From Ruminococcus flavefaciens (GTDB lineage Bacteria; Bacillota; Clostridia; Oscillospirales; Ruminococcaceae), in the NCBI GenBank assembly GCA_015067005.1, contig SVNH01000005.1, positions 98,694-162,693 of the forward strand: a stretch of 64,000 nucleotides of DNA, given 5' to 3'. Shown in pieces: positions 1 to 64,000 of this stretch (positions within the stretch are counted from its first letter, which is position 1; every line of letters starts with the position of its first letter). Made by a program: the position numbers and the translations under genes. The notes below the pieces were generated by a model that saw nothing but the letters and a program-made list of their open reading frames with translations, had not been told where the DNA came from and searched no databases.

Positions 1-804
1 AGGTGAGAAGTAACTTATCTTGCAGCCCATTTTTTCAAGCAGCTCGATATTCTCATGATAGATAAAGCAGAACGCGCTGTCTTTTGCAACTGCGATTGTC
101 GGTGATTCCTGGAAAAATGGCGGCTTCACAGGCTCATATACCGGCAGCGGAACATCACCGGATCTTATCAGTTTATCAATTTCAATGTACTCCTCGGCAA
201 GCTGACCGAGTGCTTCGAGTTTAGTCTGAATGTCAGCTATTTCATCGGCAGTAACAAGTCCGAGGTGTCGGCTCTCGATAGTAATATCGCACTTCGGCAG
301 GCATCCGAAATATTCAGTGCCAAGCTCGCGGCAGAGTTTTTCAGCAAGAGGTATCAGCTTTTCCGGCAGGCAGTCAAAAATGAAGCCTGATATGCGGTTT
401 GGACGGTAGCTGAGAAAGCCGCTCATAACCGCTCCGATCGAGTCGCTCATGCCCTTGCAGTTTATAACGATGACCGCCGGTGTTTCGGTGAGTTCAGACA
501 TCGAATGAGCGCTTCCGCAGTTACCGTCATAGAATCCCATGACACCTTCAATGACTGCAATATCGCTTTTGATACTGTATTCACCAAGCAGAGAAAGGAG
601 CGTGTTCCTGTTACAGAAATAGCCGTCGAGGTTATGCGAACTCACACCGATTACCTTCCTGTGAAACATAGGATCTATATAGTCAGGTCCGCACTTGAAC
701 GCAGAAACGCTCATATTACGCTGTTTGAGGGCTGCGAGCAAAGCGCAGGTGACAGTAGTTTTTCCGCAGCCGCTTTTAGTTCCGCCAATAATTATACGCT
801 TCAT
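1..804 (-). CDS. cbiA: Cobyrinate a,c-diamide synthase CbiA (partial, runs off left edge)
   Basis: Reverse-strand translation from ATG at 804 reads MKRIIIGGTKSGCGKTTVTCALLAALKQRNMSVSAFKCGPDYIDPMFH (P-loop and KCGPDYIDP motif of CbiA/CobB). Overlaps the next gene by ATGA. Absent from ORF track because it leaves the window. Confidence 0.9.
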   Translation of the reverse strand, partial: MKRIIIGGTKSGCGKTTVTCALLAALKQRNMSVSAFKCGPDYIDPMFHRKVIGVSSHNLDGYFCNRNTLLSLLGEYSIKSDIAVIEGVMGFYDGNCGSAHSMSELTETPAVIVINCKGMSDSIGAVMSGFLSYRPNRISGFIFDCLPEKLIPLAEKLCRELGTEYFGCLPKCDITIESRHLGLVTADEIADIQTKLEALGQLAEEYIEIDKLIRSGDVPLPVYEPVKPPFFQESPTIAVAKDSAFCFIYHENIELLEKMGCKISYFSP

Positions 805-1991
805 ATTAATCTCCCGCTGATGATAAATACTGGATTTTGCGCCTGTAACATAGTGTGGGTGCCGAGTTTTCTTGTGCGTGCGGCAGATACCTGCACAATT
901 TCCGGTAAAACTCCGAAGTGCTCAAAGCACTCAATAGCTTCGTTCAGCGTTTCGAGCGATATTGCTGTAACAACTACGTCAGCGCACGGATTCTTGGCAT
1001 GAACAGCTTCAAATATACCGCTCATATTTCCCGAACTTCCGCCTATGAACACCTTATCAGGGACAGGCATATCTGCCAGTATTCCGGGACATTCACCCTC
1101 TGTGACGCTGATATTGTCGCAGCTGAAAAGACGTGCGTTTTCAATGGTAAGAGCAGCTGCCTCGTGCTTCTTGTCAAAGGCAAAGACTTTTCCGTCAGGG
1201 CAGCGATAAGCTGTTTCAAGAGAGACAGAGCCGGTGCCGCATCCGATGTCCCATACAACAGAATCCGACTCGATATTCAGCTTTGAAACGGCTATACAGC
1301 GCACTTCCGACTTAGTCATAGGTATTTCGCCGCGAATGAATTTCTCATCATTTATAGCTGAGGGGATGTAATGCAGAGCCTCCTTGTTTTCGGCTATTAG
1401 CACAGCGAGCCCTGAGGTATGAACATCCGTGAGTTCGCTTGCTTTTCCGGTAAAGATACACTCATCGCGGTAGCCGAGTTCAGCACCTATAAAGACGTCT
1501 GCACTGCCAAGCCCGTACTCGCAGAGCTTCTTGCAAACGTCAGCGGCAGTTATATCTCCGCCAAGCAGGAAAAAGCAGTGCTCGTTCATTTTGACGTTGA
1601 CAGCAATATTTGAATCCCTGCCGTGGAGTGAAATAAACTTCATTTTTTCGTAGGGGATGCCTACCTTGCTGCAAAGGTATGAAGCTGAGGAAATTCCAGC
1701 GATGACCTGAACATCGTGACCTTCAAGAAGAGGCAGCAGCTTTTTTGTGCCGCTGAAAAAACCGCAGTCTCCGGACATAAGAACTGCCGCTGTACTGCAA
1801 TCGGCGCTGCTCAGTTTTTCTGCTATATCAGTATGTCTATACGTTATGAACACCTCTTTGCCAAGCTTCACAAAGGGCTTCACAATGCGCTTCGCACCAA
1901 TCAGCAGGTCTGATTCCGCAATAGCTTTTTCAGCAGCTTTTGTGAGAGTGTTTTCGCCGTCCACACCTGTGCCGACTATGTAAATCTTCAT
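801..1991 (-). CDS. cbiET: Bifunctional precorrin-6Y C5,15-methyltransferase / decarboxylase (CbiE-CbiT fusion, CobL-like)
   Basis: N-terminal tetrapyrrole methylase (YIVGTGVDGENTLTKAAEKAI) plus C-terminal SAM methyltransferase (VVWDIGCGTGSVSLETA); within cbi operon. Confidence 0.9.
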   Translation of the reverse strand: MKIYIVGTGVDGENTLTKAAEKAIAESDLLIGAKRIVKPFVKLGKEVFITYRHTDIAEKLSSADCSTAAVLMSGDCGFFSGTKKLLPLLEGHDVQVIAGISSASYLCSKVGIPYEKMKFISLHGRDSNIAVNVKMNEHCFFLLGGDITAADVCKKLCEYGLGSADVFIGAELGYRDECIFTGKASELTDVHTSGLAVLIAENKEALHYIPSAINDEKFIRGEIPMTKSEVRCIAVSKLNIESDSVVWDIGCGTGSVSLETAYRCPDGKVFAFDKKHEAAALTIENARLFSCDNISVTEGECPGILADMPVPDKVFIGGSSGNMSGIFEAVHAKNPCADVVVTAISLETLNEAIECFEHFGVLPEIVQVSAARTRKLGTHTMLQAQNPVFIISGRLI

Positions 1992-2728
1992 TTTCCCAGT
2001 TCCTTTTCAATGATATTAATAATTACATCAAAGCTGTATCCCTGTTCAGCAGGACGCGCAATGGTTACCAGTTCAGCGCCGCAAATCCGTGCGGCTTCGG
2101 CTTTTTCAGGGTATCCGCCAGTCGCTCCGCTCTCTTTTGTCAGTAGGATTCCTGCCCCACTCTTCCGCAGATGCTCGACATTCTGCCCAGTGCTGAAAGG
2201 ACCTTTTTCCATTATCACTTTTGCCTTATCATAGCCAAGTTCACAGCACTGACGGAGTATCTCATCTGAGGGCAGAACTCGTACCCAAAGGCGCTCGCGG
2301 AAGCCATTCAGACGTGTCAGTTCCGGCAGAGATTTACTGCCAAGTGTGCTGAGTATCGCGCATTCAGTACCGTTTAGCAGCGAGATCATTTCGTCCATAT
2401 CGTGAACAGTTTTTCCGCAAATTGCCGAGCTTTTCCGCAGCAGTCTCAGATAACGGATCCCCGTTTTTTTACAGGCGCTTCGGATGTTTTCGGTTGCCTC
2501 GACGGCATACGGGTGAGTTGCATCAACAACAACCGAATAATTGCTGCTGATGAGCTTTTCCATCTGTGCGGAGTCAAGCTTTCCGCACAGGACGTTTAAC
2601 TTGTCCGGGAGCAGTCCGGCACCGTAGTCCGTAGCTACTGACACATCGGCGGATATACTGTTTTCAGCGCAATATTCAGCCAGTTCGCGTCCCTCGGTAG
2701 TTCCTCCGAATATAAGCAGCCTAAACAT
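1988..2728 (-). CDS. cbiJ: Precorrin-6A reductase (CobK/CbiJ)
   Basis: LLIFGGTTEGRELAEY N-terminus and DATHPYAVEATENI motif typical of CobK/CbiJ; operon context. Confidence 0.9.
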   Translation of the reverse strand: MFRLLIFGGTTEGRELAEYCAENSISADVSVATDYGAGLLPDKLNVLCGKLDSAQMEKLISSNYSVVVDATHPYAVEATENIRSACKKTGIRYLRLLRKSSAICGKTVHDMDEMISLLNGTECAILSTLGSKSLPELTRLNGFRERLWVRVLPSDEILRQCCELGYDKAKVIMEKGPFSTGQNVEHLRKSGAGILLTKESGATGGYPEKAEAARICGAELVTIARPAEQGYSFDVIINIIEKELGK

Positions 2729-3446
2729 TGCGGTATCCCCTCGGAGTCACCATTTTTCCGTTTATCGCCCTTGTTTCTGAATTGCCGATGTAGACCGTTG
2801 TGAACATATCAACCGCAGTATCCCGCAGCTGCGAAAGCGTAAGCACACGGCTCTCCTGACCGTCACGTCCTATGTTCCTGACATATCCGCATACTGTATC
2901 TCCTGAGCGGTGCTTCAGCACTATGTCGCAGGCTTTTTTCAGATAGTCCGCACGGCTCTTCGATGACGGATTGTAAATAACTATCACCATGTCACACTCA
3001 GCTGCACATTCAAGACGTTTTCTTATCTTTTCCGCAGGTGTGAGGAGGTCGGAAAGACTTATCACAGCAAAATCCATAGTCAGCGGTGAACCGAGAACCG
3101 CACCGCCGCTGAATGCAGCTGTTACGCCCGGAACTACTACTATCTTCGCATCCGGGTGAGCCGGGCTCAGTTCATAAGCAAGTCCAGCCATACCGAAAAG
3201 CTGCGGATCGCCGCTGCAAATGAGGGAAACGGTCTTGTTTCCGGATTCTTTAAGTGCAGCTTCAACGCGATCACGCTCCTGCTTCATACCTGTTGTAAAG
3301 TAGTTCTTGTCCGGAAAATACTCCTTGATGAGTTCCGCATACTTTGTATATCCTACGATGAGTTCGCTTCGTTCGATAGCCTGCTGAGCGGCAATAGTCA
3401 TCCCTTCACGGCTGCCTGCACCGATTCCGACAATGTAAAGCATCAC
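2721..3446 (-). CDS. cbiH: Precorrin-3B C17-methyltransferase (CbiH/CobJ)
   Basis: MLYIVGIGAGSREGMTIAAQQAI, ICSGDPQLFGMAGLAYEL, VVVPGVTAAFSGGAVLGSPL; tetrapyrrole methylase. Confidence 0.9.
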   Translation of the reverse strand: MMLYIVGIGAGSREGMTIAAQQAIERSELIVGYTKYAELIKEYFPDKNYFTTGMKQERDRVEAALKESGNKTVSLICSGDPQLFGMAGLAYELSPAHPDAKIVVVPGVTAAFSGGAVLGSPLTMDFAVISLSDLLTPAEKIRKRLECAAECDMVIVIYNPSSKSRADYLKKACDIVLKHRSGDTVCGYVRNIGRDGQESRVLTLSQLRDTAVDMFTTVYIGNSETRAINGKMVTPRGYRNV

Positions 3447-4474
3447 AGCACCTTCCTTTCAAAATCAAGCGTCATTAGCTTTTCTGCCGCTGCAACAGTT
3501 ACTCCGCCTGCGGCAGTTTTTCTCATTATAAGACGTCCTCCGCTGCATTTTACAGCGCTTCTCTCGCAGACGTTATCAACCCCTGTGATACTCTTCACGA
3601 AGTCCGAAGACGTGAAGTCACCGTCAGCTTCCATAAGCATCTGTGCTGTAAAAAAGTGCAGCTTCAAGCCGTATTTTTCGCAAAATCCAAGCAGGCCGGC
3701 TTCGTTTGACTTGAGGTCTATCGTAGCCGCACAGATCACTCTTTCAAACGCAATACCAGCGGAATCAAGCGCGGACCTTACTGCACGTTCGATAGTTTCG
3801 CAGTTCGTAGCGCGTTTACAGCCGATACCGAGTACAATATTTTTGGGGACAAGTCTCAGTGTCACCGGAAACGGCATTTTGTCATTGCAGCCGACATATA
3901 TTCCCGTCCGGCAGTCAGTATCAGTGCAGAGCTCCGGCGGTATGTTATCATATCCGCAGTCACTTATAAATCCGATTTTTTCACCGTCAAGAACAGCGCA
4001 AGCTATCGCCTTTGCCGCACTCATATCGGTGATGATAAGTCCGTTTGCAGCCGCAAAGCTGTCCGGTGAAAAACGTCCTCCGGTGTCGGTCGCAGTAGTA
4101 ATGGCAGCCTGTGCACCGAGCACTTCCGCAATTCGTTCCGCAAGAGCGTTCGCACCGCCGATATGTCCGGAGAGTAGAGGAATAACGAACTTTCCGCAGT
4201 CATCAATGACAATGATCGCCGGATCGGTCGTTTTTGAGTTCAGATGCGGCGCTGTCGAACGAACTGCTATACCGCAGGCGCATACGAAAACAAGTGCGTC
4301 ATACTTCTGAAAAATATCAGCAACAAGATCGCCGAGGTCATCGAAGGTATGTGAGTTCTTATCACAGTGGCTGTGGAAACAGAAGCGCTCAGCTTCGAAA
4401 AAAGCTGCTGTTTCAGTAAGTCTTGCGGAGAGTTTACGTCCATTTTCTGTGAGTGAAATAACAGCTGCTCTCAT
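3443..4474 (-). CDS. cbiG: Cobalt-precorrin-5A hydrolase CbiG
   Basis: PLLSGHIGGANALAERIAEVLGAQAAITTATD and GIGCKRATNCETIERAV motifs of CbiG; operon context. Confidence 0.9.
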   Translation of the reverse strand: MRAAVISLTENGRKLSARLTETAAFFEAERFCFHSHCDKNSHTFDDLGDLVADIFQKYDALVFVCACGIAVRSTAPHLNSKTTDPAIIVIDDCGKFVIPLLSGHIGGANALAERIAEVLGAQAAITTATDTGGRFSPDSFAAANGLIITDMSAAKAIACAVLDGEKIGFISDCGYDNIPPELCTDTDCRTGIYVGCNDKMPFPVTLRLVPKNIVLGIGCKRATNCETIERAVRSALDSAGIAFERVICAATIDLKSNEAGLLGFCEKYGLKLHFFTAQMLMEADGDFTSSDFVKSITGVDNVCERSAVKCSGGRLIMRKTAAGGVTVAAAEKLMTLDFERKVL

Positions 4475-5229
4475 TGTTCCTTTGCCTTTCTGAATTCTGT
4501 CTCAAAATCCGGAGAATAGAGCTTTGAGAGAGAATGTACATCTCCGAGAAAGTGTCCGACTGTGATAAGCGCAGTCTTGGTTATGCCGTTCTCTTTTGCG
4601 GTCTGAGCGAGCGTTGAAACAGTACACCGGCAAACCTTTTCGTCATTCCACGTCGCCTTGTATACTATCGCCGCAGGAGTGTCAGAGCTGTAACCTCCGT
4701 TTATAAGCCTCTCTGAAAGCTCCGTGAGCATACCTGCGCTGAGAAATATCACCATAGTTGCATTATGCGCTGAAAGGCTTTCTATGCTCTCGCTTTCAGG
4801 CACGGGAGTGCGTCCTGCCATTCGCGTGAGGATAACTGTCTGCGACACGTCAGGGAGAGTGTATTCAGCTTTAAGAGCAGCGGCAGCTCCGCAGAAGGAA
4901 CTCACTCCCGGACACACATCATAGGCTATATCAAGTGCATCGAGCCTGTCCATCTGCTCGCGTATAGCGCCGTATATAGACGGATCTCCGGTATGAAGGC
5001 GTACTGTTGCGAGACCGCTTTTGTCAGCCTTTTCCATTACATCTATGACCTCATCGAGAGTCATCTTAGCGCTGTTATATATTTCGCACCCGTTACGTGC
5101 ATATCTGAGCAGTTCCGGATTGACGAGCGAACCTGCATATATCACCACATCAGCGGTTTCAAGCAGCGATTTGCCACGAAGAGTTATCAGATCAGCAGCA
5201 CCGCTGCCTGCACCAACAAAATGTATCAT
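4471..5229 (-). CDS. cbiF: Precorrin-4 C11-methyltransferase (CbiF/CobM)
   Basis: MIHFVGAGSGAADLITLRGKSLLETADVVIYAGSLVNPELL, HTGDPSIYGAIREQMDRLD. Confidence 0.93.
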   Translation of the reverse strand: MIHFVGAGSGAADLITLRGKSLLETADVVIYAGSLVNPELLRYARNGCEIYNSAKMTLDEVIDVMEKADKSGLATVRLHTGDPSIYGAIREQMDRLDALDIAYDVCPGVSSFCGAAAALKAEYTLPDVSQTVILTRMAGRTPVPESESIESLSAHNATMVIFLSAGMLTELSERLINGGYSSDTPAAIVYKATWNDEKVCRCTVSTLAQTAKENGITKTALITVGHFLGDVHSLSKLYSPDFETEFRKAKEQ

Positions 5230-5230
5230 A

Positions 5231-6358
5231 TCATCCCTCCAGCTGACTGATTATTTCATCAGCGTATTCCGTTTTCAGGAGCATATCTTTTTTGTATGAG
5301 AATATGACAGCGCCGATCCTTGCGCTGCCCTTTGCTCTTGCCTGTAAATAGCCGTCTATGCGCTTAGTGAGAACGTCAAGCACAGTCTTTGCCGAGCCGT
5401 TTTCATATAGAATATCGAGTGCGGCATCAGTCGTAGCGCAGTCTGTAAGCCTGCATAACACAGAATTCTCAACCCCTGCAAGCACTCCGCAGGCGATAAG
5501 AGTTTCCATTCGCCCGTCAGCATACGAGGAATGAGTGTTCATTATGCCCGAACCCAGCTTGATCATTTTGCCGATATGACCGCAGATGAGTATGCTGTCA
5601 AAACCAAGCGTTATGCCAATGTCTATGGCGTCACCGATGAAGTTGCTGCACATAACACATTGCTCGCTCAGCTGAGGCTTATTCTCGAATATGTATTTTT
5701 CACTGTAATTACCGACCGTCAGCAGAAGTGCCTTTTTGCCCTCAGCACGTCGAATATTCGCCTCTGTGCGGATAGTTTCTATTATGGCAGCATTGCTCAT
5801 CGGCTCTACTATGCCTGTCGTGCCAATTATTGAAATGCCGCCGACTATCCCTATTCGCGGATTAAAAGTTTTAAGTGCAAGCTCTTCGCCGCCCGGTACT
5901 GACACAACTACACGGAATCCGCTGCGATATTCGCACATTTCAGCGACTTTCTCAAGTGCCTGAGTTATCATCCTGCGCGGAATGGAATTAATAGCAGATT
6001 CGCCGACAGGCTGATCGAGACCGGCTTTAGTGACCTTGCCGACACCTTTTCCGCCTGTTATTTCAATGCCGCTTTCAGTCAATGATACCTCAGCGCAGAC
6101 CTCAATGCCGTTAGTGATATCCGGATCGTCTCCGCTGTCCTTGATGACCGAGCAGAGGGCTTTTTCGCCGGAGAGTTCACAGCGGTGAACAGGAAGCAGC
6201 AGCCTTACGCCTTTGGGAGTGATTATCTCAGTAGTCCCGACAGACTGCCGTGTGAGAAGCATTTCAGCAGCCGCCTGAGCCGCAGCTGCTGCACAGGAAC
6301 CGGTCGTATAACCGCAGCGGAGTTTTTTAGTACCGCTGTAAATGTAGTTTTCCTCCAT
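5231..6358 (-). CDS. cbiD: Cobalt-precorrin-5B C1-methyltransferase CbiD
   Basis: LRCGYTTGSCAAAAAQAAAEMLL N-terminus characteristic of CbiD; first gene of the operon. Confidence 0.93.
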   Translation of the reverse strand: MEENYIYSGTKKLRCGYTTGSCAAAAAQAAAEMLLTRQSVGTTEIITPKGVRLLLPVHRCELSGEKALCSVIKDSGDDPDITNGIEVCAEVSLTESGIEITGGKGVGKVTKAGLDQPVGESAINSIPRRMITQALEKVAEMCEYRSGFRVVVSVPGGEELALKTFNPRIGIVGGISIIGTTGIVEPMSNAAIIETIRTEANIRRAEGKKALLLTVGNYSEKYIFENKPQLSEQCVMCSNFIGDAIDIGITLGFDSILICGHIGKMIKLGSGIMNTHSSYADGRMETLIACGVLAGVENSVLCRLTDCATTDAALDILYENGSAKTVLDVLTKRIDGYLQARAKGSARIGAVIFSYKKDMLLKTEYADEIISQLEG

Positions 6359-6389
6359 ACCGTCACCTCACACGATAAATTATGTTTAT

Positions 6390-6418
6390 ATTTTAGCATA
6401 TTTTGAACGATTAGTCAA
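6390..6418 (-). promoter_or_regulatory. Putative sigma-A promoter for cbi operon
   Basis: Minus strand TTGACT (6418-6413), 17-nt spacer, TAAAAT (6395-6390), upstream of cbiD start at 6358. Confidence 0.5.
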
Positions 6419-6427
6419 TGATAGAAA

Positions 6428-6545
6428 AACGACATATGCTCCCGTATCCAGACAGTGGACTTTTTTCCGGAAACAGTGCTGCAAATGGGACAGACACCGG
6501 GGGTTTGTCTTTTAGGTGATAGTGATGACGCTTCGAGTTGTAAAA
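6428..6545 (-). promoter_or_regulatory. Degenerate cobalamin-riboswitch-like sequence (candidate)
   Basis: Minus strand CCTAAAAGACAAACCCCCGGTGTCTGTCCCATTTGCAGCACTGTTTCCGG...CCACTGTCTGGATACGGGAGC has blocks resembling TAANAGGGAA / GGTG / CTGTCCCGCNNCTGT / CCACTG..GGGA in the right order, but no clear 3' B12 box. Confidence 0.25.
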
Positions 6546-6654
6546 CACAATATTCCGTCATAATATTATACTTGCAGCTGATGTCAATATTGTCCATTTT
6601 TCCGGAATTGTCAATTTGAATTTTATATAGAATATGGAACAATCAAAAAAAGCA

Positions 6655-6683
6655 TTGACAAAGCTACTACTTCTGAATATAAT
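6655..6683 (+). promoter_or_regulatory. Sigma-A promoter for zinc ABC operon
   Basis: Exact TTGACA (6655-6660), 17-nt spacer, exact TATAAT (6678-6683). Confidence 0.85.
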
Positions 6684-6691
6684 ATAAAACT

Positions 6692-6710
6692 GAAAATGAT
6701 TATCATTTTC
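6692..6710. promoter_or_regulatory. Fur/Zur-family operator-like perfect palindrome
   Basis: GAAAATGATTATCATTTTC, perfect 9-1-9 inverted repeat, just downstream of the -10 box. Confidence 0.8.
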
Positions 6711-6781
6711 GTTTGTGATACATCAATGAATAAACGTAATTAAATGAGATATGCAAATGCTGTAAAGCGGGGTGAACTGTT

Positions 6782-7084
6782 ATGTCAGATAAAAGGAAAA
6801 AAGTGTTAGCATGGCTTGTGCTTTTTATGTTTGGTCTTGTCATATTCGGTTCAACTGTATTCATAGTGATTCACGCAGACCATGAATGCACAGGTGAGGA
6901 CTGTTCTGTCTGCATGGAGCTTGCTGAATGTCATAAGACACTGAATGCATTCGGCACTGATGTTGCCGGCACTGTTAAGATCACAGTAATGCTGATCGCA
7001 ATAGCATTTATCATAAAGGAAATCATTGTTGACAGATCTTATCACACTACCCTTATATCCCTTAAAGTGGAACTTCTGAATTAA
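6782..7084 (+). CDS. Small membrane protein with Cys/His-rich extracytoplasmic loop, in zinc operon
   Basis: Two predicted TM segments flanking HADHECTGEDCSVCMELAECHKTL; RBS-like GCGGGGTG upstream; directly after the operator. Confidence 0.75.
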   Translation: MSDKRKKVLAWLVLFMFGLVIFGSTVFIVIHADHECTGEDCSVCMELAECHKTLNAFGTDVAGTVKITVMLIAIAFIIKEIIVDRSYHTTLISLKVELLN

Positions 7085-7216
7085 AAAAACTAATCGTTAA
7101 TATGATAGTATAGCTGTGCCTGTTTGTTTAACATGGGATGTGTTTGGCAGTTTGTATGCGACTTGGCACATCCTGTTGCGCGGGGCTATAAATTTTGATT
7201 TGGAGGTCAATATATT

Positions 7217-8293
7217 ATGTTTAAAAAAATCAGTACGTTTATGATCGCTCTTTCACTTGCAGCTGTTGGTATTACAGGATGCGGTTCAAAGAGCAGTGAA
7301 AGCACATCTCAGAAGAATACTGCTCAGGCTTCGATCGAAACCCAGAAGGAAAATAATGCTGCTGATCCGAAGGATAACAGCAAGGGATCATTCAGCGTCG
7401 TATGCACGATCTTCCCTGAATATGACTGGGTAAAGGAGATACTTGGAAAGCATACAGAAAATGCTGAGATCACATATCTTCTCGACAACGGAGTTGATCT
7501 TCACAGCTATCAGCCAACTGCTGAGGATATGATGAAGATATCGACCTGCGATCTGTTCATATATGTCGGCGGCGAATCTGATGAATGGGTAGAGGATGCC
7601 CTTGATGATGCTGATAACAAGAATATGAAGGTTATCGACCTTATGGATGTTCTCGGAGATTCGGCAAAGGCAGAGGAACTCAAGGAAGGTATGCAGGCTG
7701 ATGAAGAAGAGCATGATCACGAGGATAATGAGAGTGAGGATCATGAGGAAGAGATCGAATATGATGAACACGTATGGCTCTCTTTGAAAAATGCGAAGGT
7801 ATTCTGCACTGAGATCGAGAAGAATCTTGAAGCGATAGACTCCGCTAATGCTGCTGACTACAAGGCAAATCTTGCTGCTTACACTAAAGAACTCGATAAG
7901 CTTGACAGTTCATTCAAGAAAGCTTTTGATGATTCAAAGCAGAAGACTCTCGTGTTCGGAGACAGATTCCCGTTCCGTTACTTTGTTGAGGATTACGGTC
8001 TTGATTATTACGCTGCTTTCATTGGCTGTTCGGCAGAAACAGAAGCAAGCTTTGAGACTATCTCATTCCTTTCAGATAAGGTAAAGGAGCTTGAATGCAA
8101 AACTATATATACGCTTGAAAATTCGGATAAGTCCATTGCTGAGACTATTATCAGTACATCAGGAAAAGACGTTGATATAGCTGAACTTAATTCACTTCAG
8201 TCAGTATCAAATGATGATATAAAAGATGGCGCAAGCTATCTTTCACTCATGCAGAAGAACTACAATGTTCTGAAAGAAGCACTTGCAAAATAA
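7217..8293 (+). CDS. Zinc/metal ABC transporter substrate-binding lipoprotein (ZnuA/AdcA-like)
   Basis: Lipobox AVGITGCG; FPEYDWVKEILG; acidic/His loop DEEEHDHEDNESEDHEEEIEYDEHVWLSL typical of ZnuA. Confidence 0.9.
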   Translation: MFKKISTFMIALSLAAVGITGCGSKSSESTSQKNTAQASIETQKENNAADPKDNSKGSFSVVCTIFPEYDWVKEILGKHTENAEITYLLDNGVDLHSYQPTAEDMMKISTCDLFIYVGGESDEWVEDALDDADNKNMKVIDLMDVLGDSAKAEELKEGMQADEEEHDHEDNESEDHEEEIEYDEHVWLSLKNAKVFCTEIEKNLEAIDSANAADYKANLAAYTKELDKLDSSFKKAFDDSKQKTLVFGDRFPFRYFVEDYGLDYYAAFIGCSAETEASFETISFLSDKVKELECKTIYTLENSDKSIAETIISTSGKDVDIAELNSLQSVSNDDIKDGASYLSLMQKNYNVLKEALAK

Positions 8294-8355
8294 TAATTGA
8301 TATGTGCAGGAGTATGTTTGCCGCTCCTGCGCTTTCAATGAACGGAGGAAGGAAA

Positions 8356-9075
8356 ATGTCTGCACAAATGGTATGCAGAAATGCTGCTCTTGGATATGAG
8401 GGACGTATAGTTGCAGAGAAACTGGATTTCACTATAAACAAAGGTGATTATCTGTGCATCCTCGGCGAGAACGGTTCCGGTAAAAGTACATTGATAAAAG
8501 CGATCTTAGGTATCAGACCGCAGGTCAGCGGCGAGATAGCATGGTGCGGCGACATCAAAAAGAATGAAGTAGGCTATCTTCCTCAGCAGACCGTTGTGCA
8601 GAAAGATTTTCCTGCTTCTGTTCGTGAGATAGTGCGTTCGGGATGTCTTGCAAAATGCGGGCTCCGTCCATTTTACAGCAGGGCTGAGAAAGAACTTGCT
8701 GAAAGCACTATGAAACAGCTTGAAATTGACAAGCTTGCAAAACGCTGCTACCGTGAGATTTCAGGCGGTCAGCAGCAAAGGGTACTGCTTGCAAGGGCAC
8801 TCTGCGCGACACGCAAAATGCTATTGCTGGATGAACCTGTTACAGGACTTGATCCTAAGGCTCAGACGGAACTCTACGAACTGATAGCCCACCTTAACCG
8901 GGAAGGCATAACTATAATCATGGTGTCTCACGATATAGTTTCGGCTGTTAAGTACGCTTCGCATATTCTGCATATCGGAGAAAGAAAACAGCTGTTTTTC
9001 GGGAAAACATCGGATTATTTGAAGAGTCCGCACGGAAAGCTTTTTATAGGATCGGAGATGATAGGAAATGAGTAA
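8356..9075 (+). CDS. Metal ABC transporter ATP-binding protein (ZnuC-like)
   Basis: Walker A GENGSGKSTL, signature SGGQQQRVLLARAL, Walker B MLLLDEPVTGLDP. ORF track starts at 8302; in-frame ATG at 8356 is preceded by GGAGGAAGG and is preferred. Confidence 0.92.
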   Translation: MSAQMVCRNAALGYEGRIVAEKLDFTINKGDYLCILGENGSGKSTLIKAILGIRPQVSGEIAWCGDIKKNEVGYLPQQTVVQKDFPASVREIVRSGCLAKCGLRPFYSRAEKELAESTMKQLEIDKLAKRCYREISGGQQQRVLLARALCATRKMLLLDEPVTGLDPKAQTELYELIAHLNREGITIIMVSHDIVSAVKYASHILHIGERKQLFFGKTSDYLKSPHGKLFIGSEMIGNE

Positions 9076-10006
9076 TATAGAAAAACTGCAATTCTACTTT
9101 GGCTTCTCTTATGTACGCTATGCGTTTATCGTAGGAATACTCATTGCACTGTGTTCATCTCTGCTTGGAGTTACCCTTGTGCTAAAAAGGTTTTCGTTCA
9201 TTGGCGATGGTCTTTCTCATGTTGCTTTCGGAGCAATGTCGTTTGCAGCAACGCTGCCTGTTATGATAAAGAAATACGCTCTTGCTATAAGCGGTGAGGA
9301 TAAGCTCAGTCCGCGTATGCAGAGCATAGTAAGCTGGATAGCTAAACTGAATGATATGTACATAATCCTGCCTGTTACGCTGATATGTGCAATACTTCTC
9401 CTGCGGACAGGTCAGAATACCAAGATCAAGGGGGATGCCGCAGTTGCTATGCTGTCTGTCGGAGCACTTGCGATAGGTTATCTGCTTATGAACCGTTATC
9501 CTTCCAGAGCAAATATCAGCGGTGATGTTTGCAGTACACTTTTTGGTTCGACTTCTATCATAACACTGAAACCGGAAGATGTAAGGCTTTGCATAGTGAT
9601 GTCGGTTATTGTCATAGTAACATATATAATGTTTTACAACAAGATATTTGCTGTCACATTTGATGAGAACTTCACCAATGCGACAGGCGTTAAGGCTGAT
9701 GCTTACAATCTGCTGATAGCGGTCATAACAGCGCTGATAATAGTGCTTGCAATGAATCTTGTAGGCTCGCTGTTAATATCAGCACTTATAATATTTCCTG
9801 CATTGTCTGCGATGAGAGTTTTCAAAAGCTTCCGGAGCGTTATAATATGCTCGGCAGTTGTCTCTGTTTTATGTGCAGCATTCGGGATCATATCATCAAT
9901 ACTTTTTTCAACTCCGGTAGGCTCAACTATTGTTGTAGCTGATCTTGCAGTATTCATATTGTTTTCACTAATATCGGTATTTATCGGTAAACTCAAAAAA
10001 AGCTAA
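9068..10006 (+). CDS. Metal ABC transporter permease (ZnuB-like, ABC-3 family)
   Basis: Hydrophobic; LGVTLVLKRFSFIGDGLSHVAFGA motif of ABC-3 permeases. Confidence 0.92.
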   Translation: MSNIEKLQFYFGFSYVRYAFIVGILIALCSSLLGVTLVLKRFSFIGDGLSHVAFGAMSFAATLPVMIKKYALAISGEDKLSPRMQSIVSWIAKLNDMYIILPVTLICAILLLRTGQNTKIKGDAAVAMLSVGALAIGYLLMNRYPSRANISGDVCSTLFGSTSIITLKPEDVRLCIVMSVIVIVTYIMFYNKIFAVTFDENFTNATGVKADAYNLLIAVITALIIVLAMNLVGSLLISALIIFPALSAMRVFKSFRSVIICSAVVSVLCAAFGIISSILFSTPVGSTIVVADLAVFILFSLISVFIGKLKKS

Positions 10007-10018
10007 AGAGGTGCTATC

Positions 10019-10558
10019 ATGAAAATAAAAAGTTTGATTTCGGTATTATCTGCGTCGCTTGTATTCCTTACGGGATGCGGCAGTACTTCTTCTGCAACAG
10101 GCGGAACTATTGAAAGCTATCAGGCAAGTCTTACTGTTGCCGATACGACTGAGTATATGTCTGCTACGATGCCGGACAGCAGTGATGGCGAAATAGATAT
10201 TGACCTCACCAAGCTTGATGCCAATATGGTCTACGCTCAGGTAGCCGATATGGTGAATAACAGCGATTCTTATCTCGGTAAGACAGTAAAGGTCAAAGGT
10301 CCGTTTTCTTACTTTCAGGAAGCGGATGGAAGAGAGTTTTTTGCTGTATTGATAAGTGATGCAACTGCCTGCTGTTCTCAGGGCATAGAGTTTGTTCTTG
10401 ACGGCAGCTATTCATACCCCGATGACTATCCGTCTATTGGTACTGAAATAACTGTTGTCGGTAAATTCAATTACTATATAGAGGATGATTTTTACACCTA
10501 TTGTCAGCTGCTGAATGCAGAGATGCAGGTAAATGACAAGCTTACATGGGAAAAGTGA
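10019..10558 (+). CDS. Uncharacterised lipoprotein, last gene of zinc operon
   Basis: Lipobox LVFLTGCGS; conserved-looking domain YLGKTVKVKGPFSYF...GTEITVVGKFNYYIED reminiscent of an OB-type fold. Confidence 0.75.
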   Translation: MKIKSLISVLSASLVFLTGCGSTSSATGGTIESYQASLTVADTTEYMSATMPDSSDGEIDIDLTKLDANMVYAQVADMVNNSDSYLGKTVKVKGPFSYFQEADGREFFAVLISDATACCSQGIEFVLDGSYSYPDDYPSIGTEITVVGKFNYYIEDDFYTYCQLLNAEMQVNDKLTWEK

Positions 10559-10567
10559 TACAATGAT

Positions 10568-10604
10568 AAAAGTCCGTGAGTGATGAACTCCCGGACTTTT
10601 ATTA
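10568..10604 (+). terminator. Intrinsic terminator of zinc operon
   Basis: AAAAGTCCGTGAGT-GATGA-ACTCCCGGACTTTTATT hairpin with U tract. Confidence 0.8.
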
Positions 10605-10624
10605 TAAGCCGTGATTTTCGTATA

Positions 10625-10653
10625 TGGACAAAATTTGTGTTTTATGGTAAAAT
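10625..10653 (+). promoter_or_regulatory. Putative sigma-A promoter
   Basis: TGGACA-17-TAAAAT upstream of the GTPase/NYN gene. Confidence 0.5.
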
Positions 10654-10689
10654 GGTATCAGTCAGAATATTTGAGAGCGGAGCGTGAAT

Positions 10690-13245
10690 ATGAAAACGAT
10701 AACTGTTGGAATAACAGCCCACGTAGATTCCGGAAAGACCACACTTGCAGAAGCTATGCTTTACAAGAGCGGTAATATGAGAAAACTCGGCAGAGTTGAT
10801 AACGGGGATTCTGCACTTGATACAGATTCGATCGAAAGAGAAAGAGGTATTACTATATTCGCACATCAGGCTGAGTTTACAGCAGGTGATAAAAGGATAA
10901 TGCTTCTTGATACTCCCGGTCACGTTGATTTTTCAGCAGAAACAGAACGCGTTATGAGTGTTCTTGACTATGCTGTGCTTGTTATAAGCGGTACAGACGG
11001 AGTTCAGAGCCACACTTCAACTTTATGGAAGCTTCTTCGCAAGTATGAAGTTCCGGTGTTCATATTTGTCAACAAAATGGATCTTATTTCTGCCGACAGA
11101 AGCGCAGTCCTTGATGAACTTCGCCGGAGACTTTCCACAGACTGCTGTGATTTTTCCGGATCGGATGATGAGATATTTGAGAACACAGCAACCTGTTGTG
11201 AGGAACTCATGGAGAAGTATCTTGTCTCCGGAAAACTCAGTGATGCGGACATTGCAAAGGCTGTCTCACAGCGCAGGATATTTCCGTGCTGCTTTGGTTC
11301 GGCTCTGAAAATGGACGGGATAGAAGAATTCATCGGTGTACTGAGCAGATTTTCGTCAGAGCCGGAACGTTTGCAGTCTCTCGCATTAAAAGTCTATAAG
11401 ATCTCATATGATCCTAAGGGAACACGCCTGACTCATCTGAAAGTGAACGGCGGAAGTTTTTCAGTCAGGGACGAGCTTTCATATACAGATCAGGAAGGCA
11501 ATGAAGTTACCGAAAAGATAAGCTCTATTAGATTCTATTCCGGCGAAAAGTTCCGTACAGCTGAAAGTGCCGGAGCCGGTGAGATATGCGCCGTAACAGG
11601 TCTGAAAGGAACATACTCGGGGCAGGGTATAGGCAGCGAAAGGGATTCTGTCAGTGCAATGCTTGAACCTATCATGACGTATAAAGTCAAACTGCCTGAG
11701 GGGAGCAGTGTATATGACATCCTTGATGATCTCAGGAGACTTGAGGACGAAGATCCGCAGCTTCATATCGTATGGAACGAACAGCTGAGGGAGATACATA
11801 TTCAACTTATGGGAGCAGTGCAGCTTGAAGTCCTCGTTCAGCGCATTGAGATGAGGTATGGCTATAAAGTCAGCTTTGAGGACGGTGCTATAACTTACCG
11901 TGAGACTATCCGCAGCGCAGTTGAAGGCGTAGGTCATTATGAGCCGCTTAGGCATTATGCAGAGGTGCATCTTCTTATAGAGCCGCTTGAACGCGGAAGA
12001 GGACTTGTCTTTGCTTCCGACTGTCCTGAGGATGAACTTGACCGCAACTGGCAGCGTCTTATACTTACTCATCTGAAAGAGAAAACGCATTCGGGAGTTC
12101 TTACGGGTTCTCCTGTAACTGATATGAAGTTTACACTGAAGTCCGGACGCGCACACTTGAAGCATACCGAGGGCGGTGACTTCCGTCAGGCTACATACAG
12201 GGCGGTACGTCAGGGACTTCGCTCAGCAGAGAGCGTCCTGCTCGAACCATACTATGATTATGAGCTTGAGATACCGTCAGAGTGCGTAGGAAGAGCAATA
12301 TCTGATCTCCAGCATTTCGGGGCTGAATTTGGTCAGCCTGAAATGTCAGGAGAGATGTCAGTGATAAAAGGCAGCGCACCGGTTTCCGAGATCGGAGCTT
12401 ACCAGATGGAGGTCATCGGATATACAAGGGGCAGGGGAAGGCTGATATGTACCTTTTCCGGATACCGTGAGTGCCACGATGCTGAGCGCGTGATAGCTGA
12501 GATCGGCTATGACTGCGATGGTGATACTGAAAATACAGCTGATTCAGTGTTCTGTTCTCACGGAGCAGGCTATGTCGTTAAGTGGAATGAAGTTCCCGGG
12601 CATATGCATCTGCCTTCATGTATGACAAATAAGCTTCCGGAAGAAAAAACGGACTTTGCAAGAATACGCAGTTTCGCCGAGAAGACGGTCTCGGACGAGG
12701 AACTGATGGCGATATTTGAGCGCACCTACGGAAAGCTTGACCGTGATCCTCGAAGAGCCTTTAAAAAGACTAAAGCAGTTCAGCCCGATACCTCCAAAGT
12801 AAAGCTGCCGGAACATGAAGGACCTGATTATCTGCTTGTTGATGGCTACAATATAATTTTCGCATGGGATGAACTAAAAAATACAGCCGCAGAGAATCTT
12901 GATGCAGCAAGGGCAGAGCTGATAAACATGATGTGCAGCTATCAGGGATGTACCGGATATGAGGTAATAATAGTATTTGATGCTTACAAGGTCAAGGGCA
13001 AACACCGTGATATTGAAAAGTTTTATAACATCAGCATCGTTTATACCAAAGAGTCCGAAACGGCAGACAGCTATATCGAGCGTGTTTCGCATGAACTCTC
13101 AAAGAAGCACAGGGTATTGGTAGCTACCTCTGATGGACTTGAACAGATGATAATACTCGGCAACGGTGCGATGAGAATGACAGCCGCTGAACTCTACATG
13201 AGGTATAAGGCTGCCGGAGAAGCTATGAAGGAATACATGAAGTAA
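10690..13245 (+). CDS. TetM/EF-G-like translational GTPase fused to a C-terminal YacP/Rae1-like NYN (PIN-like) RNase domain
   Basis: GITAHVDSGKTTLAEAML, RERGITIFAHQAEF, DTPGHVDF, NKMDL (translational GTPase G motifs, TetM-like architecture); C-terminal YLLVDGYNIIFAWDELKN...VIIVFDAYKVKGKHRDIEKF...SIVYTKESETADSYIE (NYN/YacP). ATG at 10690; ORF track uses upstream GTG 10684. Confidence 0.85.
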   Translation: MKTITVGITAHVDSGKTTLAEAMLYKSGNMRKLGRVDNGDSALDTDSIERERGITIFAHQAEFTAGDKRIMLLDTPGHVDFSAETERVMSVLDYAVLVISGTDGVQSHTSTLWKLLRKYEVPVFIFVNKMDLISADRSAVLDELRRRLSTDCCDFSGSDDEIFENTATCCEELMEKYLVSGKLSDADIAKAVSQRRIFPCCFGSALKMDGIEEFIGVLSRFSSEPERLQSLALKVYKISYDPKGTRLTHLKVNGGSFSVRDELSYTDQEGNEVTEKISSIRFYSGEKFRTAESAGAGEICAVTGLKGTYSGQGIGSERDSVSAMLEPIMTYKVKLPEGSSVYDILDDLRRLEDEDPQLHIVWNEQLREIHIQLMGAVQLEVLVQRIEMRYGYKVSFEDGAITYRETIRSAVEGVGHYEPLRHYAEVHLLIEPLERGRGLVFASDCPEDELDRNWQRLILTHLKEKTHSGVLTGSPVTDMKFTLKSGRAHLKHTEGGDFRQATYRAVRQGLRSAESVLLEPYYDYELEIPSECVGRAISDLQHFGAEFGQPEMSGEMSVIKGSAPVSEIGAYQMEVIGYTRGRGRLICTFSGYRECHDAERVIAEIGYDCDGDTENTADSVFCSHGAGYVVKWNEVPGHMHLPSCMTNKLPEEKTDFARIRSFAEKTVSDEELMAIFERTYGKLDRDPRRAFKKTKAVQPDTSKVKLPEHEGPDYLLVDGYNIIFAWDELKNTAAENLDAARAELINMMCSYQGCTGYEVIIVFDAYKVKGKHRDIEKFYNISIVYTKESETADSYIERVSHELSKKHRVLVATSDGLEQMIILGNGAMRMTAAELYMRYKAAGEAMKEYMK

Positions 13246-13263
13246 GGAACAGTTATAAAAAAC

Positions 13264-13304
13264 TAAGCCCGGAAACTGTAATAACAGCTTACGGGCTTTT
13301 GATA
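13264..13304. terminator. Intrinsic (probably bidirectional) terminator between convergent genes
   Basis: AAGCCCGGAAACTGT-AATA-ACAGCTTACGGGCTTTT hairpin. Confidence 0.75.
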
Positions 13305-13320
13305 TATCAGAAATCGTTAA

Positions 13321-15024
13321 TTATTTGATGTGCTTCAAGGAATATACCCTCATATCAAGACGTTTCTCAAATTCATCCAGCGGCAGAGGCTTATCGAATA
13401 AGTAGCCCTGAGCAAAATCGCAGTCATTATCCTTCAGCAATTGCAGCTGAGCAGCTGTTTCAACGCCCTCAACGATACATTCAAGACCGAGTTCCTTTGC
13501 CATAGCGACAACGTATTTGAACATGACGCTTCTTGCACTGTCCTTGGATTCGCCGTCCATAGGCAGGAAAATCCTGTCAACTTTTAGCACGTTCCACGGA
13601 ACTACACGGATAAGATTAAGGGAAGAATATCCCATGCCGAAATCGTCAACAGATGTGCATATATTCTGCTTCTGAAGTCCTTCAACGATACGTTTCAGAT
13701 CCTTGAATTCAACGTCGGTAGTAGTTTCAGTGAGTTCTATTTCTATGTATTCATGAGGTACATTGTGACGGTCGATTATCTCAATAAGGTTATCAAGAAG
13801 ATTAGGGTTTACGATATGTCTTCTTGAGAGGTTCACAGAAACACGTACAGCCCTTTTGCCTTCATCGAGCCATTTGCGGATATGAGAGCAGACAATGTCC
13901 AGCATATGGTAATCAAGCTTGCATATTTCATTCGTCTCTTCAAGGATAGTAATGAATTCCATAGGCGGAACGATCTTGCCTTCATGGAACCAGCGGCAAA
14001 GAGCTTCTGCGCCGCAGATCTCACCGGTATTAGTGTTGACCTTTGGCTGATAGAACACATGGAATTCGTTATTCTTCAATGCCTCAGGGAATATCTTCTG
14101 GATCCTCTTTGATTTTTCTTTATCAGTAAGTATAATATCCGAGAAGAATATGATATTGCCCTGAGCGGAGTTCCTTGCGATACGCAGCGAATACATGATA
14201 CTGCTCATTATGTCGTTAGGAACTCTGACTGCATAGCCGTCAGGTATCTGGAAAACACCGGCGCAGCAGGAGATATGAACGGTGCTTCCGCTGCTGTCGA
14301 CTACAATTATAGCTTCGTTGAGGTATTCAAGCAGATCCGGAAGGTCGCTCTGGTCGCATATACATACGAAAGTATCGCCGCCAAGGCGTGAGACAATACC
14401 GCCGTCACCTATTATTTTCTCAATATGGTCGTAGTGACTTTTTAGAACGGTATCGCCGGCAGTTCTGCCGAACTCCTCGTTAACAAAAGAGAAATGGCGA
14501 AGATTGTAGTTCAAAGCAACTTTGCCATTGAGTCCTCCCGGCTGACCTTTCCACAATATGTAATTGAAGAATCTGCGTATGTTCTTGAATCCCATATCGT
14601 CATTGAAAGCAAGTTCTTCTGCAATTACCTGAAGCCGGTTGCGGCATATAAAGGCAAGAGCAGTCCTCATAGTCAGATCGACCTTGAAGAGCTCTTCTTC
14701 GGTGAGAGGAGGTTCATCCTCGGACATATATACGGTCATAGTAGAGATAGACATAAGTCTGTTAACGAAACGGACTGTATGTACTGGTTTATCAGGAATG
14801 CCGAGATCGTAGCTTATCATTACCTCGCCTACACCGCGTTTTTCATCGGAAGGGGTGCGGTAAAAATGCGTTATGCCTTTTGAAAGGCGAAACATGGAAG
14901 ATATCTCATTGAGTAACGACTCTATCTGAGGAATATCCGGCTTCTGATTAACTATCTGAGTTAAAGAAGCAAGTTGCTCGTAAAGCTTGTAAAAGCGAAG
15001 CTCTCGTTCAGCGTTCATAATCAT
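13321..15024 (-). CDS. GGDEF-EAL cyclic-di-GMP signalling protein with degenerate GGDEF
   Basis: RLGGDTFVCI at the GGDEF position; EALCRWFHEG, ELTETTTD, DDFGMGYSSLNLI of EAL domain. Confidence 0.9.
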   Translation of the reverse strand: MIMNAERELRFYKLYEQLASLTQIVNQKPDIPQIESLLNEISSMFRLSKGITHFYRTPSDEKRGVGEVMISYDLGIPDKPVHTVRFVNRLMSISTMTVYMSEDEPPLTEEELFKVDLTMRTALAFICRNRLQVIAEELAFNDDMGFKNIRRFFNYILWKGQPGGLNGKVALNYNLRHFSFVNEEFGRTAGDTVLKSHYDHIEKIIGDGGIVSRLGGDTFVCICDQSDLPDLLEYLNEAIIVVDSSGSTVHISCCAGVFQIPDGYAVRVPNDIMSSIMYSLRIARNSAQGNIIFFSDIILTDKEKSKRIQKIFPEALKNNEFHVFYQPKVNTNTGEICGAEALCRWFHEGKIVPPMEFITILEETNEICKLDYHMLDIVCSHIRKWLDEGKRAVRVSVNLSRRHIVNPNLLDNLIEIIDRHNVPHEYIEIELTETTTDVEFKDLKRIVEGLQKQNICTSVDDFGMGYSSLNLIRVVPWNVLKVDRIFLPMDGESKDSARSVMFKYVVAMAKELGLECIVEGVETAAQLQLLKDNDCDFAQGYLFDKPLPLDEFEKRLDMRVYSLKHIK

Positions 15025-15282
15025 CCCTCCAAATCAATATAGTAGATTCATAGATATTATACAACATATACATTGAAAAATCAATAGTTAAAATGTTAAG
15101 GATTTGTGATTTGTTATAATTTTAGAATAATATGCTGCTTTGTCTGTGCGGGAATAATTGTATAACTGTCCTCGGAAAAAGATCACAGATCCGCATTAAA
15201 GGCTCGGTAATTTCGTTAATGTGTACAAGCATTTAACGCTGAGTTTGTACAATATGTGGTTTAAAAAACATGGCAGCGGAGA

Positions 15283-15311
15283 TTGAATTTTGTCCGGATT
15301 TGTGGTATAAT
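15283..15311 (+). promoter_or_regulatory. Sigma-A promoter of peptidase gene
   Basis: TTGAAT (15283-15288), 17 nt, TATAAT (15306-15311); lies inside the over-extended ORF, supporting the start at 15339. Confidence 0.7.
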
Positions 15312-15338
15312 GGGAAAAACGGGCTGTGGAGGCGTAAT

Positions 15339-18300
15339 ATGAAGGGTATGATCAAACGAAATATCTCACTGCTGACGGCTGCTATTACAGCTGTTCTGCC
15401 GTGTACTCGCAATATAGGCGAGGTCGGAGCTGAACTTTCAGTAAGACCTTCGGTTGGACTGATCTCCGGCGATAATCTTGTAATACGTGGCAGCGCTTCT
15501 GAAAAGTATCTTGTCTCAGAGCCTGATAGTGCGCTTCCGGCTGTAAAGGAGTCTGCGGAGGATAAAACGGCAGACCTTCCTTCCGTATTCAGCCTTGCAG
15601 ATAAGGGGAAGATCACATCAGTGAAGGATCAAGGCGGATATGGGTTGTGCTGGGCGATGTCCTCGGCAGCTTGTGTGGAAGCGGACGTTATTGATTTTGT
15701 TCCGGATATTGATATTTCCGAGATGCATACAGGCTGTTTTGCAAATTATGATCCGGATGATCCGCAGGGGATTTACAGCAATATCGCAAAGGGTGAGAAC
15801 GGCTACGATGATTATCCTTCAGAGCTGCTCGATGCCGGCGGTTCATTTATAGAGGTTGTCAACCTCTGGTCGAAATGGCGTGGACCTGTCGCAGAGGATA
15901 GGCTGCCTTACGGCGAAACATCGGATATGTCTAATAAAAGGGTGAGAGAACGTCTCATGAATGAGGCGGACTATCACCTCAGCAGTGCTTTTATTTTTGA
16001 CTTTGATAAAGAGCGCTCTGACAGCGATGAGGTGAACAGGCGCATAAAGCAGATACTTCTCTCAGGAAAGCCTGTTGAAGCGGGTTATTATCAGAACAGC
16101 AAGTATATTGACAGGACACACATGGCAGTATACTCACAGAGATCTTCCAGACTTGCCAACCATTCCGTTATAATAATAGGATGGGATGACGATGTACCTG
16201 CTTCATGGTTCAAGGATACGCCGCAGGGCAATGGTGCATGGCTGATAAAGAACAGCTGGGGAACGGATTCCGCTAATGACGGATATTACTGGCTTTCTTA
16301 CTATGATACTTCGCTTTGTGATCTGGCTTATTATACCGTATCTGATAAAGACGATCATCAGTATAATCTGCGCTATAATACATACTATCCCGATCAGAAG
16401 CTAAGTGCGGATGATTCGGATGATGAAAATTCACCGGTATATGCAGCGAATGTGTTTGAGGCTTCTGAGACAATGATGATCGAAGCTGTCTCAACTTATT
16501 TTGCTGTTCCGGATACATATTATGAGGTCACATTATATACGGATCTCACGGACAGAACTGATCCTGTTTCGGGAACAGCATCGGCTTTAAAGTCTGGAAA
16601 ATGCGACTTGACAGGCTGCCTGACTATTGATCTTGACGATGCTGTATGCGTATCGGATGGCGAGACGTTCAGCGTTGTTGTGAAATACTATAATGATAAC
16701 GATAAATACTGTGCACCGGTCGAGGGATGTTTGTTTGCGGATGATAAGGAAACGGGAGAGCGTTCAACTATCCTCAGCAATTATAAGTTTGATATTTTCA
16801 GGGATAAAATGGATGCCGGAGTAAGCTATGTGAGCTCAGACCTTAAAGAGTGGACAGACACGCTTGAACTTGCTGAGGTATATGACGATGATACAAAGGA
16901 AGCTATATATAATATAATAGTAGATTCCATTTATGAAGGACTGCTTCCGGAAGACACTGCGCTTATGAAGAACGCGGACAACATGAAGGCAAATTTCAGA
17001 GAGATATTTGATTCTTCTGATATTGGCATAGCTGTCGGGAATTTTCCGATAGGGGTTCTTGGAAGCGATGTCGGAAAAGTAAGCTTTTCACAGATGTCCG
17101 GGCAGGTGAGCCCTGATGTTAAGATAGAATTGAAGAGCAATAATGGTGAACAGGTATACTATTCCGTCAATGACGGCGGATTCAGACCGTATACTGCTCC
17201 GATCGCAGTAACAGAGAAGATGTGTATAAAGGCGACTTCGGATAATGTTCACTATTATGAGCATGAGTATTATCCTGCTGTAACACAGATGAGTTCATTA
17301 ATGTATACTGACACAGAAAAGAGCAGTATATCAGGTGTGCTGAAAAATGTACACAAGAGCGCAAAGCGTACAGATAACGGCGATTACCTTATTGAGCTTT
17401 CGCCTTATGCCGAATCAACAGTAATATATGCTTACACAGGTGCGGAAATAGAGGAAAATCAGTACTCGATCAGCAGAAACGCAAAAAGTCAGGAGATACC
17501 TGTCGGATATGACGGGATCGATCTGCCGGTAGTTCTGAAAGATGAAAACGGTCATAACAGCGGGATAAGTATACATATAATAAGAAGACCGGTATCATTC
17601 GATACGGAAAAAGAGACTGTGACAGTACCGGAAGGCTGCAAATTAAGTATAGGCGAGAAAGAGTTCAGCTCCGGTGACAGTGTGAGCGAATATGCCGGTA
17701 TGACGCTCAAAGCAAGTATTGACGGAGAAAGCTATGAAGTCAGAGTTCCTGAACGTGCGAAAACTCCCGGTATGGAGATAGACTACCGTAATGAGTACGC
17801 CGGCAGCTTTTCAGAGGAACAGGCAAAACGAATCGAAATAGTCTGCGGTGACAAGGAAGAATACTCAGATAAAGACTACGTTTCGGCTTATGGAAGAATG
17901 GTCAGGAACGATAAGGGCGAACTCTCGATGCTGGTGATCCCGTCAGAAACCTTTTCTATCAGGGAAAAGAGCAGTGATGAAGCTTTTGCAAGCGAGGCTG
18001 TGACTGTAAGTATACCTGCAAGACCTTCCGCACCGGAAAAGCTTCCGAAAATGGTTTACGAGAGATCAAGCGGAATGCCGTCATTCGGCGGTGATAAACC
18101 TATTGAAGCGGGACGGATAGTTACATCAGTACCGGTAGACTGCGCTGATGATGGAAGAGAACTTGGTATCACAGATGAACAGCTTTCGTGCCGTCTGCTG
18201 GCAGAATATGTGCTTTCGGAGGAAAGTGACGGAAAAGTACAGACGGTCAGCTGGCTTGGTGTACCTTCTCCTGAGGTCGGAGTAGTATCGGCAGCAAGGT

Positions 18301-18566
18301 ATTCAGCCGGTGCGGACTGCTTCGCTTCTGAAGCGGCAACACTAAAGGCATATATGCTTGGCGATGCTAACGGAGATAATAGGATAACGGTCGTAGATGC
18401 GACGAGCGTACTGAAAGAATGTGCGATCCTTGCAGGCGGAAGCGGCAAACGTATTGATGAAGATAAAAGGGATGCGGTTGATTACAACAGAGACGGCAGA
18501 TTAACGGTCGTAGATGCAACTCAGATACTGATGCGCTGTGCTGAACTTGCAAAAAAGGCGGGATAA
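15339..18566 (+). CDS. Secreted C1A (papain-like) cysteine peptidase with C-terminal type I dockerin
   Basis: SVKDQGGYGLCWAMSSAACVEADVI (Q..C), HSVIIIGWDDD, WLIKNSWGTDSANDGYYWLSYYD (H, N); dockerin repeats GDANGDNRITVVDATSVL and VDYNRDGRLTVVDATQIL. RBS GGAGG before ATG 15339. Confidence 0.9.
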   Translation: MKGMIKRNISLLTAAITAVLPCTRNIGEVGAELSVRPSVGLISGDNLVIRGSASEKYLVSEPDSALPAVKESAEDKTADLPSVFSLADKGKITSVKDQGGYGLCWAMSSAACVEADVIDFVPDIDISEMHTGCFANYDPDDPQGIYSNIAKGENGYDDYPSELLDAGGSFIEVVNLWSKWRGPVAEDRLPYGETSDMSNKRVRERLMNEADYHLSSAFIFDFDKERSDSDEVNRRIKQILLSGKPVEAGYYQNSKYIDRTHMAVYSQRSSRLANHSVIIIGWDDDVPASWFKDTPQGNGAWLIKNSWGTDSANDGYYWLSYYDTSLCDLAYYTVSDKDDHQYNLRYNTYYPDQKLSADDSDDENSPVYAANVFEASETMMIEAVSTYFAVPDTYYEVTLYTDLTDRTDPVSGTASALKSGKCDLTGCLTIDLDDAVCVSDGETFSVVVKYYNDNDKYCAPVEGCLFADDKETGERSTILSNYKFDIFRDKMDAGVSYVSSDLKEWTDTLELAEVYDDDTKEAIYNIIVDSIYEGLLPEDTALMKNADNMKANFREIFDSSDIGIAVGNFPIGVLGSDVGKVSFSQMSGQVSPDVKIELKSNNGEQVYYSVNDGGFRPYTAPIAVTEKMCIKATSDNVHYYEHEYYPAVTQMSSLMYTDTEKSSISGVLKNVHKSAKRTDNGDYLIELSPYAESTVIYAYTGAEIEENQYSISRNAKSQEIPVGYDGIDLPVVLKDENGHNSGISIHIIRRPVSFDTEKETVTVPEGCKLSIGEKEFSSGDSVSEYAGMTLKASIDGESYEVRVPERAKTPGMEIDYRNEYAGSFSEEQAKRIEIVCGDKEEYSDKDYVSAYGRMVRNDKGELSMLVIPSETFSIREKSSDEAFASEAVTVSIPARPSAPEKLPKMVYERSSGMPSFGGDKPIEAGRIVTSVPVDCADDGRELGITDEQLSCRLLAEYVLSEESDGKVQTVSWLGVPSPEVGVVSAARYSAGADCFASEAATLKAYMLGDANGDNRITVVDATSVLKECAILAGGSGKRIDEDKRDAVDYNRDGRLTVVDATQILMRCAELAKKAG

Positions 18567-18569
18567 GCA

Positions 18570-19355
18570 ATGCACAGATCAGATATTAAAGCTGTTGTAG
18601 GAGCTGTTCTGGCGATATTGGCAGCACTGGCGGCAGTGATAATTAATTCGGGCACAGATAAAGACGATACGAGCACTAAGTTCAGAGAACTCAGCAGCGC
18701 AAATTCTGGAGAGGTCACAGAAACACACAATACCGTCAGCCGGACAACGGAGCGCACTTCTGCTGAAAAGGCGAAACGTACTACTGCCGCCGCAAGTACA
18801 ACAGTTCATGCTACGGATAAGGCAGATGAGAAAACGACCGAACTGCATATCGACATTAATTCAGCCAGCGCAGACGAATTATGTAAGCTTGACGGCATAG
18901 GTCAGGCTAAAGCAGAGGCGATCGTGTCGTACCGTGAAGCTCACGGGCGATTCAATAATATTGAGGAAATAATGCTGGTCAATGGTATAGGAGAGGAGAT
19001 ATTTTCACGAATAGCTGGAAATATATATGTAACTGATCCGGTATACACCGAGCCGCAGACTACGGAGACATCAGAAGCTGAAACAACAGTGACAGCAGCC
19101 GAAAGCAGCTCTGAGACAGCTGCTGAGACCACGCACACGCTTACACTTGAAGAGGCAGCACCGATCAACATAAATACGGCTGATACTGCCGAACTTACGC
19201 TGCTTCCGCACGTTGATGCAGAGATCGCGGAGAAGATAATTGAACTGCGCGAAAAGATAGGCGGATACAAAAACAGCTATGAATTACTGTATATTGACGA
19301 ACTTACCCAAAAACAGGTTGCGGAGATTGTCAAATTTGTAACAGTTGGGCAATAG
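18570..19355 (+). CDS. Membrane-anchored ComEA-like protein with two helix-hairpin-helix domains
   Basis: N-terminal TM, Thr/Ser-rich linker, HhH 1 IDINSASADELCKLDGIGQAKAEAIVSYREAHGRFNNIEEI and HhH 2 ININTADTAELTLLPHVDAEIAEKIIELREKIGGYKNSYEL. Confidence 0.85.
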   Translation: MHRSDIKAVVGAVLAILAALAAVIINSGTDKDDTSTKFRELSSANSGEVTETHNTVSRTTERTSAEKAKRTTAAASTTVHATDKADEKTTELHIDINSASADELCKLDGIGQAKAEAIVSYREAHGRFNNIEEIMLVNGIGEEIFSRIAGNIYVTDPVYTEPQTTETSEAETTVTAAESSSETAAETTHTLTLEEAAPININTADTAELTLLPHVDAEIAEKIIELREKIGGYKNSYELLYIDELTQKQVAEIVKFVTVGQ

Positions 19356-19517
19356 GCATAAAAGAACGGTGCTGAATTTGTGAAATAAGAGTGAAAGTGC
19401 TTGTTACCGATTTGTAACATTTTGGTTTTACAGTTTTATATTGTGTGATTATTACCGATAAAATACTGTTGAAAGTATACAAGACGCACAAAAAATATTA
19501 AAGAACGATATAAATCA

Positions 19518-19546
19518 TTGACTTTGAACCGAAAATGCTGTATATT
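19518..19546 (+). promoter_or_regulatory. Putative sigma-A promoter of sugar ABC operon
   Basis: TTGACT (19518-19523), 17 nt, TATATT (19541-19546). Confidence 0.55.
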
Positions 19547-19792
19547 TGAAGTACAAAAGCGGTCAATATATTTGCAGATAATTCTGCTTGTATGACTGCC
19601 GGATATTACACAGACTTTATAGTCTTGGTAATAGCTGACCTTGAAGGTCGGCAAGCGGCTTTGACCGGCTCGGCTATGCAGAAGTGAGTACATTCATTAT
19701 GCGGGGGGATGCCGGCGGAAACCGTAAATTTTATCCATTCATATTATGCTTCCAGTGGAGCGTAATATACATATTTAAGGAGGAAAATACCA

Positions 19793-21271
19793 ATGAACAC
19801 ACTTAAGAGAACATTAGCATTAGTTGCTACTCTCGCTATGTCTGCAACAGCTTTCGTAAGCTGTGGTAGCGACGATTCATCATCAAGCAAGAAGGCTTCT
19901 ACAACAGCTGCTTCAACAGAGGCTGGCTCAGATGCTTCTCAGGCTTCAACAGCTGCTGACGCTTCAGCTGCTTCAACAAAGGCTGCTGATAAACCTTCAA
20001 AGGGCAATTCAACAACTCTTGGCGAAGTTAAGCTTGGCAAGGGCGGTTCTGAATTCTCAATCGCTGCTTGGAACGAAGATGACGTTCCTTTCCTTATCGA
20101 CCTCTGGGCTCAGAACGGCGGCGACAAGGGCAAGGTTAAGTTCACTTCATTCGGCGTAGGCGGTGGAGATGCTTCTGAAAAGTATGACGCTCTCTTCCAG
20201 TCTGGTAAGGATCTCGACGTTTACTTCTGCGAAGCTGACTGGGCTCTCAAGTACATCAACGATGATACTAAGACAGCTGCTCTCGAAGACCTCGGCTTCT
20301 CAGAAGACAACTTCTCAGACGTTTACTCATACACAACTGAAATCGGTAGAGCTACTGAGGGCGCTAACAAGGGTAAGATGGTTGGTGCTTCATGGCAGGC
20401 AGCTGCAGGTGGATTCGCTTACAGAACAGACCTCGCTGAGCAGTACCTCGGCGTTAAGACACCTGAGGAAATGCAGAAGAAGATCAACAACTGGGATAAC
20501 TTCGTAGCTGCTGCAACAGAAGTTGCTACAAAGACAGACGGTAAGGTTGCTCTTGCTGACTCACTCGGTGGTATGTGGCAGGTATTCGCTGCTAACAGAA
20601 AGACTCCTTGGGTTGCTAACGGCAGAGTTGCATTTGACCAGGAGTGCGAGACATTCGCTAAGTATGCTAAGACTCTTTGGGACAACGGTGGTGTAACAAA
20701 GAACGGTCAGTGGACAGATTCTTGGATCCCTGCTGGTAAGGACGGTTCAGCAATGGGCTACTTCGTATCAACATGGGGCTTCGGTGAGAAGGCATTCTTC
20801 GGTCAGGCTTCATCTGAGTCATACGGTAAGTGGGCAGTTGTTCAGGGTCCTTCAGCTTACTTCTGGGGCGGTACATGGATCGTTGTTAACCCGAAGACAG
20901 ATAACGCTGAGGAAGCACAGCAGTTCATCTACACAGCTACTGTAAATCCTGAGACAATGAGAAAGCTCGCTCTCGACAAGCCTGAGTACGTAAACAACCG
21001 TACAGTAATGCAGACAATCGTTGACAACAACGAGTGCCCGAACGAGTGGGTAACAAAGGATCTTAACGGTCAGAACTACTTCGCAGAGCTCCACGAGAAT
21101 GCTAAGTCAATCGACCTTAAGGGACTTATCACACCTTACGATGCTACAATCAAGACAAACTTCATCAATGCTGTTCAGAAGGAATACTGCGAGGGCGGTG
21201 CTTCTTACGAGGATACAATCTCTAAGGCACTTTCAGATGTACTCACAGCTATCCCTGATCTTGCAAAGTAA
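19793..21271 (+). CDS. Carbohydrate ABC transporter substrate-binding lipoprotein
   Basis: Lipobox ATAFVSCGS, Ser/Ala-rich linker, extracellular solute-binding family 1 features; SD TAAGGAGGAA; followed by two permeases. Confidence 0.9.
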   Translation: MNTLKRTLALVATLAMSATAFVSCGSDDSSSSKKASTTAASTEAGSDASQASTAADASAASTKAADKPSKGNSTTLGEVKLGKGGSEFSIAAWNEDDVPFLIDLWAQNGGDKGKVKFTSFGVGGGDASEKYDALFQSGKDLDVYFCEADWALKYINDDTKTAALEDLGFSEDNFSDVYSYTTEIGRATEGANKGKMVGASWQAAAGGFAYRTDLAEQYLGVKTPEEMQKKINNWDNFVAAATEVATKTDGKVALADSLGGMWQVFAANRKTPWVANGRVAFDQECETFAKYAKTLWDNGGVTKNGQWTDSWIPAGKDGSAMGYFVSTWGFGEKAFFGQASSESYGKWAVVQGPSAYFWGGTWIVVNPKTDNAEEAQQFIYTATVNPETMRKLALDKPEYVNNRTVMQTIVDNNECPNEWVTKDLNGQNYFAELHENAKSIDLKGLITPYDATIKTNFINAVQKEYCEGGASYEDTISKALSDVLTAIPDLAK

Positions 21272-21376
21272 TCGAAGCTAAAATTTAAGCTAATTTAAAT
21301 AGTTGCCTATGGGACTTTGTCCTGTGGGCAGCTATTTATAATCTTTTTACTTATCTTATACGAGAGGGTGTGTGCT

Positions 21377-22498
21377 ATGGCATCAGCTGCCCAGAAGCGA
21401 ATTAAATCGATCAGCTATGCTAAATATGGCTATATGTTCATATTGCCATTTTTTCTTGTTTATTTCTTTTTCCAATTATGGCCTTTGATTAATACTTTTA
21501 TTGTTGCTTTCCAGGGTAACGGTTCCGAAACAGGTGAAGCCGTTGGCCTTGATAACTTTAAGCATCTTCTTCAGAAGGTTTCATTAACACAGGAAGAGAA
21601 CCGTAAGGTTCTCGGTATCATCCCTGCTGATGATGACGAAATAGCAGCTCTTACTGCTAAGAAAATGCAGGGTACTATCCACGACGACTTCGTTACAGCG
21701 TTCAAGAATACTCTTATTCTGTGGTTCGGTAACTTTATTCCACAGATCCTTCTTTCACTTTCTCTTGCTGTTTGGTTCACTGACGCTAAGCTGAAGATCC
21801 CGGGAAAGGGCTTCTTCAAGGTTGTTATGTATATGCCTAATATCATTACAGCCGCTTCAGTCGCCGTATTGTTCATGTCTCTGTGTTCAGAGAGTAAATA
21901 CGGTGCTGTAAACCAGCTGCTACACAGTATGGGAATCGTTAAGGAACTGGAAGGTCCAGACCGAGACGTTGTAAAATTTGTATCCGGTATATGGCCGGCA
22001 CGATGCGTTATTATGTTTATCCAGACATGGATGTGGTTCGGTAATACTATGATCATGCTTATGTCTGGTATTATGGGTATCAACCCATCACTGTTTGAAG
22101 CTGCAAGTATCGATGGTGCAAGCAGCGGACAGGTCTTCAGAAAGATCACTCTTCCTCTGCTGAGCCCGATCATGGTTTATACACTCGTTACATCTATGAT
22201 CGGTGGTCTCCAGATGTTCGATATTCCGTTCCTCTATCATGATGGTACAGTTGTCAACAAGGATGTATCAACAGTTGCTGTATTCATTTACAGACATTTC
22301 CACACTGGTCAGAAGTATCAGAACTATGGTTATTCTGGTGCTGCTTCAGTTCTCTTGTTTATTGTAACTCTTGCTCTTGGATCTATTACATTCTATATGA
22401 ATAGAGACGTTGATGCTATCGCTAAGAAGAAACAGCGCAAAGAGCTCCAGAAACAGATGAAACTGCAGAATAAACAGTTTGGAGGTCTGAGCTTATGA
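21377..22498 (+). CDS. Carbohydrate ABC transporter permease (MalF-like)
   Basis: Multi-TM; EAASIDGASSGQVFRKITLPLLSPIM (EAA loop). In-frame ATG at 21377 preferred over 21317. Confidence 0.9.
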   Translation: MASAAQKRIKSISYAKYGYMFILPFFLVYFFFQLWPLINTFIVAFQGNGSETGEAVGLDNFKHLLQKVSLTQEENRKVLGIIPADDDEIAALTAKKMQGTIHDDFVTAFKNTLILWFGNFIPQILLSLSLAVWFTDAKLKIPGKGFFKVVMYMPNIITAASVAVLFMSLCSESKYGAVNQLLHSMGIVKELEGPDRDVVKFVSGIWPARCVIMFIQTWMWFGNTMIMLMSGIMGINPSLFEAASIDGASSGQVFRKITLPLLSPIMVYTLVTSMIGGLQMFDIPFLYHDGTVVNKDVSTVAVFIYRHFHTGQKYQNYGYSGAASVLLFIVTLALGSITFYMNRDVDAIAKKKQRKELQKQMKLQNKQFGGLSL

Positions 22499-23385
22499 GT
22501 AGTATGAAGTCTGTTTACGGACAGCCAAAAGATAATTATATGTTCAAGATCAGATTAAAGTCAACTATTCTCTTTATCTGGTGCGTTATTCTTACAATTA
22601 TCTGTTTGCTTCCTATCTATATTCTTGTTATCAACGCAACTCGTCTTGATACTGATATTGCCGGCGGTCTTACAGTAATTCCTGGCAAGGCTCTTGGTAA
22701 GAATATCAAGACAATGCGTGAAGACTTTGGTAATCTGTTCAAGCCTCTTATAGGTTACAGAAACAGTGCCATCATCACAGTATCAGCTACGTTCCTTACC
22801 GTATTCTTCTCAGCTTTGACTGCTTACGGTATCCACGTATATGATTTCAAACTTAAGGAAACATCTTACATGATCATTCTCTTTATCATGATGGTTCCTA
22901 CTCAGGTTACTGCTACCGGATTCCTTAACTTTATGGCTAAGATCGGTCTTACCGATACATACTGGCCGCTTATTCTTCCGGCAGTTGCAGCGCCTGCGGT
23001 CGTCTTCTTCATGCGATCCTACATGAAGTCATCGTTCCCGCTCGACATCGTTGAGGCTGCACGTATCGACGGCTCAGGTGAGTTCAGAACTTTCCTGACA
23101 ATTGCTATTCCAATGATGAAGCCGGCTATCGCTGTTCAGGCGATCTTCGCTTTCGTTGCTAACTGGAATAACTTCTATACACCTTCAATGATCCTCCTTA
23201 GCGGTGATCCCGATCAGAAGACACTTCCTATGATGATCTCTGCAATTCAGGCATCCGATAAGACAGGCGACCTCGGTGTTGTTTACACTTGTATCGCACT
23301 TAGTATCGTTCCGATCATTATCGCATATGTTCTCCTTTCAAGATTCATCATTGCCGGTGTTGCACTCGGTGGTGTAAAGGAATAA
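22495..23385 (+). CDS. Carbohydrate ABC transporter permease (MalG-like)
   Basis: Multi-TM; EAARIDGSGEFRTFLTIAIPMMKPAI (EAA loop). Confidence 0.92.
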   Translation: MSSMKSVYGQPKDNYMFKIRLKSTILFIWCVILTIICLLPIYILVINATRLDTDIAGGLTVIPGKALGKNIKTMREDFGNLFKPLIGYRNSAIITVSATFLTVFFSALTAYGIHVYDFKLKETSYMIILFIMMVPTQVTATGFLNFMAKIGLTDTYWPLILPAVAAPAVVFFMRSYMKSSFPLDIVEAARIDGSGEFRTFLTIAIPMMKPAIAVQAIFAFVANWNNFYTPSMILLSGDPDQKTLPMMISAIQASDKTGDLGVVYTCIALSIVPIIIAYVLLSRFIIAGVALGGVKE

Positions 23386-23398
23386 TAATATCAAAATC

Positions 23399-23428
23399 AA
23401 CAGCACACTTCGGTGTGCTGTTTTTTTG
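23399..23428 (+). terminator. Intrinsic terminator of sugar ABC operon
   Basis: CAGCACAC-TTCG-GTGTGCTG followed by TTTTTTT. Confidence 0.92.
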
Positions 23429-23490
23429 TTTATATGATGTGTAATATTACTGCTTGTACGTGAATAAGATTAAGTGAAGGGAGTGTTAAA

Positions 23491-24408
23491 ATGAAAAAAC
23501 GTACAAGCTTTGATGTTATAACTGCGTATCTGCCGGAGCGTATCAGAAGAATTATGAGATACGTGAAGAGTGAGGAGCTGAGTTCGATCTCGGAGATCAG
23601 ACTTCGCTCTGAAAGACCTGTCAGTTTTGTGTACCCGACTGAATGCAGATTCTTAACTTCTGATGGTCAGTTGACACTAAATTATAATAACGATAACTGC
23701 ATTTCCGCTTCATATCAGGAGATTTTCGCAACTGTCGAATCATTGTGCAAATACTCAGTACATAGCTGCGCAAGAGAGTTGAGCGAGGGCTATTTTACCA
23801 TTGAGAGCGGCGTCCGGGTCGGGGTTGCCGGATACGTTTCAAGTGAGGGGATAATCCGTGAAGTTTCAGGACTTAATTTCAGGGTAGCCCGCGAGGTCAA
23901 GGGCTGTTCGGAGAAGATTTTCAATACCTGCGGCAGCAATTCGAGCGTGTTGATATGCGGCGAAGTCAATTCCGGCAAAACAACTATGCTTCGTGATTTT
24001 TGCCGGCTTAACGGCAATGTCTGCAAGACTGTCCTCGTTGATGAGCGCAACGAGGTATCAGCGACTGTTCATGGCATACCTGAGAATGAGGTAGGGTGTA
24101 TGACAGATGTGCTTGTCGGGTATAAACGTTCTGAAGGGATAACCTCGGCTCTGAGAACTCTCTCTCCTGACATTATTATTTGCGACGAGATCTCAACACA
24201 AGCAGATGTCTCAGCAATTCTCTCAGCTCACGGAAGCGGAGTAAGACTTTGTGCGACAATGCACGCCGGCAGCTACGCTGACCTCATGAGAAGAGAAGTC
24301 GGAAGAGAGCTTGTTGCGTCCGGAGTTTTTACTCATGCGGTATTTCTGTACGGAAGCGAAAGACCTTCAGCGGTGCGCGGGATAAGGAGTCTCAGAAATG
24401 CTTCTTAG
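23491..24408 (+). CDS. spoIIIAA: Stage III sporulation protein AA (ATPase)
   Basis: GEVNSGKTTMLRDFCR Walker A; first gene of eight-gene spoIIIA-type operon. Confidence 0.92.
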   Translation: MKKRTSFDVITAYLPERIRRIMRYVKSEELSSISEIRLRSERPVSFVYPTECRFLTSDGQLTLNYNNDNCISASYQEIFATVESLCKYSVHSCARELSEGYFTIESGVRVGVAGYVSSEGIIREVSGLNFRVAREVKGCSEKIFNTCGSNSSVLICGEVNSGKTTMLRDFCRLNGNVCKTVLVDERNEVSATVHGIPENEVGCMTDVLVGYKRSEGITSALRTLSPDIIICDEISTQADVSAILSAHGSGVRLCATMHAGSYADLMRREVGRELVASGVFTHAVFLYGSERPSAVRGIRSLRNAS

Positions 24409-24901
24409 ACTTACAGCTGCATTGATGTTCGTATCTGCCGGCGGAATGACCGGTATACATTTTTCGTACAAGCTCAAGCTAAAGCGTGAGGTATGCCGTG
24501 AAATTGAATATCTTCTGAGGTGCTGCGAGATCTACATCCGGTGCAACGCGATGAATGTTTATGAGATCTCCGGACATCTTCGCCGGGATCCTGAGCTTAC
24601 ACATCTTGAGTTTCTTAGCAGGCTGCCTGAGGAATTTTCTGAAGGAATTAACTTTCACGAAGAGTGGCGCAGAGCGTTAGCTTCTCAGGAAATGCCGGAG
24701 GAGGAGAGACAGATCCTTGCTGAATTCGGCGATATACTGGGTACAAGTGACATATCTGGACAGCTTTCAGCAATAGGATCGCTTACTGAGCGTATACGGC
24801 AGCTTGAAGCACAGAGAAGAGAGATATGTCTTAAAAAAAGCAGAATGTATCGCAGCATAGGCGTATTGTTTGGCGTTATGGTTGGAATTCTCGTGATATA
24901 A
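24398..24901 (+). CDS. spoIIIAB: Stage III sporulation protein AB
   Basis: Size, TM ends, position after spoIIIAA. Confidence 0.88.
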   Translation: MLLRLTAALMFVSAGGMTGIHFSYKLKLKREVCREIEYLLRCCEIYIRCNAMNVYEISGHLRRDPELTHLEFLSRLPEEFSEGINFHEEWRRALASQEMPEEERQILAEFGDILGTSDISGQLSAIGSLTERIRQLEAQRREICLKKSRMYRSIGVLFGVMVGILVI

Positions 24902-24912
24902 CGGAGGTAGAA

Positions 24913-25110
24913 ATGGACATTGATCTTATTTTTAAAATTGCCGGCACAGGAATAATAGTTGCGGTGCTGAATCTTGTACTTAAACGTGCTGAGCGTGAAG
25001 AGCAGGCTATGATGACAACTCTTGCCGGACTTATAGTAGTTCTTGTCGTTATAGTTCAGGAGATAGGCTCACTTTTCGAGACAGTCAAAACGGTGTTCGG
25101 ATTATGGTAG
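24913..25110 (+). CDS. spoIIIAC: Stage III sporulation protein AC
   Basis: 65 aa hydrophobic protein, MDIDLIFKIAGTGIIVAVLNLVLKRAEREEQAMM. Confidence 0.9.
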   Translation: MDIDLIFKIAGTGIIVAVLNLVLKRAEREEQAMMTTLAGLIVVLVVIVQEIGSLFETVKTVFGLW

Positions 25111-25499
25111 AAAACAGCTTTTCAGTGGCTATGTTCTGCATATGCGGAACTTCAATGGCTGTACTTCTGCGGCAATACAGCCGTGAACAGGCAATGCTTG
25201 CTGCACTTGCAGCCTGTATAGTCGTACTTGGCGGATTTATAGCGTTTGCAGAGCCGATAATGACGGAGATAAGGGATATTTTCGAGCAGGCTGGCATCTC
25301 TGAGAGCTACGTCTCACTTATATTCAAAGCGGCTGCTATATGCTTTATAACGCAGATCACAAGTGAGATATGCAGAGACAGCGGTGAGTCGGCAATAGCG
25401 TCCGCGGCTGAGCTCTGGGGGCGTGGGGCGTTGACTTTTATGAGCCTTCCAGTGATAAGAGTGCTTCTTGATATGATCAACAACATGATACAGGTATAG
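25104..25499 (+). CDS. spoIIIAD: Stage III sporulation protein AD
   Basis: Hydrophobic, CFITQITSEICRDSGESAIASAAELWGR; position. Confidence 0.9.
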   Translation: MVENSFSVAMFCICGTSMAVLLRQYSREQAMLAALAACIVVLGGFIAFAEPIMTEIRDIFEQAGISESYVSLIFKAAAICFITQITSEICRDSGESAIASAAELWGRGALTFMSLPVIRVLLDMINNMIQV

Positions 25500-25503
25500 G
25501 AAT

Positions 25504-26589
25504 ATGAAGAAAATAATTGCGGCGGCAGTATTTGTAGTAATGCTGTTTATATGCGTTCCGGTCAATGCAGCAGCTGACTATACTGAGGAAGAGGCTGAGA
25601 TCAGCGGGCAGATCAATGACATCCTCAGCGACTATGACATAAATTACGATTACGGTGATATAAGCGAAATGAGTTTCAGCGACATTATCGGTGAGATACA
25701 CGGCGTAATGTCAGCGAAAGCTTCTGCACCGCTGAAAATGCTTGTAACTATCATCATTCTTGCAGTGTTTACATCTGTTATGCGAAGTGCAGGCGATACT
25801 TTTACGGAAGGAAATAAGGGTTCCGGAGTTTATGACATGATATGTGTGATAGCAGCGGTCACAGCTATTACGCCGCAGCTTATGACTGTATATTCGGATT
25901 CTATGGATTCTATCCGTATGATAAGCGGATTCATAGCAATATTTGTTCCGCTTTACGCAGGAATAGTCATGGCATCCGGCGGAATAGTGTCCGGAAGTGT
26001 TTATAATGCGGCAGTTCTTGGGGCATCTGAGGTCATAGTGGGACTTTCGGGCAGCTATCTCATGCCGGTACTTACAATGACAGCAGTGCTTGCAGTAACA
26101 GGGAGTGTATTCCCTAATAAGTCAGTAGATTCGCTTATCGGGATAGTGAAAAAGCTGATAACATGGTGCATAACCATTATAATGTCACTATTCTGCGGAT
26201 TCGTAACACTAAAAACCACAATTGCCGGAAAGGCTGACGGTGCTGCGACAAAGACTACCAAATTTGTTATCTCAGGCTCAGTGCCGATAGTCGGCGGTGC
26301 GGTTTCGGACGCATATTCAACGGTGCGTGGAAGCTTTGAGGTCATTGGAACTACCGTAGGTACAGCAGGTACCATAGCCATACTTCTGATAATGCTTGCA
26401 CCAACGGCGGAAATACTGTTATTCCGAGCGGTAATGAAGATAGGTACGGCAGTTTCGGAGATGTTTTCTGCCGCGCCGCTTACAAAACTGCTTACAGGTA
26501 TAGACAGCGGACTTGCTATCGCTCAGAGCGTACTTGTCAGCTATGCGGTGATGTTTATAATATGCACTGCGATACTTATGCAGAATTAG
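25504..26589 (+). CDS. spoIIIAE: Stage III sporulation protein AE
   Basis: Signal peptide, multi-TM, position and length. Confidence 0.9.
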   Translation: MKKIIAAAVFVVMLFICVPVNAAADYTEEEAEISGQINDILSDYDINYDYGDISEMSFSDIIGEIHGVMSAKASAPLKMLVTIIILAVFTSVMRSAGDTFTEGNKGSGVYDMICVIAAVTAITPQLMTVYSDSMDSIRMISGFIAIFVPLYAGIVMASGGIVSGSVYNAAVLGASEVIVGLSGSYLMPVLTMTAVLAVTGSVFPNKSVDSLIGIVKKLITWCITIIMSLFCGFVTLKTTIAGKADGAATKTTKFVISGSVPIVGGAVSDAYSTVRGSFEVIGTTVGTAGTIAILLIMLAPTAEILLFRAVMKIGTAVSEMFSAAPLTKLLTGIDSGLAIAQSVLVSYAVMFIICTAILMQN

Positions 26590-26601
26590 GGAGAGCGCGG
26601 T

Positions 26602-27063
26602 ATGGAAGGATTTCAAGGAGCAGTAAAAGCTATCTGTATAGCCTCAGCAGCTGTGTGTCTTATCGAAAGTCTGACTGCCGGAACACGTATGCAGAAGCAG
26701 ATGAAGTTCCTGCTTGATCTTGTTATGGCAGTTGTGATAATAAGTCCTTTTATAAGCGGAACAGCGGCTTTTGAGATGCCTGAGGTCAGCGGGAGCCGAT
26801 CCGTTGACACCAGCTATTCTATGCAACTCTATAACAGGACTCTCAGCCGGAAAACTGCACAGAACATTGGTGATGTGCTGTATTCCCAGCTTTCAGCGGC
26901 AGGGATAAACTGTGAAAAAATAGATGTTGAGGTTAATATTTCGCCGGATGGCAGCATATCTATTAGTAAGGTCATAGTCATTGCGGACGATAACGATTCC
27001 GCAGCCGACATTATAAAGAACTGTCTTGGTGACGATACGGAGGTAATAAATGGAGATACCTGA
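26602..27063 (+). CDS. spoIIIAF: Stage III sporulation protein AF
   Basis: Two N-terminal TM segments, position and length. Confidence 0.85.
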   Translation: MEGFQGAVKAICIASAAVCLIESLTAGTRMQKQMKFLLDLVMAVVIISPFISGTAAFEMPEVSGSRSVDTSYSMQLYNRTLSRKTAQNIGDVLYSQLSAAGINCEKIDVEVNISPDGSISISKVIVIADDNDSAADIIKNCLGDDTEVINGDT

Positions 27064-27571
27064 AAAGCTTGCAAATCTTAAAAAGGACAAGAAAATTATG
27101 ACCGCCGCCGCAGTTCTTTGTTTATGCGGACTTCTTCTTGTACTTCTTTCGTCTTTGACATCCGGCGGAAAAAAGGAAGTTCCTGATAACGTTGAATTCA
27201 GTACAGAGAGCGGGCAGGAGTATTGCTGCGCTACTGAACAGAGGCTTCAGAGCTTTCTCCGGAATATCGACGGTGCAGGTGAAGTGAGGGTATTCCTGAA
27301 GGTCGGAGGAGAACAGAGGTATGTTTATGCGACAGAGGGCAGAAAGAGTTCATCAGATAATAAAACAGAGGAGGAAGAGAAGTATGTACTTATAGGCGGC
27401 AGCAGCGGAAAAAACGCACTTATTGAGACAATAGACGCTCCTGAGATAGAGGGCGCAGTCATACTATGCAGCGGCGGGAATGATCCGGCAGTACGCGAGC
27501 GTATATACAAATCAGCAGCAGCGGCACTTGGCATATCTACATCAAAGATCTATGTAGCAAAACTCAAATGA
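27050..27571 (+). CDS. spoIIIAG: Stage III sporulation protein AG
   Basis: Single TM, GAGEVRVFLKVGGEQRYVYATE, EGAVILCSGGNDPAVRERI. Confidence 0.9.
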   Translation: MEIPEKLANLKKDKKIMTAAAVLCLCGLLLVLLSSLTSGGKKEVPDNVEFSTESGQEYCCATEQRLQSFLRNIDGAGEVRVFLKVGGEQRYVYATEGRKSSSDNKTEEEEKYVLIGGSSGKNALIETIDAPEIEGAVILCSGGNDPAVRERIYKSAAAALGISTSKIYVAKLK

Positions 27572-27587
27572 GAAAGGGAGAAATTTT

Positions 27588-28139
27588 ATGAAAAAGCCAA
27601 CAATAATCATCGGAAAGAAGCAAATCATCATGACCTGTCTTACACTTATGCTTGCAGTAGCAGTATACATAAACTATGCGACAGCGCCGGCTTCAATGAC
27701 AAAAAGCGATAAGGACACACCTGTATCACAGGGAGACGACATCACGCATTACGGCGAAACAGAATTTGTGAATGCAGATGCCGCTGCGGCTTGCGATTAC
27801 TTTGCACAGGCAAGACTTGACAAAATGAACAACCGCGATGAAGCTGTCCAGACACTCCAGACTATCATCGGCGGCGGTGACCTTACTGAAGATGAAAAGG
27901 TAGTGAACGCTATCGACGCTGTTCAGGTATCCAAGCTTATCGAATCGGAAGGCACTATCGAATCACTTGTTCGCGCACAGGGATTCGAGGACTGTGTTGC
28001 TTACCTTGACGGCGAAACAGCTAAGGTCGTAGTCAAGACAGAGGGACTTGATAAATCGCAGGCAGCCTCGATAAAAGAGATAATTCTTGGCGAAACTGAA
28101 GTTCCGGCAGAAAATATAAGAATTTTTGAAGTAAAGTAG
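27588..28139 (+). CDS. spoIIIAH: Stage III sporulation protein AH
   Basis: N-terminal TM, FAQARLDKMNNRDEAVQTLQTII; last gene in operon. Confidence 0.9.
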   Translation: MKKPTIIIGKKQIIMTCLTLMLAVAVYINYATAPASMTKSDKDTPVSQGDDITHYGETEFVNADAAAACDYFAQARLDKMNNRDEAVQTLQTIIGGGDLTEDEKVVNAIDAVQVSKLIESEGTIESLVRAQGFEDCVAYLDGETAKVVVKTEGLDKSQAASIKEIILGETEVPAENIRIFEVK

Positions 28140-28168
28140 TTGAATATTCTGAATTTTTTTGGTATAAT
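28140..28168 (+). promoter_or_regulatory. Putative sigma-A promoter
   Basis: TTGAAT, 17 nt, TATAAT (28163-28168) upstream of the Asp23-family gene. Confidence 0.6.
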
Positions 28169-28240
28169 ATAGAAGCGGGAGTGTAAATACACTTTTAGTT
28201 AAATATTTGCACTCAAATACTATGCTACCGGAGGTTCAAT

Positions 28241-28567
28241 ATGGAAGTTGTAAAGGAAGCAGTTAAAAGCAAACTTAAAATATCCGAAGATGTTATGATA
28301 ACCGTTGCAAAGCTTGCAGCGCTTGATGTCAAGGGCGTTGCAAGTCTTGCCGGTGAGATCAGCAAGCTGAAAAAGAACGGTCCTATCAAAATAAAGATGA
28401 TGGGCGATGTTGCGGCTATCGACATCAGTATCATTATCAAAAATACTGAAAAAGCCTGCGTTGTTGCACAGGACGTTCAGAGCGCAGTAAAGGAAAATGT
28501 TCAGAATATGACCGGCGTTGCGGTAGCAAGAGTTAATGTTACGATAAGCGGAGTGGTGTTTGAATGA
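28241..28567 (+). CDS. Asp23/Gls24 family envelope stress protein
   Basis: ISEDVMITVAKLAALDVKGVASLAGE; VNVTISGVVFE. Confidence 0.9.
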   Translation: MEVVKEAVKSKLKISEDVMITVAKLAALDVKGVASLAGEISKLKKNGPIKIKMMGDVAAIDISIIIKNTEKACVVAQDVQSAVKENVQNMTGVAVARVNVTISGVVFE

Positions 28568-29007
28568 TACGCGGTTATGAAACATCTGATCTTTCCGGCG
28601 CAGCTGAAGTATTTAAAGAAACTTTCACCGCTCCTCCGTGGAAGGAAAAATGGAATTCTGAGAACGCCGAGCAAAGAGTATTTGAGCTAATGGACGCTCC
28701 TCAGTCTATGGGATATGTATGCGAAGAGGAAGGCAGAATAGTTGCGATAGTTCTCGGAAGAAAACTGACATATCTTCGCGGACCTGAATATGTAATTGAT
28801 GAATTCTGCGTTCTGCCGGAATTCCAGAATCAGGGCATAGGTACAGAAATGCTCGAATACATACGGGCTGATCTTATTCATCATGGTATTATTGCAATGG
28901 TGCTTCTTACAACAAAGGGGTATCCGAGTGAAAAATTCTATCTGAAAAACGGTTTTGAACAGAGTGAAGATATGATCTTCATGTATAATGTTTTTGATAA
29001 AATATAA
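28564..29007 (+). CDS. GNAT family N-acetyltransferase
   Basis: EFCVLPEFQNQGIGTEMLEYI acetyl-CoA binding motif. Confidence 0.88.
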   Translation: MIRGYETSDLSGAAEVFKETFTAPPWKEKWNSENAEQRVFELMDAPQSMGYVCEEEGRIVAIVLGRKLTYLRGPEYVIDEFCVLPEFQNQGIGTEMLEYIRADLIHHGIIAMVLLTTKGYPSEKFYLKNGFEQSEDMIFMYNVFDKI

Positions 29008-29018
29008 GGAGAGTTTAA

Positions 29019-29435
29019 ATGACAAGACGTGAAATAAGAGACAGCGCATTCAAGCTGGTTTTTGAGCAGCTTCTGCGCGATGATGATATTCAGGAACTCT
29101 ATGAGATCGCTGAGGAGATCGACGAGATAACTGTAAATGATGAGGTCAAGAAGATCGTTGAGGGCACTATCAGTCACGCTGAAGAGCTCGACGGCATCAT
29201 CTCAGGTTACAGCAAATCGAGAAGTATTTCCAGAATATCAAAGCTTAATCTTGCAATACTCAGGATCGCACTCTATGAGTCGATATACGATGACAATACC
29301 CCGATGAATGCGGCTATCAGCGAAGCTATCAAGCTTTCAATGACCTATACATACCAGGAGGATACTTCGTTTATCAACGGAGTTCTCGGCGCTTTCTCAC
29401 GCGACCGCAGCAAGGATAATACCGAAAATGAGTGA
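29019..29435 (+). CDS. nusB: Transcription antitermination factor NusB
   Basis: TRREIRDSAFKLVFEQLL; PMNAAISEAIKLSMTYTYQEDTSFINGVLGAFSRD. Confidence 0.93.
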   Translation: MTRREIRDSAFKLVFEQLLRDDDIQELYEIAEEIDEITVNDEVKKIVEGTISHAEELDGIISGYSKSRSISRISKLNLAILRIALYESIYDDNTPMNAAISEAIKLSMTYTYQEDTSFINGVLGAFSRDRSKDNTENE

Positions 29436-30384
29436 TTTCCTCGGAGTTGATACAAGCAATTATACTACCTCCGTGGCTGTTTTTAACTGCGGGGAAAGAA
29501 GTATAACTCAGGAGAAGAGGCTTCTTCCGGTCAGGGAAGGTGAGCTTGGGCTGCGTCAGAGCGATGCGGTCTTTCACCATACTAAGCAGCTTCCGGAAAT
29601 GGTCGAGAAACTTGCGGAAAAGTACGGTGATCTCTCGCTTGAAGCAGTAGCTGCATCGGTACGTCCGCGAAATATCGAGGGCTCGTATATGCCGTGCTTT
29701 CTCTGCGGCGAGGGGCTTGGACGTTCACTTTCAACAGTGAACAAGCTGCCGTTTTACACAACCTCGCATCAGGTTGGACATATCCTTGCAGCGCTGTATT
29801 CAGCAGGAAAACTGCCGTATGTGAATGAGCGGTTCATTGCGTTCCACGTAAGCGGCGGAACTACCGATTGTCTTCTGTGTGAGCCGGACGATGATCTGAT
29901 AATCAAGGTCACAGAGATCGGAACTTCGCTTGATCTCAAAGCCGGACAGGCTGTTGACCGCTGCGGACTTATGCTTGGACTTCGCTTTCCCTGCGGTGCT
30001 GAGCTTGAAAAGCTTGCTGAACGATCAGACCAAAAGGTCAAGATCAGACCTGTCATCAAGGACGGAAACTGCTGCCTTTCCGGCGTTGAGAACAAATGCC
30101 GTCAGATGACAGAACGCGGGGCTTCACCGGAAGATACAGCGAGATTCTGCCTTGACTTCATAGGTGAGACTATCATCGCTATGACGCTTGCTGCTAAGGA
30201 AAAATGCGGAGATCTTCCGCTTGTTTTTGCAGGCGGAGTCATGTCCGATGCCATTATACGCAGAAGTGTGACAGAAAGGTTCACCGGAGCGTCTTTTGCC
30301 GCACCTGAGTTTTCCTGTGATAATGCAGCAGGTGTAGCGATATACGGCTGGCTGAAGCAAACAGGGGTGAAAAAATGCCTGTAA
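29428..30384 (+). CDS. Kae1/TsaD-like (peptidase M22 family) protein, divergent paralogue
   Basis: FLGVDTSNYTTSVAV (ASKHA), SHQVGHILAALYSAG (HxxxH-type motif), VFAGGVMSD. Confidence 0.8.
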   Translation: MSDFLGVDTSNYTTSVAVFNCGERSITQEKRLLPVREGELGLRQSDAVFHHTKQLPEMVEKLAEKYGDLSLEAVAASVRPRNIEGSYMPCFLCGEGLGRSLSTVNKLPFYTTSHQVGHILAALYSAGKLPYVNERFIAFHVSGGTTDCLLCEPDDDLIIKVTEIGTSLDLKAGQAVDRCGLMLGLRFPCGAELEKLAERSDQKVKIRPVIKDGNCCLSGVENKCRQMTERGASPEDTARFCLDFIGETIIAMTLAAKEKCGDLPLVFAGGVMSDAIIRRSVTERFTGASFAAPEFSCDNAAGVAIYGWLKQTGVKKCL

Positions 30385-31565
30385 TTACGGTTTCACAGAT
30401 CAACAGATATTTAGGCTTCGTACTGAAGGGAGACAAGAACCTTCAGGGAATAATGATAAAAGGCGAGATCTCGAACTGCGTCCGCCATTATCGCAGCGGA
30501 CATATCTATTTCACACTCAAGGACGACAACAGCGCTGTAAAGGCGGTAATGTTTGCTCAGGCGGCTTCAAGGCTTAAATTCGAGCCCGAGGACGGTATGT
30601 CGGTGATAGTGAGCGGCAGTATCGGAGTTTACGAGCGCGACGGTGTTTATCAGATCTATGCAAATGATATAGTGCCGGACGGCGCGGGTGCTGTAAATGC
30701 GGCACTTGAACAGCTGAAAAAAAAGCTTGCTGCCGAGGGGATATTCGCTCAGGATCACAAGCGACCTTTGCCGCTTATGCCGCGTAAAATAGGCGTTGTC
30801 ACGTCGCTTGACGGAGCAGCTGTCAGGGATATTATAAACGTCCTTTCGAGGCGCTATCCGATCGGCAGCATTTATGCAGTAAATGCGCTTGTTCAGGGTG
30901 AGGGCGCACCTGATTCAGTGTGCAGGGGCATCCTTAAAGCTGAATCGGCAGGCTGTGACGTGATAATAGTCGGACGAGGCGGAGGTTCAAGCGAGGATCT
31001 TGGAGCGTTCAATACCGAAAAGGTAGCCTATGCGATATACAACTGTAAAGTTCCGGTTATTTCGGCAGTAGGTCATGAAACTGACTTCACTATCGCTGAC
31101 CTTGCAGCTGATATGAGAGCACCGACGCCGTCAGTAGCTGCTGAAATCGCAGCACCTTCGACGGACACGCTCTATGAACGCATAGATGCGCTGACAAGAC
31201 GTGCTGAAAATAGTGTGTCTGCAAGGCTTGAAAGGGCGAGAGACAGGCTTGCATCCTTGAATGTACGTCTTACAGGACAGTCTCCGGAAAACAGACTAAA
31301 GCTCAGCTCAAACCGGATAGAAAACTACACGGAGCGGAATAAACTGGCGTTTTCCCGCTATATAGAGCGTCTTGACAGCAAGCTGTGTCAGAATACAGCA
31401 CGGCTTGAAAGTCTGAGTCCGCTGAAAGTGCTTTCACGCGGATATTCGCTCGTTTACAGCGGCGATAAGCTGCTGGGCAGTTCGGAGGATATATCAGAAG
31501 GCGATCGTGTGAAGATAAGGTTCGGTGACGGCGGCGCGGAGGCTGAAATAATTGATAAATGGTGA
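30375..31565 (+). CDS. xseA: Exodeoxyribonuclease VII large subunit
   Basis: GEISNCVRHYRSGHIYFTLKDDNSAVKAVMF; GRGGGSSEDLGAFNTEKVAYAIY; SAVGHETDFTIADLAADMRAPTPSVAAE. Confidence 0.97.
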   Translation: MPVITVSQINRYLGFVLKGDKNLQGIMIKGEISNCVRHYRSGHIYFTLKDDNSAVKAVMFAQAASRLKFEPEDGMSVIVSGSIGVYERDGVYQIYANDIVPDGAGAVNAALEQLKKKLAAEGIFAQDHKRPLPLMPRKIGVVTSLDGAAVRDIINVLSRRYPIGSIYAVNALVQGEGAPDSVCRGILKAESAGCDVIIVGRGGGSSEDLGAFNTEKVAYAIYNCKVPVISAVGHETDFTIADLAADMRAPTPSVAAEIAAPSTDTLYERIDALTRRAENSVSARLERARDRLASLNVRLTGQSPENRLKLSSNRIENYTERNKLAFSRYIERLDSKLCQNTARLESLSPLKVLSRGYSLVYSGDKLLGSSEDISEGDRVKIRFGDGGAEAEIIDKW

Positions 31566-31569
31566 AATA

Positions 31570-31758
31570 ATGGAAGAAAAAGTAACTTTTGAGGAAAACC
31601 TCGAACGTCTTGGAAAAATAGTTTCTGAGCTTGAAAAAGGCGATATACCGCTCGAAAAGGCGGTTGAACTGTACGGTGAGGGCGTTAAGCTTTCGGCTAT
31701 GTGCAGAAAGCAGCTTGACGAGGCTCAAATAAAAATAGAGGAGGATAAGGGCGCGTGA
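31570..31758 (+). CDS. xseB: Exodeoxyribonuclease VII small subunit
   Basis: TFEENLERLGKIVSELEKGDIPLEKAVELYGEGVKLS; follows xseA. ATG 31570 preferred. Confidence 0.95.
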   Translation: MEEKVTFEENLERLGKIVSELEKGDIPLEKAVELYGEGVKLSAMCRKQLDEAQIKIEEDKGA

Positions 31759-31775
31759 GCGTCTGAAATTGAAAA

Positions 31776-32672
31776 ATGAACAGCAATTTTAAGGAAAAGC
31801 TCTCGGGATTTGCTAAAATAACTGAGGAGAACCTGAAAAAATATAACGTTCTTACTGAGGAGGCAATGCCTCAGAAGGACCTCATTGAAGCTATGAATTA
31901 TTCTCTCGAAGCAGGCGGAAAACGCATACGTCCGGTGCTTGTCTACGCATTCTGTGAGGCTTGCGGCGGAAATACTGAGTTGGCTGCTGCACCGGCTGCG
32001 GCTATCGAGATGATACATACCTGTTCGCTTATACATGATGATCTTCCGGCTATGGATAACGATGATTACCGCCGCGGAAAGCCTTCATGTCACAAGGCAT
32101 TCGGAGAAGCTATGGCTATTCTTGCCGGCGATGCGCTAACGGTACTTCCGTTTGCAGTTGTTGCAGATGACGATAAGCTTTCGGCAGATCAGAAGGTAGC
32201 GATCATCTCAAAGCTTGCACTCGCTGTCGGAAGAGACGGCATGATCGGCGGTCAGGTCATCGACATACAGAATGAAACACGCACAGATGTTGACGAGGCT
32301 AATCTCAGAAATATGTACCGCCACAAGACCGGCGAACTCATAGCTGTATCGTGTGCGATGGGATGTATCTCTGCCGGAGTTACAGATAATAATAAGATAA
32401 AAGCTGCAATGGATTACGGATATAAGCTCGGACTTGCCTTCCAGATAATTGACGATATACTTGATGTCACAAGCACTACGGAAGAACTTGGAAAGCCTGT
32501 CGGAAGCGATGAGGAACTCAACAAGACTACATTCGTTACGATACACGGTGTGGAGAAGGCTCGTGAGATCGCTGCGGGCATAACCGATGAGGCAATGCTT
32601 CTGCTTGAAACATTTGATAACAGCAGTTTCCTGAAAGAACTAACGGAAATGCTTTTAAAGAGGAAAAACTAA
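31776..32672 (+). CDS. ispA: Farnesyl/geranyl diphosphate synthase
   Basis: SLIHDDLPAMDNDDYRRGKPSCHKAFGEAMAILAGDAL (first Asp-rich motif), FQIIDDILDV (second). Confidence 0.95.
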   Translation: MNSNFKEKLSGFAKITEENLKKYNVLTEEAMPQKDLIEAMNYSLEAGGKRIRPVLVYAFCEACGGNTELAAAPAAAIEMIHTCSLIHDDLPAMDNDDYRRGKPSCHKAFGEAMAILAGDALTVLPFAVVADDDKLSADQKVAIISKLALAVGRDGMIGGQVIDIQNETRTDVDEANLRNMYRHKTGELIAVSCAMGCISAGVTDNNKIKAAMDYGYKLGLAFQIIDDILDVTSTTEELGKPVGSDEELNKTTFVTIHGVEKAREIAAGITDEAMLLLETFDNSSFLKELTEMLLKRKN

Positions 32673-32716
32673 TGTAAGGAGCTGCGGAGAGTCAGAGCTT
32701 CTCCGTAACGTTAAAA

Positions 32717-34615
32717 ATGAAGGAAATTATTAATTCAGAGGACAAGGTCGCATTATCAGAGCTTGTTCTGCCTGATGATCTGAAAGACCTTTCGCTGAAG
32801 CAGTGCAAAGGTCTGTGCAGCGATATAAGAAAAATGCTGATCTCTACTGTTTCAAAGAACGGCGGACATCTTGCTTCAAACCTCGGTGTTGTCGAGCTGA
32901 CTATGGCTATCCACAGGAATTTTAATTCTCCTGAGGATAAGATAATCTGGGATGTCGGTCATCAGGCTTATACTCATAAAATACTTACCGGAAGAGCTGA
33001 TGAGTTCCCTACTCTTCGTCAGAAAAACGGTATTTCCGGATTTCCGAAGCCGGAAGAATCCGAGCATGATGTATTCATAAGCGGTCACAGCAGTACATCA
33101 GTTTCAGTAGCCTGCGGTATTGCAGAGGCTATGAAGCATCAGGGTAAGGATAACTATGCAGTCGCTGTTATCGGTGACGGTGCCATGACAGGCGGTATGT
33201 TCTATGAAGCTATGAACAACGGCGGCCGTGAAAAGGACAGGAATCTTATTGTAATTCTGAACGATAATAATATGTCAATCTCCAAAAGTGTAGGCGCTGT
33301 CTCAAGATACCTTACCTCGCTCAGAAATACTGAAAAATATATCCGCACAAAGAGGACTGTCGAGAAGGGGCTCGGTAAAATACCGCTCGTCGGTGACGGC
33401 GTTACCAAGGGTATCAAGTATGTCAAGGACTCGGTAAAGTATAAGATTCTTGAACAGAGCACCATGTTCGAGGACATGGGATTCATTTATCTCGGACCGG
33501 TAAACGGTCATAACCTTGAGGAACTTGAAGAGGTAATACACGTTGCAAAATCCTATCACAGACCTGTGTTCATACACGTCAAGACGCAGAAGGGAAAGGG
33601 TTACAGTCCTGCGGAGCAGAACCCCGGTGAATACCACGGTATCTCAAAATTTGATATTGCTACCGGCAATCCGGAGGTCTCAGCTGATGACAGCTATTCC
33701 ATAACGTTCGGCAAGGAGCTTGTTGAAATAGCAGAGAAGGATGAGCGCATATGTGCGATAACAGCTGCGATGAAATACGGTACAGGCTTGCAGTTCTTCC
33801 AGCACAGCTTCCCGGAGAGGTTCTATGATGTCGGCATCGCTGAACAACACGCTGTTACCTTTGCAGGCGGACTTGCATCAATGGGACAGATACCGGTATT
33901 TGCGGTTTATTCGACGTTCCTTCAGAGAGCCTACGACCAGCTTATCCATGATGTTGCGATAGGCGGACTTCATGTTGTTCTTTGCATTGACCGTGCAGGC
34001 ATAGTCGGTGAGGACGGTGAAACTCATCAGGGAATATTCGATGTTCCGATGCTTACATCTATCCCGAATACTGTCATCTATTCGCCGTCATGCTATGATG
34101 AACTGAAAATGTGCATGAACAAGGCGATATATACTGATAAAGGCATTGCTGCGGTACGCTATCCGCGCGGTGCTGAATCTGTTGATTTTGATAAGCATTA
34201 TCTCAGTACAGAACACCTTCTCGTAAGCAATAAGGATTCCTCAACGCTGATGATAGCTTATGGAAGGCTTTATAACGAGGTCTGTCTTGCGAACAGGAAG
34301 CTTGCAAAAGACGGCATAAAATGTGATGTTATGAAGCTTACAAAGATATATCCGCTGAATCTCAACATCATAAGAGAGATCGTGGACTATGACAGGATAG
34401 TATTCTTTGAAGAAGCTTACGGTGAGGGAAGCATCTCTGAAAAGATCGGAGATATGCTCGCCGAATACGGTTATAAAGGAAATTACAGCAGAAAAACTGC
34501 TGAGGGCTTTATAAAACAGGCATCCGTAAAACAGTGCTTTGAAGAGATAGGACTTTCAGCTGACAGAATATATCGTTATATCAGAACGGAGTGCAGTGAG
34601 AATGGCAAGGCTTGA
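32717..34615 (+). CDS. dxs: 1-deoxy-D-xylulose-5-phosphate synthase
   Basis: IIWDVGHQAYTHKILTGR; GDGAMTGGMFYEAMNN; YDVGIAEQHAVTFAGGLA; FCIDRAGIVGEDGETHQGIFD-like. Confidence 0.97.
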   Translation: MKEIINSEDKVALSELVLPDDLKDLSLKQCKGLCSDIRKMLISTVSKNGGHLASNLGVVELTMAIHRNFNSPEDKIIWDVGHQAYTHKILTGRADEFPTLRQKNGISGFPKPEESEHDVFISGHSSTSVSVACGIAEAMKHQGKDNYAVAVIGDGAMTGGMFYEAMNNGGREKDRNLIVILNDNNMSISKSVGAVSRYLTSLRNTEKYIRTKRTVEKGLGKIPLVGDGVTKGIKYVKDSVKYKILEQSTMFEDMGFIYLGPVNGHNLEELEEVIHVAKSYHRPVFIHVKTQKGKGYSPAEQNPGEYHGISKFDIATGNPEVSADDSYSITFGKELVEIAEKDERICAITAAMKYGTGLQFFQHSFPERFYDVGIAEQHAVTFAGGLASMGQIPVFAVYSTFLQRAYDQLIHDVAIGGLHVVLCIDRAGIVGEDGETHQGIFDVPMLTSIPNTVIYSPSCYDELKMCMNKAIYTDKGIAAVRYPRGAESVDFDKHYLSTEHLLVSNKDSSTLMIAYGRLYNEVCLANRKLAKDGIKCDVMKLTKIYPLNLNIIREIVDYDRIVFFEEAYGEGSISEKIGDMLAEYGYKGNYSRKTAEGFIKQASVKQCFEEIGLSADRIYRYIRTECSENGKA

Positions 34616-35387
34616 TGCAGAGCTTGTTTTGCGCGGCATTGCAAGAAGCCGGCAGAGAGCAAAGGAAATGATAGGATCAGGAAGCGTTACCGTAAACGGT
34701 AAAACTATTCTGAAAGCCTCTGCTGAGATCTCGCCTGAGGACGAAATAAAGTCATCAGAGCAGGAGATATATGTCGGACGCGGTGCGCTGAAGCTTGAAA
34801 AAGCTGCCGCTGAATTCGGACTTGAATTCAGTGGGAAGGTGTGTATCGACATCGGTGCTTCAACGGGCGGTTTCACCGATTATATGCTGAAAAACGGCGC
34901 TTCAAGGGTATATGCGGTCGATGTCGGACACGGACAGCTCGCAGAAAGTCTGTGTACTGATGACAGGGTAGTCAACATGGAAGGCACGGACATCCGCAAT
35001 GTTTCGGCAGAAAGCGTGTCCGGCGGCGCAGACTTCATATGCGCGGATGTTTCATTCATATCGCTGAAACTTATATTGCCTGAGATATACAGGCTTCTCA
35101 ACGACGGTGCGTGTGCAGCTGTACTTATAAAGCCGCAGTTTGAAGCCGGAAAGAGCGGCATCGGCAAGAACGGCATAGTCAAGGACAGAAAAGTTCATCT
35201 GCGTGTTCTCAGCGAAATAGACAGTGCAGCACAAGCCGCAGGATTCATTTGCGAAAAATACACCTATTCCCCTGTCAAAGGCGGAAGCGGTAATATAGAG
35301 TATCTCGTGAAGCTCCGACGTTCAGCCGGAGGTCCGGTGATACATGATTTCAGGGAACTTGTGAAAAGTGCCTTTGAAAAGCTTTAA
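34602..35387 (+). CDS. tlyA: TlyA family RNA 2'-O-methyltransferase (S4 domain + FtsJ-like)
   Basis: RLDAELVLRGIARSRQRAKEMIGSGSVTVNGK (S4), CIDIGASTGGFTDYMLKNGASRVYAVDVGHGQL. Confidence 0.93.
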   Translation: MARLDAELVLRGIARSRQRAKEMIGSGSVTVNGKTILKASAEISPEDEIKSSEQEIYVGRGALKLEKAAAEFGLEFSGKVCIDIGASTGGFTDYMLKNGASRVYAVDVGHGQLAESLCTDDRVVNMEGTDIRNVSAESVSGGADFICADVSFISLKLILPEIYRLLNDGACAAVLIKPQFEAGKSGIGKNGIVKDRKVHLRVLSEIDSAAQAAGFICEKYTYSPVKGGSGNIEYLVKLRRSAGGPVIHDFRELVKSAFEKL

Positions 35388-35396
35388 GGAGTTCAT

Positions 35397-36251
35397 ATGA
35401 AAGCAGTATTGTATCCGAATTTTCAAAAGATAAATGCACTAAATTGTGCCCGTGAGGCGTGTGAGGTGCTCCATTCTGCCGGTATAGAGGTTTCGGTAAG
35501 CGGAGAGTTCCGGGCAGATTTTGCCGATAAGGATTTTGTGCTGTTCGAGGATATAGCTGTATCAGCTAAAACGGCTGATTTCGTTATAGCTATCGGCGGC
35601 GATGGTACGATACTGCGCTGTGCAAAATTCCTTATGGGAACTGATACAAAGCTTCTTGGGATAAATACAGGTACGCTCGGATTCATGGCTGGTCTTGAAG
35701 CGGATCAGCTTGATAAGCTGCGTCTCTTAACTGCCGGCGAATATGAGATCTCACAGCGCATGACGCTTGATATTACCTATCACGGCAACAGGGGCGATGA
35801 AGTTTATACGGCTCTCAATGAAGCTTCTGCAAGATCGGGAAGCTTCAGGATATGTGATTTTGAAGTCTATTCTGAAGGGTATCTTGTCGGAAGATACCGT
35901 GCGGACGGTGTGCTTTTCAGTACCCCCTCCGGTTCAACTGCCTATGCACTTTCGACCGGCGGACCTATTATAGAACCTGATCTTGAATGTATCGAAATGA
36001 CGCTGATATGTCCTCATTCGCTGTTCTCACGCGCTACACTGTTTTCTGCGGGAAAACATCTGCGCCTTACTAACAAGTCTGCTAACGGGGACTGTATGGT
36101 AGTCAATGTTGACGGCGCTCTCAATATCAAATTGGGTGAGAACGATTCGATCGACATCTGCCGCGGACGCAACAATATCAATTTCATAAACCTTATCGGA
36201 AATTCATTCCACGAATCGCTCTGCCGTAAGCTTTGCAGACCGATAAAATAG
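35397..36251 (+). CDS. nadK: NAD kinase
   Basis: VIAIGGDGTILRCAK; GINTGTLGFMAGLE; GVLFSTPSGSTAYALSTGGPI. Confidence 0.95.
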   Translation: MKAVLYPNFQKINALNCAREACEVLHSAGIEVSVSGEFRADFADKDFVLFEDIAVSAKTADFVIAIGGDGTILRCAKFLMGTDTKLLGINTGTLGFMAGLEADQLDKLRLLTAGEYEISQRMTLDITYHGNRGDEVYTALNEASARSGSFRICDFEVYSEGYLVGRYRADGVLFSTPSGSTAYALSTGGPIIEPDLECIEMTLICPHSLFSRATLFSAGKHLRLTNKSANGDCMVVNVDGALNIKLGENDSIDICRGRNNINFINLIGNSFHESLCRKLCRPIK

Positions 36252-36268
36252 TTACAGCGGTGATATTT

Positions 36269-36715
36269 ATGAAAAATAAAAGACATGAAGTAATACTTGA
36301 GATAATTGAACAGCAGCCTGTTGCAACACAGGAAGCCCTCATGGAGCTTCTTGCAGAGCGCGGTATCAAGACTACTCAGGCTACGCTTTCACGAGATATA
36401 CAGCAGCTTTCACTTGTTAAGCAAAGGGATGCGGAAGGCGTATACAGGTATGCGCTGCTTCCGGCATCGGCAGTGGAAAAGAGTTTGTTTGCTGAATCGG
36501 TCATATCTGTTGACTATGCTATGAATACGATCGTACTTAAATGCCGTGCTGGAATGGCTCAGGGTACTTGTGCAGCGATAGATTCGGTCGAGCATCAGGG
36601 GATAGTTGGTACGATAGCCGGTGATGATACTATTTTCATACTCGTTCGCAGTGAAGCTGATGCGAAGAAGCTTTCCAAAAAATTCAAGAGCGAACTCTTT
36701 CCGGCTGGGAGGTAA
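36269..36715 (+). CDS. argR: Arginine repressor ArgR
   Basis: MKNKRHEVILEIIEQQPVATQEALMELLAERGIKTTQATLSRDIQQLSLVK; GTIAGDDTIFIL. ATG 36269 preferred over 36233. Confidence 0.93.
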   Translation: MKNKRHEVILEIIEQQPVATQEALMELLAERGIKTTQATLSRDIQQLSLVKQRDAEGVYRYALLPASAVEKSLFAESVISVDYAMNTIVLKCRAGMAQGTCAAIDSVEHQGIVGTIAGDDTIFILVRSEADAKKLSKKFKSELFPAGR

Positions 36716-36725
36716 TTTCTGAGGA

Positions 36726-38396
36726 ATGTTAAAGGAAATCTACATCAGCAATCTTGCTGTTATAAGGGAAGCAACAATACCGCTGACCGAAAATCTCAAC
36801 ATTTTCACCGGTGAAACAGGTGCAGGTAAGTCGATACTCATAAATGGTATAAACGCTGTTCTTGGTCAGCGATGCTCGAAGGATATTGTAAGATCCGGCT
36901 GTGATAAGGCGGTAATAACTGCGCTGTTTACTGAGCTTTCGCCGGAGATATGCAGTAAACTTGACGAACTCGGTATCGCTCACGATGAGGGCGAGATAAC
37001 TGTCACCCGAGAGATAAGTGCGGACGGCGGAAGTGTTGCAAGGATAAACCACCGGACTGCTTCCGTATCCCTTCTGAAAGAGATCGGCGGAATGCTTATA
37101 AATATACACGGTCAGCACGATAACCAGATACTGCTCGACAGTGAAAAGCATCTTGATATACTCGACAGCTTCGGCGGAGATGACACTCTTCTTAACAGCT
37201 ACCGTGAATCGTTCAGACAGCTTCAGCATACTGCGCGCCGTCTTGGTGAGATAAAAAAGATCGAGCAGACACGTATCGAGCGCAGCCGCTACCTCAATGA
37301 GATAGTTGATGACATAGGTGAGCTTGATCTTGCTGAGGACGAGGATGATACAATAGAAAAGGAGTATACCGCCGCTAAGGATTCTGAACGCACTCTTGCA
37401 GCAATAAACGGCGCGGTACAGTTTCTGAGCAGCGATGAAGCAGTCGGGGACATGATAGTCTCAGCCGAACGCAGTATAGCGGCTTACACTGAGAATATCC
37501 CGGAACTCGATCAGCTTTATGAGAGACTTACAGCGGCTGAGATCGAGATAGCGGATATAGCGTCCGGACTTGAAAAGCTTGCCGATAAGATAGAGCTTGA
37601 CGGACAGCGCCTCGATTATCTCAGCAATCGTCTCAGCGCTATAAATAAGCTCAAACGCAAATACGCTGAGGACTGTGCAGGGCTTATAAGGCTTTACAAT
37701 GATGCCTGCCGCGAACTTGGTCAGTTCGATTCTTCCCGCGAGGAGATAGAACGTCTTACGGCTGAACGCGAGCAGCTTCTTCACACTGTGACCGAACGTG
37801 CAAAGGCTCTTTATGAGTACCGTGAAAAGGTTGCAGCAAGATTTGTGGAAAGAGTGACTTCCGAGCTTGAATTTCTTAATATGTCCGGCGTTATAATATC
37901 CGTAAAGCACGAAAAGGGCAAGCTTACGGTCAATGGCATGGACACTGTTGAGTTCCTTATATCCGCAAATAAGGGAGAAGAGCCTAAACCAATCTCGAAG
38001 ATAGCTTCCGGCGGCGAACTTTCACGCATCATGCTTGCGATCAAAAGTGTCATCGCAGACAAGGACAGCATCCCGACTATGATTTTTGACGAGATAGACA
38101 CGGGAGTAAGCGGAAAAGCTGCTCAGAAGATAGGCATAAAGCTTCGCAGTATAGGCAGAGTGAGACAGGTCATCTGTGTTACACATCTTTCGCAGATAGC
38201 CGTCATGGCTGATCACCACCTCATGATAGAAAAGGGAGTTGTCGGCGATCGTACTGAGACTAACGTCACTGAACTCGATATGGACGGCAGGATCGCTGAG
38301 ATCGCGCGTATCATGGGCGGTGAGGATCCGAGCGGGCTTATGCTTGAAAACGCTCGTGCAGAGATAAACAAGGCAATGGAGAATCAGATCATATGA
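36726..38396 (+). CDS. recN: DNA repair protein RecN
   Basis: FTGETGAGKSILINGINAVLGQR; INIHGQHDNQILLDSEKHLDILDSFGG; SGGELSRIMLAIKSV; IFDEIDTGVSGKAAQKIG. Confidence 0.97.
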   Translation: MLKEIYISNLAVIREATIPLTENLNIFTGETGAGKSILINGINAVLGQRCSKDIVRSGCDKAVITALFTELSPEICSKLDELGIAHDEGEITVTREISADGGSVARINHRTASVSLLKEIGGMLINIHGQHDNQILLDSEKHLDILDSFGGDDTLLNSYRESFRQLQHTARRLGEIKKIEQTRIERSRYLNEIVDDIGELDLAEDEDDTIEKEYTAAKDSERTLAAINGAVQFLSSDEAVGDMIVSAERSIAAYTENIPELDQLYERLTAAEIEIADIASGLEKLADKIELDGQRLDYLSNRLSAINKLKRKYAEDCAGLIRLYNDACRELGQFDSSREEIERLTAEREQLLHTVTERAKALYEYREKVAARFVERVTSELEFLNMSGVIISVKHEKGKLTVNGMDTVEFLISANKGEEPKPISKIASGGELSRIMLAIKSVIADKDSIPTMIFDEIDTGVSGKAAQKIGIKLRSIGRVRQVICVTHLSQIAVMADHHLMIEKGVVGDRTETNVTELDMDGRIAEIARIMGGEDPSGLMLENARAEINKAMENQII

Positions 38397-38929
38397 AGAT
38401 ATATTCCACCCGTCACGGTCAGACGGACCATAACAAAAATGAATTGATACTCGGTGCAACAGACGTTCCGCTGAACGATACAGGTATTGAACAGGCAGAG
38501 GAACTTGCAGAAAAAATAGCTGAACTCGGTGAAGTTGACCTGATGATAGTATCGCCTATGAAAAGGGCTCAGACAACCGCTGCTGCTATTGCTGAAAAAA
38601 CCGGTATCCGGATGATAACCGATGAACGTCTGAGGGAATGGAACTACGGTCAGTTTGAACAGAAGTCCCGTTTTACCGAGGGCTTTGCGGAGAACAAGCT
38701 TGATTTCGGAGCCCGAATGGGAAAGACGGGAGAATCACTGCTTCAGCTGAGTCACCGTGTTTATGCGGCACTTGACGATATAATTGAAAAATACAACGAC
38801 AGGAATGTACTGATAGTAAGTCACGGCGGCGTTTGCAGAGTCATCGAGACTTACTTCAATGATATGACAGCAAAAGAATTTGCCGGCTGGTTTATGGGCA
38901 ACTGCCAGCTGATAGAATATAAAATATGA
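38393..38929 (+). CDS. Histidine phosphatase (phosphoglycerate mutase) family protein
   Basis: MKIYSTRHGQTDHNKNELILGATDVPLNDTG (RHG motif), VLIVSHGGVCRVI. Confidence 0.93.
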   Translation: MKIYSTRHGQTDHNKNELILGATDVPLNDTGIEQAEELAEKIAELGEVDLMIVSPMKRAQTTAAAIAEKTGIRMITDERLREWNYGQFEQKSRFTEGFAENKLDFGARMGKTGESLLQLSHRVYAALDDIIEKYNDRNVLIVSHGGVCRVIETYFNDMTAKEFAGWFMGNCQLIEYKI

Positions 38930-38946
38930 TTTGACCGGAGGATATT

Positions 38947-40917
38947 ATGAAGATAGGTGTAGATTATTATCCCGAACAGTGGGACAGATCATTCTGGGAA
39001 CAGGATGCAGCACTCATGGCACAGACAGGTGTTAAGGTCGTAAGAATAGGAGAGTTTGCATGGTCGAAGCTTGAACCTAAAGAAGGCGTTTTCGATTTTG
39101 AATGGCTTGATAATGCAATATCTGTACTTCAGAGATTCGGAATGGAGATCGTTATCGGAGTTCCGACGAATTGTCCGCCGTTATGGCTTTACGAATCACA
39201 CCCTGAGATCGTTCAGACAGGCGCTGACGGCAAGCAGATACAGACCGGTATACGCGGACATCGCTGTGTGAATTCGCCTGTATTCATGAACTATGCTAAA
39301 CGTATAGCAACTCAGCTCGTTCTGCGCTATGCGAATCATCCGTCGGTAGTTGCATGGCAGATAGACAATGAGCTTGAAGCTTCTCAGTGCTGCTGCGATG
39401 AATGCAAGGCGCGTTTCAGGAACTGGCTGCTTGATAAATACGGCAGCCTTGAAGAGATAAACGCCGCTTTCGGAACGAGTGTGTGGAGCGGTGAATACAG
39501 CAGTATCACTCAGATACAGCCGCCGAACGCCTACCCGAAGGCGTGGCAGAATCCTGCACTCTGCCTCGACTGGTTCAGGTTCACAAGTGAAAGCACAACT
39601 GCATTCGTTAAGGAAATAGCACTTACGATGCGGCGTGAAGCACCTAAGATCAAGCTTACCGCAAATACATCTGTCAGTGAGAATACTCCGGATCTGTATA
39701 AACTCTTCGACGAGGTGGACTTTGTATCGTTTGATAACTATCCGCCGGCAGAGATTCCGAAAGATACTGAAGAATTCTATTCACACGCATTTTTCCTTGA
39801 TATGATGCGTGGTGTCAAGGGTAAAAGTTTCTGGGTCATGGAGCAGCTTAGCGGACCTACCGGAAGCTGGTCGCCTATGTCAAGAACTCCGAAGCCTGGC
39901 ATGATAATGGGCTATTCGCTTCAGGCTCTTGCACACGGTGCGGATACAGTAGTACATTTCCGCTGGAGAACAGCACGTACAGGTGCAGAGATGTACTGGC
40001 ACGGACTGATAGATCACAGCAATGTTCCGGGAAGAAGATTCTTTGAGTTCGCTGAACTCTGTAAAACAGCTTCAAAGCTTAGCGTAATAGATACTACCGA
40101 GCTGGTATCGGATGTTGCGATACTTTATTCTCCCGAAAACAGATTTGCACTCAGATTACAGCAGCAGTCAGAAGGCTTCGATTACCTTGAACAGCTGAGG
40201 TATTTCCATGCGGCGTTCTCACGCTACGGTGCAAACATTGATGTCGTCTCGCCTGATTCTGACCTATCAAATTATAAAGTCGTGATAGCGCCTTCGATGT
40301 ATGTTTATAAGAAGTCGTCAGCTGAGAATATCTACCGCTATGTTATAAATGGCGGAACACTTGTCATGACCAACCGCAGCGGCGTCAAGGACAGTAATAA
40401 TAACTGTATTATGGAGCCGCTCCCGACTGTTTACAGGGAACTCATCGGCGCTGAGATAACTGAGTATGATCCTGTTGGCAAAAACGAACAGACTATCACT
40501 GATTTTGCCGGAAACAAGTTCGTTTGCAGCAAGTGGTGCGATATACTGCGTGTTACAACTGCTAAGGCTTATGCGGAATACAATGATAATTTCTATCGCT
40601 GCTGTCCTGCGGTAACTATGAACAGATATTGCAGCGGTGTTGTTTACTACGTTGGTACCATATGCAAAATGGATTTCTATGAAAGCTTTGCGGGAAATAT
40701 AATGCGTCAGACCGGTATGCCGCGTCTTAAAGGACTTCCTAAGGGAGTAGAGGTAACGACACGTACTAACGGTCTTGATGATTACATTTTCTTTTTCAAC
40801 AATTCTGAGGAGAATGCTACTATCACTCTTCCTAAGCCGATGTATAGCATTATCGACTCGACAGGCAAGGATAAACTTGAACTCAAGCCGTTTGAAATGG
40901 AAATCGTAAGGAAGTGA
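38947..40917 (+). CDS. Beta-galactosidase, glycoside hydrolase family 42
   Basis: GVDYYPEQWDRSFWEQDAALMAQTGVKVVRIGEFAWSKLEPKEG; VAWQIDNELEASQCCCDECKARFRNWL; GADTVVHFRWRTARTGAEMYWHGLIDHS. Confidence 0.95.
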   Translation: MKIGVDYYPEQWDRSFWEQDAALMAQTGVKVVRIGEFAWSKLEPKEGVFDFEWLDNAISVLQRFGMEIVIGVPTNCPPLWLYESHPEIVQTGADGKQIQTGIRGHRCVNSPVFMNYAKRIATQLVLRYANHPSVVAWQIDNELEASQCCCDECKARFRNWLLDKYGSLEEINAAFGTSVWSGEYSSITQIQPPNAYPKAWQNPALCLDWFRFTSESTTAFVKEIALTMRREAPKIKLTANTSVSENTPDLYKLFDEVDFVSFDNYPPAEIPKDTEEFYSHAFFLDMMRGVKGKSFWVMEQLSGPTGSWSPMSRTPKPGMIMGYSLQALAHGADTVVHFRWRTARTGAEMYWHGLIDHSNVPGRRFFEFAELCKTASKLSVIDTTELVSDVAILYSPENRFALRLQQQSEGFDYLEQLRYFHAAFSRYGANIDVVSPDSDLSNYKVVIAPSMYVYKKSSAENIYRYVINGGTLVMTNRSGVKDSNNNCIMEPLPTVYRELIGAEITEYDPVGKNEQTITDFAGNKFVCSKWCDILRVTTAKAYAEYNDNFYRCCPAVTMNRYCSGVVYYVGTICKMDFYESFAGNIMRQTGMPRLKGLPKGVEVTTRTNGLDDYIFFFNNSEENATITLPKPMYSIIDSTGKDKLELKPFEMEIVRK

Positions 40918-40921
40918 CGGG

Positions 40922-41362
40922 ATGAAGATAGTTTTGCAGAGAGTCACCTCAGCGAGTGTGCGTGTAGACGGTGAATCGTGCGGTGCGATAGACACTGGGT
41001 ATCTTCTGCTTTTCGGAGCAGGTCACGGTGACAATGAGGAACACTGCCGCCGTCTTGCTGACAAGATACTGAATCTCAGGATATTCTCAGACGAAAACGG
41101 AAAGATCAATCTTTCGCTTACGGATGTCGGAGGTTCACTGCTTGTGGTACCTCAGTTCACGCTTTATGCGGATTGCCGTAAGGGAAATCGTCCGAATTTC
41201 ATACAGGCTGCTAAGCCTGAGGAAGCGGAAAAGCTTTATGAATACTTTGTTGATTACTGCCGCAGTAAGGGATTCAGGACAGAAACAGGCAGATTCGGTG
41301 CGGACATGAAAGTCGAGATACACAACGATGGTCCGTTCACACTTGTACTTGAACAGGAATAA
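40922..41362 (+). CDS. dtd: D-aminoacyl-tRNA deacylase
   Basis: MKIVLQRVTSASVRVDGE; SLLVVPQFTLYADCRKGNRPNF; TGRFGADMKVEIHNDGPFTLVLE. Confidence 0.96.
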   Translation: MKIVLQRVTSASVRVDGESCGAIDTGYLLLFGAGHGDNEEHCRRLADKILNLRIFSDENGKINLSLTDVGGSLLVVPQFTLYADCRKGNRPNFIQAAKPEEAEKLYEYFVDYCRSKGFRTETGRFGADMKVEIHNDGPFTLVLEQE

Positions 41363-41367
41363 TTCAG

Positions 41368-41404
41368 CCTCCGGAGCAGATACTACTCCGGAGGTGATTT
41401 TTTT
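41368..41404 (+). terminator. Terminator-like hairpin overlapping the SD of the following PBP gene
   Basis: CCTCCGGAG (41368-41376), 9-nt loop, CTCCGGAGG (41386-41394), then TGATTTTTTT. Confidence 0.75.
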
Positions 41405-43001
41405 GGTACGTAAACGCGGCGAACACGGAATAGTGATACTCACGGCGATGTTTTTTGTCTTTTTTACAGTTCTCATACTGCATTATTTTTCAATAGCATT
41501 TGAGCAGAAATACGTAAGTGCAGCCGATGAGCGTTCAGTGCTGAAAATATGTGTCTCTGAGACGAACGGCACTATCTTCGACCGCAATCTCAGACCGCTG
41601 AACAATTCTCAGAAAATATATCAGGCGGTGATAGTTCCGAAGTCTGCTGATAAGGATAAATACATTGATTATGCCCTCGATAAGGAGAAATTCTCCGCAG
41701 ACTTTGACAATGGCGAACCGTTTGCATTCGGCTGCGCTGAGGATACTCCGGAAAGCGATGCGGTCACTGTATTCAGCCTACCTCAGAGGTATTCGGAAAA
41801 TCAGCTTGCACAGCATATCATAGGCTATACTTCTGACGGTAAAGGCGTGTCCGGGATAGAGGAAGCTTACAGCAGTATTCTTCACAGCGCGGGCAGTGAG
41901 AACAGCGTTTCGTACTCAATAGATGGTTTCGGACGTGTGCTTATGGGCGACGGCAAGAGTATAGTAAGCAGCAAGGCGGACGAGGCTGGAGTGGTTACTT
42001 CCATTGACAGTGATGTTCAGCGTATATGCGAGAAATACGGCAAAAGCTGCGGCAGGGGAGCGGTAGTCATAGCGGAAATAGAGACCGGTGACATACTTGG
42101 TATGGCAAGCTTTCCTGATTATTTGGCAGATGACCTTGAAAGTGCGATAAAAGACGAGAGAAGTCCGCTGCTAAACCGATGTCTGTGTTCTTACAGCGTT
42201 GGTTCGATATTCAAGCTTGTAACAGCCTGCGAGGCTATTGAGGAGGGGAAGAGTTACTACGACTATGAATGCACAGGATGTATAAATGTTGACGGTCAGC
42301 GGTTCAATTGTCACCAGCTTGCAGGACACGGTTTGCAGAGTATGTCCAAGGCGATGACGAATTCCTGCAACACGTATTTCATAAGTCTGAGCCGCGAACT
42401 TGATGCGAAGAGATTCAGGGAAAAGGCTTACGAACTCGGCTTCGGAAAAGAGACCTATCTCTGCGAAAGCATGATAGGTTCAGCCGGAGTTCTGCCGACT
42501 GCAAGACAGCTTGACATACCTGCGGAAATGGCAAATTTTTCATTCGGACAAGGCAAGCTTACTGCGACGCCGCTCCAGATAACGCAGCTTGTCTGCGCGA
42601 TAGCCGGAGGAGGTCAGATGCCGGTGCTGCGGCTTATAAAGGGTATCACAATAGACGGTAAAACAATCGCAAATGAAAAAACTCCACAGCTGAGCAGAGT
42701 ATTTGAAAAGCATACAGCTGAACAGCTGCGTCAGATGATGATCTCAGCTATAAGGGACAACAAGGAATCGAATGCACGTTCAGACATCGTATCAGTTGGC
42801 GCTAAGACCTCAACAGCCCAGACCGGACGCTTTGGCGATGACGGTGAGGAACTCTGCCACGCATGGATAAGCGGATTTTTTCCGGCTGATTCGCCAAAGT
42901 ACGCCCTTACTGTGCTTGTTGAGGACGGCGGATATGGAAATAAGTCCGCTGCTCCGATATTCATAAGGATAGCCGAGGAAGTAACAAAGCTTAAAAGATA
43001 G
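41403..43001 (+). CDS. Penicillin-binding protein, transpeptidase domain
   Basis: SVGSIFKL (SxxK), TNSCNTYF (SxN), VGAKTSTAQTGRFG (KTS at the KTG position). TTG start at 41403 is in frame, 5 nt after GGAGGTGA; the ORF track start at 41328 lies within dtd. Confidence 0.85.
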   Translation: MVRKRGEHGIVILTAMFFVFFTVLILHYFSIAFEQKYVSAADERSVLKICVSETNGTIFDRNLRPLNNSQKIYQAVIVPKSADKDKYIDYALDKEKFSADFDNGEPFAFGCAEDTPESDAVTVFSLPQRYSENQLAQHIIGYTSDGKGVSGIEEAYSSILHSAGSENSVSYSIDGFGRVLMGDGKSIVSSKADEAGVVTSIDSDVQRICEKYGKSCGRGAVVIAEIETGDILGMASFPDYLADDLESAIKDERSPLLNRCLCSYSVGSIFKLVTACEAIEEGKSYYDYECTGCINVDGQRFNCHQLAGHGLQSMSKAMTNSCNTYFISLSRELDAKRFREKAYELGFGKETYLCESMIGSAGVLPTARQLDIPAEMANFSFGQGKLTATPLQITQLVCAIAGGGQMPVLRLIKGITIDGKTIANEKTPQLSRVFEKHTAEQLRQMMISAIRDNKESNARSDIVSVGAKTSTAQTGRFGDDGEELCHAWISGFFPADSPKYALTVLVEDGGYGNKSAAPIFIRIAEEVTKLKR

Positions 43002-43020
43002 ACTTTTTTTCTCAAAACCA

Positions 43021-43049
43021 TTGACAATTCTGCGATGCTGCGTTATAAT
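43021..43049 (+). promoter_or_regulatory. Sigma-A promoter of T-box/alaS
   Basis: TTGACA (43021-43026), 17 nt, TATAAT (43044-43049). Confidence 0.85.
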
Positions 43050-43056
43050 ATAGTGG

Positions 43057-43270
43057 TATGGCAGTGAAGGGACTGACTGTCCGGAAGACGTTTCAGAGAG
43101 AAAGCGGCTGGTGAAAGCTTTTACGTCGGGGATAGGTGCTTACCCTGAGCCACTGTGAGAAATCACAGCGTATATCTGCGTTAAGGATGCTGAGGAAAGA
43201 ACTGCGGTTCTTTTGAATTAGGGTGGTACCACGAGAGCCTTCGTCCCTTTTGGCGGCGGGGCTTTTTGTA
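43057..43270 (+). promoter_or_regulatory. T-box riboswitch (alanine)
   Basis: Conserved T-box AGGGTGGTACCACG (from 43220), terminator stem with CTTTTTG, probable GCU specifier at 43138-43140; upstream of alaS. Confidence 0.93.
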
Positions 43271-43309
43271 TTACTTAGTATTATTTTTTTTATTAAAGGA
43301 GATATATTT

Positions 43310-45940
43310 ATGCAGTGGACAGGTCTTAACGATCTACGTGAAAAGTATCTTTCGTTCTTCGAGAGCAAGGATCATACGAGAATGGCAAGCGCTTCTCTGG
43401 TGCCTCAGGGCGACAAGAGCCTGCTTCTCATCAATTCGGGAATGGCTCCGCTCAAGAAGTTCTTTCTCGGACAGGCAACTCCTCCCAACAAGAGAGTAAC
43501 TACCTGTCAGAAGTGCATCAGAACTCCCGACATTGAGAGCGTTGGTAAGACTGCACGTCACGGTACATATTTTGAAATGCTCGGAAACTTCTCTTTTGGT
43601 GATTACTTTAAGACAGAGGCTATCGAGTGGGCATGGGAGTTCCTTACAAAGACTCTTGCTATTCCTGCTGAAAAGCTCTGGATCACTATTTTTGAGAGTG
43701 ATGATGAGGCTGAGCAGATCTGGGAAAATAAGATCGGTATCCCTCACGACAGGATAATACGTCTTGGTAAAAAGGACAACTTCTGGGAGCACGGCTCAGG
43801 TCCGTGCGGTCCATGCTCTGAGATACACTTCGACCGCGGTGAGGCTTACGGTCCGTTCGAGAATTTCGAGCAGGCAAGCGACTGCGACCGTGTTATCGAG
43901 ATCTGGAACCTTGTATTCAGCCAGTTCGACAGCGACGGTGAAGGTCACTATGCTGAAATGAAGAACAAGAACATAGATACAGGTATGGGACTTGAGCGTC
44001 TTGCCTGTGTTATGCAGGGCGTTGACAACATCTTTGAGGTCGATACCGTTCAGAATATAATGAAGCATATTTCGTCTATCGCAGGCGTTGAGTATAAGAA
44101 GGACGCTAAGACTGACGTTTCGCTCCGTGTTATCACTGACCACATCAGAAGCACAACCCTTATGGTCGGCGACGGTATTCTTCCTTCAAATGAAGGACGC
44201 GGATATGTCCTCCGCCGTCTCCTGAGAAGAGCTGCACGTCACGGCAGACTTTTAGGTATCACACGTCCGTTCCTTTGCGAGGTGTGCGATACAGTTATCA
44301 ACGAGAACGAGGGCGCTTATCCTGAACTCGCTGAAAAGCGTGACTACATCAAGAAGATAATCAGCGTTGAGGAAGAGGCTTTTGCGAAGACTATCGACAA
44401 GGGTACAGAACTTCTCAACAGCTATACAGACGCACTCAAGGCTGAGGGCAAGAACGTTCTCTCAGGCGATGATGCGTTCAGACTTTCCGATACATACGGC
44501 TTCCCGATAGACCTCACAGAAGAGATCTGCGAGGAAAAGGGCTTTACTGTTGACCGCGACCGATTCACTGAGCTTGCAAAGGAACAGCGCGCAAGAGCTA
44601 AGGCAGACCACGCTGCAAAGGCAGGTTCTTCATGGGCTGACAACAGCATCAAGGTAGACGCTCCGGCAACAGTCTTCACAGGCTATACAAGTATGAGCGA
44701 GAGCGATGCAAAGGTACTTGCAGTCTACAAGGACGGCGTTGAGGTAAACAGTGCCGTTGAGGGCGATGATGTAGTTATCGTACTCGACAAGACTCCTTTC
44801 TACGCTGAAAGCGGCGGACAGGTAGGCGATAACGGTACTATCTTTGCCGGCGCAAATATCGCAGCAGTTGCTGATACTATCAAATCAGAGGGACATTTCC
44901 TCCACATTGCATCAATCGAGCAGGGATGTATCAGCAAGGGCGACAGCGTTACAGCTATGATAAACAATGAGCGCAGAATGTCGATCATGCGTAATCATAC
45001 TTCCGCACATCTTCTCCAGAATGCACTCCGCAAGGTGCTCGGAGATCATGTACATCAGGCTGGTCAGCTTGTAAACGAGAAGGCTTGCCGTTTCGATTTC
45101 AACCACTTCAGTGCAATGACTGAGGACGAGATAGCAGACGTTGAGAATATCGTAAACGCTTCTATTATGGCAGCTATTCCTGTAACAATGGAGGAAATGC
45201 CTATCGAGGAAGCTAAGAAGCTCGGCGCTATGGCACTTTTCGGTGAGAAATACGGCGATACAGTAAGAGTTGTAACAGCCGGAGATTCTATCGAATTCTG
45301 CGGCGGTACTCATGTATCAAACGCTTCACAGATCGGACTTTTCAAGATAGTTTCCGAAAGCTCGGTAGCAGCCGGTGTTAGACGTATCGAAGCTGTTACA
45401 GGTCTTGGAGTAATGGAACTCCTCAACGGATATAAGAATACTATAACAAAGGCAGCAAAGGCAATAAAGCTTGCAAATCTCAGCGAACTTCCTGAGAAGT
45501 GTGCAGCAATGACTGCTGAACTCAAGGAAAAGGATAAGAAGCTTGAAAGCCTCACACAGCAGATGGCTAATGCCAAGACAGCTGCTCTCTTCGATAACGC
45601 TAAAGAGGTCGCAGGCGTTAAGCTCGTTTCTGCACGTATGGACGGTTCAACACCTGATGCTCTCCGCAAACTCGGCGACAGTGTAAAGGACAAGAACGAA
45701 GCTATTATTGCACTCTTTGCCGGAACTGTCGGCGAAAAGGGAACATTCTACTGCGTATGTACAAAGGATGCTGTATCAGCCGGCGCTAATGCAGGTAAAA
45801 TTGTACGTGAGATCGCAGCTGTGACCGGCGGCAAGGGCGGCGGTAAGCCGGACGGCGCTATGGCTGGTGCAGGCGATATAACCAAGATAGATGAGGCTCT
45901 TTCCAAGTTCGAGAGCGTAGTGTCCGAACTCGTTAAGTAA
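43310..45940 (+). CDS. alaS: Alanyl-tRNA synthetase
   Basis: NDLREKYLSFFESKDHTRMASASLVPQGDKSLLLINSGMAPLKKFFLGQ; RNHTSAHLLQNALRKVLGDHVHQAG; EFCGGTHVSNASQIG. ATG 43310 with AAAGGAGA; the upstream ORF extension lies in the T-box. Confidence 0.97.
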   Translation: MQWTGLNDLREKYLSFFESKDHTRMASASLVPQGDKSLLLINSGMAPLKKFFLGQATPPNKRVTTCQKCIRTPDIESVGKTARHGTYFEMLGNFSFGDYFKTEAIEWAWEFLTKTLAIPAEKLWITIFESDDEAEQIWENKIGIPHDRIIRLGKKDNFWEHGSGPCGPCSEIHFDRGEAYGPFENFEQASDCDRVIEIWNLVFSQFDSDGEGHYAEMKNKNIDTGMGLERLACVMQGVDNIFEVDTVQNIMKHISSIAGVEYKKDAKTDVSLRVITDHIRSTTLMVGDGILPSNEGRGYVLRRLLRRAARHGRLLGITRPFLCEVCDTVINENEGAYPELAEKRDYIKKIISVEEEAFAKTIDKGTELLNSYTDALKAEGKNVLSGDDAFRLSDTYGFPIDLTEEICEEKGFTVDRDRFTELAKEQRARAKADHAAKAGSSWADNSIKVDAPATVFTGYTSMSESDAKVLAVYKDGVEVNSAVEGDDVVIVLDKTPFYAESGGQVGDNGTIFAGANIAAVADTIKSEGHFLHIASIEQGCISKGDSVTAMINNERRMSIMRNHTSAHLLQNALRKVLGDHVHQAGQLVNEKACRFDFNHFSAMTEDEIADVENIVNASIMAAIPVTMEEMPIEEAKKLGAMALFGEKYGDTVRVVTAGDSIEFCGGTHVSNASQIGLFKIVSESSVAAGVRRIEAVTGLGVMELLNGYKNTITKAAKAIKLANLSELPEKCAAMTAELKEKDKKLESLTQQMANAKTAALFDNAKEVAGVKLVSARMDGSTPDALRKLGDSVKDKNEAIIALFAGTVGEKGTFYCVCTKDAVSAGANAGKIVREIAAVTGGKGGGKPDGAMAGAGDITKIDEALSKFESVVSELVK

Positions 45941-45989
45941 GCCTGAATAAATTCCGAATTATAAAAACTATTTGTAAAGGAGAATTATT

Positions 45990-46343
45990 ATGGACTGCTT
46001 ATTCTGCAAGATCATTGACGGAGACATCCCAAGCACAAAGGTTTATGAGGACGATTTCGTATTCGCATTCAAGGACATCGCTCCTATCGCACCTTTCCAC
46101 TGCCTTATAATCCCTAAGGTACATATCAGCGGTGCAGACCAGATAACCTCTGAGAATTCCGAGGTTATCGCTAAGGTGTTCGAGGCTGCTGCAAAGATCG
46201 CAAAGCAGGAGAATATCGAGAGCTTCCGTATTATCAACAACTGCGGTGACGATGCCGGTCAGACTGTTAAGCATATCCACTTCCATATGCTCGCAGGAGT
46301 AAAAATGGGCTGGGGACCTGAGTCGCTCGGCAAGACCGAATAA
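45990..46343 (+). CDS. HIT family (HinT-like) protein
   Basis: DCLFCKIIDGDIPSTKVYEDD; GQTVKHIHFHMLAG (HxHxH). Confidence 0.95.
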   Translation: MDCLFCKIIDGDIPSTKVYEDDFVFAFKDIAPIAPFHCLIIPKVHISGADQITSENSEVIAKVFEAAAKIAKQENIESFRIINNCGDDAGQTVKHIHFHMLAGVKMGWGPESLGKTE

Positions 46344-46355
46344 GGAGAAAAGTAT

Positions 46356-46895
46356 ATGTCACAGACCTATAAAATGACTATTGCCGGACTTGAAAGGGAA
46401 CTCATCCGCTGTCCTCTCAATGATAAGATCGACATAGCTGCGTTTATAATGTTCTCTGACGTTGAGCTGACAGTAGCTTGTGCTGAGGAGCTCCTCAAAA
46501 AATGCGGAGACTTTGATGTTATTCTTACAGCAGAATCAAAGGGTATTCCTCTCGGCTACGAAATGGCAAGACAGAGCGGCAAGAACTATATCGTTGCGAG
46601 AAAATCAGTGAAACTTTATATGACAGATCCGGTAGAGGTATCGGTCAAGTCTATAACCACTGCGAATGTACAGAAGCTTTGCCTTTCTAAGGAAAAGGCA
46701 GAAATGCTGAAAGGCAAGCGCGTCCTCATCGTGGACGATGTTATCAGCACCGGTGAATCACTCATCGCGCTTGAAAAACTGACAGAAGCAGCCGGCGGTA
46801 TTATTTCCGGAAAGGCAGCTGTACTCGCTGAGGGCGATGCGGCTGACAGAAAAGATATAATTTTCCTTGAAAAGCTTCCGCTTTTCTTTAAGTAA
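46356..46895 (+). CDS. Adenine/purine phosphoribosyltransferase-like protein
   Basis: AESKGIPLGYEMAR; VLIVDDVISTGESLIALEKL (PRPP motif). Confidence 0.88.
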   Translation: MSQTYKMTIAGLERELIRCPLNDKIDIAAFIMFSDVELTVACAEELLKKCGDFDVILTAESKGIPLGYEMARQSGKNYIVARKSVKLYMTDPVEVSVKSITTANVQKLCLSKEKAEMLKGKRVLIVDDVISTGESLIALEKLTEAAGGIISGKAAVLAEGDAADRKDIIFLEKLPLFFK

Positions 46896-46907
46896 GGGAT
46901 AAATAGT

Positions 46908-48974
46908 ATGAAGCGAAAAATGATTTTAGCTGCGGCAGCATATATGGCGGGATTGTTTTTCGCTTCATTTTTTAGCGGAATTGCTACTGTTATTTTTCTG
47001 CTTAGCCTTGCGGCAGCAGTATTATTTACAGGCAGGCTCAATGGTCTGCATCGCTGCGACTATATAATTGCAGCGGTATGCTTTACGGTCGCAGCTGTCT
47101 ATATAAGTGCGTATACTGCTCTGACTTATGACCGTATAACGTCGCTTGACGGAACTTCCGGCAGTTATAGCGGAGAAGTTACAGCGATAAAGGATTATGA
47201 GGGCGGGAAGTCGCAGTATATCCTCAGCGGTACTTCTGACAGCGGGATTTCAGCAAAGGTCCAGCTTTATACTGATACACTTCAGGTCGGATACGGCGAT
47301 GTTATAACAGTCGGAAGCTGCGGCTTTTCTATTCCGGAGGGCGATTATCTCTACGACAGCCGGGCGCGTCTCAGGTCGGATGGGGTATATCTTACCCTTG
47401 TGTCGCCTGAGAGTATCAGTACAGAGAAAACCAATACCAAAAGACTGCACAATTTCCTGCGTGAGCGCCGTGAACGTACAAGCGATGAATTCAGGCTGAA
47501 AATGGGAAGCGCCAGCGGCAGCTTTATGAGCAGTATGCTTTTCGGAAAGGCATCCGGTATAGATGACAGTACGCGCACAGCGCTTTCAAGATGCGGTATA
47601 GCGCATATTCTTGCGGTTTCGGGACTTCATGTCTCGATGATCGCATTCATGCTGATGTGGCTGCTCAGAAAGCTTCGTATTAGACGTATACCTGCGTTTG
47701 CGGTAATGAATCTGTTCCTTTTTATGCTGGTTGTTGCAGCGGAATCGCCTGTATCAGCAATACGTGCTTCGATAATGCTTGATATGATGTATCTTGCAGC
47801 GATTTTCCGCAGACAGAATGATACTTTTACTTCACTATCAGCGGCAGTCCTTCTGATATGTGTATTCAACCCATATGCAATATACAGCAGCGGATTTCTG
47901 ATCTCTGTTGCCGGAACTTTCGGTATCGGAGTTTTTGCACCTTATATGGTGAAGAATATGCCTGAGGACAGGCTTCTTTGGATATTCCCCCGTGCATTTG
48001 TAACAATGCTTTGCACGACACTGTGTATCATGCCTTTCAGTATGAAGTATTTTGACGAGACATCGCTTATCTCGCCTTTTACTAATGTATTCATAGTTCC
48101 GCTTTGTACCGCTGCACTTGCGGCTGGTGTACTCTATTTTGTAACAGGAGGAGCAATATCACTTCTTTTGCCGGCTAAGTACATCATTGATATGGTACTG
48201 TATATGTCGGATGGAATAGCGCGGCTTGGAAAAACACATTTTTCAGCCGGCAGTGAGCGAATAATAATGATCGCATTTGTACTTGCTTCGGCAGTGGGCG
48301 TATTTCAGCTGATATTCCACAGCAGACGTCTTACAGCCTGCCTGACTGCCTGTGCTTGCAGCGTATTGTTCCTGACTTCCGCTTTGTATGGTAGAATTAT
48401 GTTTGACCGTTTCAATATAGCAGTTCTTGGCAGAGGAAGCAATGCGGCAGTAGTTGTCACATACAAAGGCAGGACGGAGATAATCGACCTGAGCGGACAT
48501 TATAAGTCTCCGGATTATGTCAGAAAATATCTGATGAGTAATAACATTTCTGATGCTGATATTCTTGTGCTTACGAAGAAGGTACAGTCGCAGTATTCCG
48601 CATACGAAAAAGCGTTTGAGTACATAGCTGTTGACGATATATATGTTACAGGTGATATAACTGTATTTGGCGGCAAAATCGAAAAAAGCTGCGGCAGCGA
48701 AGGCTTTGCGCTTGAATCGGATGAATACAGTATCCAGTACGCTGACGGAGTGCTTACAGTTGATTTTCGTGACAGTACACTGAACTTTATACCTGCGGAC
48801 AGATCAGTGGAAAATGTCAGTGGATGCTGTATCTGCTACGGGAATATAAGCAAGAATAGTATCATCAGAGATGCTCCTGATGTGATATACCTTGATGATG
48901 AAATTGAAGGAGCATACAATAATTTTGAGATAACGCTGTCTGGCAGCGGAGGGTATAAGGTAAGGAGATTATAA
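46908..48974 (+). CDS. comEC: ComEC/Rec2-type DNA internalisation protein with degenerate metallo-beta-lactamase-like tail
   Basis: Multi-TM competence domain: CGIAHILAVSGLHVSMIAFMLMWLLRKL; YSSGFLISVAGTFGIGVFAPYM. C-terminal region lacks HxHxDH (TKKVQSQYS). Confidence 0.85.
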   Translation: MKRKMILAAAAYMAGLFFASFFSGIATVIFLLSLAAAVLFTGRLNGLHRCDYIIAAVCFTVAAVYISAYTALTYDRITSLDGTSGSYSGEVTAIKDYEGGKSQYILSGTSDSGISAKVQLYTDTLQVGYGDVITVGSCGFSIPEGDYLYDSRARLRSDGVYLTLVSPESISTEKTNTKRLHNFLRERRERTSDEFRLKMGSASGSFMSSMLFGKASGIDDSTRTALSRCGIAHILAVSGLHVSMIAFMLMWLLRKLRIRRIPAFAVMNLFLFMLVVAAESPVSAIRASIMLDMMYLAAIFRRQNDTFTSLSAAVLLICVFNPYAIYSSGFLISVAGTFGIGVFAPYMVKNMPEDRLLWIFPRAFVTMLCTTLCIMPFSMKYFDETSLISPFTNVFIVPLCTAALAAGVLYFVTGGAISLLLPAKYIIDMVLYMSDGIARLGKTHFSAGSERIIMIAFVLASAVGVFQLIFHSRRLTACLTACACSVLFLTSALYGRIMFDRFNIAVLGRGSNAAVVVTYKGRTEIIDLSGHYKSPDYVRKYLMSNNISDADILVLTKKVQSQYSAYEKAFEYIAVDDIYVTGDITVFGGKIEKSCGSEGFALESDEYSIQYADGVLTVDFRDSTLNFIPADRSVENVSGCCICYGNISKNSIIRDAPDVIYLDDEIEGAYNNFEITLSGSGGYKVRRL

Positions 48975-50056
48975 TGCCATACACAGATCCAAGGTCGGCG
49001 GAAGCAAAGCTTAAAAAAGGCGAGCTGTCGAATCTTTACTATATATGCGGACAGAATGTCACAGAAGTTGAAAAGATAACGAAGAAGATAATCAGGGCTG
49101 CTGTCGGCGACAGTGAGGACTTTGCCCTGACACGTATGAAAGGCAAAGAACTCGACTTTTCCGAGTTGTATGATACTGTTCAGATGATGCCGATGATGGC
49201 TGAGCATAACTGCATACTTATAAATGATTATAACTGCGAGAAGCCGCGTGAGGATATGCGCGGGCGTTCAGCAGAGGATTATAACAAGAAACTCATTGAG
49301 ATCGTCAAGGATATTCCGCCGATGACGATAGTGATTTTCAACGTTACGGGCTTTGAGATCAAAACAAAGTATGACAGAAAAACACGCAGTAACGTTATCA
49401 CTGACAAAAACAAAAAGCTTGCTGATCTTGCAGCAAAAAACGGTGAAGCTGTTATATGTCCGGTAAAGACACCGAATGAACTTGCAAAGGACATCGCGGC
49501 AGCAGTTTCAGCGCGCGGAGGTCTCATTTCGCTTGACAACGCCCGCGAGCTTGCAGAGATGTGTCTTTCCGATACTCTTGCTATAAAGAATGAAGTGGAT
49601 AAGCTTTGTGCCTATGCCGGAAAAAACGAGATAACGCGCGATGTTATCGAGAATATGGTCCACAGACAGAGCAGTGTCAATGTTTTCAAGCTTGCAGATG
49701 CTGTTGCTTCAATGAAGCGGAACGAAGCCTTTGAAGCCCTTGATGAGATCATGACTGATAAGGATAACCGCGGATCAGTTCTTGCTAACATAACGACTTC
49801 ATTTATTGATATGTACCGTGCTGCGTGTGCGAGAGCATCCGGAAAAAGTCCGGAAAGAATGAAGGATGATTTCGGGTATATATGGGGATTCAAGGTCGAT
49901 AACGCATTCAGAGACAGTTCAAGGATGAGTATAAACAGACTTCGTGCCTGCCTTGTAATACTGCGTGATACAGCACAGAAACTGAATTCATCGTCTTCAG
50001 ATGAGAAGATAGTTCTTGAGCAGATGGTTACAAAAATGCTCATGACTAAGAATTAA
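48974..50056 (+). CDS. holA: DNA polymerase III subunit delta
   Basis: ELSNLYYICGQNVTEVEKI; LADAVASMKRNEAFEALDEI; position after comEC. Confidence 0.9.
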   Translation: MPYTDPRSAEAKLKKGELSNLYYICGQNVTEVEKITKKIIRAAVGDSEDFALTRMKGKELDFSELYDTVQMMPMMAEHNCILINDYNCEKPREDMRGRSAEDYNKKLIEIVKDIPPMTIVIFNVTGFEIKTKYDRKTRSNVITDKNKKLADLAAKNGEAVICPVKTPNELAKDIAAAVSARGGLISLDNARELAEMCLSDTLAIKNEVDKLCAYAGKNEITRDVIENMVHRQSSVNVFKLADAVASMKRNEAFEALDEIMTDKDNRGSVLANITTSFIDMYRAACARASGKSPERMKDDFGYIWGFKVDNAFRDSSRMSINRLRACLVILRDTAQKLNSSSSDEKIVLEQMVTKMLMTKN

Positions 50057-50067
50057 CGGAGGAACAG

Positions 50068-50664
50068 ATGTTAAAGATAGATGAGGCTATAATAGTCGAG
50101 GGAAAATATGATAAGATAAAGCTATCGTCTGTCGTGGATGCAGTAATAATAGTTACGAACGGTTTCGGCATTTTCAAGGACAAGGAAAAGCTTGAACTGA
50201 TACGATATTATGCGCGTACTACCGGTATCATAATACTGACTGATTCCGACAGCGCAGGAAGGAAGATACGCGGCTATCTCAAGGGGGCTGTGGACGGAAA
50301 TATCCGTAATGTATACATCCCTGATGTGTTCGGAAAGGAAAAGCGTAAGGAAAAGCCGTCAGCAGAGGGAAAGCTCGGAGTTGAAGGCATAAACGTCAGG
50401 ACACTTTCCGAGATATTTGAGAAAGCAGGTATAGCTGCTTCGGAAAGCGGAAAAACAAGTGATATTACTAAGCTTACACTGTTTGAACTCGGTCTCAGCG
50501 GAGGCAGACAGAGCAGTTTGCTGCGTAAAAGGTTACAGAAAAAGCTTGGGCTCCCTGAGCTTATGTCTGCATCAGCACTTGTAGAGGTCCTCAGGACTAT
50601 GATGACAGCTAAAGAGCTTGAAGACTATGTAAAAGCCTGCAAGGAGAATGAAAATGATATATAG
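50068..50664 (+). CDS. rnmV: Ribonuclease M5 (TOPRIM + DUF4093-type)
   Basis: IDEAIIVEGKYDKIKLSSVVDAVIIVTNGFGIF; TDSDSAGRKIRGYLKGAV. Confidence 0.92.
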   Translation: MLKIDEAIIVEGKYDKIKLSSVVDAVIIVTNGFGIFKDKEKLELIRYYARTTGIIILTDSDSAGRKIRGYLKGAVDGNIRNVYIPDVFGKEKRKEKPSAEGKLGVEGINVRTLSEIFEKAGIAASESGKTSDITKLTLFELGLSGGRQSSLLRKRLQKKLGLPELMSASALVEVLRTMMTAKELEDYVKACKENENDI

Positions 50665-52033
50665 CAGTCTGTTGTTCATCTATGGATTTCTGCCTGTATC
50701 AATGCTGATATATCATCTTTCCCCCAAAAAGAGTCAGCCGGCGGTCATGCTTGGGCTGAGTGCAGCGTTCAGCGCGATGATAGGCTTGAGATACCTTGCA
50801 TTTGTAAGTATATACGTCCTGATAAATTATGCGTCTACGAGACTGATAGGACATTACCGCAGCAAAAAAGAAATATCACTGCCAGTGTTCTCATTTGCTG
50901 TATTCTGCGACCTTATTTCTCTGTTTGTATTCAGGACTGATCTGTTTTCTGAAGTGAGACTGAGTTTAGGTTTCCCGGAGACGTTCTTCCCGATAGGCAT
51001 ATCATTTCTGGCTCTTTCAGCGATAGGAATGCTTGTTGACGTTTACAGCGGAAAAATCGAAGCCGAACGGAATATTATACTGTTTTCACTGTATATGATA
51101 TTCTTTCCGCGTCTGATAATGGGACCTATACTGAGATACAATAGTTTCAGGAAAGCAATGGAAGGAAGAAAGACTGATCTTTCGGAAATAGGTGTCGGAC
51201 TTACGATATTTGTAAAAGGTCTTGCAAAGAAGATAATCGCGGCAGATACTCTTTATCAGCTATATACAGCGGCACACAGCACTTCGCTGAAGGAAATGTC
51301 CTCGCTGACAGCATGGCTGGGAATGATAGCTTACGTAATGTGTCTGTACTTTACTCTTTCGGGATTTGCAGATATGGGAACAGGTGTGAGCTACTGCTTT
51401 GGCATAAAGATGCCTCAGAGCTTCAACTATCCTCTGTTCAGTACGAAGATCCGCTATTTTGCAGCAAGATGGCACATACAGCTGATACAGTGGATGAGAA
51501 GATACGTCACAAAGCCGCTGTTCTCGCGTTTCAGCAATAATGTTCTGCGAAGGCTGATATACATTGGAGTATGGGGGCTGTTCGGCTTCTGGTATACGTT
51601 CAGCGCAAACGGATTGATATGGGGACTGCTTTTAGGTGCGGGAATAACTCTTGAAAACAAGTTAAGCAGTGCAAAGCTGCTCAACGTAACAGGGATCATA
51701 TATACCTTCTTTGCGGTAATGATCTGTTTTGTATTCTTCTCCGGAGAGAGCCTTTCGTATTCGCTTCGCTACATCGGAGTAATGGCAGGCGGCGGTGCAA
51801 ACTTTGCGGATACATTTTCACTGTATCTGCTGAAATCATACATAGTTGTATTGCTGATAGGTATGTATGCCTCGACAGACCTGTTTAAGAATATGATGAT
51901 GAGATCCGGCAAGAATAAGGTAAGAACGGCAGTTTCAGTGATCTCGCCGGTAATGGTATTATCACTGCTGATAGTATGTACTGCACTTATATCGTATTCC
52001 GGCAGTTCTGAAATGATACTTGTAAGGCTGTGA
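50648..52033 (+). CDS. MBOAT family (DltB/AlgI-like) membrane protein
   Basis: YMIFFPRLIMGPILRYNSF; FNYPLFSTKIRYFAARWHIQLIQWMRRYVTKPLF; multi-TM. Confidence 0.9.
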   Translation: MKMIYSSLLFIYGFLPVSMLIYHLSPKKSQPAVMLGLSAAFSAMIGLRYLAFVSIYVLINYASTRLIGHYRSKKEISLPVFSFAVFCDLISLFVFRTDLFSEVRLSLGFPETFFPIGISFLALSAIGMLVDVYSGKIEAERNIILFSLYMIFFPRLIMGPILRYNSFRKAMEGRKTDLSEIGVGLTIFVKGLAKKIIAADTLYQLYTAAHSTSLKEMSSLTAWLGMIAYVMCLYFTLSGFADMGTGVSYCFGIKMPQSFNYPLFSTKIRYFAARWHIQLIQWMRRYVTKPLFSRFSNNVLRRLIYIGVWGLFGFWYTFSANGLIWGLLLGAGITLENKLSSAKLLNVTGIIYTFFAVMICFVFFSGESLSYSLRYIGVMAGGGANFADTFSLYLLKSYIVVLLIGMYASTDLFKNMMMRSGKNKVRTAVSVISPVMVLSLLIVCTALISYSGSSEMILVRL

Positions 52034-53175
52034 GGAGGGAACGCAGAATGACAAAATTATCAAGCAGAGTAACTGCGGTATTGGTACTTGCATTTATGGC
52101 ATTCTTTATGCTCTTCACATTTTTTGGCAAAAAGGAAAATACGTCAGAAAACGAGAACCGACCTCTTGCAGGAAGACCGGGATTCAGCTTGTCAGCGGTT
52201 GCGGACGGCATTACGGCTTCTCAGCTTTGTACCTATACTGCCGATCATTTCGCAATGCGCGGTGTATGGATAAAGCTCAATGCAGCTATAAGGGCTGAGG
52301 TCGGAGAGGGTATCATCAATGGCGTGTATATCGCTGATGATATGCTTCTTGACGCAAAGGCTTCGGACAGAGCAAGAGCAGACGAAAGTATCAGGGCGCT
52401 TAACAGCTTTGCTGAAAGCTATAACGGTGCAATATACGTAGTTGCAGTTCCGACTTCATCCGGAGTATACCGCGAAAAGCTACCTGAGCAGTTCGATACC
52501 TACCGCGAAAGTCAGCAGATCAGTGACATCTATGATAAACTCAACCGCAAGATAAAGAGGATAGATGCTTACAATATCCTGAAAATGCTCAATAAGAATT
52601 ACATCTATTACCGCAGCGATAATAAGTGGACAAGCTATGGAGCATACTGTGTTTACAGAACCGTAATACAGCGTCTTGGGTTTATGCCTACGACATATGA
52701 TAAATACTCAGTACACCATGCGACCTCAGACTTCCGCGGTGATCTTTACAACCGCAGTCAGTATGACGGTATACGACCGGATATAATTGATTTCTATTCA
52801 TGCAGCGGCGGTGCCGAGATCGTAAGCTGTACGGGATATTATAACAGCGGAAAAACTGTTGAGAAGCATATATATGACGAAAAGCTGCTTGATATGGATT
52901 ATATGTATAATGCGTATCTTGGCGAGGAAGTACCGCTTCTGAAGATAACCACAACAGTAAAGAATGAACGAAAGCTTCTCGTGATTAAAGATGATTATGC
53001 CGATTGCTTTATACCGTTCCTTACACAGCATTACAGCGAGATAGACGTTGTATCTCCTGAGCTTATAGAAGGCAGGATAAGCGATCACATAAGATTCTCA
53101 GACTATGAACAGGTACTCTTTCTGTTCGGTATCGAGAATCTGAGCAAACCGGACATTCTATCAACACTAAGCTAA
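52030..53175 (+). CDS. DHHW/AlgX-like protein partner of MBOAT
   Basis: NTSENENRPLAGRPGFS; ADHFAMRGVWIKLNAAIRAEVG; VVAVPTSSGVYREKLP; YYRSDNKWTSYGAY at the position of the DHHW motif. Confidence 0.85.
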   Translation: MRRERRMTKLSSRVTAVLVLAFMAFFMLFTFFGKKENTSENENRPLAGRPGFSLSAVADGITASQLCTYTADHFAMRGVWIKLNAAIRAEVGEGIINGVYIADDMLLDAKASDRARADESIRALNSFAESYNGAIYVVAVPTSSGVYREKLPEQFDTYRESQQISDIYDKLNRKIKRIDAYNILKMLNKNYIYYRSDNKWTSYGAYCVYRTVIQRLGFMPTTYDKYSVHHATSDFRGDLYNRSQYDGIRPDIIDFYSCSGGAEIVSCTGYYNSGKTVEKHIYDEKLLDMDYMYNAYLGEEVPLLKITTTVKNERKLLVIKDDYADCFIPFLTQHYSEIDVVSPELIEGRISDHIRFSDYEQVLFLFGIENLSKPDILSTLS

Positions 53176-53193
53176 CTAAGAAAGGAGAATTAC

Positions 53194-53958
53194 ATGAAGG
53201 CACTTATAACAGGAGCAACATCCGGTATCGGAAAAAGTATAGCGAATGAACTCAGCAGAAGAGGCTGGGAGCTGATACTCACCGGCAGAAATGAGGACGC
53301 TCTGCGCGAACTTCAGGAAAAACTCGGCAACACCGAGATAATAAGCGCTGATCTTTCAAAGAAGGAGGATGTTTTCAGAGTATACGAATTCTGCCGTGAA
53401 AAGAACGTCGATATGCTTGTGAACAATGCCGGATACGGTATATTCGGTGAATTCGACAAGACTGACCTTGAAGACGAGATAAACATGATAAACGTCAACA
53501 TAACAGCGCTTCATATCCTGACTAAGCTTTTTCTGTGCGACTTCAAAATGCGTGACAGCGGTATTATACTGAATGTAGCGTCTGTTGCAGGCTTCATGAC
53601 AGGACCTCTTCTATCCTCTTACTATGCTTCAAAGAACTACGTTCTCAGACTTTCGATAGCGATATATGAGGAGCTACGCCGTGCAAAGTCAAATGTCAGC
53701 ATAACCGTGCTATGTCCGGGACCTGTTGACACAAATTTCAATAACCGTGCAGGGGTTACGTTCAGTGCAAAGCCTATTTCACCGGCATTTGCTGCTGAAT
53801 ACGCTGTAAAGAAGGCGCTTTCACGCAAGCTTTTTGCTATTCCAGGACTGTCTATAAAAGCCTGCGCTATCGGACAAAGATTCATTCCAAGCAAAATTCT
53901 TGCCGCACTGACTTACAATGTTCAGAAAGCGAAGGAAAAGACCGGAGACAAAAAATGA
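53194..53958 (+). CDS. Short-chain dehydrogenase/reductase
   Basis: LITGATSGIGKSIANEL; NNAGYGIFGEF; SSYYASKNYVLRLS (YxxxK). Confidence 0.95.
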   Translation: MKALITGATSGIGKSIANELSRRGWELILTGRNEDALRELQEKLGNTEIISADLSKKEDVFRVYEFCREKNVDMLVNNAGYGIFGEFDKTDLEDEINMINVNITALHILTKLFLCDFKMRDSGIILNVASVAGFMTGPLLSSYYASKNYVLRLSIAIYEELRRAKSNVSITVLCPGPVDTNFNNRAGVTFSAKPISPAFAAEYAVKKALSRKLFAIPGLSIKACAIGQRFIPSKILAALTYNVQKAKEKTGDKK

Positions 53959-54494
53959 GAAGTATAAGTTACAGAGTAGCACTTGGCGGAATAGTATCGG
54001 CTTTATGTCTCGTTACGATGTTCCTTGCAGGCGTGATACCCGCATTGTATCTTGTACTGCCGATGGCTGCCGGTATACTCATGATGATAATATCAGCAGA
54101 GGTCAGTAAAAGCTGGGCTCTGCTGACGTACATATCGGTAAGTCTGCTTTCAATGTTCATAACGTTTGATAAGGAAGCGGCGCTGATATTCATTATGCTG
54201 TTCGGACACTATCCGATACTGCGTCTGTATACCGAGAAGATACCGCTTAAAGGACTGAGAATGGCGCTGAGGACTGCTATATTCAATGTTTGTGTCATTG
54301 CATATTATTACGTTACAGTATATATCTTCGGACTTGACCAGATGGCAGATGAACTTTCGGATTACGGCAGATACGGCGCATATGTGATGCTTGGACTTGC
54401 CAATATACTTTTTCTGCTTTACGACCTTAATCTTGACAGTATCTATCGCATATACCTGAAACGTCTTGCGCCTAAATTCAAGAAAAACAGATGA
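53955..54494 (+). CDS. Conserved hypothetical multi-TM membrane protein
   Basis: 179 aa hydrophobic ORF with ATGA overlap to SDR gene. Confidence 0.8.
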   Translation: MRSISYRVALGGIVSALCLVTMFLAGVIPALYLVLPMAAGILMMIISAEVSKSWALLTYISVSLLSMFITFDKEAALIFIMLFGHYPILRLYTEKIPLKGLRMALRTAIFNVCVIAYYYVTVYIFGLDQMADELSDYGRYGAYVMLGLANILFLLYDLNLDSIYRIYLKRLAPKFKKNR

Positions 54495-54530
54495 CCGCAC
54501 CATACCTTGCTAAGGTATGAGCGGTCATTA
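54492..54530. terminator. Intrinsic terminator
   Basis: TGACCGC-ACCATACCTTGCTAAGGTATG-AGCGGTCATTAATTTT hairpin between convergent genes. Confidence 0.75.
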
Positions 54531-54539
54531 ATTTTATAG

Positions 54540-55106
54540 TCATGCGAAATAATTATCGATGTCCTTTTTTGATGCAGCGAGGATGCCGCCGATGTCAGCA
54601 CCTATTATATCGAGGTTTTCGGCACGGAACATTTTCGTTTCATTGATACCGTAAAAAGTTCCGGCAAGAGACTTTATGTATCCGTAACCGAATTCTTCTG
54701 AAAACATCGGACCGCCTGAGGTTGTAACATAGAACAGCTTTTCGGCTTTGCAAAGACCTACCGGAGTTCCTTCATCTGAGTATGTAAAGGTGATACCGCT
54801 CACAGTTATCTGTTCGATGTACTGTTTAAGTGCAGCCGGGAAGGAAAGATCCCAGAACGGTGCAGCAATGACGATAATATCCGCATTTGCGAATTGTTTG
54901 GCAGGAAGGAAAATATCGTCCGAGTAATCAGCAGAAGCACAGGCTGCATTGCGCTTGCAGATGAATTGTTCATCGACTGCCGGCAGTGACATTTCATGCG
55001 GTTTGATTTCGGTAATGCTGCCTTTTAGCTTGCTGAGAAGATATTCAGCGAGCAATGCAGTACGCGAATCGCTTCTCACAGATGAATTGATATAAAGAAT
55101 GTTCAT
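54540..55106 (-). CDS. FMN-dependent NADH-azoreductase / NADPH-dependent flavodoxin-fold reductase
   Basis: ILYINSSVRSDSRTALLAEYLLSKL; IIVIAAPFWDLSFPAALKQYIEQI; TSGGPMFSEEFGYGYIKSLAGTFYGI. Confidence 0.92.
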   Translation of the reverse strand: MNILYINSSVRSDSRTALLAEYLLSKLKGSITEIKPHEMSLPAVDEQFICKRNAACASADYSDDIFLPAKQFANADIIVIAAPFWDLSFPAALKQYIEQITVSGITFTYSDEGTPVGLCKAEKLFYVTTSGGPMFSEEFGYGYIKSLAGTFYGINETKMFRAENLDIIGADIGGILAASKKDIDNYFA

Positions 55107-55218
55107 AGGATCGCCTCCTTTAGTATTTATGAGTATATTTTAACATAATAGGCTGTAAAAGTCAAGATGTCCAGAGGTGTGAATACATAAAAATATTTTG
55201 TATTAGCAAAAATAATTG

Positions 55219-55247
55219 TTGCAATTATACGAATGATAGTGTATAAT
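55219..55247 (+). promoter_or_regulatory. Sigma-A promoter of GH43 gene
   Basis: TTGCAA (55219-55224), 17 nt, TATAAT (55242-55247). Confidence 0.6.
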
Positions 55248-55282
55248 GTAATAAGGATTACCTGATTGAAAAGAGGCGAGTT

Positions 55283-58210
55283 ATGAAAGTTTTTAAGCGA
55301 ATAACAGCATTTGCGATGTCATTAGCGCTGACTGGACAGGTTATATTGTCTGATGCAAGCGGTATAATGGTCTCGGAAAAAATATCAGTACCGGATAAGC
55401 TTTATTATGCCGACAGCTTCGGAGATGTACTGAGCGGTGCTGAATACACTATAATGGTGCGGCTCAGCGGAAAGCTTATAACAGCGGATAATACCGGCAA
55501 TGTCATTCAGTGGGAGGACAAAGGCGATAACTCACAGCGCTGGAAAATAGTCAGCTGCCGCAACGGTATGTGCAGTATTCATCCGGCTTCGGACACCTCG
55601 CTGGCACTTACCGTTGAAAACGGCGACAGTACAAACGGCAACAATATATACCTCTCTGCTTATGAGGACGTTCCTTCTCAGCATTTTATACTTCACCGTA
55701 CTGATGATGCTTACTATATAACTGCGGAGTGCTCAGGAAATGCCGCGCTCGATGTATATGACATAAGCTATGATAACGGCGCGAACATTGACCAATGGGA
55801 CTATTGGCAGGGTGAGGGACAGAAGTTCTATATCCGTCCTGCTGACGGCGACTACTCTCTCATACGTGGCGATATGAATATGGACGGCAAGGTAAATGGC
55901 TGCGACAAGATACTCATGGGGCGTTATATTTACGGCGGCGTGAAGAATTCTTCTGTTCCGGAATCATATATAGCTGATATGAATGCGGACGGAGTTTGTG
56001 ATACTAAGGATTATCAGCTGATAACTGACTATATCCTCGGCAGGGATATTGATATTGAATCCCGGAGCAGGATACCGTATGAAAAGGAAGATACGGCGTA
56101 TCTGTTTGCGTATTTTCTCGGCAACAGTCCGGAGCAGGAGAGACTTTCTTATGCAGTAAGCCTTGACGGCTATCATTTCAAGGCACTTAACGGAGGACGT
56201 GCTGTGTGGAAGTCAGGAGTCGGCACAGAATGTTTGCGAGATCCCTACATATTCAAGGGTGAGGACGGTCTTTACCATATGCTTGCAACGGATATGAAGT
56301 CGTCGCTCGGCTGGAACAGTAACCGTAATCTTATAAGTGCGAAGTCTACCGACCTTGTACACTGGTTTGATGAGTCGCTGATCGAGATAGCAAACAAGTA
56401 TCCGAATATGCAGAATGCCGACAGAGCATGGGCACCGCAGGCTATTTATGACCGTGAAAGGGACTCCTATATGATCTATTTTGCAGCGAGAGTTCCGGGA
56501 ACTGATGACAGGACGATAATGTACTATGTTTACAGCAAAGACCTTAAAAACCTCGATACTGCACCGCAGCTGCTGTTTGCTCCGCAGAACGGAAACGATG
56601 CAATAGATTCGGACATCATCTTTGAAAACGGCAAGTATTATATGTATTACAAAAACGAGACCAACAAGCGTATATATCTTGCGGTATCCGATCATGCAAG
56701 CGGTCCTTACAGTGAGATAAAGCAGGTCTCTGAGGGCAATATAGGAGTTGAAGGACCTAATATCTACAAGCTGCTCGGCAGTGATAAGTGGCTGATGATG
56801 TCGGATGCTTACGGTAATGGCTATTACGTTATGCAGGAAACGTCTGATCTTGAAAACTTCACAACTGTACCGCGAAGTGAGTACAGTTTCGACTTTACTC
56901 CGCGTCATGGGTATGTTATACCAATAAACGGCGATCAGTATAATGCTCTTGTGAGCGCTTTCCCTTCTGACGGACTGAATCAGATAAACACAGGCATCGA
57001 GCCTGTGAACATACATATCAATTTAGGTGATGACGCGGTTCTGCCGGACAAGGTTACAGCAGATTACAGTGACGGGGCAAAGACTGGATTCACAGTGAAA
57101 TGGGATGAAGCAGAGCGTCAGAAGATAGATACTTCCAAGCCCGGAAGGTATAGTGTTACCGGAAAAGTTATATCCTCCTCGGATATTTACAGCGAGCCGT
57201 TCATAACTGAACGTGCGGATCCATATATCGTTGACGGCGAGGATGGGTACTACTATTTCACAGCCTCTTATCCGGCTTACGGAAGCGTGGACAAGGGATA
57301 CGACAGGATAATACTGAGACGAAGCAGAACGGTTGCCGGACTTGCCGAGGCTGAGGAAAAGGTAATATGGAAAGCTCATTCATCGGGCATAATGGCAAAA
57401 CATATCTGGGCGCCTGAGATGCATAAAATAGGCGGAAAGTGGTATATGTTCTTTGCGGCAGGGGAGAGCGGCAATATCTGGGCGATACGTCCTTACGTTT
57501 TGAAATGCGACGGTGATCCGTATACCGGAAACTGGACAGAATGCGGTCAGATGCAGGCATCCTACGGTGATGACGAGTCGTTCATGAATTTCTCACTTGA
57601 TATGACCTACTTTGAGCATAATGGCAGACATTATGTCATCTGGGCAGAGATAAAAGGCGATTCCTCGCTGTTCATGGCGGAAATAGATCCGGCTGAGCCG
57701 TATAAGCTTATCTCGAAACCGATACTTCTCACAAAGCCTGAGTATAACTGGGAACTCGTGAATAACCGCGTCAACGAGGGCGCGGCGGTACTTGTGACGG
57801 ATGAAAAGGTATATGTATTCTTTTCGGCATCCGGAACAGGTTCGGAGTATTGTGTCGGAAGGCTCGAAGCGGACGCAGATGCAGACCTTATGGACGTAAA
57901 AAGCTGGAGAAAAACTGATCATCCGGTGCTTTCAACAGGTGATCTGAACGGAGAATCAGGTCCGGGACACAACTGCTTTGTAGTTGATGAAAACGGTGAT
58001 CTGCTTATTGTATACCATGCGCGGCCGGAGTCTCATGCTTCCGGAAACTGCGGAACATACAGCAAAGATCCTCTGTATGATCCATGCAGGCATACGCGCA
58101 TCAAGAGAGTGATATTCAGTGCGGACGGCACTCCTGTTATCAATCTCAGCAAAGAAGCTGAGCTCTCAGCAGCATATAAGACTATAACGGCTGAAATAAC
58201 GGTTGGATAA
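55283..58210 (+). CDS. Secreted multidomain enzyme: ricin-type lectin (CBM13-like) - dockerin - GH43 - Ig-like - GH43
   Basis: Signal peptide; QRWKIVSC/QHFILHRT ricin-type repeats; internal dockerin GDMNMDGKVNGCDKILMGRYI...ADMNADGVCDTKDYQLITDYI; GH43 motifs LRDPYIFKGEDGLYHM, RAWAPQAIYD and RADPYIVDGEDGYYYF, KHIWAPEMHKIGGKWYMFFA. Confidence 0.88.
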   Translation: MKVFKRITAFAMSLALTGQVILSDASGIMVSEKISVPDKLYYADSFGDVLSGAEYTIMVRLSGKLITADNTGNVIQWEDKGDNSQRWKIVSCRNGMCSIHPASDTSLALTVENGDSTNGNNIYLSAYEDVPSQHFILHRTDDAYYITAECSGNAALDVYDISYDNGANIDQWDYWQGEGQKFYIRPADGDYSLIRGDMNMDGKVNGCDKILMGRYIYGGVKNSSVPESYIADMNADGVCDTKDYQLITDYILGRDIDIESRSRIPYEKEDTAYLFAYFLGNSPEQERLSYAVSLDGYHFKALNGGRAVWKSGVGTECLRDPYIFKGEDGLYHMLATDMKSSLGWNSNRNLISAKSTDLVHWFDESLIEIANKYPNMQNADRAWAPQAIYDRERDSYMIYFAARVPGTDDRTIMYYVYSKDLKNLDTAPQLLFAPQNGNDAIDSDIIFENGKYYMYYKNETNKRIYLAVSDHASGPYSEIKQVSEGNIGVEGPNIYKLLGSDKWLMMSDAYGNGYYVMQETSDLENFTTVPRSEYSFDFTPRHGYVIPINGDQYNALVSAFPSDGLNQINTGIEPVNIHINLGDDAVLPDKVTADYSDGAKTGFTVKWDEAERQKIDTSKPGRYSVTGKVISSSDIYSEPFITERADPYIVDGEDGYYYFTASYPAYGSVDKGYDRIILRRSRTVAGLAEAEEKVIWKAHSSGIMAKHIWAPEMHKIGGKWYMFFAAGESGNIWAIRPYVLKCDGDPYTGNWTECGQMQASYGDDESFMNFSLDMTYFEHNGRHYVIWAEIKGDSSLFMAEIDPAEPYKLISKPILLTKPEYNWELVNNRVNEGAAVLVTDEKVYVFFSASGTGSEYCVGRLEADADADLMDVKSWRKTDHPVLSTGDLNGESGPGHNCFVVDENGDLLIVYHARPESHASGNCGTYSKDPLYDPCRHTRIKRVIFSADGTPVINLSKEAELSAAYKTITAEITVG

Positions 58211-58229
58211 ACAGAAAAGGGGAATTGGT

Positions 58230-60383
58230 ATGAATTTCAAAAGAATGGTTGGAACAGTAACAGCAGCACTGGTAATGCTGTCGGGCATGACTGTAAAAGT
58301 GCCTGAGAAGTCCGCACCTGCGGATGCTGCTATGGTCATAAGTCTTGCACCTGAGAACAGGTACGAGATAAACGGCGGAAAGTTTCAGGGCTGGGGAACG
58401 TCTCTTTGCTGGTGGGCAAACAGAGTCGGCTACTCTGACATTCTCGCACAGCAGACTGCTGATCTGTTCTATGGCGATGAAGGTCTGCGAATGAACATCG
58501 CAAGATTCAATATCGGAGGCGGCGATGATCCTTCACACACCCACATAACACGCACAGACTCAAATATGCCCGGCTATACAGTTTATAACAACGGCAATGT
58601 GACCTATGACTGGAACGCTGACTATAATCAGCGAAATGTTGTCCAGAGGGCGATCAAGGCTTGCGGAGACGATATGATAGTTGAGATGTTCTCAAATTCA
58701 CCTCCGTATTATATGACCAACAGTGGATGCTCAACCGGCAATAAGGACTCCGGAAAGAATAACCTACGCGACGATCAGTATACAGCATTTGCGGAATATC
58801 TTGCCGAGGTATGCGACCATTACGAGAAATACTGGGGAGTTAAGGTGCAGAGTATTGACCCCATGAACGAGCCTTATACTAACTTCTGGGGCGCATTGAG
58901 TCAGAAGCAGGAGGGCTGCCACTTCGATCAGGGAGAATCCGAATCCAAGATACTCGTTGAACTGAAAAAGTCTCTTGACAAGCGAGGTCTCAATGACGTT
59001 ATTATCTGCGGAACAGATGAGACCTCTATCGACACACAGATAGATTGCTTCAACAAGCTTTCCTCTGAGGCAAGGAACATTCTCGGACGTATAGACACCC
59101 ATACATACAGCGGCACACAGCGTTCAAAGCTGAAGGAGACTGCTCTGGCAAACGGAAAGAATCTCTGGATGAGTGAAGTTGACGGCAGCGGAGTATCTGG
59201 TACAAATGCCGGAGAAATGGGCGCAGGACTGTGGCTTGCGGAGCGTATGGTACTTGACTGCAACGAACTCAACTGTTCAGCATGGATACTCTGGCAGGCT
59301 ATCGACAACCACATCTCCTCAGTAGGCATGAATGGAAACAAGGATAAGGGAATGGTCAATGTAAACGGCGGATTCTGGGGACTTGCAGTAGCCGATCATG
59401 ATAAGAACGAGATAATTCTTACAAAGAAATACTATTCATTCGGACAGTTTTCGAGATACATCCGTCCGGGTATGACTATGCTTAAATCTTCCGGAAATAC
59501 AATGGCTGCATTTGACGAAAAAAACGGCAGACTTGTGGTCGTAGCAATCAACAGCGGAAGTTCGGCTCAGGAATTCAACGTTGACCTCTCCGGCTTTGAT
59601 GAGGTAGGTACATCTGCACAGGCTGTACGTACAAGCAATACCGAAAGCTGGAAGGATATAGGAAATATAGCGATCAGCGGTACATCGCTCAAAACAGACC
59701 TTGCACCGCAGTCGATAACAACTTACATCATTGACGGTATGAAGGGCGGTTCGGCACTTGAAAACAAGATAGAGATAAAGCCGGATATGCTCAGCGGAAC
59801 AGAATCATGGAAGAACATGGAGTCTTCTGATTTCTACAAGGCTTATGACGGCAGCACAGGTACATATTTTGACGGACTTGGTGACGGCTGGACAATGGTG
59901 GACCTCGGCAGAAATTACAATATATCAGCTATTGGTTATGCACCGAGAAACGGTTATGAGTATCGTATGGTAGACGGCAGATTCGAGTTCTCAAAAGACG
60001 GTGTCAACTGGGAAACGGCTTATACAGTAAGCGGAAAGCCTAATTCCGGAATGAATTACGTTAAGAAATTAGGCTGCGAAAATACGGCAAGGTATGTGCG
60101 CTATGCAGTACCGAGCGGAGCGCCTCAGAACGAATACAACAAAGATAGCGTTTATTGCTGCAACATTGCAGAGATAGAGCTTTACGGCACACCGGAAGTC
60201 ATTAAAGGCGATGTGAACAGCGACGGAGCAGTCGACACAGCAGATATTGTTATGCTTCAGCAGTATCTTTTTGGAAAAATAACGGAGATAAATATGTCGG
60301 CAGCTGATCTTTGCAGGGATGATAAACTCAACGGTTATGACATGATACTTCTTCGCAGACTGGTGTTTGCAAAGGCTGTCTGA
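58230..60383 (+). CDS. Secreted GH30-type glycosidase with F5/8 type C (CBM32-like) domain and C-terminal dockerin
   Basis: FQGWGTSLCWWANRVGY; NIGGGDDPSHTHITR; MFSNSPPYYMTNSGCSTG; IDPMNEPYTNFWG (acid/base E); LWMSEVDGSG (nucleophile E); discoidin-like tail; dockerin GDVNSDGAVDTADIVMLQQYL. ATG 58230 with GGGGA. Confidence 0.88.
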   Translation: MNFKRMVGTVTAALVMLSGMTVKVPEKSAPADAAMVISLAPENRYEINGGKFQGWGTSLCWWANRVGYSDILAQQTADLFYGDEGLRMNIARFNIGGGDDPSHTHITRTDSNMPGYTVYNNGNVTYDWNADYNQRNVVQRAIKACGDDMIVEMFSNSPPYYMTNSGCSTGNKDSGKNNLRDDQYTAFAEYLAEVCDHYEKYWGVKVQSIDPMNEPYTNFWGALSQKQEGCHFDQGESESKILVELKKSLDKRGLNDVIICGTDETSIDTQIDCFNKLSSEARNILGRIDTHTYSGTQRSKLKETALANGKNLWMSEVDGSGVSGTNAGEMGAGLWLAERMVLDCNELNCSAWILWQAIDNHISSVGMNGNKDKGMVNVNGGFWGLAVADHDKNEIILTKKYYSFGQFSRYIRPGMTMLKSSGNTMAAFDEKNGRLVVVAINSGSSAQEFNVDLSGFDEVGTSAQAVRTSNTESWKDIGNIAISGTSLKTDLAPQSITTYIIDGMKGGSALENKIEIKPDMLSGTESWKNMESSDFYKAYDGSTGTYFDGLGDGWTMVDLGRNYNISAIGYAPRNGYEYRMVDGRFEFSKDGVNWETAYTVSGKPNSGMNYVKKLGCENTARYVRYAVPSGAPQNEYNKDSVYCCNIAEIELYGTPEVIKGDVNSDGAVDTADIVMLQQYLFGKITEINMSAADLCRDDKLNGYDMILLRRLVFAKAV

Positions 60384-60486
60384 TCCAGTAATATCAAGGT
60401 GTTGTATATCACGTACAAAACGAGCGGCAGCTCATTGTGAAACACGCCAAAATTATGAAATTACTGTTAATTTTAGACAGAAGATA

Positions 60487-60515
60487 TTGACAAACGACAA
60501 CAAATGTGTTAATAT
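60487..60515 (+). promoter_or_regulatory. Putative promoter of candidate sRNA
   Basis: TTGACA (60487-60492), 17 nt, TAATAT (60510-60515). Confidence 0.6.
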
Positions 60516-60521
60516 ATACTT

Positions 60522-60622
60522 ACAGAATATTACTGATGAATTACAGTGAATATTTCATGATCTATTCCTCCTTAGTTATCATACCTCTTGAAAAAGGCTG
60601 CGGTATTCCCGCAGTCTTTTTT
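60522..60622 (+). ncRNA. Candidate small RNA with anti-SD loop
   Basis: Own promoter upstream; stem-loop AATATTACTG/CAGTGAATATT; stem ATGAT/ATCAT with a loop carrying TTCCTCCTTA; ends in intrinsic terminator GCTGCGGtattCCCGCAGTCTTTTTT. Confidence 0.5.
60593..60622 (+). terminator. Intrinsic terminator
   Basis: AAAGGCTGCGG-TATT-CCCGCAGTCTTTTTT. Confidence 0.88.
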
Positions 60623-60651
60623 CGTTTGAGCCGCCGCTTGATCAAGTGCTA

Positions 60652-60680
60652 TTGACAATACCTGTAAATTGAACTATAAT
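60652..60680 (+). promoter_or_regulatory. Sigma-A promoter of feoAB leader
   Basis: TTGACA (60652-60657), 17 nt, TATAAT (60675-60680), both exact. Confidence 0.85.
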
Positions 60681-60691
60681 TAGTGTGTCCT

Positions 60692-60937
60692 CAATAACCG
60701 CCGTTAGGCGGTTATTGCCCCGAACTTTGTTCGGGGAGCGCAAATTCTTTATAATTTGGGAATTTGCGCGGCACAATAATTGATGTCAAGCTCACTTTGT
60801 CTTAAAGGGCAAAACAAAGTGCAAGAATAATTCTTTCATCCCATTATTTTTCTTGCACTTTGACAACTCAAAAATACCTTCTAAAATCTATAATAAGGCA
60901 CTTTTTGAGTAGTTGAGCAGACATTAATTAGTAATGT
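60692..60937 (+). promoter_or_regulatory. Structured 5' leader of feoAB, multiple perfect inverted repeats
   Basis: Perfect IRs: 60692-60702/60707-60717; 60718-60725/60729-60736; 60738-60747/60760-60769; 60793-60800/60814-60821; 60815-60827/60850-60862; 60866-60874/60902-60910. Confidence 0.75.
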
Positions 60938-60978
60938 GTGATAAATAAATACAGAAACATGAAAAGGAGTGCCAATTA

Positions 60979-63327
60979 ATGGCAACACTAAAAGAAATAA
61001 AGATAGGCGAAACAGTAAAGATAAAGAAGCTCAACGTTGACGGTGCATTGAGACAGCATTTTCTTGATATGGGAGTTATTCCCGGAACTGAGATAACTCT
61101 CGTAAAATTTGCACCTATGGGCGATCCTATGGAATTAAGGCTTCATGGGTATGAACTCACGCTGAGGCTTGCCGATGCAGAAAAAATAGAAGTATCCGAA
61201 AAGATCAATGCTTCCGGTACTTCTTTAAAAGTAGCAAAAGCCCCTAAGACTGCCCATCCGGGACTTGGTGAAGGCGGAAAGTTCCACCCGAAGGGTACGG
61301 GAAATCCGCTTCCTGATGGTACAGTAATGCGTTTTGCGCTTGTAGGCAATCAGAACAGCGGTAAGACCACTTTGTTCAACAGACTTACCGGTTCCAAGCA
61401 GCACGTAGGTAATTTTCCGGGAGTTACAGTCGACCGCAAGGACGGTGCGATAAAGGGCTATCCTGACACGGTAATAACGGATCTGCCCGGTATATATTCG
61501 ATGTCACCTTACAGCAATGAGGAGATAGTGTCGCGTAATTTCGTACTTAACGAGAAGCCTCATGCGATAATAAACATAGTAGATTCCACAAATATCGAGC
61601 GAAATCTCTATCTTACCATGCAGCTTCTTGAAATGAACATACCTATGGTCGTTGCACTCAACATGATGGACGAGCTGACTGCTAACGGCGGAGGCATAAA
61701 CGTAAATAAAATGGAAGAGATGCTTGGCGTACCAGTTGTACCAATATCAGCGGCAAAAAACGAGGGAATCGCTGAACTTGTTGAACACGCGGTACATATT
61801 GCAAAGTATCAGGAATGTCCGGTGCGTCAGGATATATGCGATAAAACTTCAAACGGCGGCGCTGTTCACAGATGTCTGCACGGAATAAGCCATCTCATAG
61901 AAGATCACGCTGAAGTATCAGGACTTCCGCTGCGTTTTGCGGCAAGCAAGGTAGTTGAAGGCGATGAACTCATAATCAAGCAGCTTGTGCTTGACAAAAA
62001 TGAGGAAGAGCTGATCGGACATATAGTTCTTCAGATGGAGAACGAGAGACAGCTCGACAGAAGTGCTGCGATAGCTGATATGCGTTATAATTTCATATAT
62101 CGCCTGTGCGGAAGCACGGTCACAAAGCCTACCGAGAGTAAGGAGCATATCCGCAGCCGTAAGATAGATTCGGTTTTGACCGGCAAATACACAGCGATAC
62201 CTATGTTTATAATTATAATGTCGCTGGTATTCTGGCTGACGTTCAATGTTATCGGAGCATTTTTGCAGGATCTGCTTGAAAGAGGTATAGATTCCCTTAC
62301 GGAAGCAGCTGATATTGCTCTGACGAATGCAAAAGTCAACAGTACGATACACAGTCTGATAATCGACGGAATATTTTCAGGTGTAGGAAGTGTGCTGAGT
62401 TTTCTGCCGATAATCGTAACGCTGTTTTTCTTCCTATCATTTCTTGAGGACAGCGGATACATTGCACGAGTTGCATTCTTTATGGATAAACTTCTGCGAA
62501 AGATCGGACTATCCGGAAGAAGCATAGTACCGCTTCTGATAGGCTTCGGATGCTCTGTTCCTGCTGTTATGGCTACGAGGACGCTATCAAGTGAACGTGA
62601 CAGAAAAATGACCATAATCCTTACGCCGTTCATGAGCTGTACAGCAAAGCTTCCGATATATGCATTCTTCGTAAACGCATTTTTCGATGAATACCGTGCG
62701 CTGATAATGATAGGGCTATATCTTCTTGGTATATTTACCGGAATAATAGCAGCTATGATATACAAGCTTACGATATTCCGCAGCGAGGCAGTACCATTTG
62801 TAATGGAGCTTCCGAATTACCGTTTGCCGGGTGCCGGAAACGTAGCACAGCTTTTGTGGGAAAAGGCAAAGGACTTCCTGCAAAGAGCATTTTCTGTTAT
62901 CCTTATAGCCACAGTTATAGTATGGTTCCTGCAAAGATTCGATATGCAGCTGAATATGGCTGATAATGCCGAGGTGAGCATACTTGCAGCCGCAGCGAGC
63001 ATCTTCGTACCGATAATGAAGCCGCTCGGACTTGGTGACTGGCGCATACTTGTTTCGCTTGTCAGTGGATTCATAGCAAAAGAAAGTGTCGTTTCGACAA
63101 TGGAGATACTTTACGGTGAAGGCGTAGAAAATGTGATGTCGCCGCTTGCAGCAGCTTCAATGCTCGTATTCTCGCTGCTTTATACTCCGTGCGTAGCAGC
63201 AATTGCAGCTGTCAGGAGGGAACTCGGCGGCAAATGGGCATTTGCACTTGCAGCGGTACAATGTGTTATAGCTTGGGTAGCTGCGTTTGGCATCAGATTG
63301 ATCGGATTAATGATAGGAGCAGGCTGA
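60979..63327 (+). CDS. feoB: FeoA-FeoB fusion ferrous iron transporter
   Basis: FeoA-like SH3 domain (LRQHFLDMGVIPGTEITLVKFAPMGDPMELRLHGYELTLRLADAEKI), then FeoB GTPase (VGNQNSGKTTLFNRLTGSKQHVGNFPGVTVDRK) and membrane domain. Confidence 0.95.
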   Translation: MATLKEIKIGETVKIKKLNVDGALRQHFLDMGVIPGTEITLVKFAPMGDPMELRLHGYELTLRLADAEKIEVSEKINASGTSLKVAKAPKTAHPGLGEGGKFHPKGTGNPLPDGTVMRFALVGNQNSGKTTLFNRLTGSKQHVGNFPGVTVDRKDGAIKGYPDTVITDLPGIYSMSPYSNEEIVSRNFVLNEKPHAIINIVDSTNIERNLYLTMQLLEMNIPMVVALNMMDELTANGGGINVNKMEEMLGVPVVPISAAKNEGIAELVEHAVHIAKYQECPVRQDICDKTSNGGAVHRCLHGISHLIEDHAEVSGLPLRFAASKVVEGDELIIKQLVLDKNEEELIGHIVLQMENERQLDRSAAIADMRYNFIYRLCGSTVTKPTESKEHIRSRKIDSVLTGKYTAIPMFIIIMSLVFWLTFNVIGAFLQDLLERGIDSLTEAADIALTNAKVNSTIHSLIIDGIFSGVGSVLSFLPIIVTLFFFLSFLEDSGYIARVAFFMDKLLRKIGLSGRSIVPLLIGFGCSVPAVMATRTLSSERDRKMTIILTPFMSCTAKLPIYAFFVNAFFDEYRALIMIGLYLLGIFTGIIAAMIYKLTIFRSEAVPFVMELPNYRLPGAGNVAQLLWEKAKDFLQRAFSVILIATVIVWFLQRFDMQLNMADNAEVSILAAAASIFVPIMKPLGLGDWRILVSLVSGFIAKESVVSTMEILYGEGVENVMSPLAAASMLVFSLLYTPCVAAIAAVRRELGGKWAFALAAVQCVIAWVAAFGIRLIGLMIGAG

Positions 63328-63485
63328 TGAATGCGATCGACGTTATACTTATAATTCTGATAGCATTGGCGATAATATGGGCATTGAGAGTATGTATACG
63401 CAATAAGAAAAACGGAAAATGCTGCGGTGATTGTTCGTATTGCTCAGGTTGCAGTAAAGAGGAGGATAAATGGCATGAGTTATAA
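63327..63485 (+). CDS. FeoB-associated Cys-rich small membrane protein
   Basis: MNAIDVILIILIALAIIWALRVCIRNKKNGKCCGDCSYCSGCSKEEDKWHEL; ATG 63327 overlaps feoB stop; ORF track start 63189 is an over-extension. Confidence 0.88.
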   Translation: MNAIDVILIILIALAIIWALRVCIRNKKNGKCCGDCSYCSGCSKEEDKWHEL

Positions 63486-63909
63486 TTTTTATGGCTGGGA
63501 AACAGCTTTAGTGCCTGCTGTCAGTGACGAATTCAAGGGTGTTGAAACACCTCAGCAGCTTTATGATATACTCACAGGTATATGGTGCGAATACACCTGT
63601 GCACCTCGCTTGCGAAGCGGATGGAGCAAGGATAATATCACTCTCGGACAGTGCTCGATAACTGCATTTTTAGTGCAGGACATCTTTGGCGGAAAGGTCT
63701 GTGGAATATTGCGTCCCGGCGGAAACTATCATTGCTATAATGTGGTAGGTGATTCTGTATTTGACCTTACGAGTGAGCAGTTCGGGGATGAAAAGCTTGA
63801 TTACAGCGATAATCCTGAGCAGTTCCGGGAAATACACTTTGTCAAAGCAGAGAAGCGTGAAAGGTATGAGTATCTTCGCAGTGAACTGAAAAAGTATCTT
63901 GCAAAGTGA
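63475..63909 (+). CDS. YunG-like family protein
   Basis: SGWSKDNITLGQCSITAFLVQDIFGGKVCGI...HCYNVV...FDLTSEQF; ATG 63475 preferred. Confidence 0.7.
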   Translation: MSYNFYGWETALVPAVSDEFKGVETPQQLYDILTGIWCEYTCAPRLRSGWSKDNITLGQCSITAFLVQDIFGGKVCGILRPGGNYHCYNVVGDSVFDLTSEQFGDEKLDYSDNPEQFREIHFVKAEKRERYEYLRSELKKYLAK

Positions 63910-63932
63910 CAGAATATATAGTTAATAAACAT

Positions 63933-63956
63933 CCCCCGGCAGAGCCGGGGGTTTTT
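63933..63956 (+). terminator. Intrinsic terminator
   Basis: CCCCCGGC-AGA-GCCGGGGGTTTTT. Confidence 0.93.
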
Positions 63957-64000
63957 CCGTAAACGCCCCATAGGGGCTCAGAATACAAGCCACGCCTGAA

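Follow-up and report, generated by a model that had tools for sequence, protein, structure and literature searches.

The locus raises the question of whether two neighbouring genes that belong by family to an O-acyltransferase system can still encode one when the residues of the acyl relay have been replaced and, if they do not, why they are kept. MBOAT-SGNH pairs are usually described as machines for the acylation of wall polymers; the MBOAT His passes the acyl group from acyl-CoA to the Tyr of a C-terminal FXYXXF peptide, from which the Ser of the SGNH partner receives it (PMC12148441). Both residues are required experimentally, as His and shuttle-Tyr mutants of PatA lose auto-acetylation (PMC12148441). 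The working residues of the partner, as defined in PatB1, are the Ser of KDS, the Asp and His of TDHHW, and the Arg of the Block II DXR motif, which contributes the oxyanion hole (PMC9487903). The window, that is the whole 64,000-nucleotide stretch of Ruminococcus flavefaciens DNA analysed here, contains a pair of this type in which a first-pass annotation had noticed that both signature motifs are substituted; it proposed a coordinated loss in adjacent, overlapping genes that are not decaying, and a non-catalytic or re-purposed pair. Automatic annotation would label these predicted dead genes as acyltransferases.

The features of the locus are collected in Table 1. The MBOAT is a 459 aa protein from ATG 50654 (461 aa from the alternative start, ATG 50648); its homologues begin at the second Met, which is ATG 50654, and this start overlaps the end of rnmV. 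The DHHW protein has 375 aa from ATG 52048 or 381 aa from the alternative GTG 52030; the ATG is the better start, having the better ribosome site, with GGAGGG upstream. The overlap of the two genes stated by the first-pass annotation therefore probably does not exist; the MBOAT gene does overlap rnmV. In the genus the order of the locus, on contigs of sufficient reach, is alaS, HIT, apt, comEC, holA, rnmV, MBOAT, DHHW and usually SDR, with gene names assigned by homology and by eye; rnmV lies directly 5' of the MBOAT gene in 15 of 16 genus loci, and the contig of the 16th ends inside the MBOAT.

Table 1. Coordinates of the MBOAT-DHHW pair, its upstream neighbour and the sites compared with active homologues
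Feature	Position	Strand	Basis or remark
Toprim protein, RNase M5 type, named rnmV here	50068..50664	+	Conserved upstream neighbour, marks the locus
MBOAT-fold membrane protein (DltB/PatA type), predicted catalytically dead	50654..52033	+	Pfam PF03062, AlphaFold2 and Foldseek
Second conserved MBOAT His (RWH), present here	51473..51475	+	Genus-wide column
Tyr codon (TAT) at the MBOAT catalytic-His position	51593..51595	+	Aligned on DltB GFWH
MBOAT C-terminal hexapeptide MILVRL at the FXYXXF acyl-shuttle site	52013..52030	+	Leu codon 52019-52021 at the shuttle Tyr
DHHW/SGNH-like protein, one N-terminal membrane helix, predicted catalytically dead	52048..53175	+	Pfam PF14286, PDB matches
Block V: D-N-K-W for D-H-H-W (GAT AAT AAG TGG); Lys at the catalytic His, Asp retained	52618..52629	+	Genus-wide column
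Block I: KDD for KDS, Asp at the nucleophile Ser	52993..52995	+	Genus-wide column
Block II: S-P-E for D-x-R, oxyanion-hole Arg gone	53053..53061	+	Genus rows against canonical rows

Both proteins are recognisable members of their families, and the comparison with Pfam advised by the first-pass annotation places each above its threshold: the MBOAT scores 45 bits against PF03062 (gathering cut-off 27) and the DHHW protein 100.5 bits against PF14286 (cut-off 25), with a further match to PF16822 at 39.7 bits. AlphaFold2 models built with the genus alignment are confident, with pLDDT of 81.6 for the MBOAT and 87.3 for the DHHW protein; Foldseek matches the former best to DltB (6bug, E 1e-11), followed by HHAT and PORCN, and the latter to 4nzk (E 3e-20) and also to PatB1, AlgJ and AlgX. 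PatB1 and 4nzk are PDB matches of the DHHW protein by sequence as well. These models and matches indicate that the folds of both proteins have been kept.

Among known systems the pair resembles the O-acetyltransferases PatA/PatB and BcPatA1/PatB1 in its folds, its Pfam families, and the combination of an MBOAT with an adjacently encoded, membrane-anchored SGNH/DHHW partner; the C-terminal helices that PatA-type MBOATs have beyond the DltB core are found in the window MBOAT too. DltB of the D-alanylation system DltB/DltD is the closest solved MBOAT (6bug, 8jem) by sequence and fold; unlike DltB, the window protein lacks the catalytic His, has two extra C-terminal helices as in PatA, and scores 120.3 bits against the DltB equivalog model TIGR04091, below the cut-off of 375. 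AlgI with AlgJ or AlgX is likewise an MBOAT with a DxHW SGNH-like partner, and the match to PF16822 is a further point of likeness; the window DHHW protein lacks the His and Ser of the AlgJ/AlgX triad, and its fold match to them is weaker than that to PatB1.

The two substitutions were placed exactly, to the codon, by the first-pass annotation. The MBOAT reads GFW-Y-TFS, and in pairwise alignment its Tyr falls on the His of GFWH in DltB (6bug/8jem); the Lys of the DHHW protein falls on the second, catalytic His of TDHHW in PatB1 (5v8d) and of RTDHHW in 4nzk. A mis-registered motif is ruled out by these alignments together with the genus-wide columns. The loss extends beyond the two signature motifs: in contrast to PatA/PatB pairs, the window pair is without the catalytic His, the FXYXXF Tyr, the SGNH His, the oxyanion Arg and the Ser, and the Asp of Block V is the sole named working residue of the acyl relay left in it.

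The state of the window pair is that of its genus. The set comprises 125 genomes, with 111 species read for the MBOAT and 109 rows for the DHHW protein; the MBOAT was found in 111 of the 125 genomes, and in all 68 of those at least 90% complete, nearly always adjoining its DHHW partner. At the catalytic-His column of the MBOAT there are 108 Tyr, 3 Phe and no His (n=111 species), and none of the 113 MBOAT ORFs of the genus contains FXYXXF. The Block V His column of the partner holds 93 Lys, 15 Arg, 1 Gly and no His (n=109); the neighbouring Asp is kept in all 109 rows, the Block I Ser in 61 (it is lost in 48, about 44% of species), and the oxyanion Arg in none. Cultured R. flavefaciens strains YL228, 007c, XPD3002 and YRD2003 carry the same substituted form, and the sharing of the substitutions across the genus rules out a strain mutation or a sequencing error. 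In canonical homologues elsewhere in the family and order every catalytic site is intact (MBOAT 64/64, DHHW 68/68); set against the loss in the genus, this makes the state nearly all-or-none. By sequence, both genes are assigned here to the MBOAT and DHHW families; they are nonetheless predicted not to be acyltransferases. In one genome (G141, L451) a substituted MBOAT stands behind rnmV, and neither a DHHW nor an SDR gene was found in the downstream stretch that was read; this genome may be able to dispense with the partner.

Replacement of the lost His from elsewhere in the proteins was considered and set aside. The remaining conserved His of the MBOAT (RWH) is missing from 33 of 111 species. 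Two His of the DHHW protein, 230 and 334 (381-aa numbering), are invariant in the genus, and a triad rebuilt from them would be unlikely, with the oxyanion Arg absent everywhere and the Ser absent in many species.

Purifying selection acts on both genes. In the comparison with the nearest species, dN/dS is 0.017/0.20 = 0.08 for the MBOAT and 0.011/0.25 = 0.05 for the DHHW protein, values which resemble that of the neighbour rnmV, and omega lies between 0.04 and 0.16 over 28 close pairs for both genes; the first-pass statement that these are not decaying pseudogenes is borne out. The substituting residues vary in codon: Tyr at the MBOAT site is TAT in 56 and TAC in 52 species, and Lys in Block V is AAA in 64 and AAG in 29, and this alternation of synonymous codons argues that the Tyr and Lys are themselves held by selection. 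Block V is the best conserved of the DHHW segments compared, with a mean top-residue frequency of 0.86 against 0.61 overall. The C-terminus of the MBOAT (51977-52030) retains across the genus a tail pattern of approximately CTALISYxGSSxMxLxxL despite the loss of the shuttle Tyr; because this pattern is kept, the tail probably still has a role. That the genes are decaying and on their way out is considered highly improbable, and for the genus Ruminococcus is already contradicted: the longer branches of the substituted rows and the state of the genus g248 described below would fit decay, but dN/dS is near 0.1, nearly all frames are open, and the MBOAT is present in every one of the more complete genus genomes. 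Rows G004 and G077 are broken across frames, which may be assembly error.

The origin of the pair can be read from its position. In sister genera of the family an intact MBOAT-DHHW pair stands behind the same genes, including rnmV, which makes the substituted pair the positional descendant of a catalytically complete one; the genes thus encode an MBOAT and SGNH (DHHW) pair whose ancestor, at this same position, was an active-looking O-acyltransferase pair. Recent duplication of the genome's own intact pair is ruled out, as it is an intact pair that occupies this locus in sister genera. Seven further genera of the family carry a predicted dead or nearly dead pair behind rnmV, each with its own substitutions: the MBOAT His site holds Tyr or Phe (Arg or His in two rows of genus g161), the DHHW His site holds Arg, Lys, Asn or Ser, or keeps His with the Ser lost, and FXYXXF and the oxyanion Arg are lost in 19 of 19 rows. 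The two g161 rows differ from one another; G539 (L352) keeps the MBOAT His with FIMFQI at the shuttle motif and TDRRL in the partner, G430 (L353) has Arg at the MBOAT His site and FLCFTL at the shuttle motif, and both are possible intermediates of loss.

An alaS tree of 56 genomes requires 8 changes for the substituted state (7-9 in bootstraps), at least 5 of them forced by well-supported branches, which indicates that the loss recurred. This count comes from a single marker gene, and regain of the whole relay, or replacement by transfer, is possible in place of repeated loss. It could also be proposed that one old paralogous pair, already dead, was inherited by all and lost in some genera; the MBOAT tree does unite all substituted rows in one clade (SH-aLRT 99), in contradiction to the alaS tree and to the DHHW tree, and this conflict is the main weak point of the recurrence. 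The paralogue proposal is nevertheless improbable, since the substituted and canonical pairs share the rnmV locus with no genome seen to have both there, a single origin is given by 0% of alaS bootstraps, and the DHHW tree places substituted rows beside canonical rows of sister genera, with an AU test rejecting a single substituted clade (p 0.003). The MBOAT tree is trusted less, as its substituted rows are long branches. The genus g248 and genome G691 were excluded from the count of substituted pairs, the DHHW gene in them not being beside an rnmV-linked MBOAT. In g248 the MBOAT behind rnmV is barely recognisable (22-26% identity; L440, L441, L442) and none was found in G517; the rnmV-linked locus lacks an adjacent DHHW gene, a degenerate DHHW protein is encoded elsewhere, and the genus possibly represents a later stage of the same process.

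The pair, its adjacency and its substituting residues (Tyr, Lys/Arg) are thus kept by purifying selection, and this raises what they are kept for. One answer would be re-wired chemistry, in which transfer is still catalysed through the Tyr in the MBOAT lumen and an Asp-Lys/Arg of the SGNH domain, possibly involving a different donor or a separate shuttle peptide; the near-invariance of Tyr and of Lys/Arg, held through synonymous codons, and the very well conserved pocket segment of Block V speak for it. This is considered improbable, however, as the nucleophile Ser is gone in 48 of 109 rows and the oxyanion Arg in all 109, the shuttle Tyr is gone everywhere, the second MBOAT His drifts, and the substituted genera differ in the residues chosen (Y or F; R, K, N or H). 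A caveat to inactivity is that AlgJ retained about 20% esterase activity in vitro when its catalytic triad was mutated (PMC4148444), which, by analogy, may count against a wholly inert partner. On balance the pair is very probably non-catalytic for the acyl relay, and the first-pass proposal of a coordinated loss gains support from the accompanying loss of the shuttle Tyr and oxyanion Arg and from the recurrence of loss in the family. The scaffold, sensor and alternative-chemistry roles it had listed would be indistinguishable by sequence.

Retained folds, missing catalytic residues and purifying selection are the marks of pseudoenzymes, and the pair has all three, with inactivity read from its residues. 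Quite probably, the complex has been retained for a role that is not enzymatic. Somewhat favoured is a maintained pseudoenzyme complex in which the MBOAT would provide a membrane platform and the SGNH domain would retain the old active-site pocket as a binding site, with Asp-Lys/Arg replacing Asp-His. The pocket would then bind either a wall polymer or, within the same cell, an acyltransferase complex that is intact, and the bound partner would be anchored or regulated without acyl transfer. The conserved pocket with its Asp-Lys/Arg suggests ligand binding without turnover; as judged only from conservation, the most likely role would be to bind wall polymer or to regulate an intact acyltransferase.

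Elsewhere in the genome of the window are a second MBOAT-DHHW pair and a third MBOAT gene, all of them intact. Among the genomes with a substituted pair that were checked, all have at least one further MBOAT except G539, in which the MBOAT His is kept; in six canonical genomes the rnmV-linked MBOAT is the only one. The presence of intact MBOATs in nearly all genomes with a substituted pair suggests either redundancy or regulation of the intact system. In a narrower and compatible version of the pseudoenzyme reading, the substituted pair would have the single task of binding and modulating its intact MBOAT-SGNH counterpart in that cell. This distribution would favour it, as would the DltB match 8jem, which is a tetramer, and the mammalian, Gup1-like HHATL, an MBOAT with its catalytic His replaced that is reported to act as a negative regulator of the HHAT pathway (PMC5831804). 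HHATL is likened here by description, and differs in being eukaryotic, a single protein without an SGNH partner, and in having Leu for His. The narrower version is rather unlikely, as the substituted and intact pairs are not neighbours, and an extra MBOAT may reflect only the redundancy that permitted loss. The intact DHHW protein of this genome (L086 5384-8740, G000 contig C1) has a Thr/Pro/Ala-rich insert between its N-terminal region and SGNH domain that is not found in the substituted DHHW protein, and a 592-aa protein encoded beside it resembles an FkbH-type HAD protein.

For the pseudoenzyme complex, a broader and tentative extension, falling somewhat short of an even chance, is that MBOAT-SGNH pairs have a second, non-catalytic function already performed by the active rnmV-linked pair; the acyl relay would have been dropped independently in several lineages and the complex kept, for instance as a module that is anchored in the membrane and serves glycan binding or wall assembly. 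A lost relay, maintained selection and repeated origin at one locus together suggest an unrecognised non-enzymatic role of MBOAT-SGNH complexes; selection holds the substituted and presumably dead complex throughout a large genus of gut bacteria that degrade fibre. His-less bacterial MBOAT or SGNH pseudoenzymes were not found described in the open literature searched, an absence that is weak evidence. The role is made testable by the sharing of one locus between active-looking and substituted forms in related genera, and by the cultured R. flavefaciens strains that carry the latter.

Elsewhere in the window, two adjacent glycoside-hydrolase-like ORFs (55283-60383), GH43-like and GH30-like as named by eye, contain dockerin-like repeats, for example DVNSDGAVDTADIVMLQQYL; such repeats are as expected of cellulosomal Ruminococcus enzymes.
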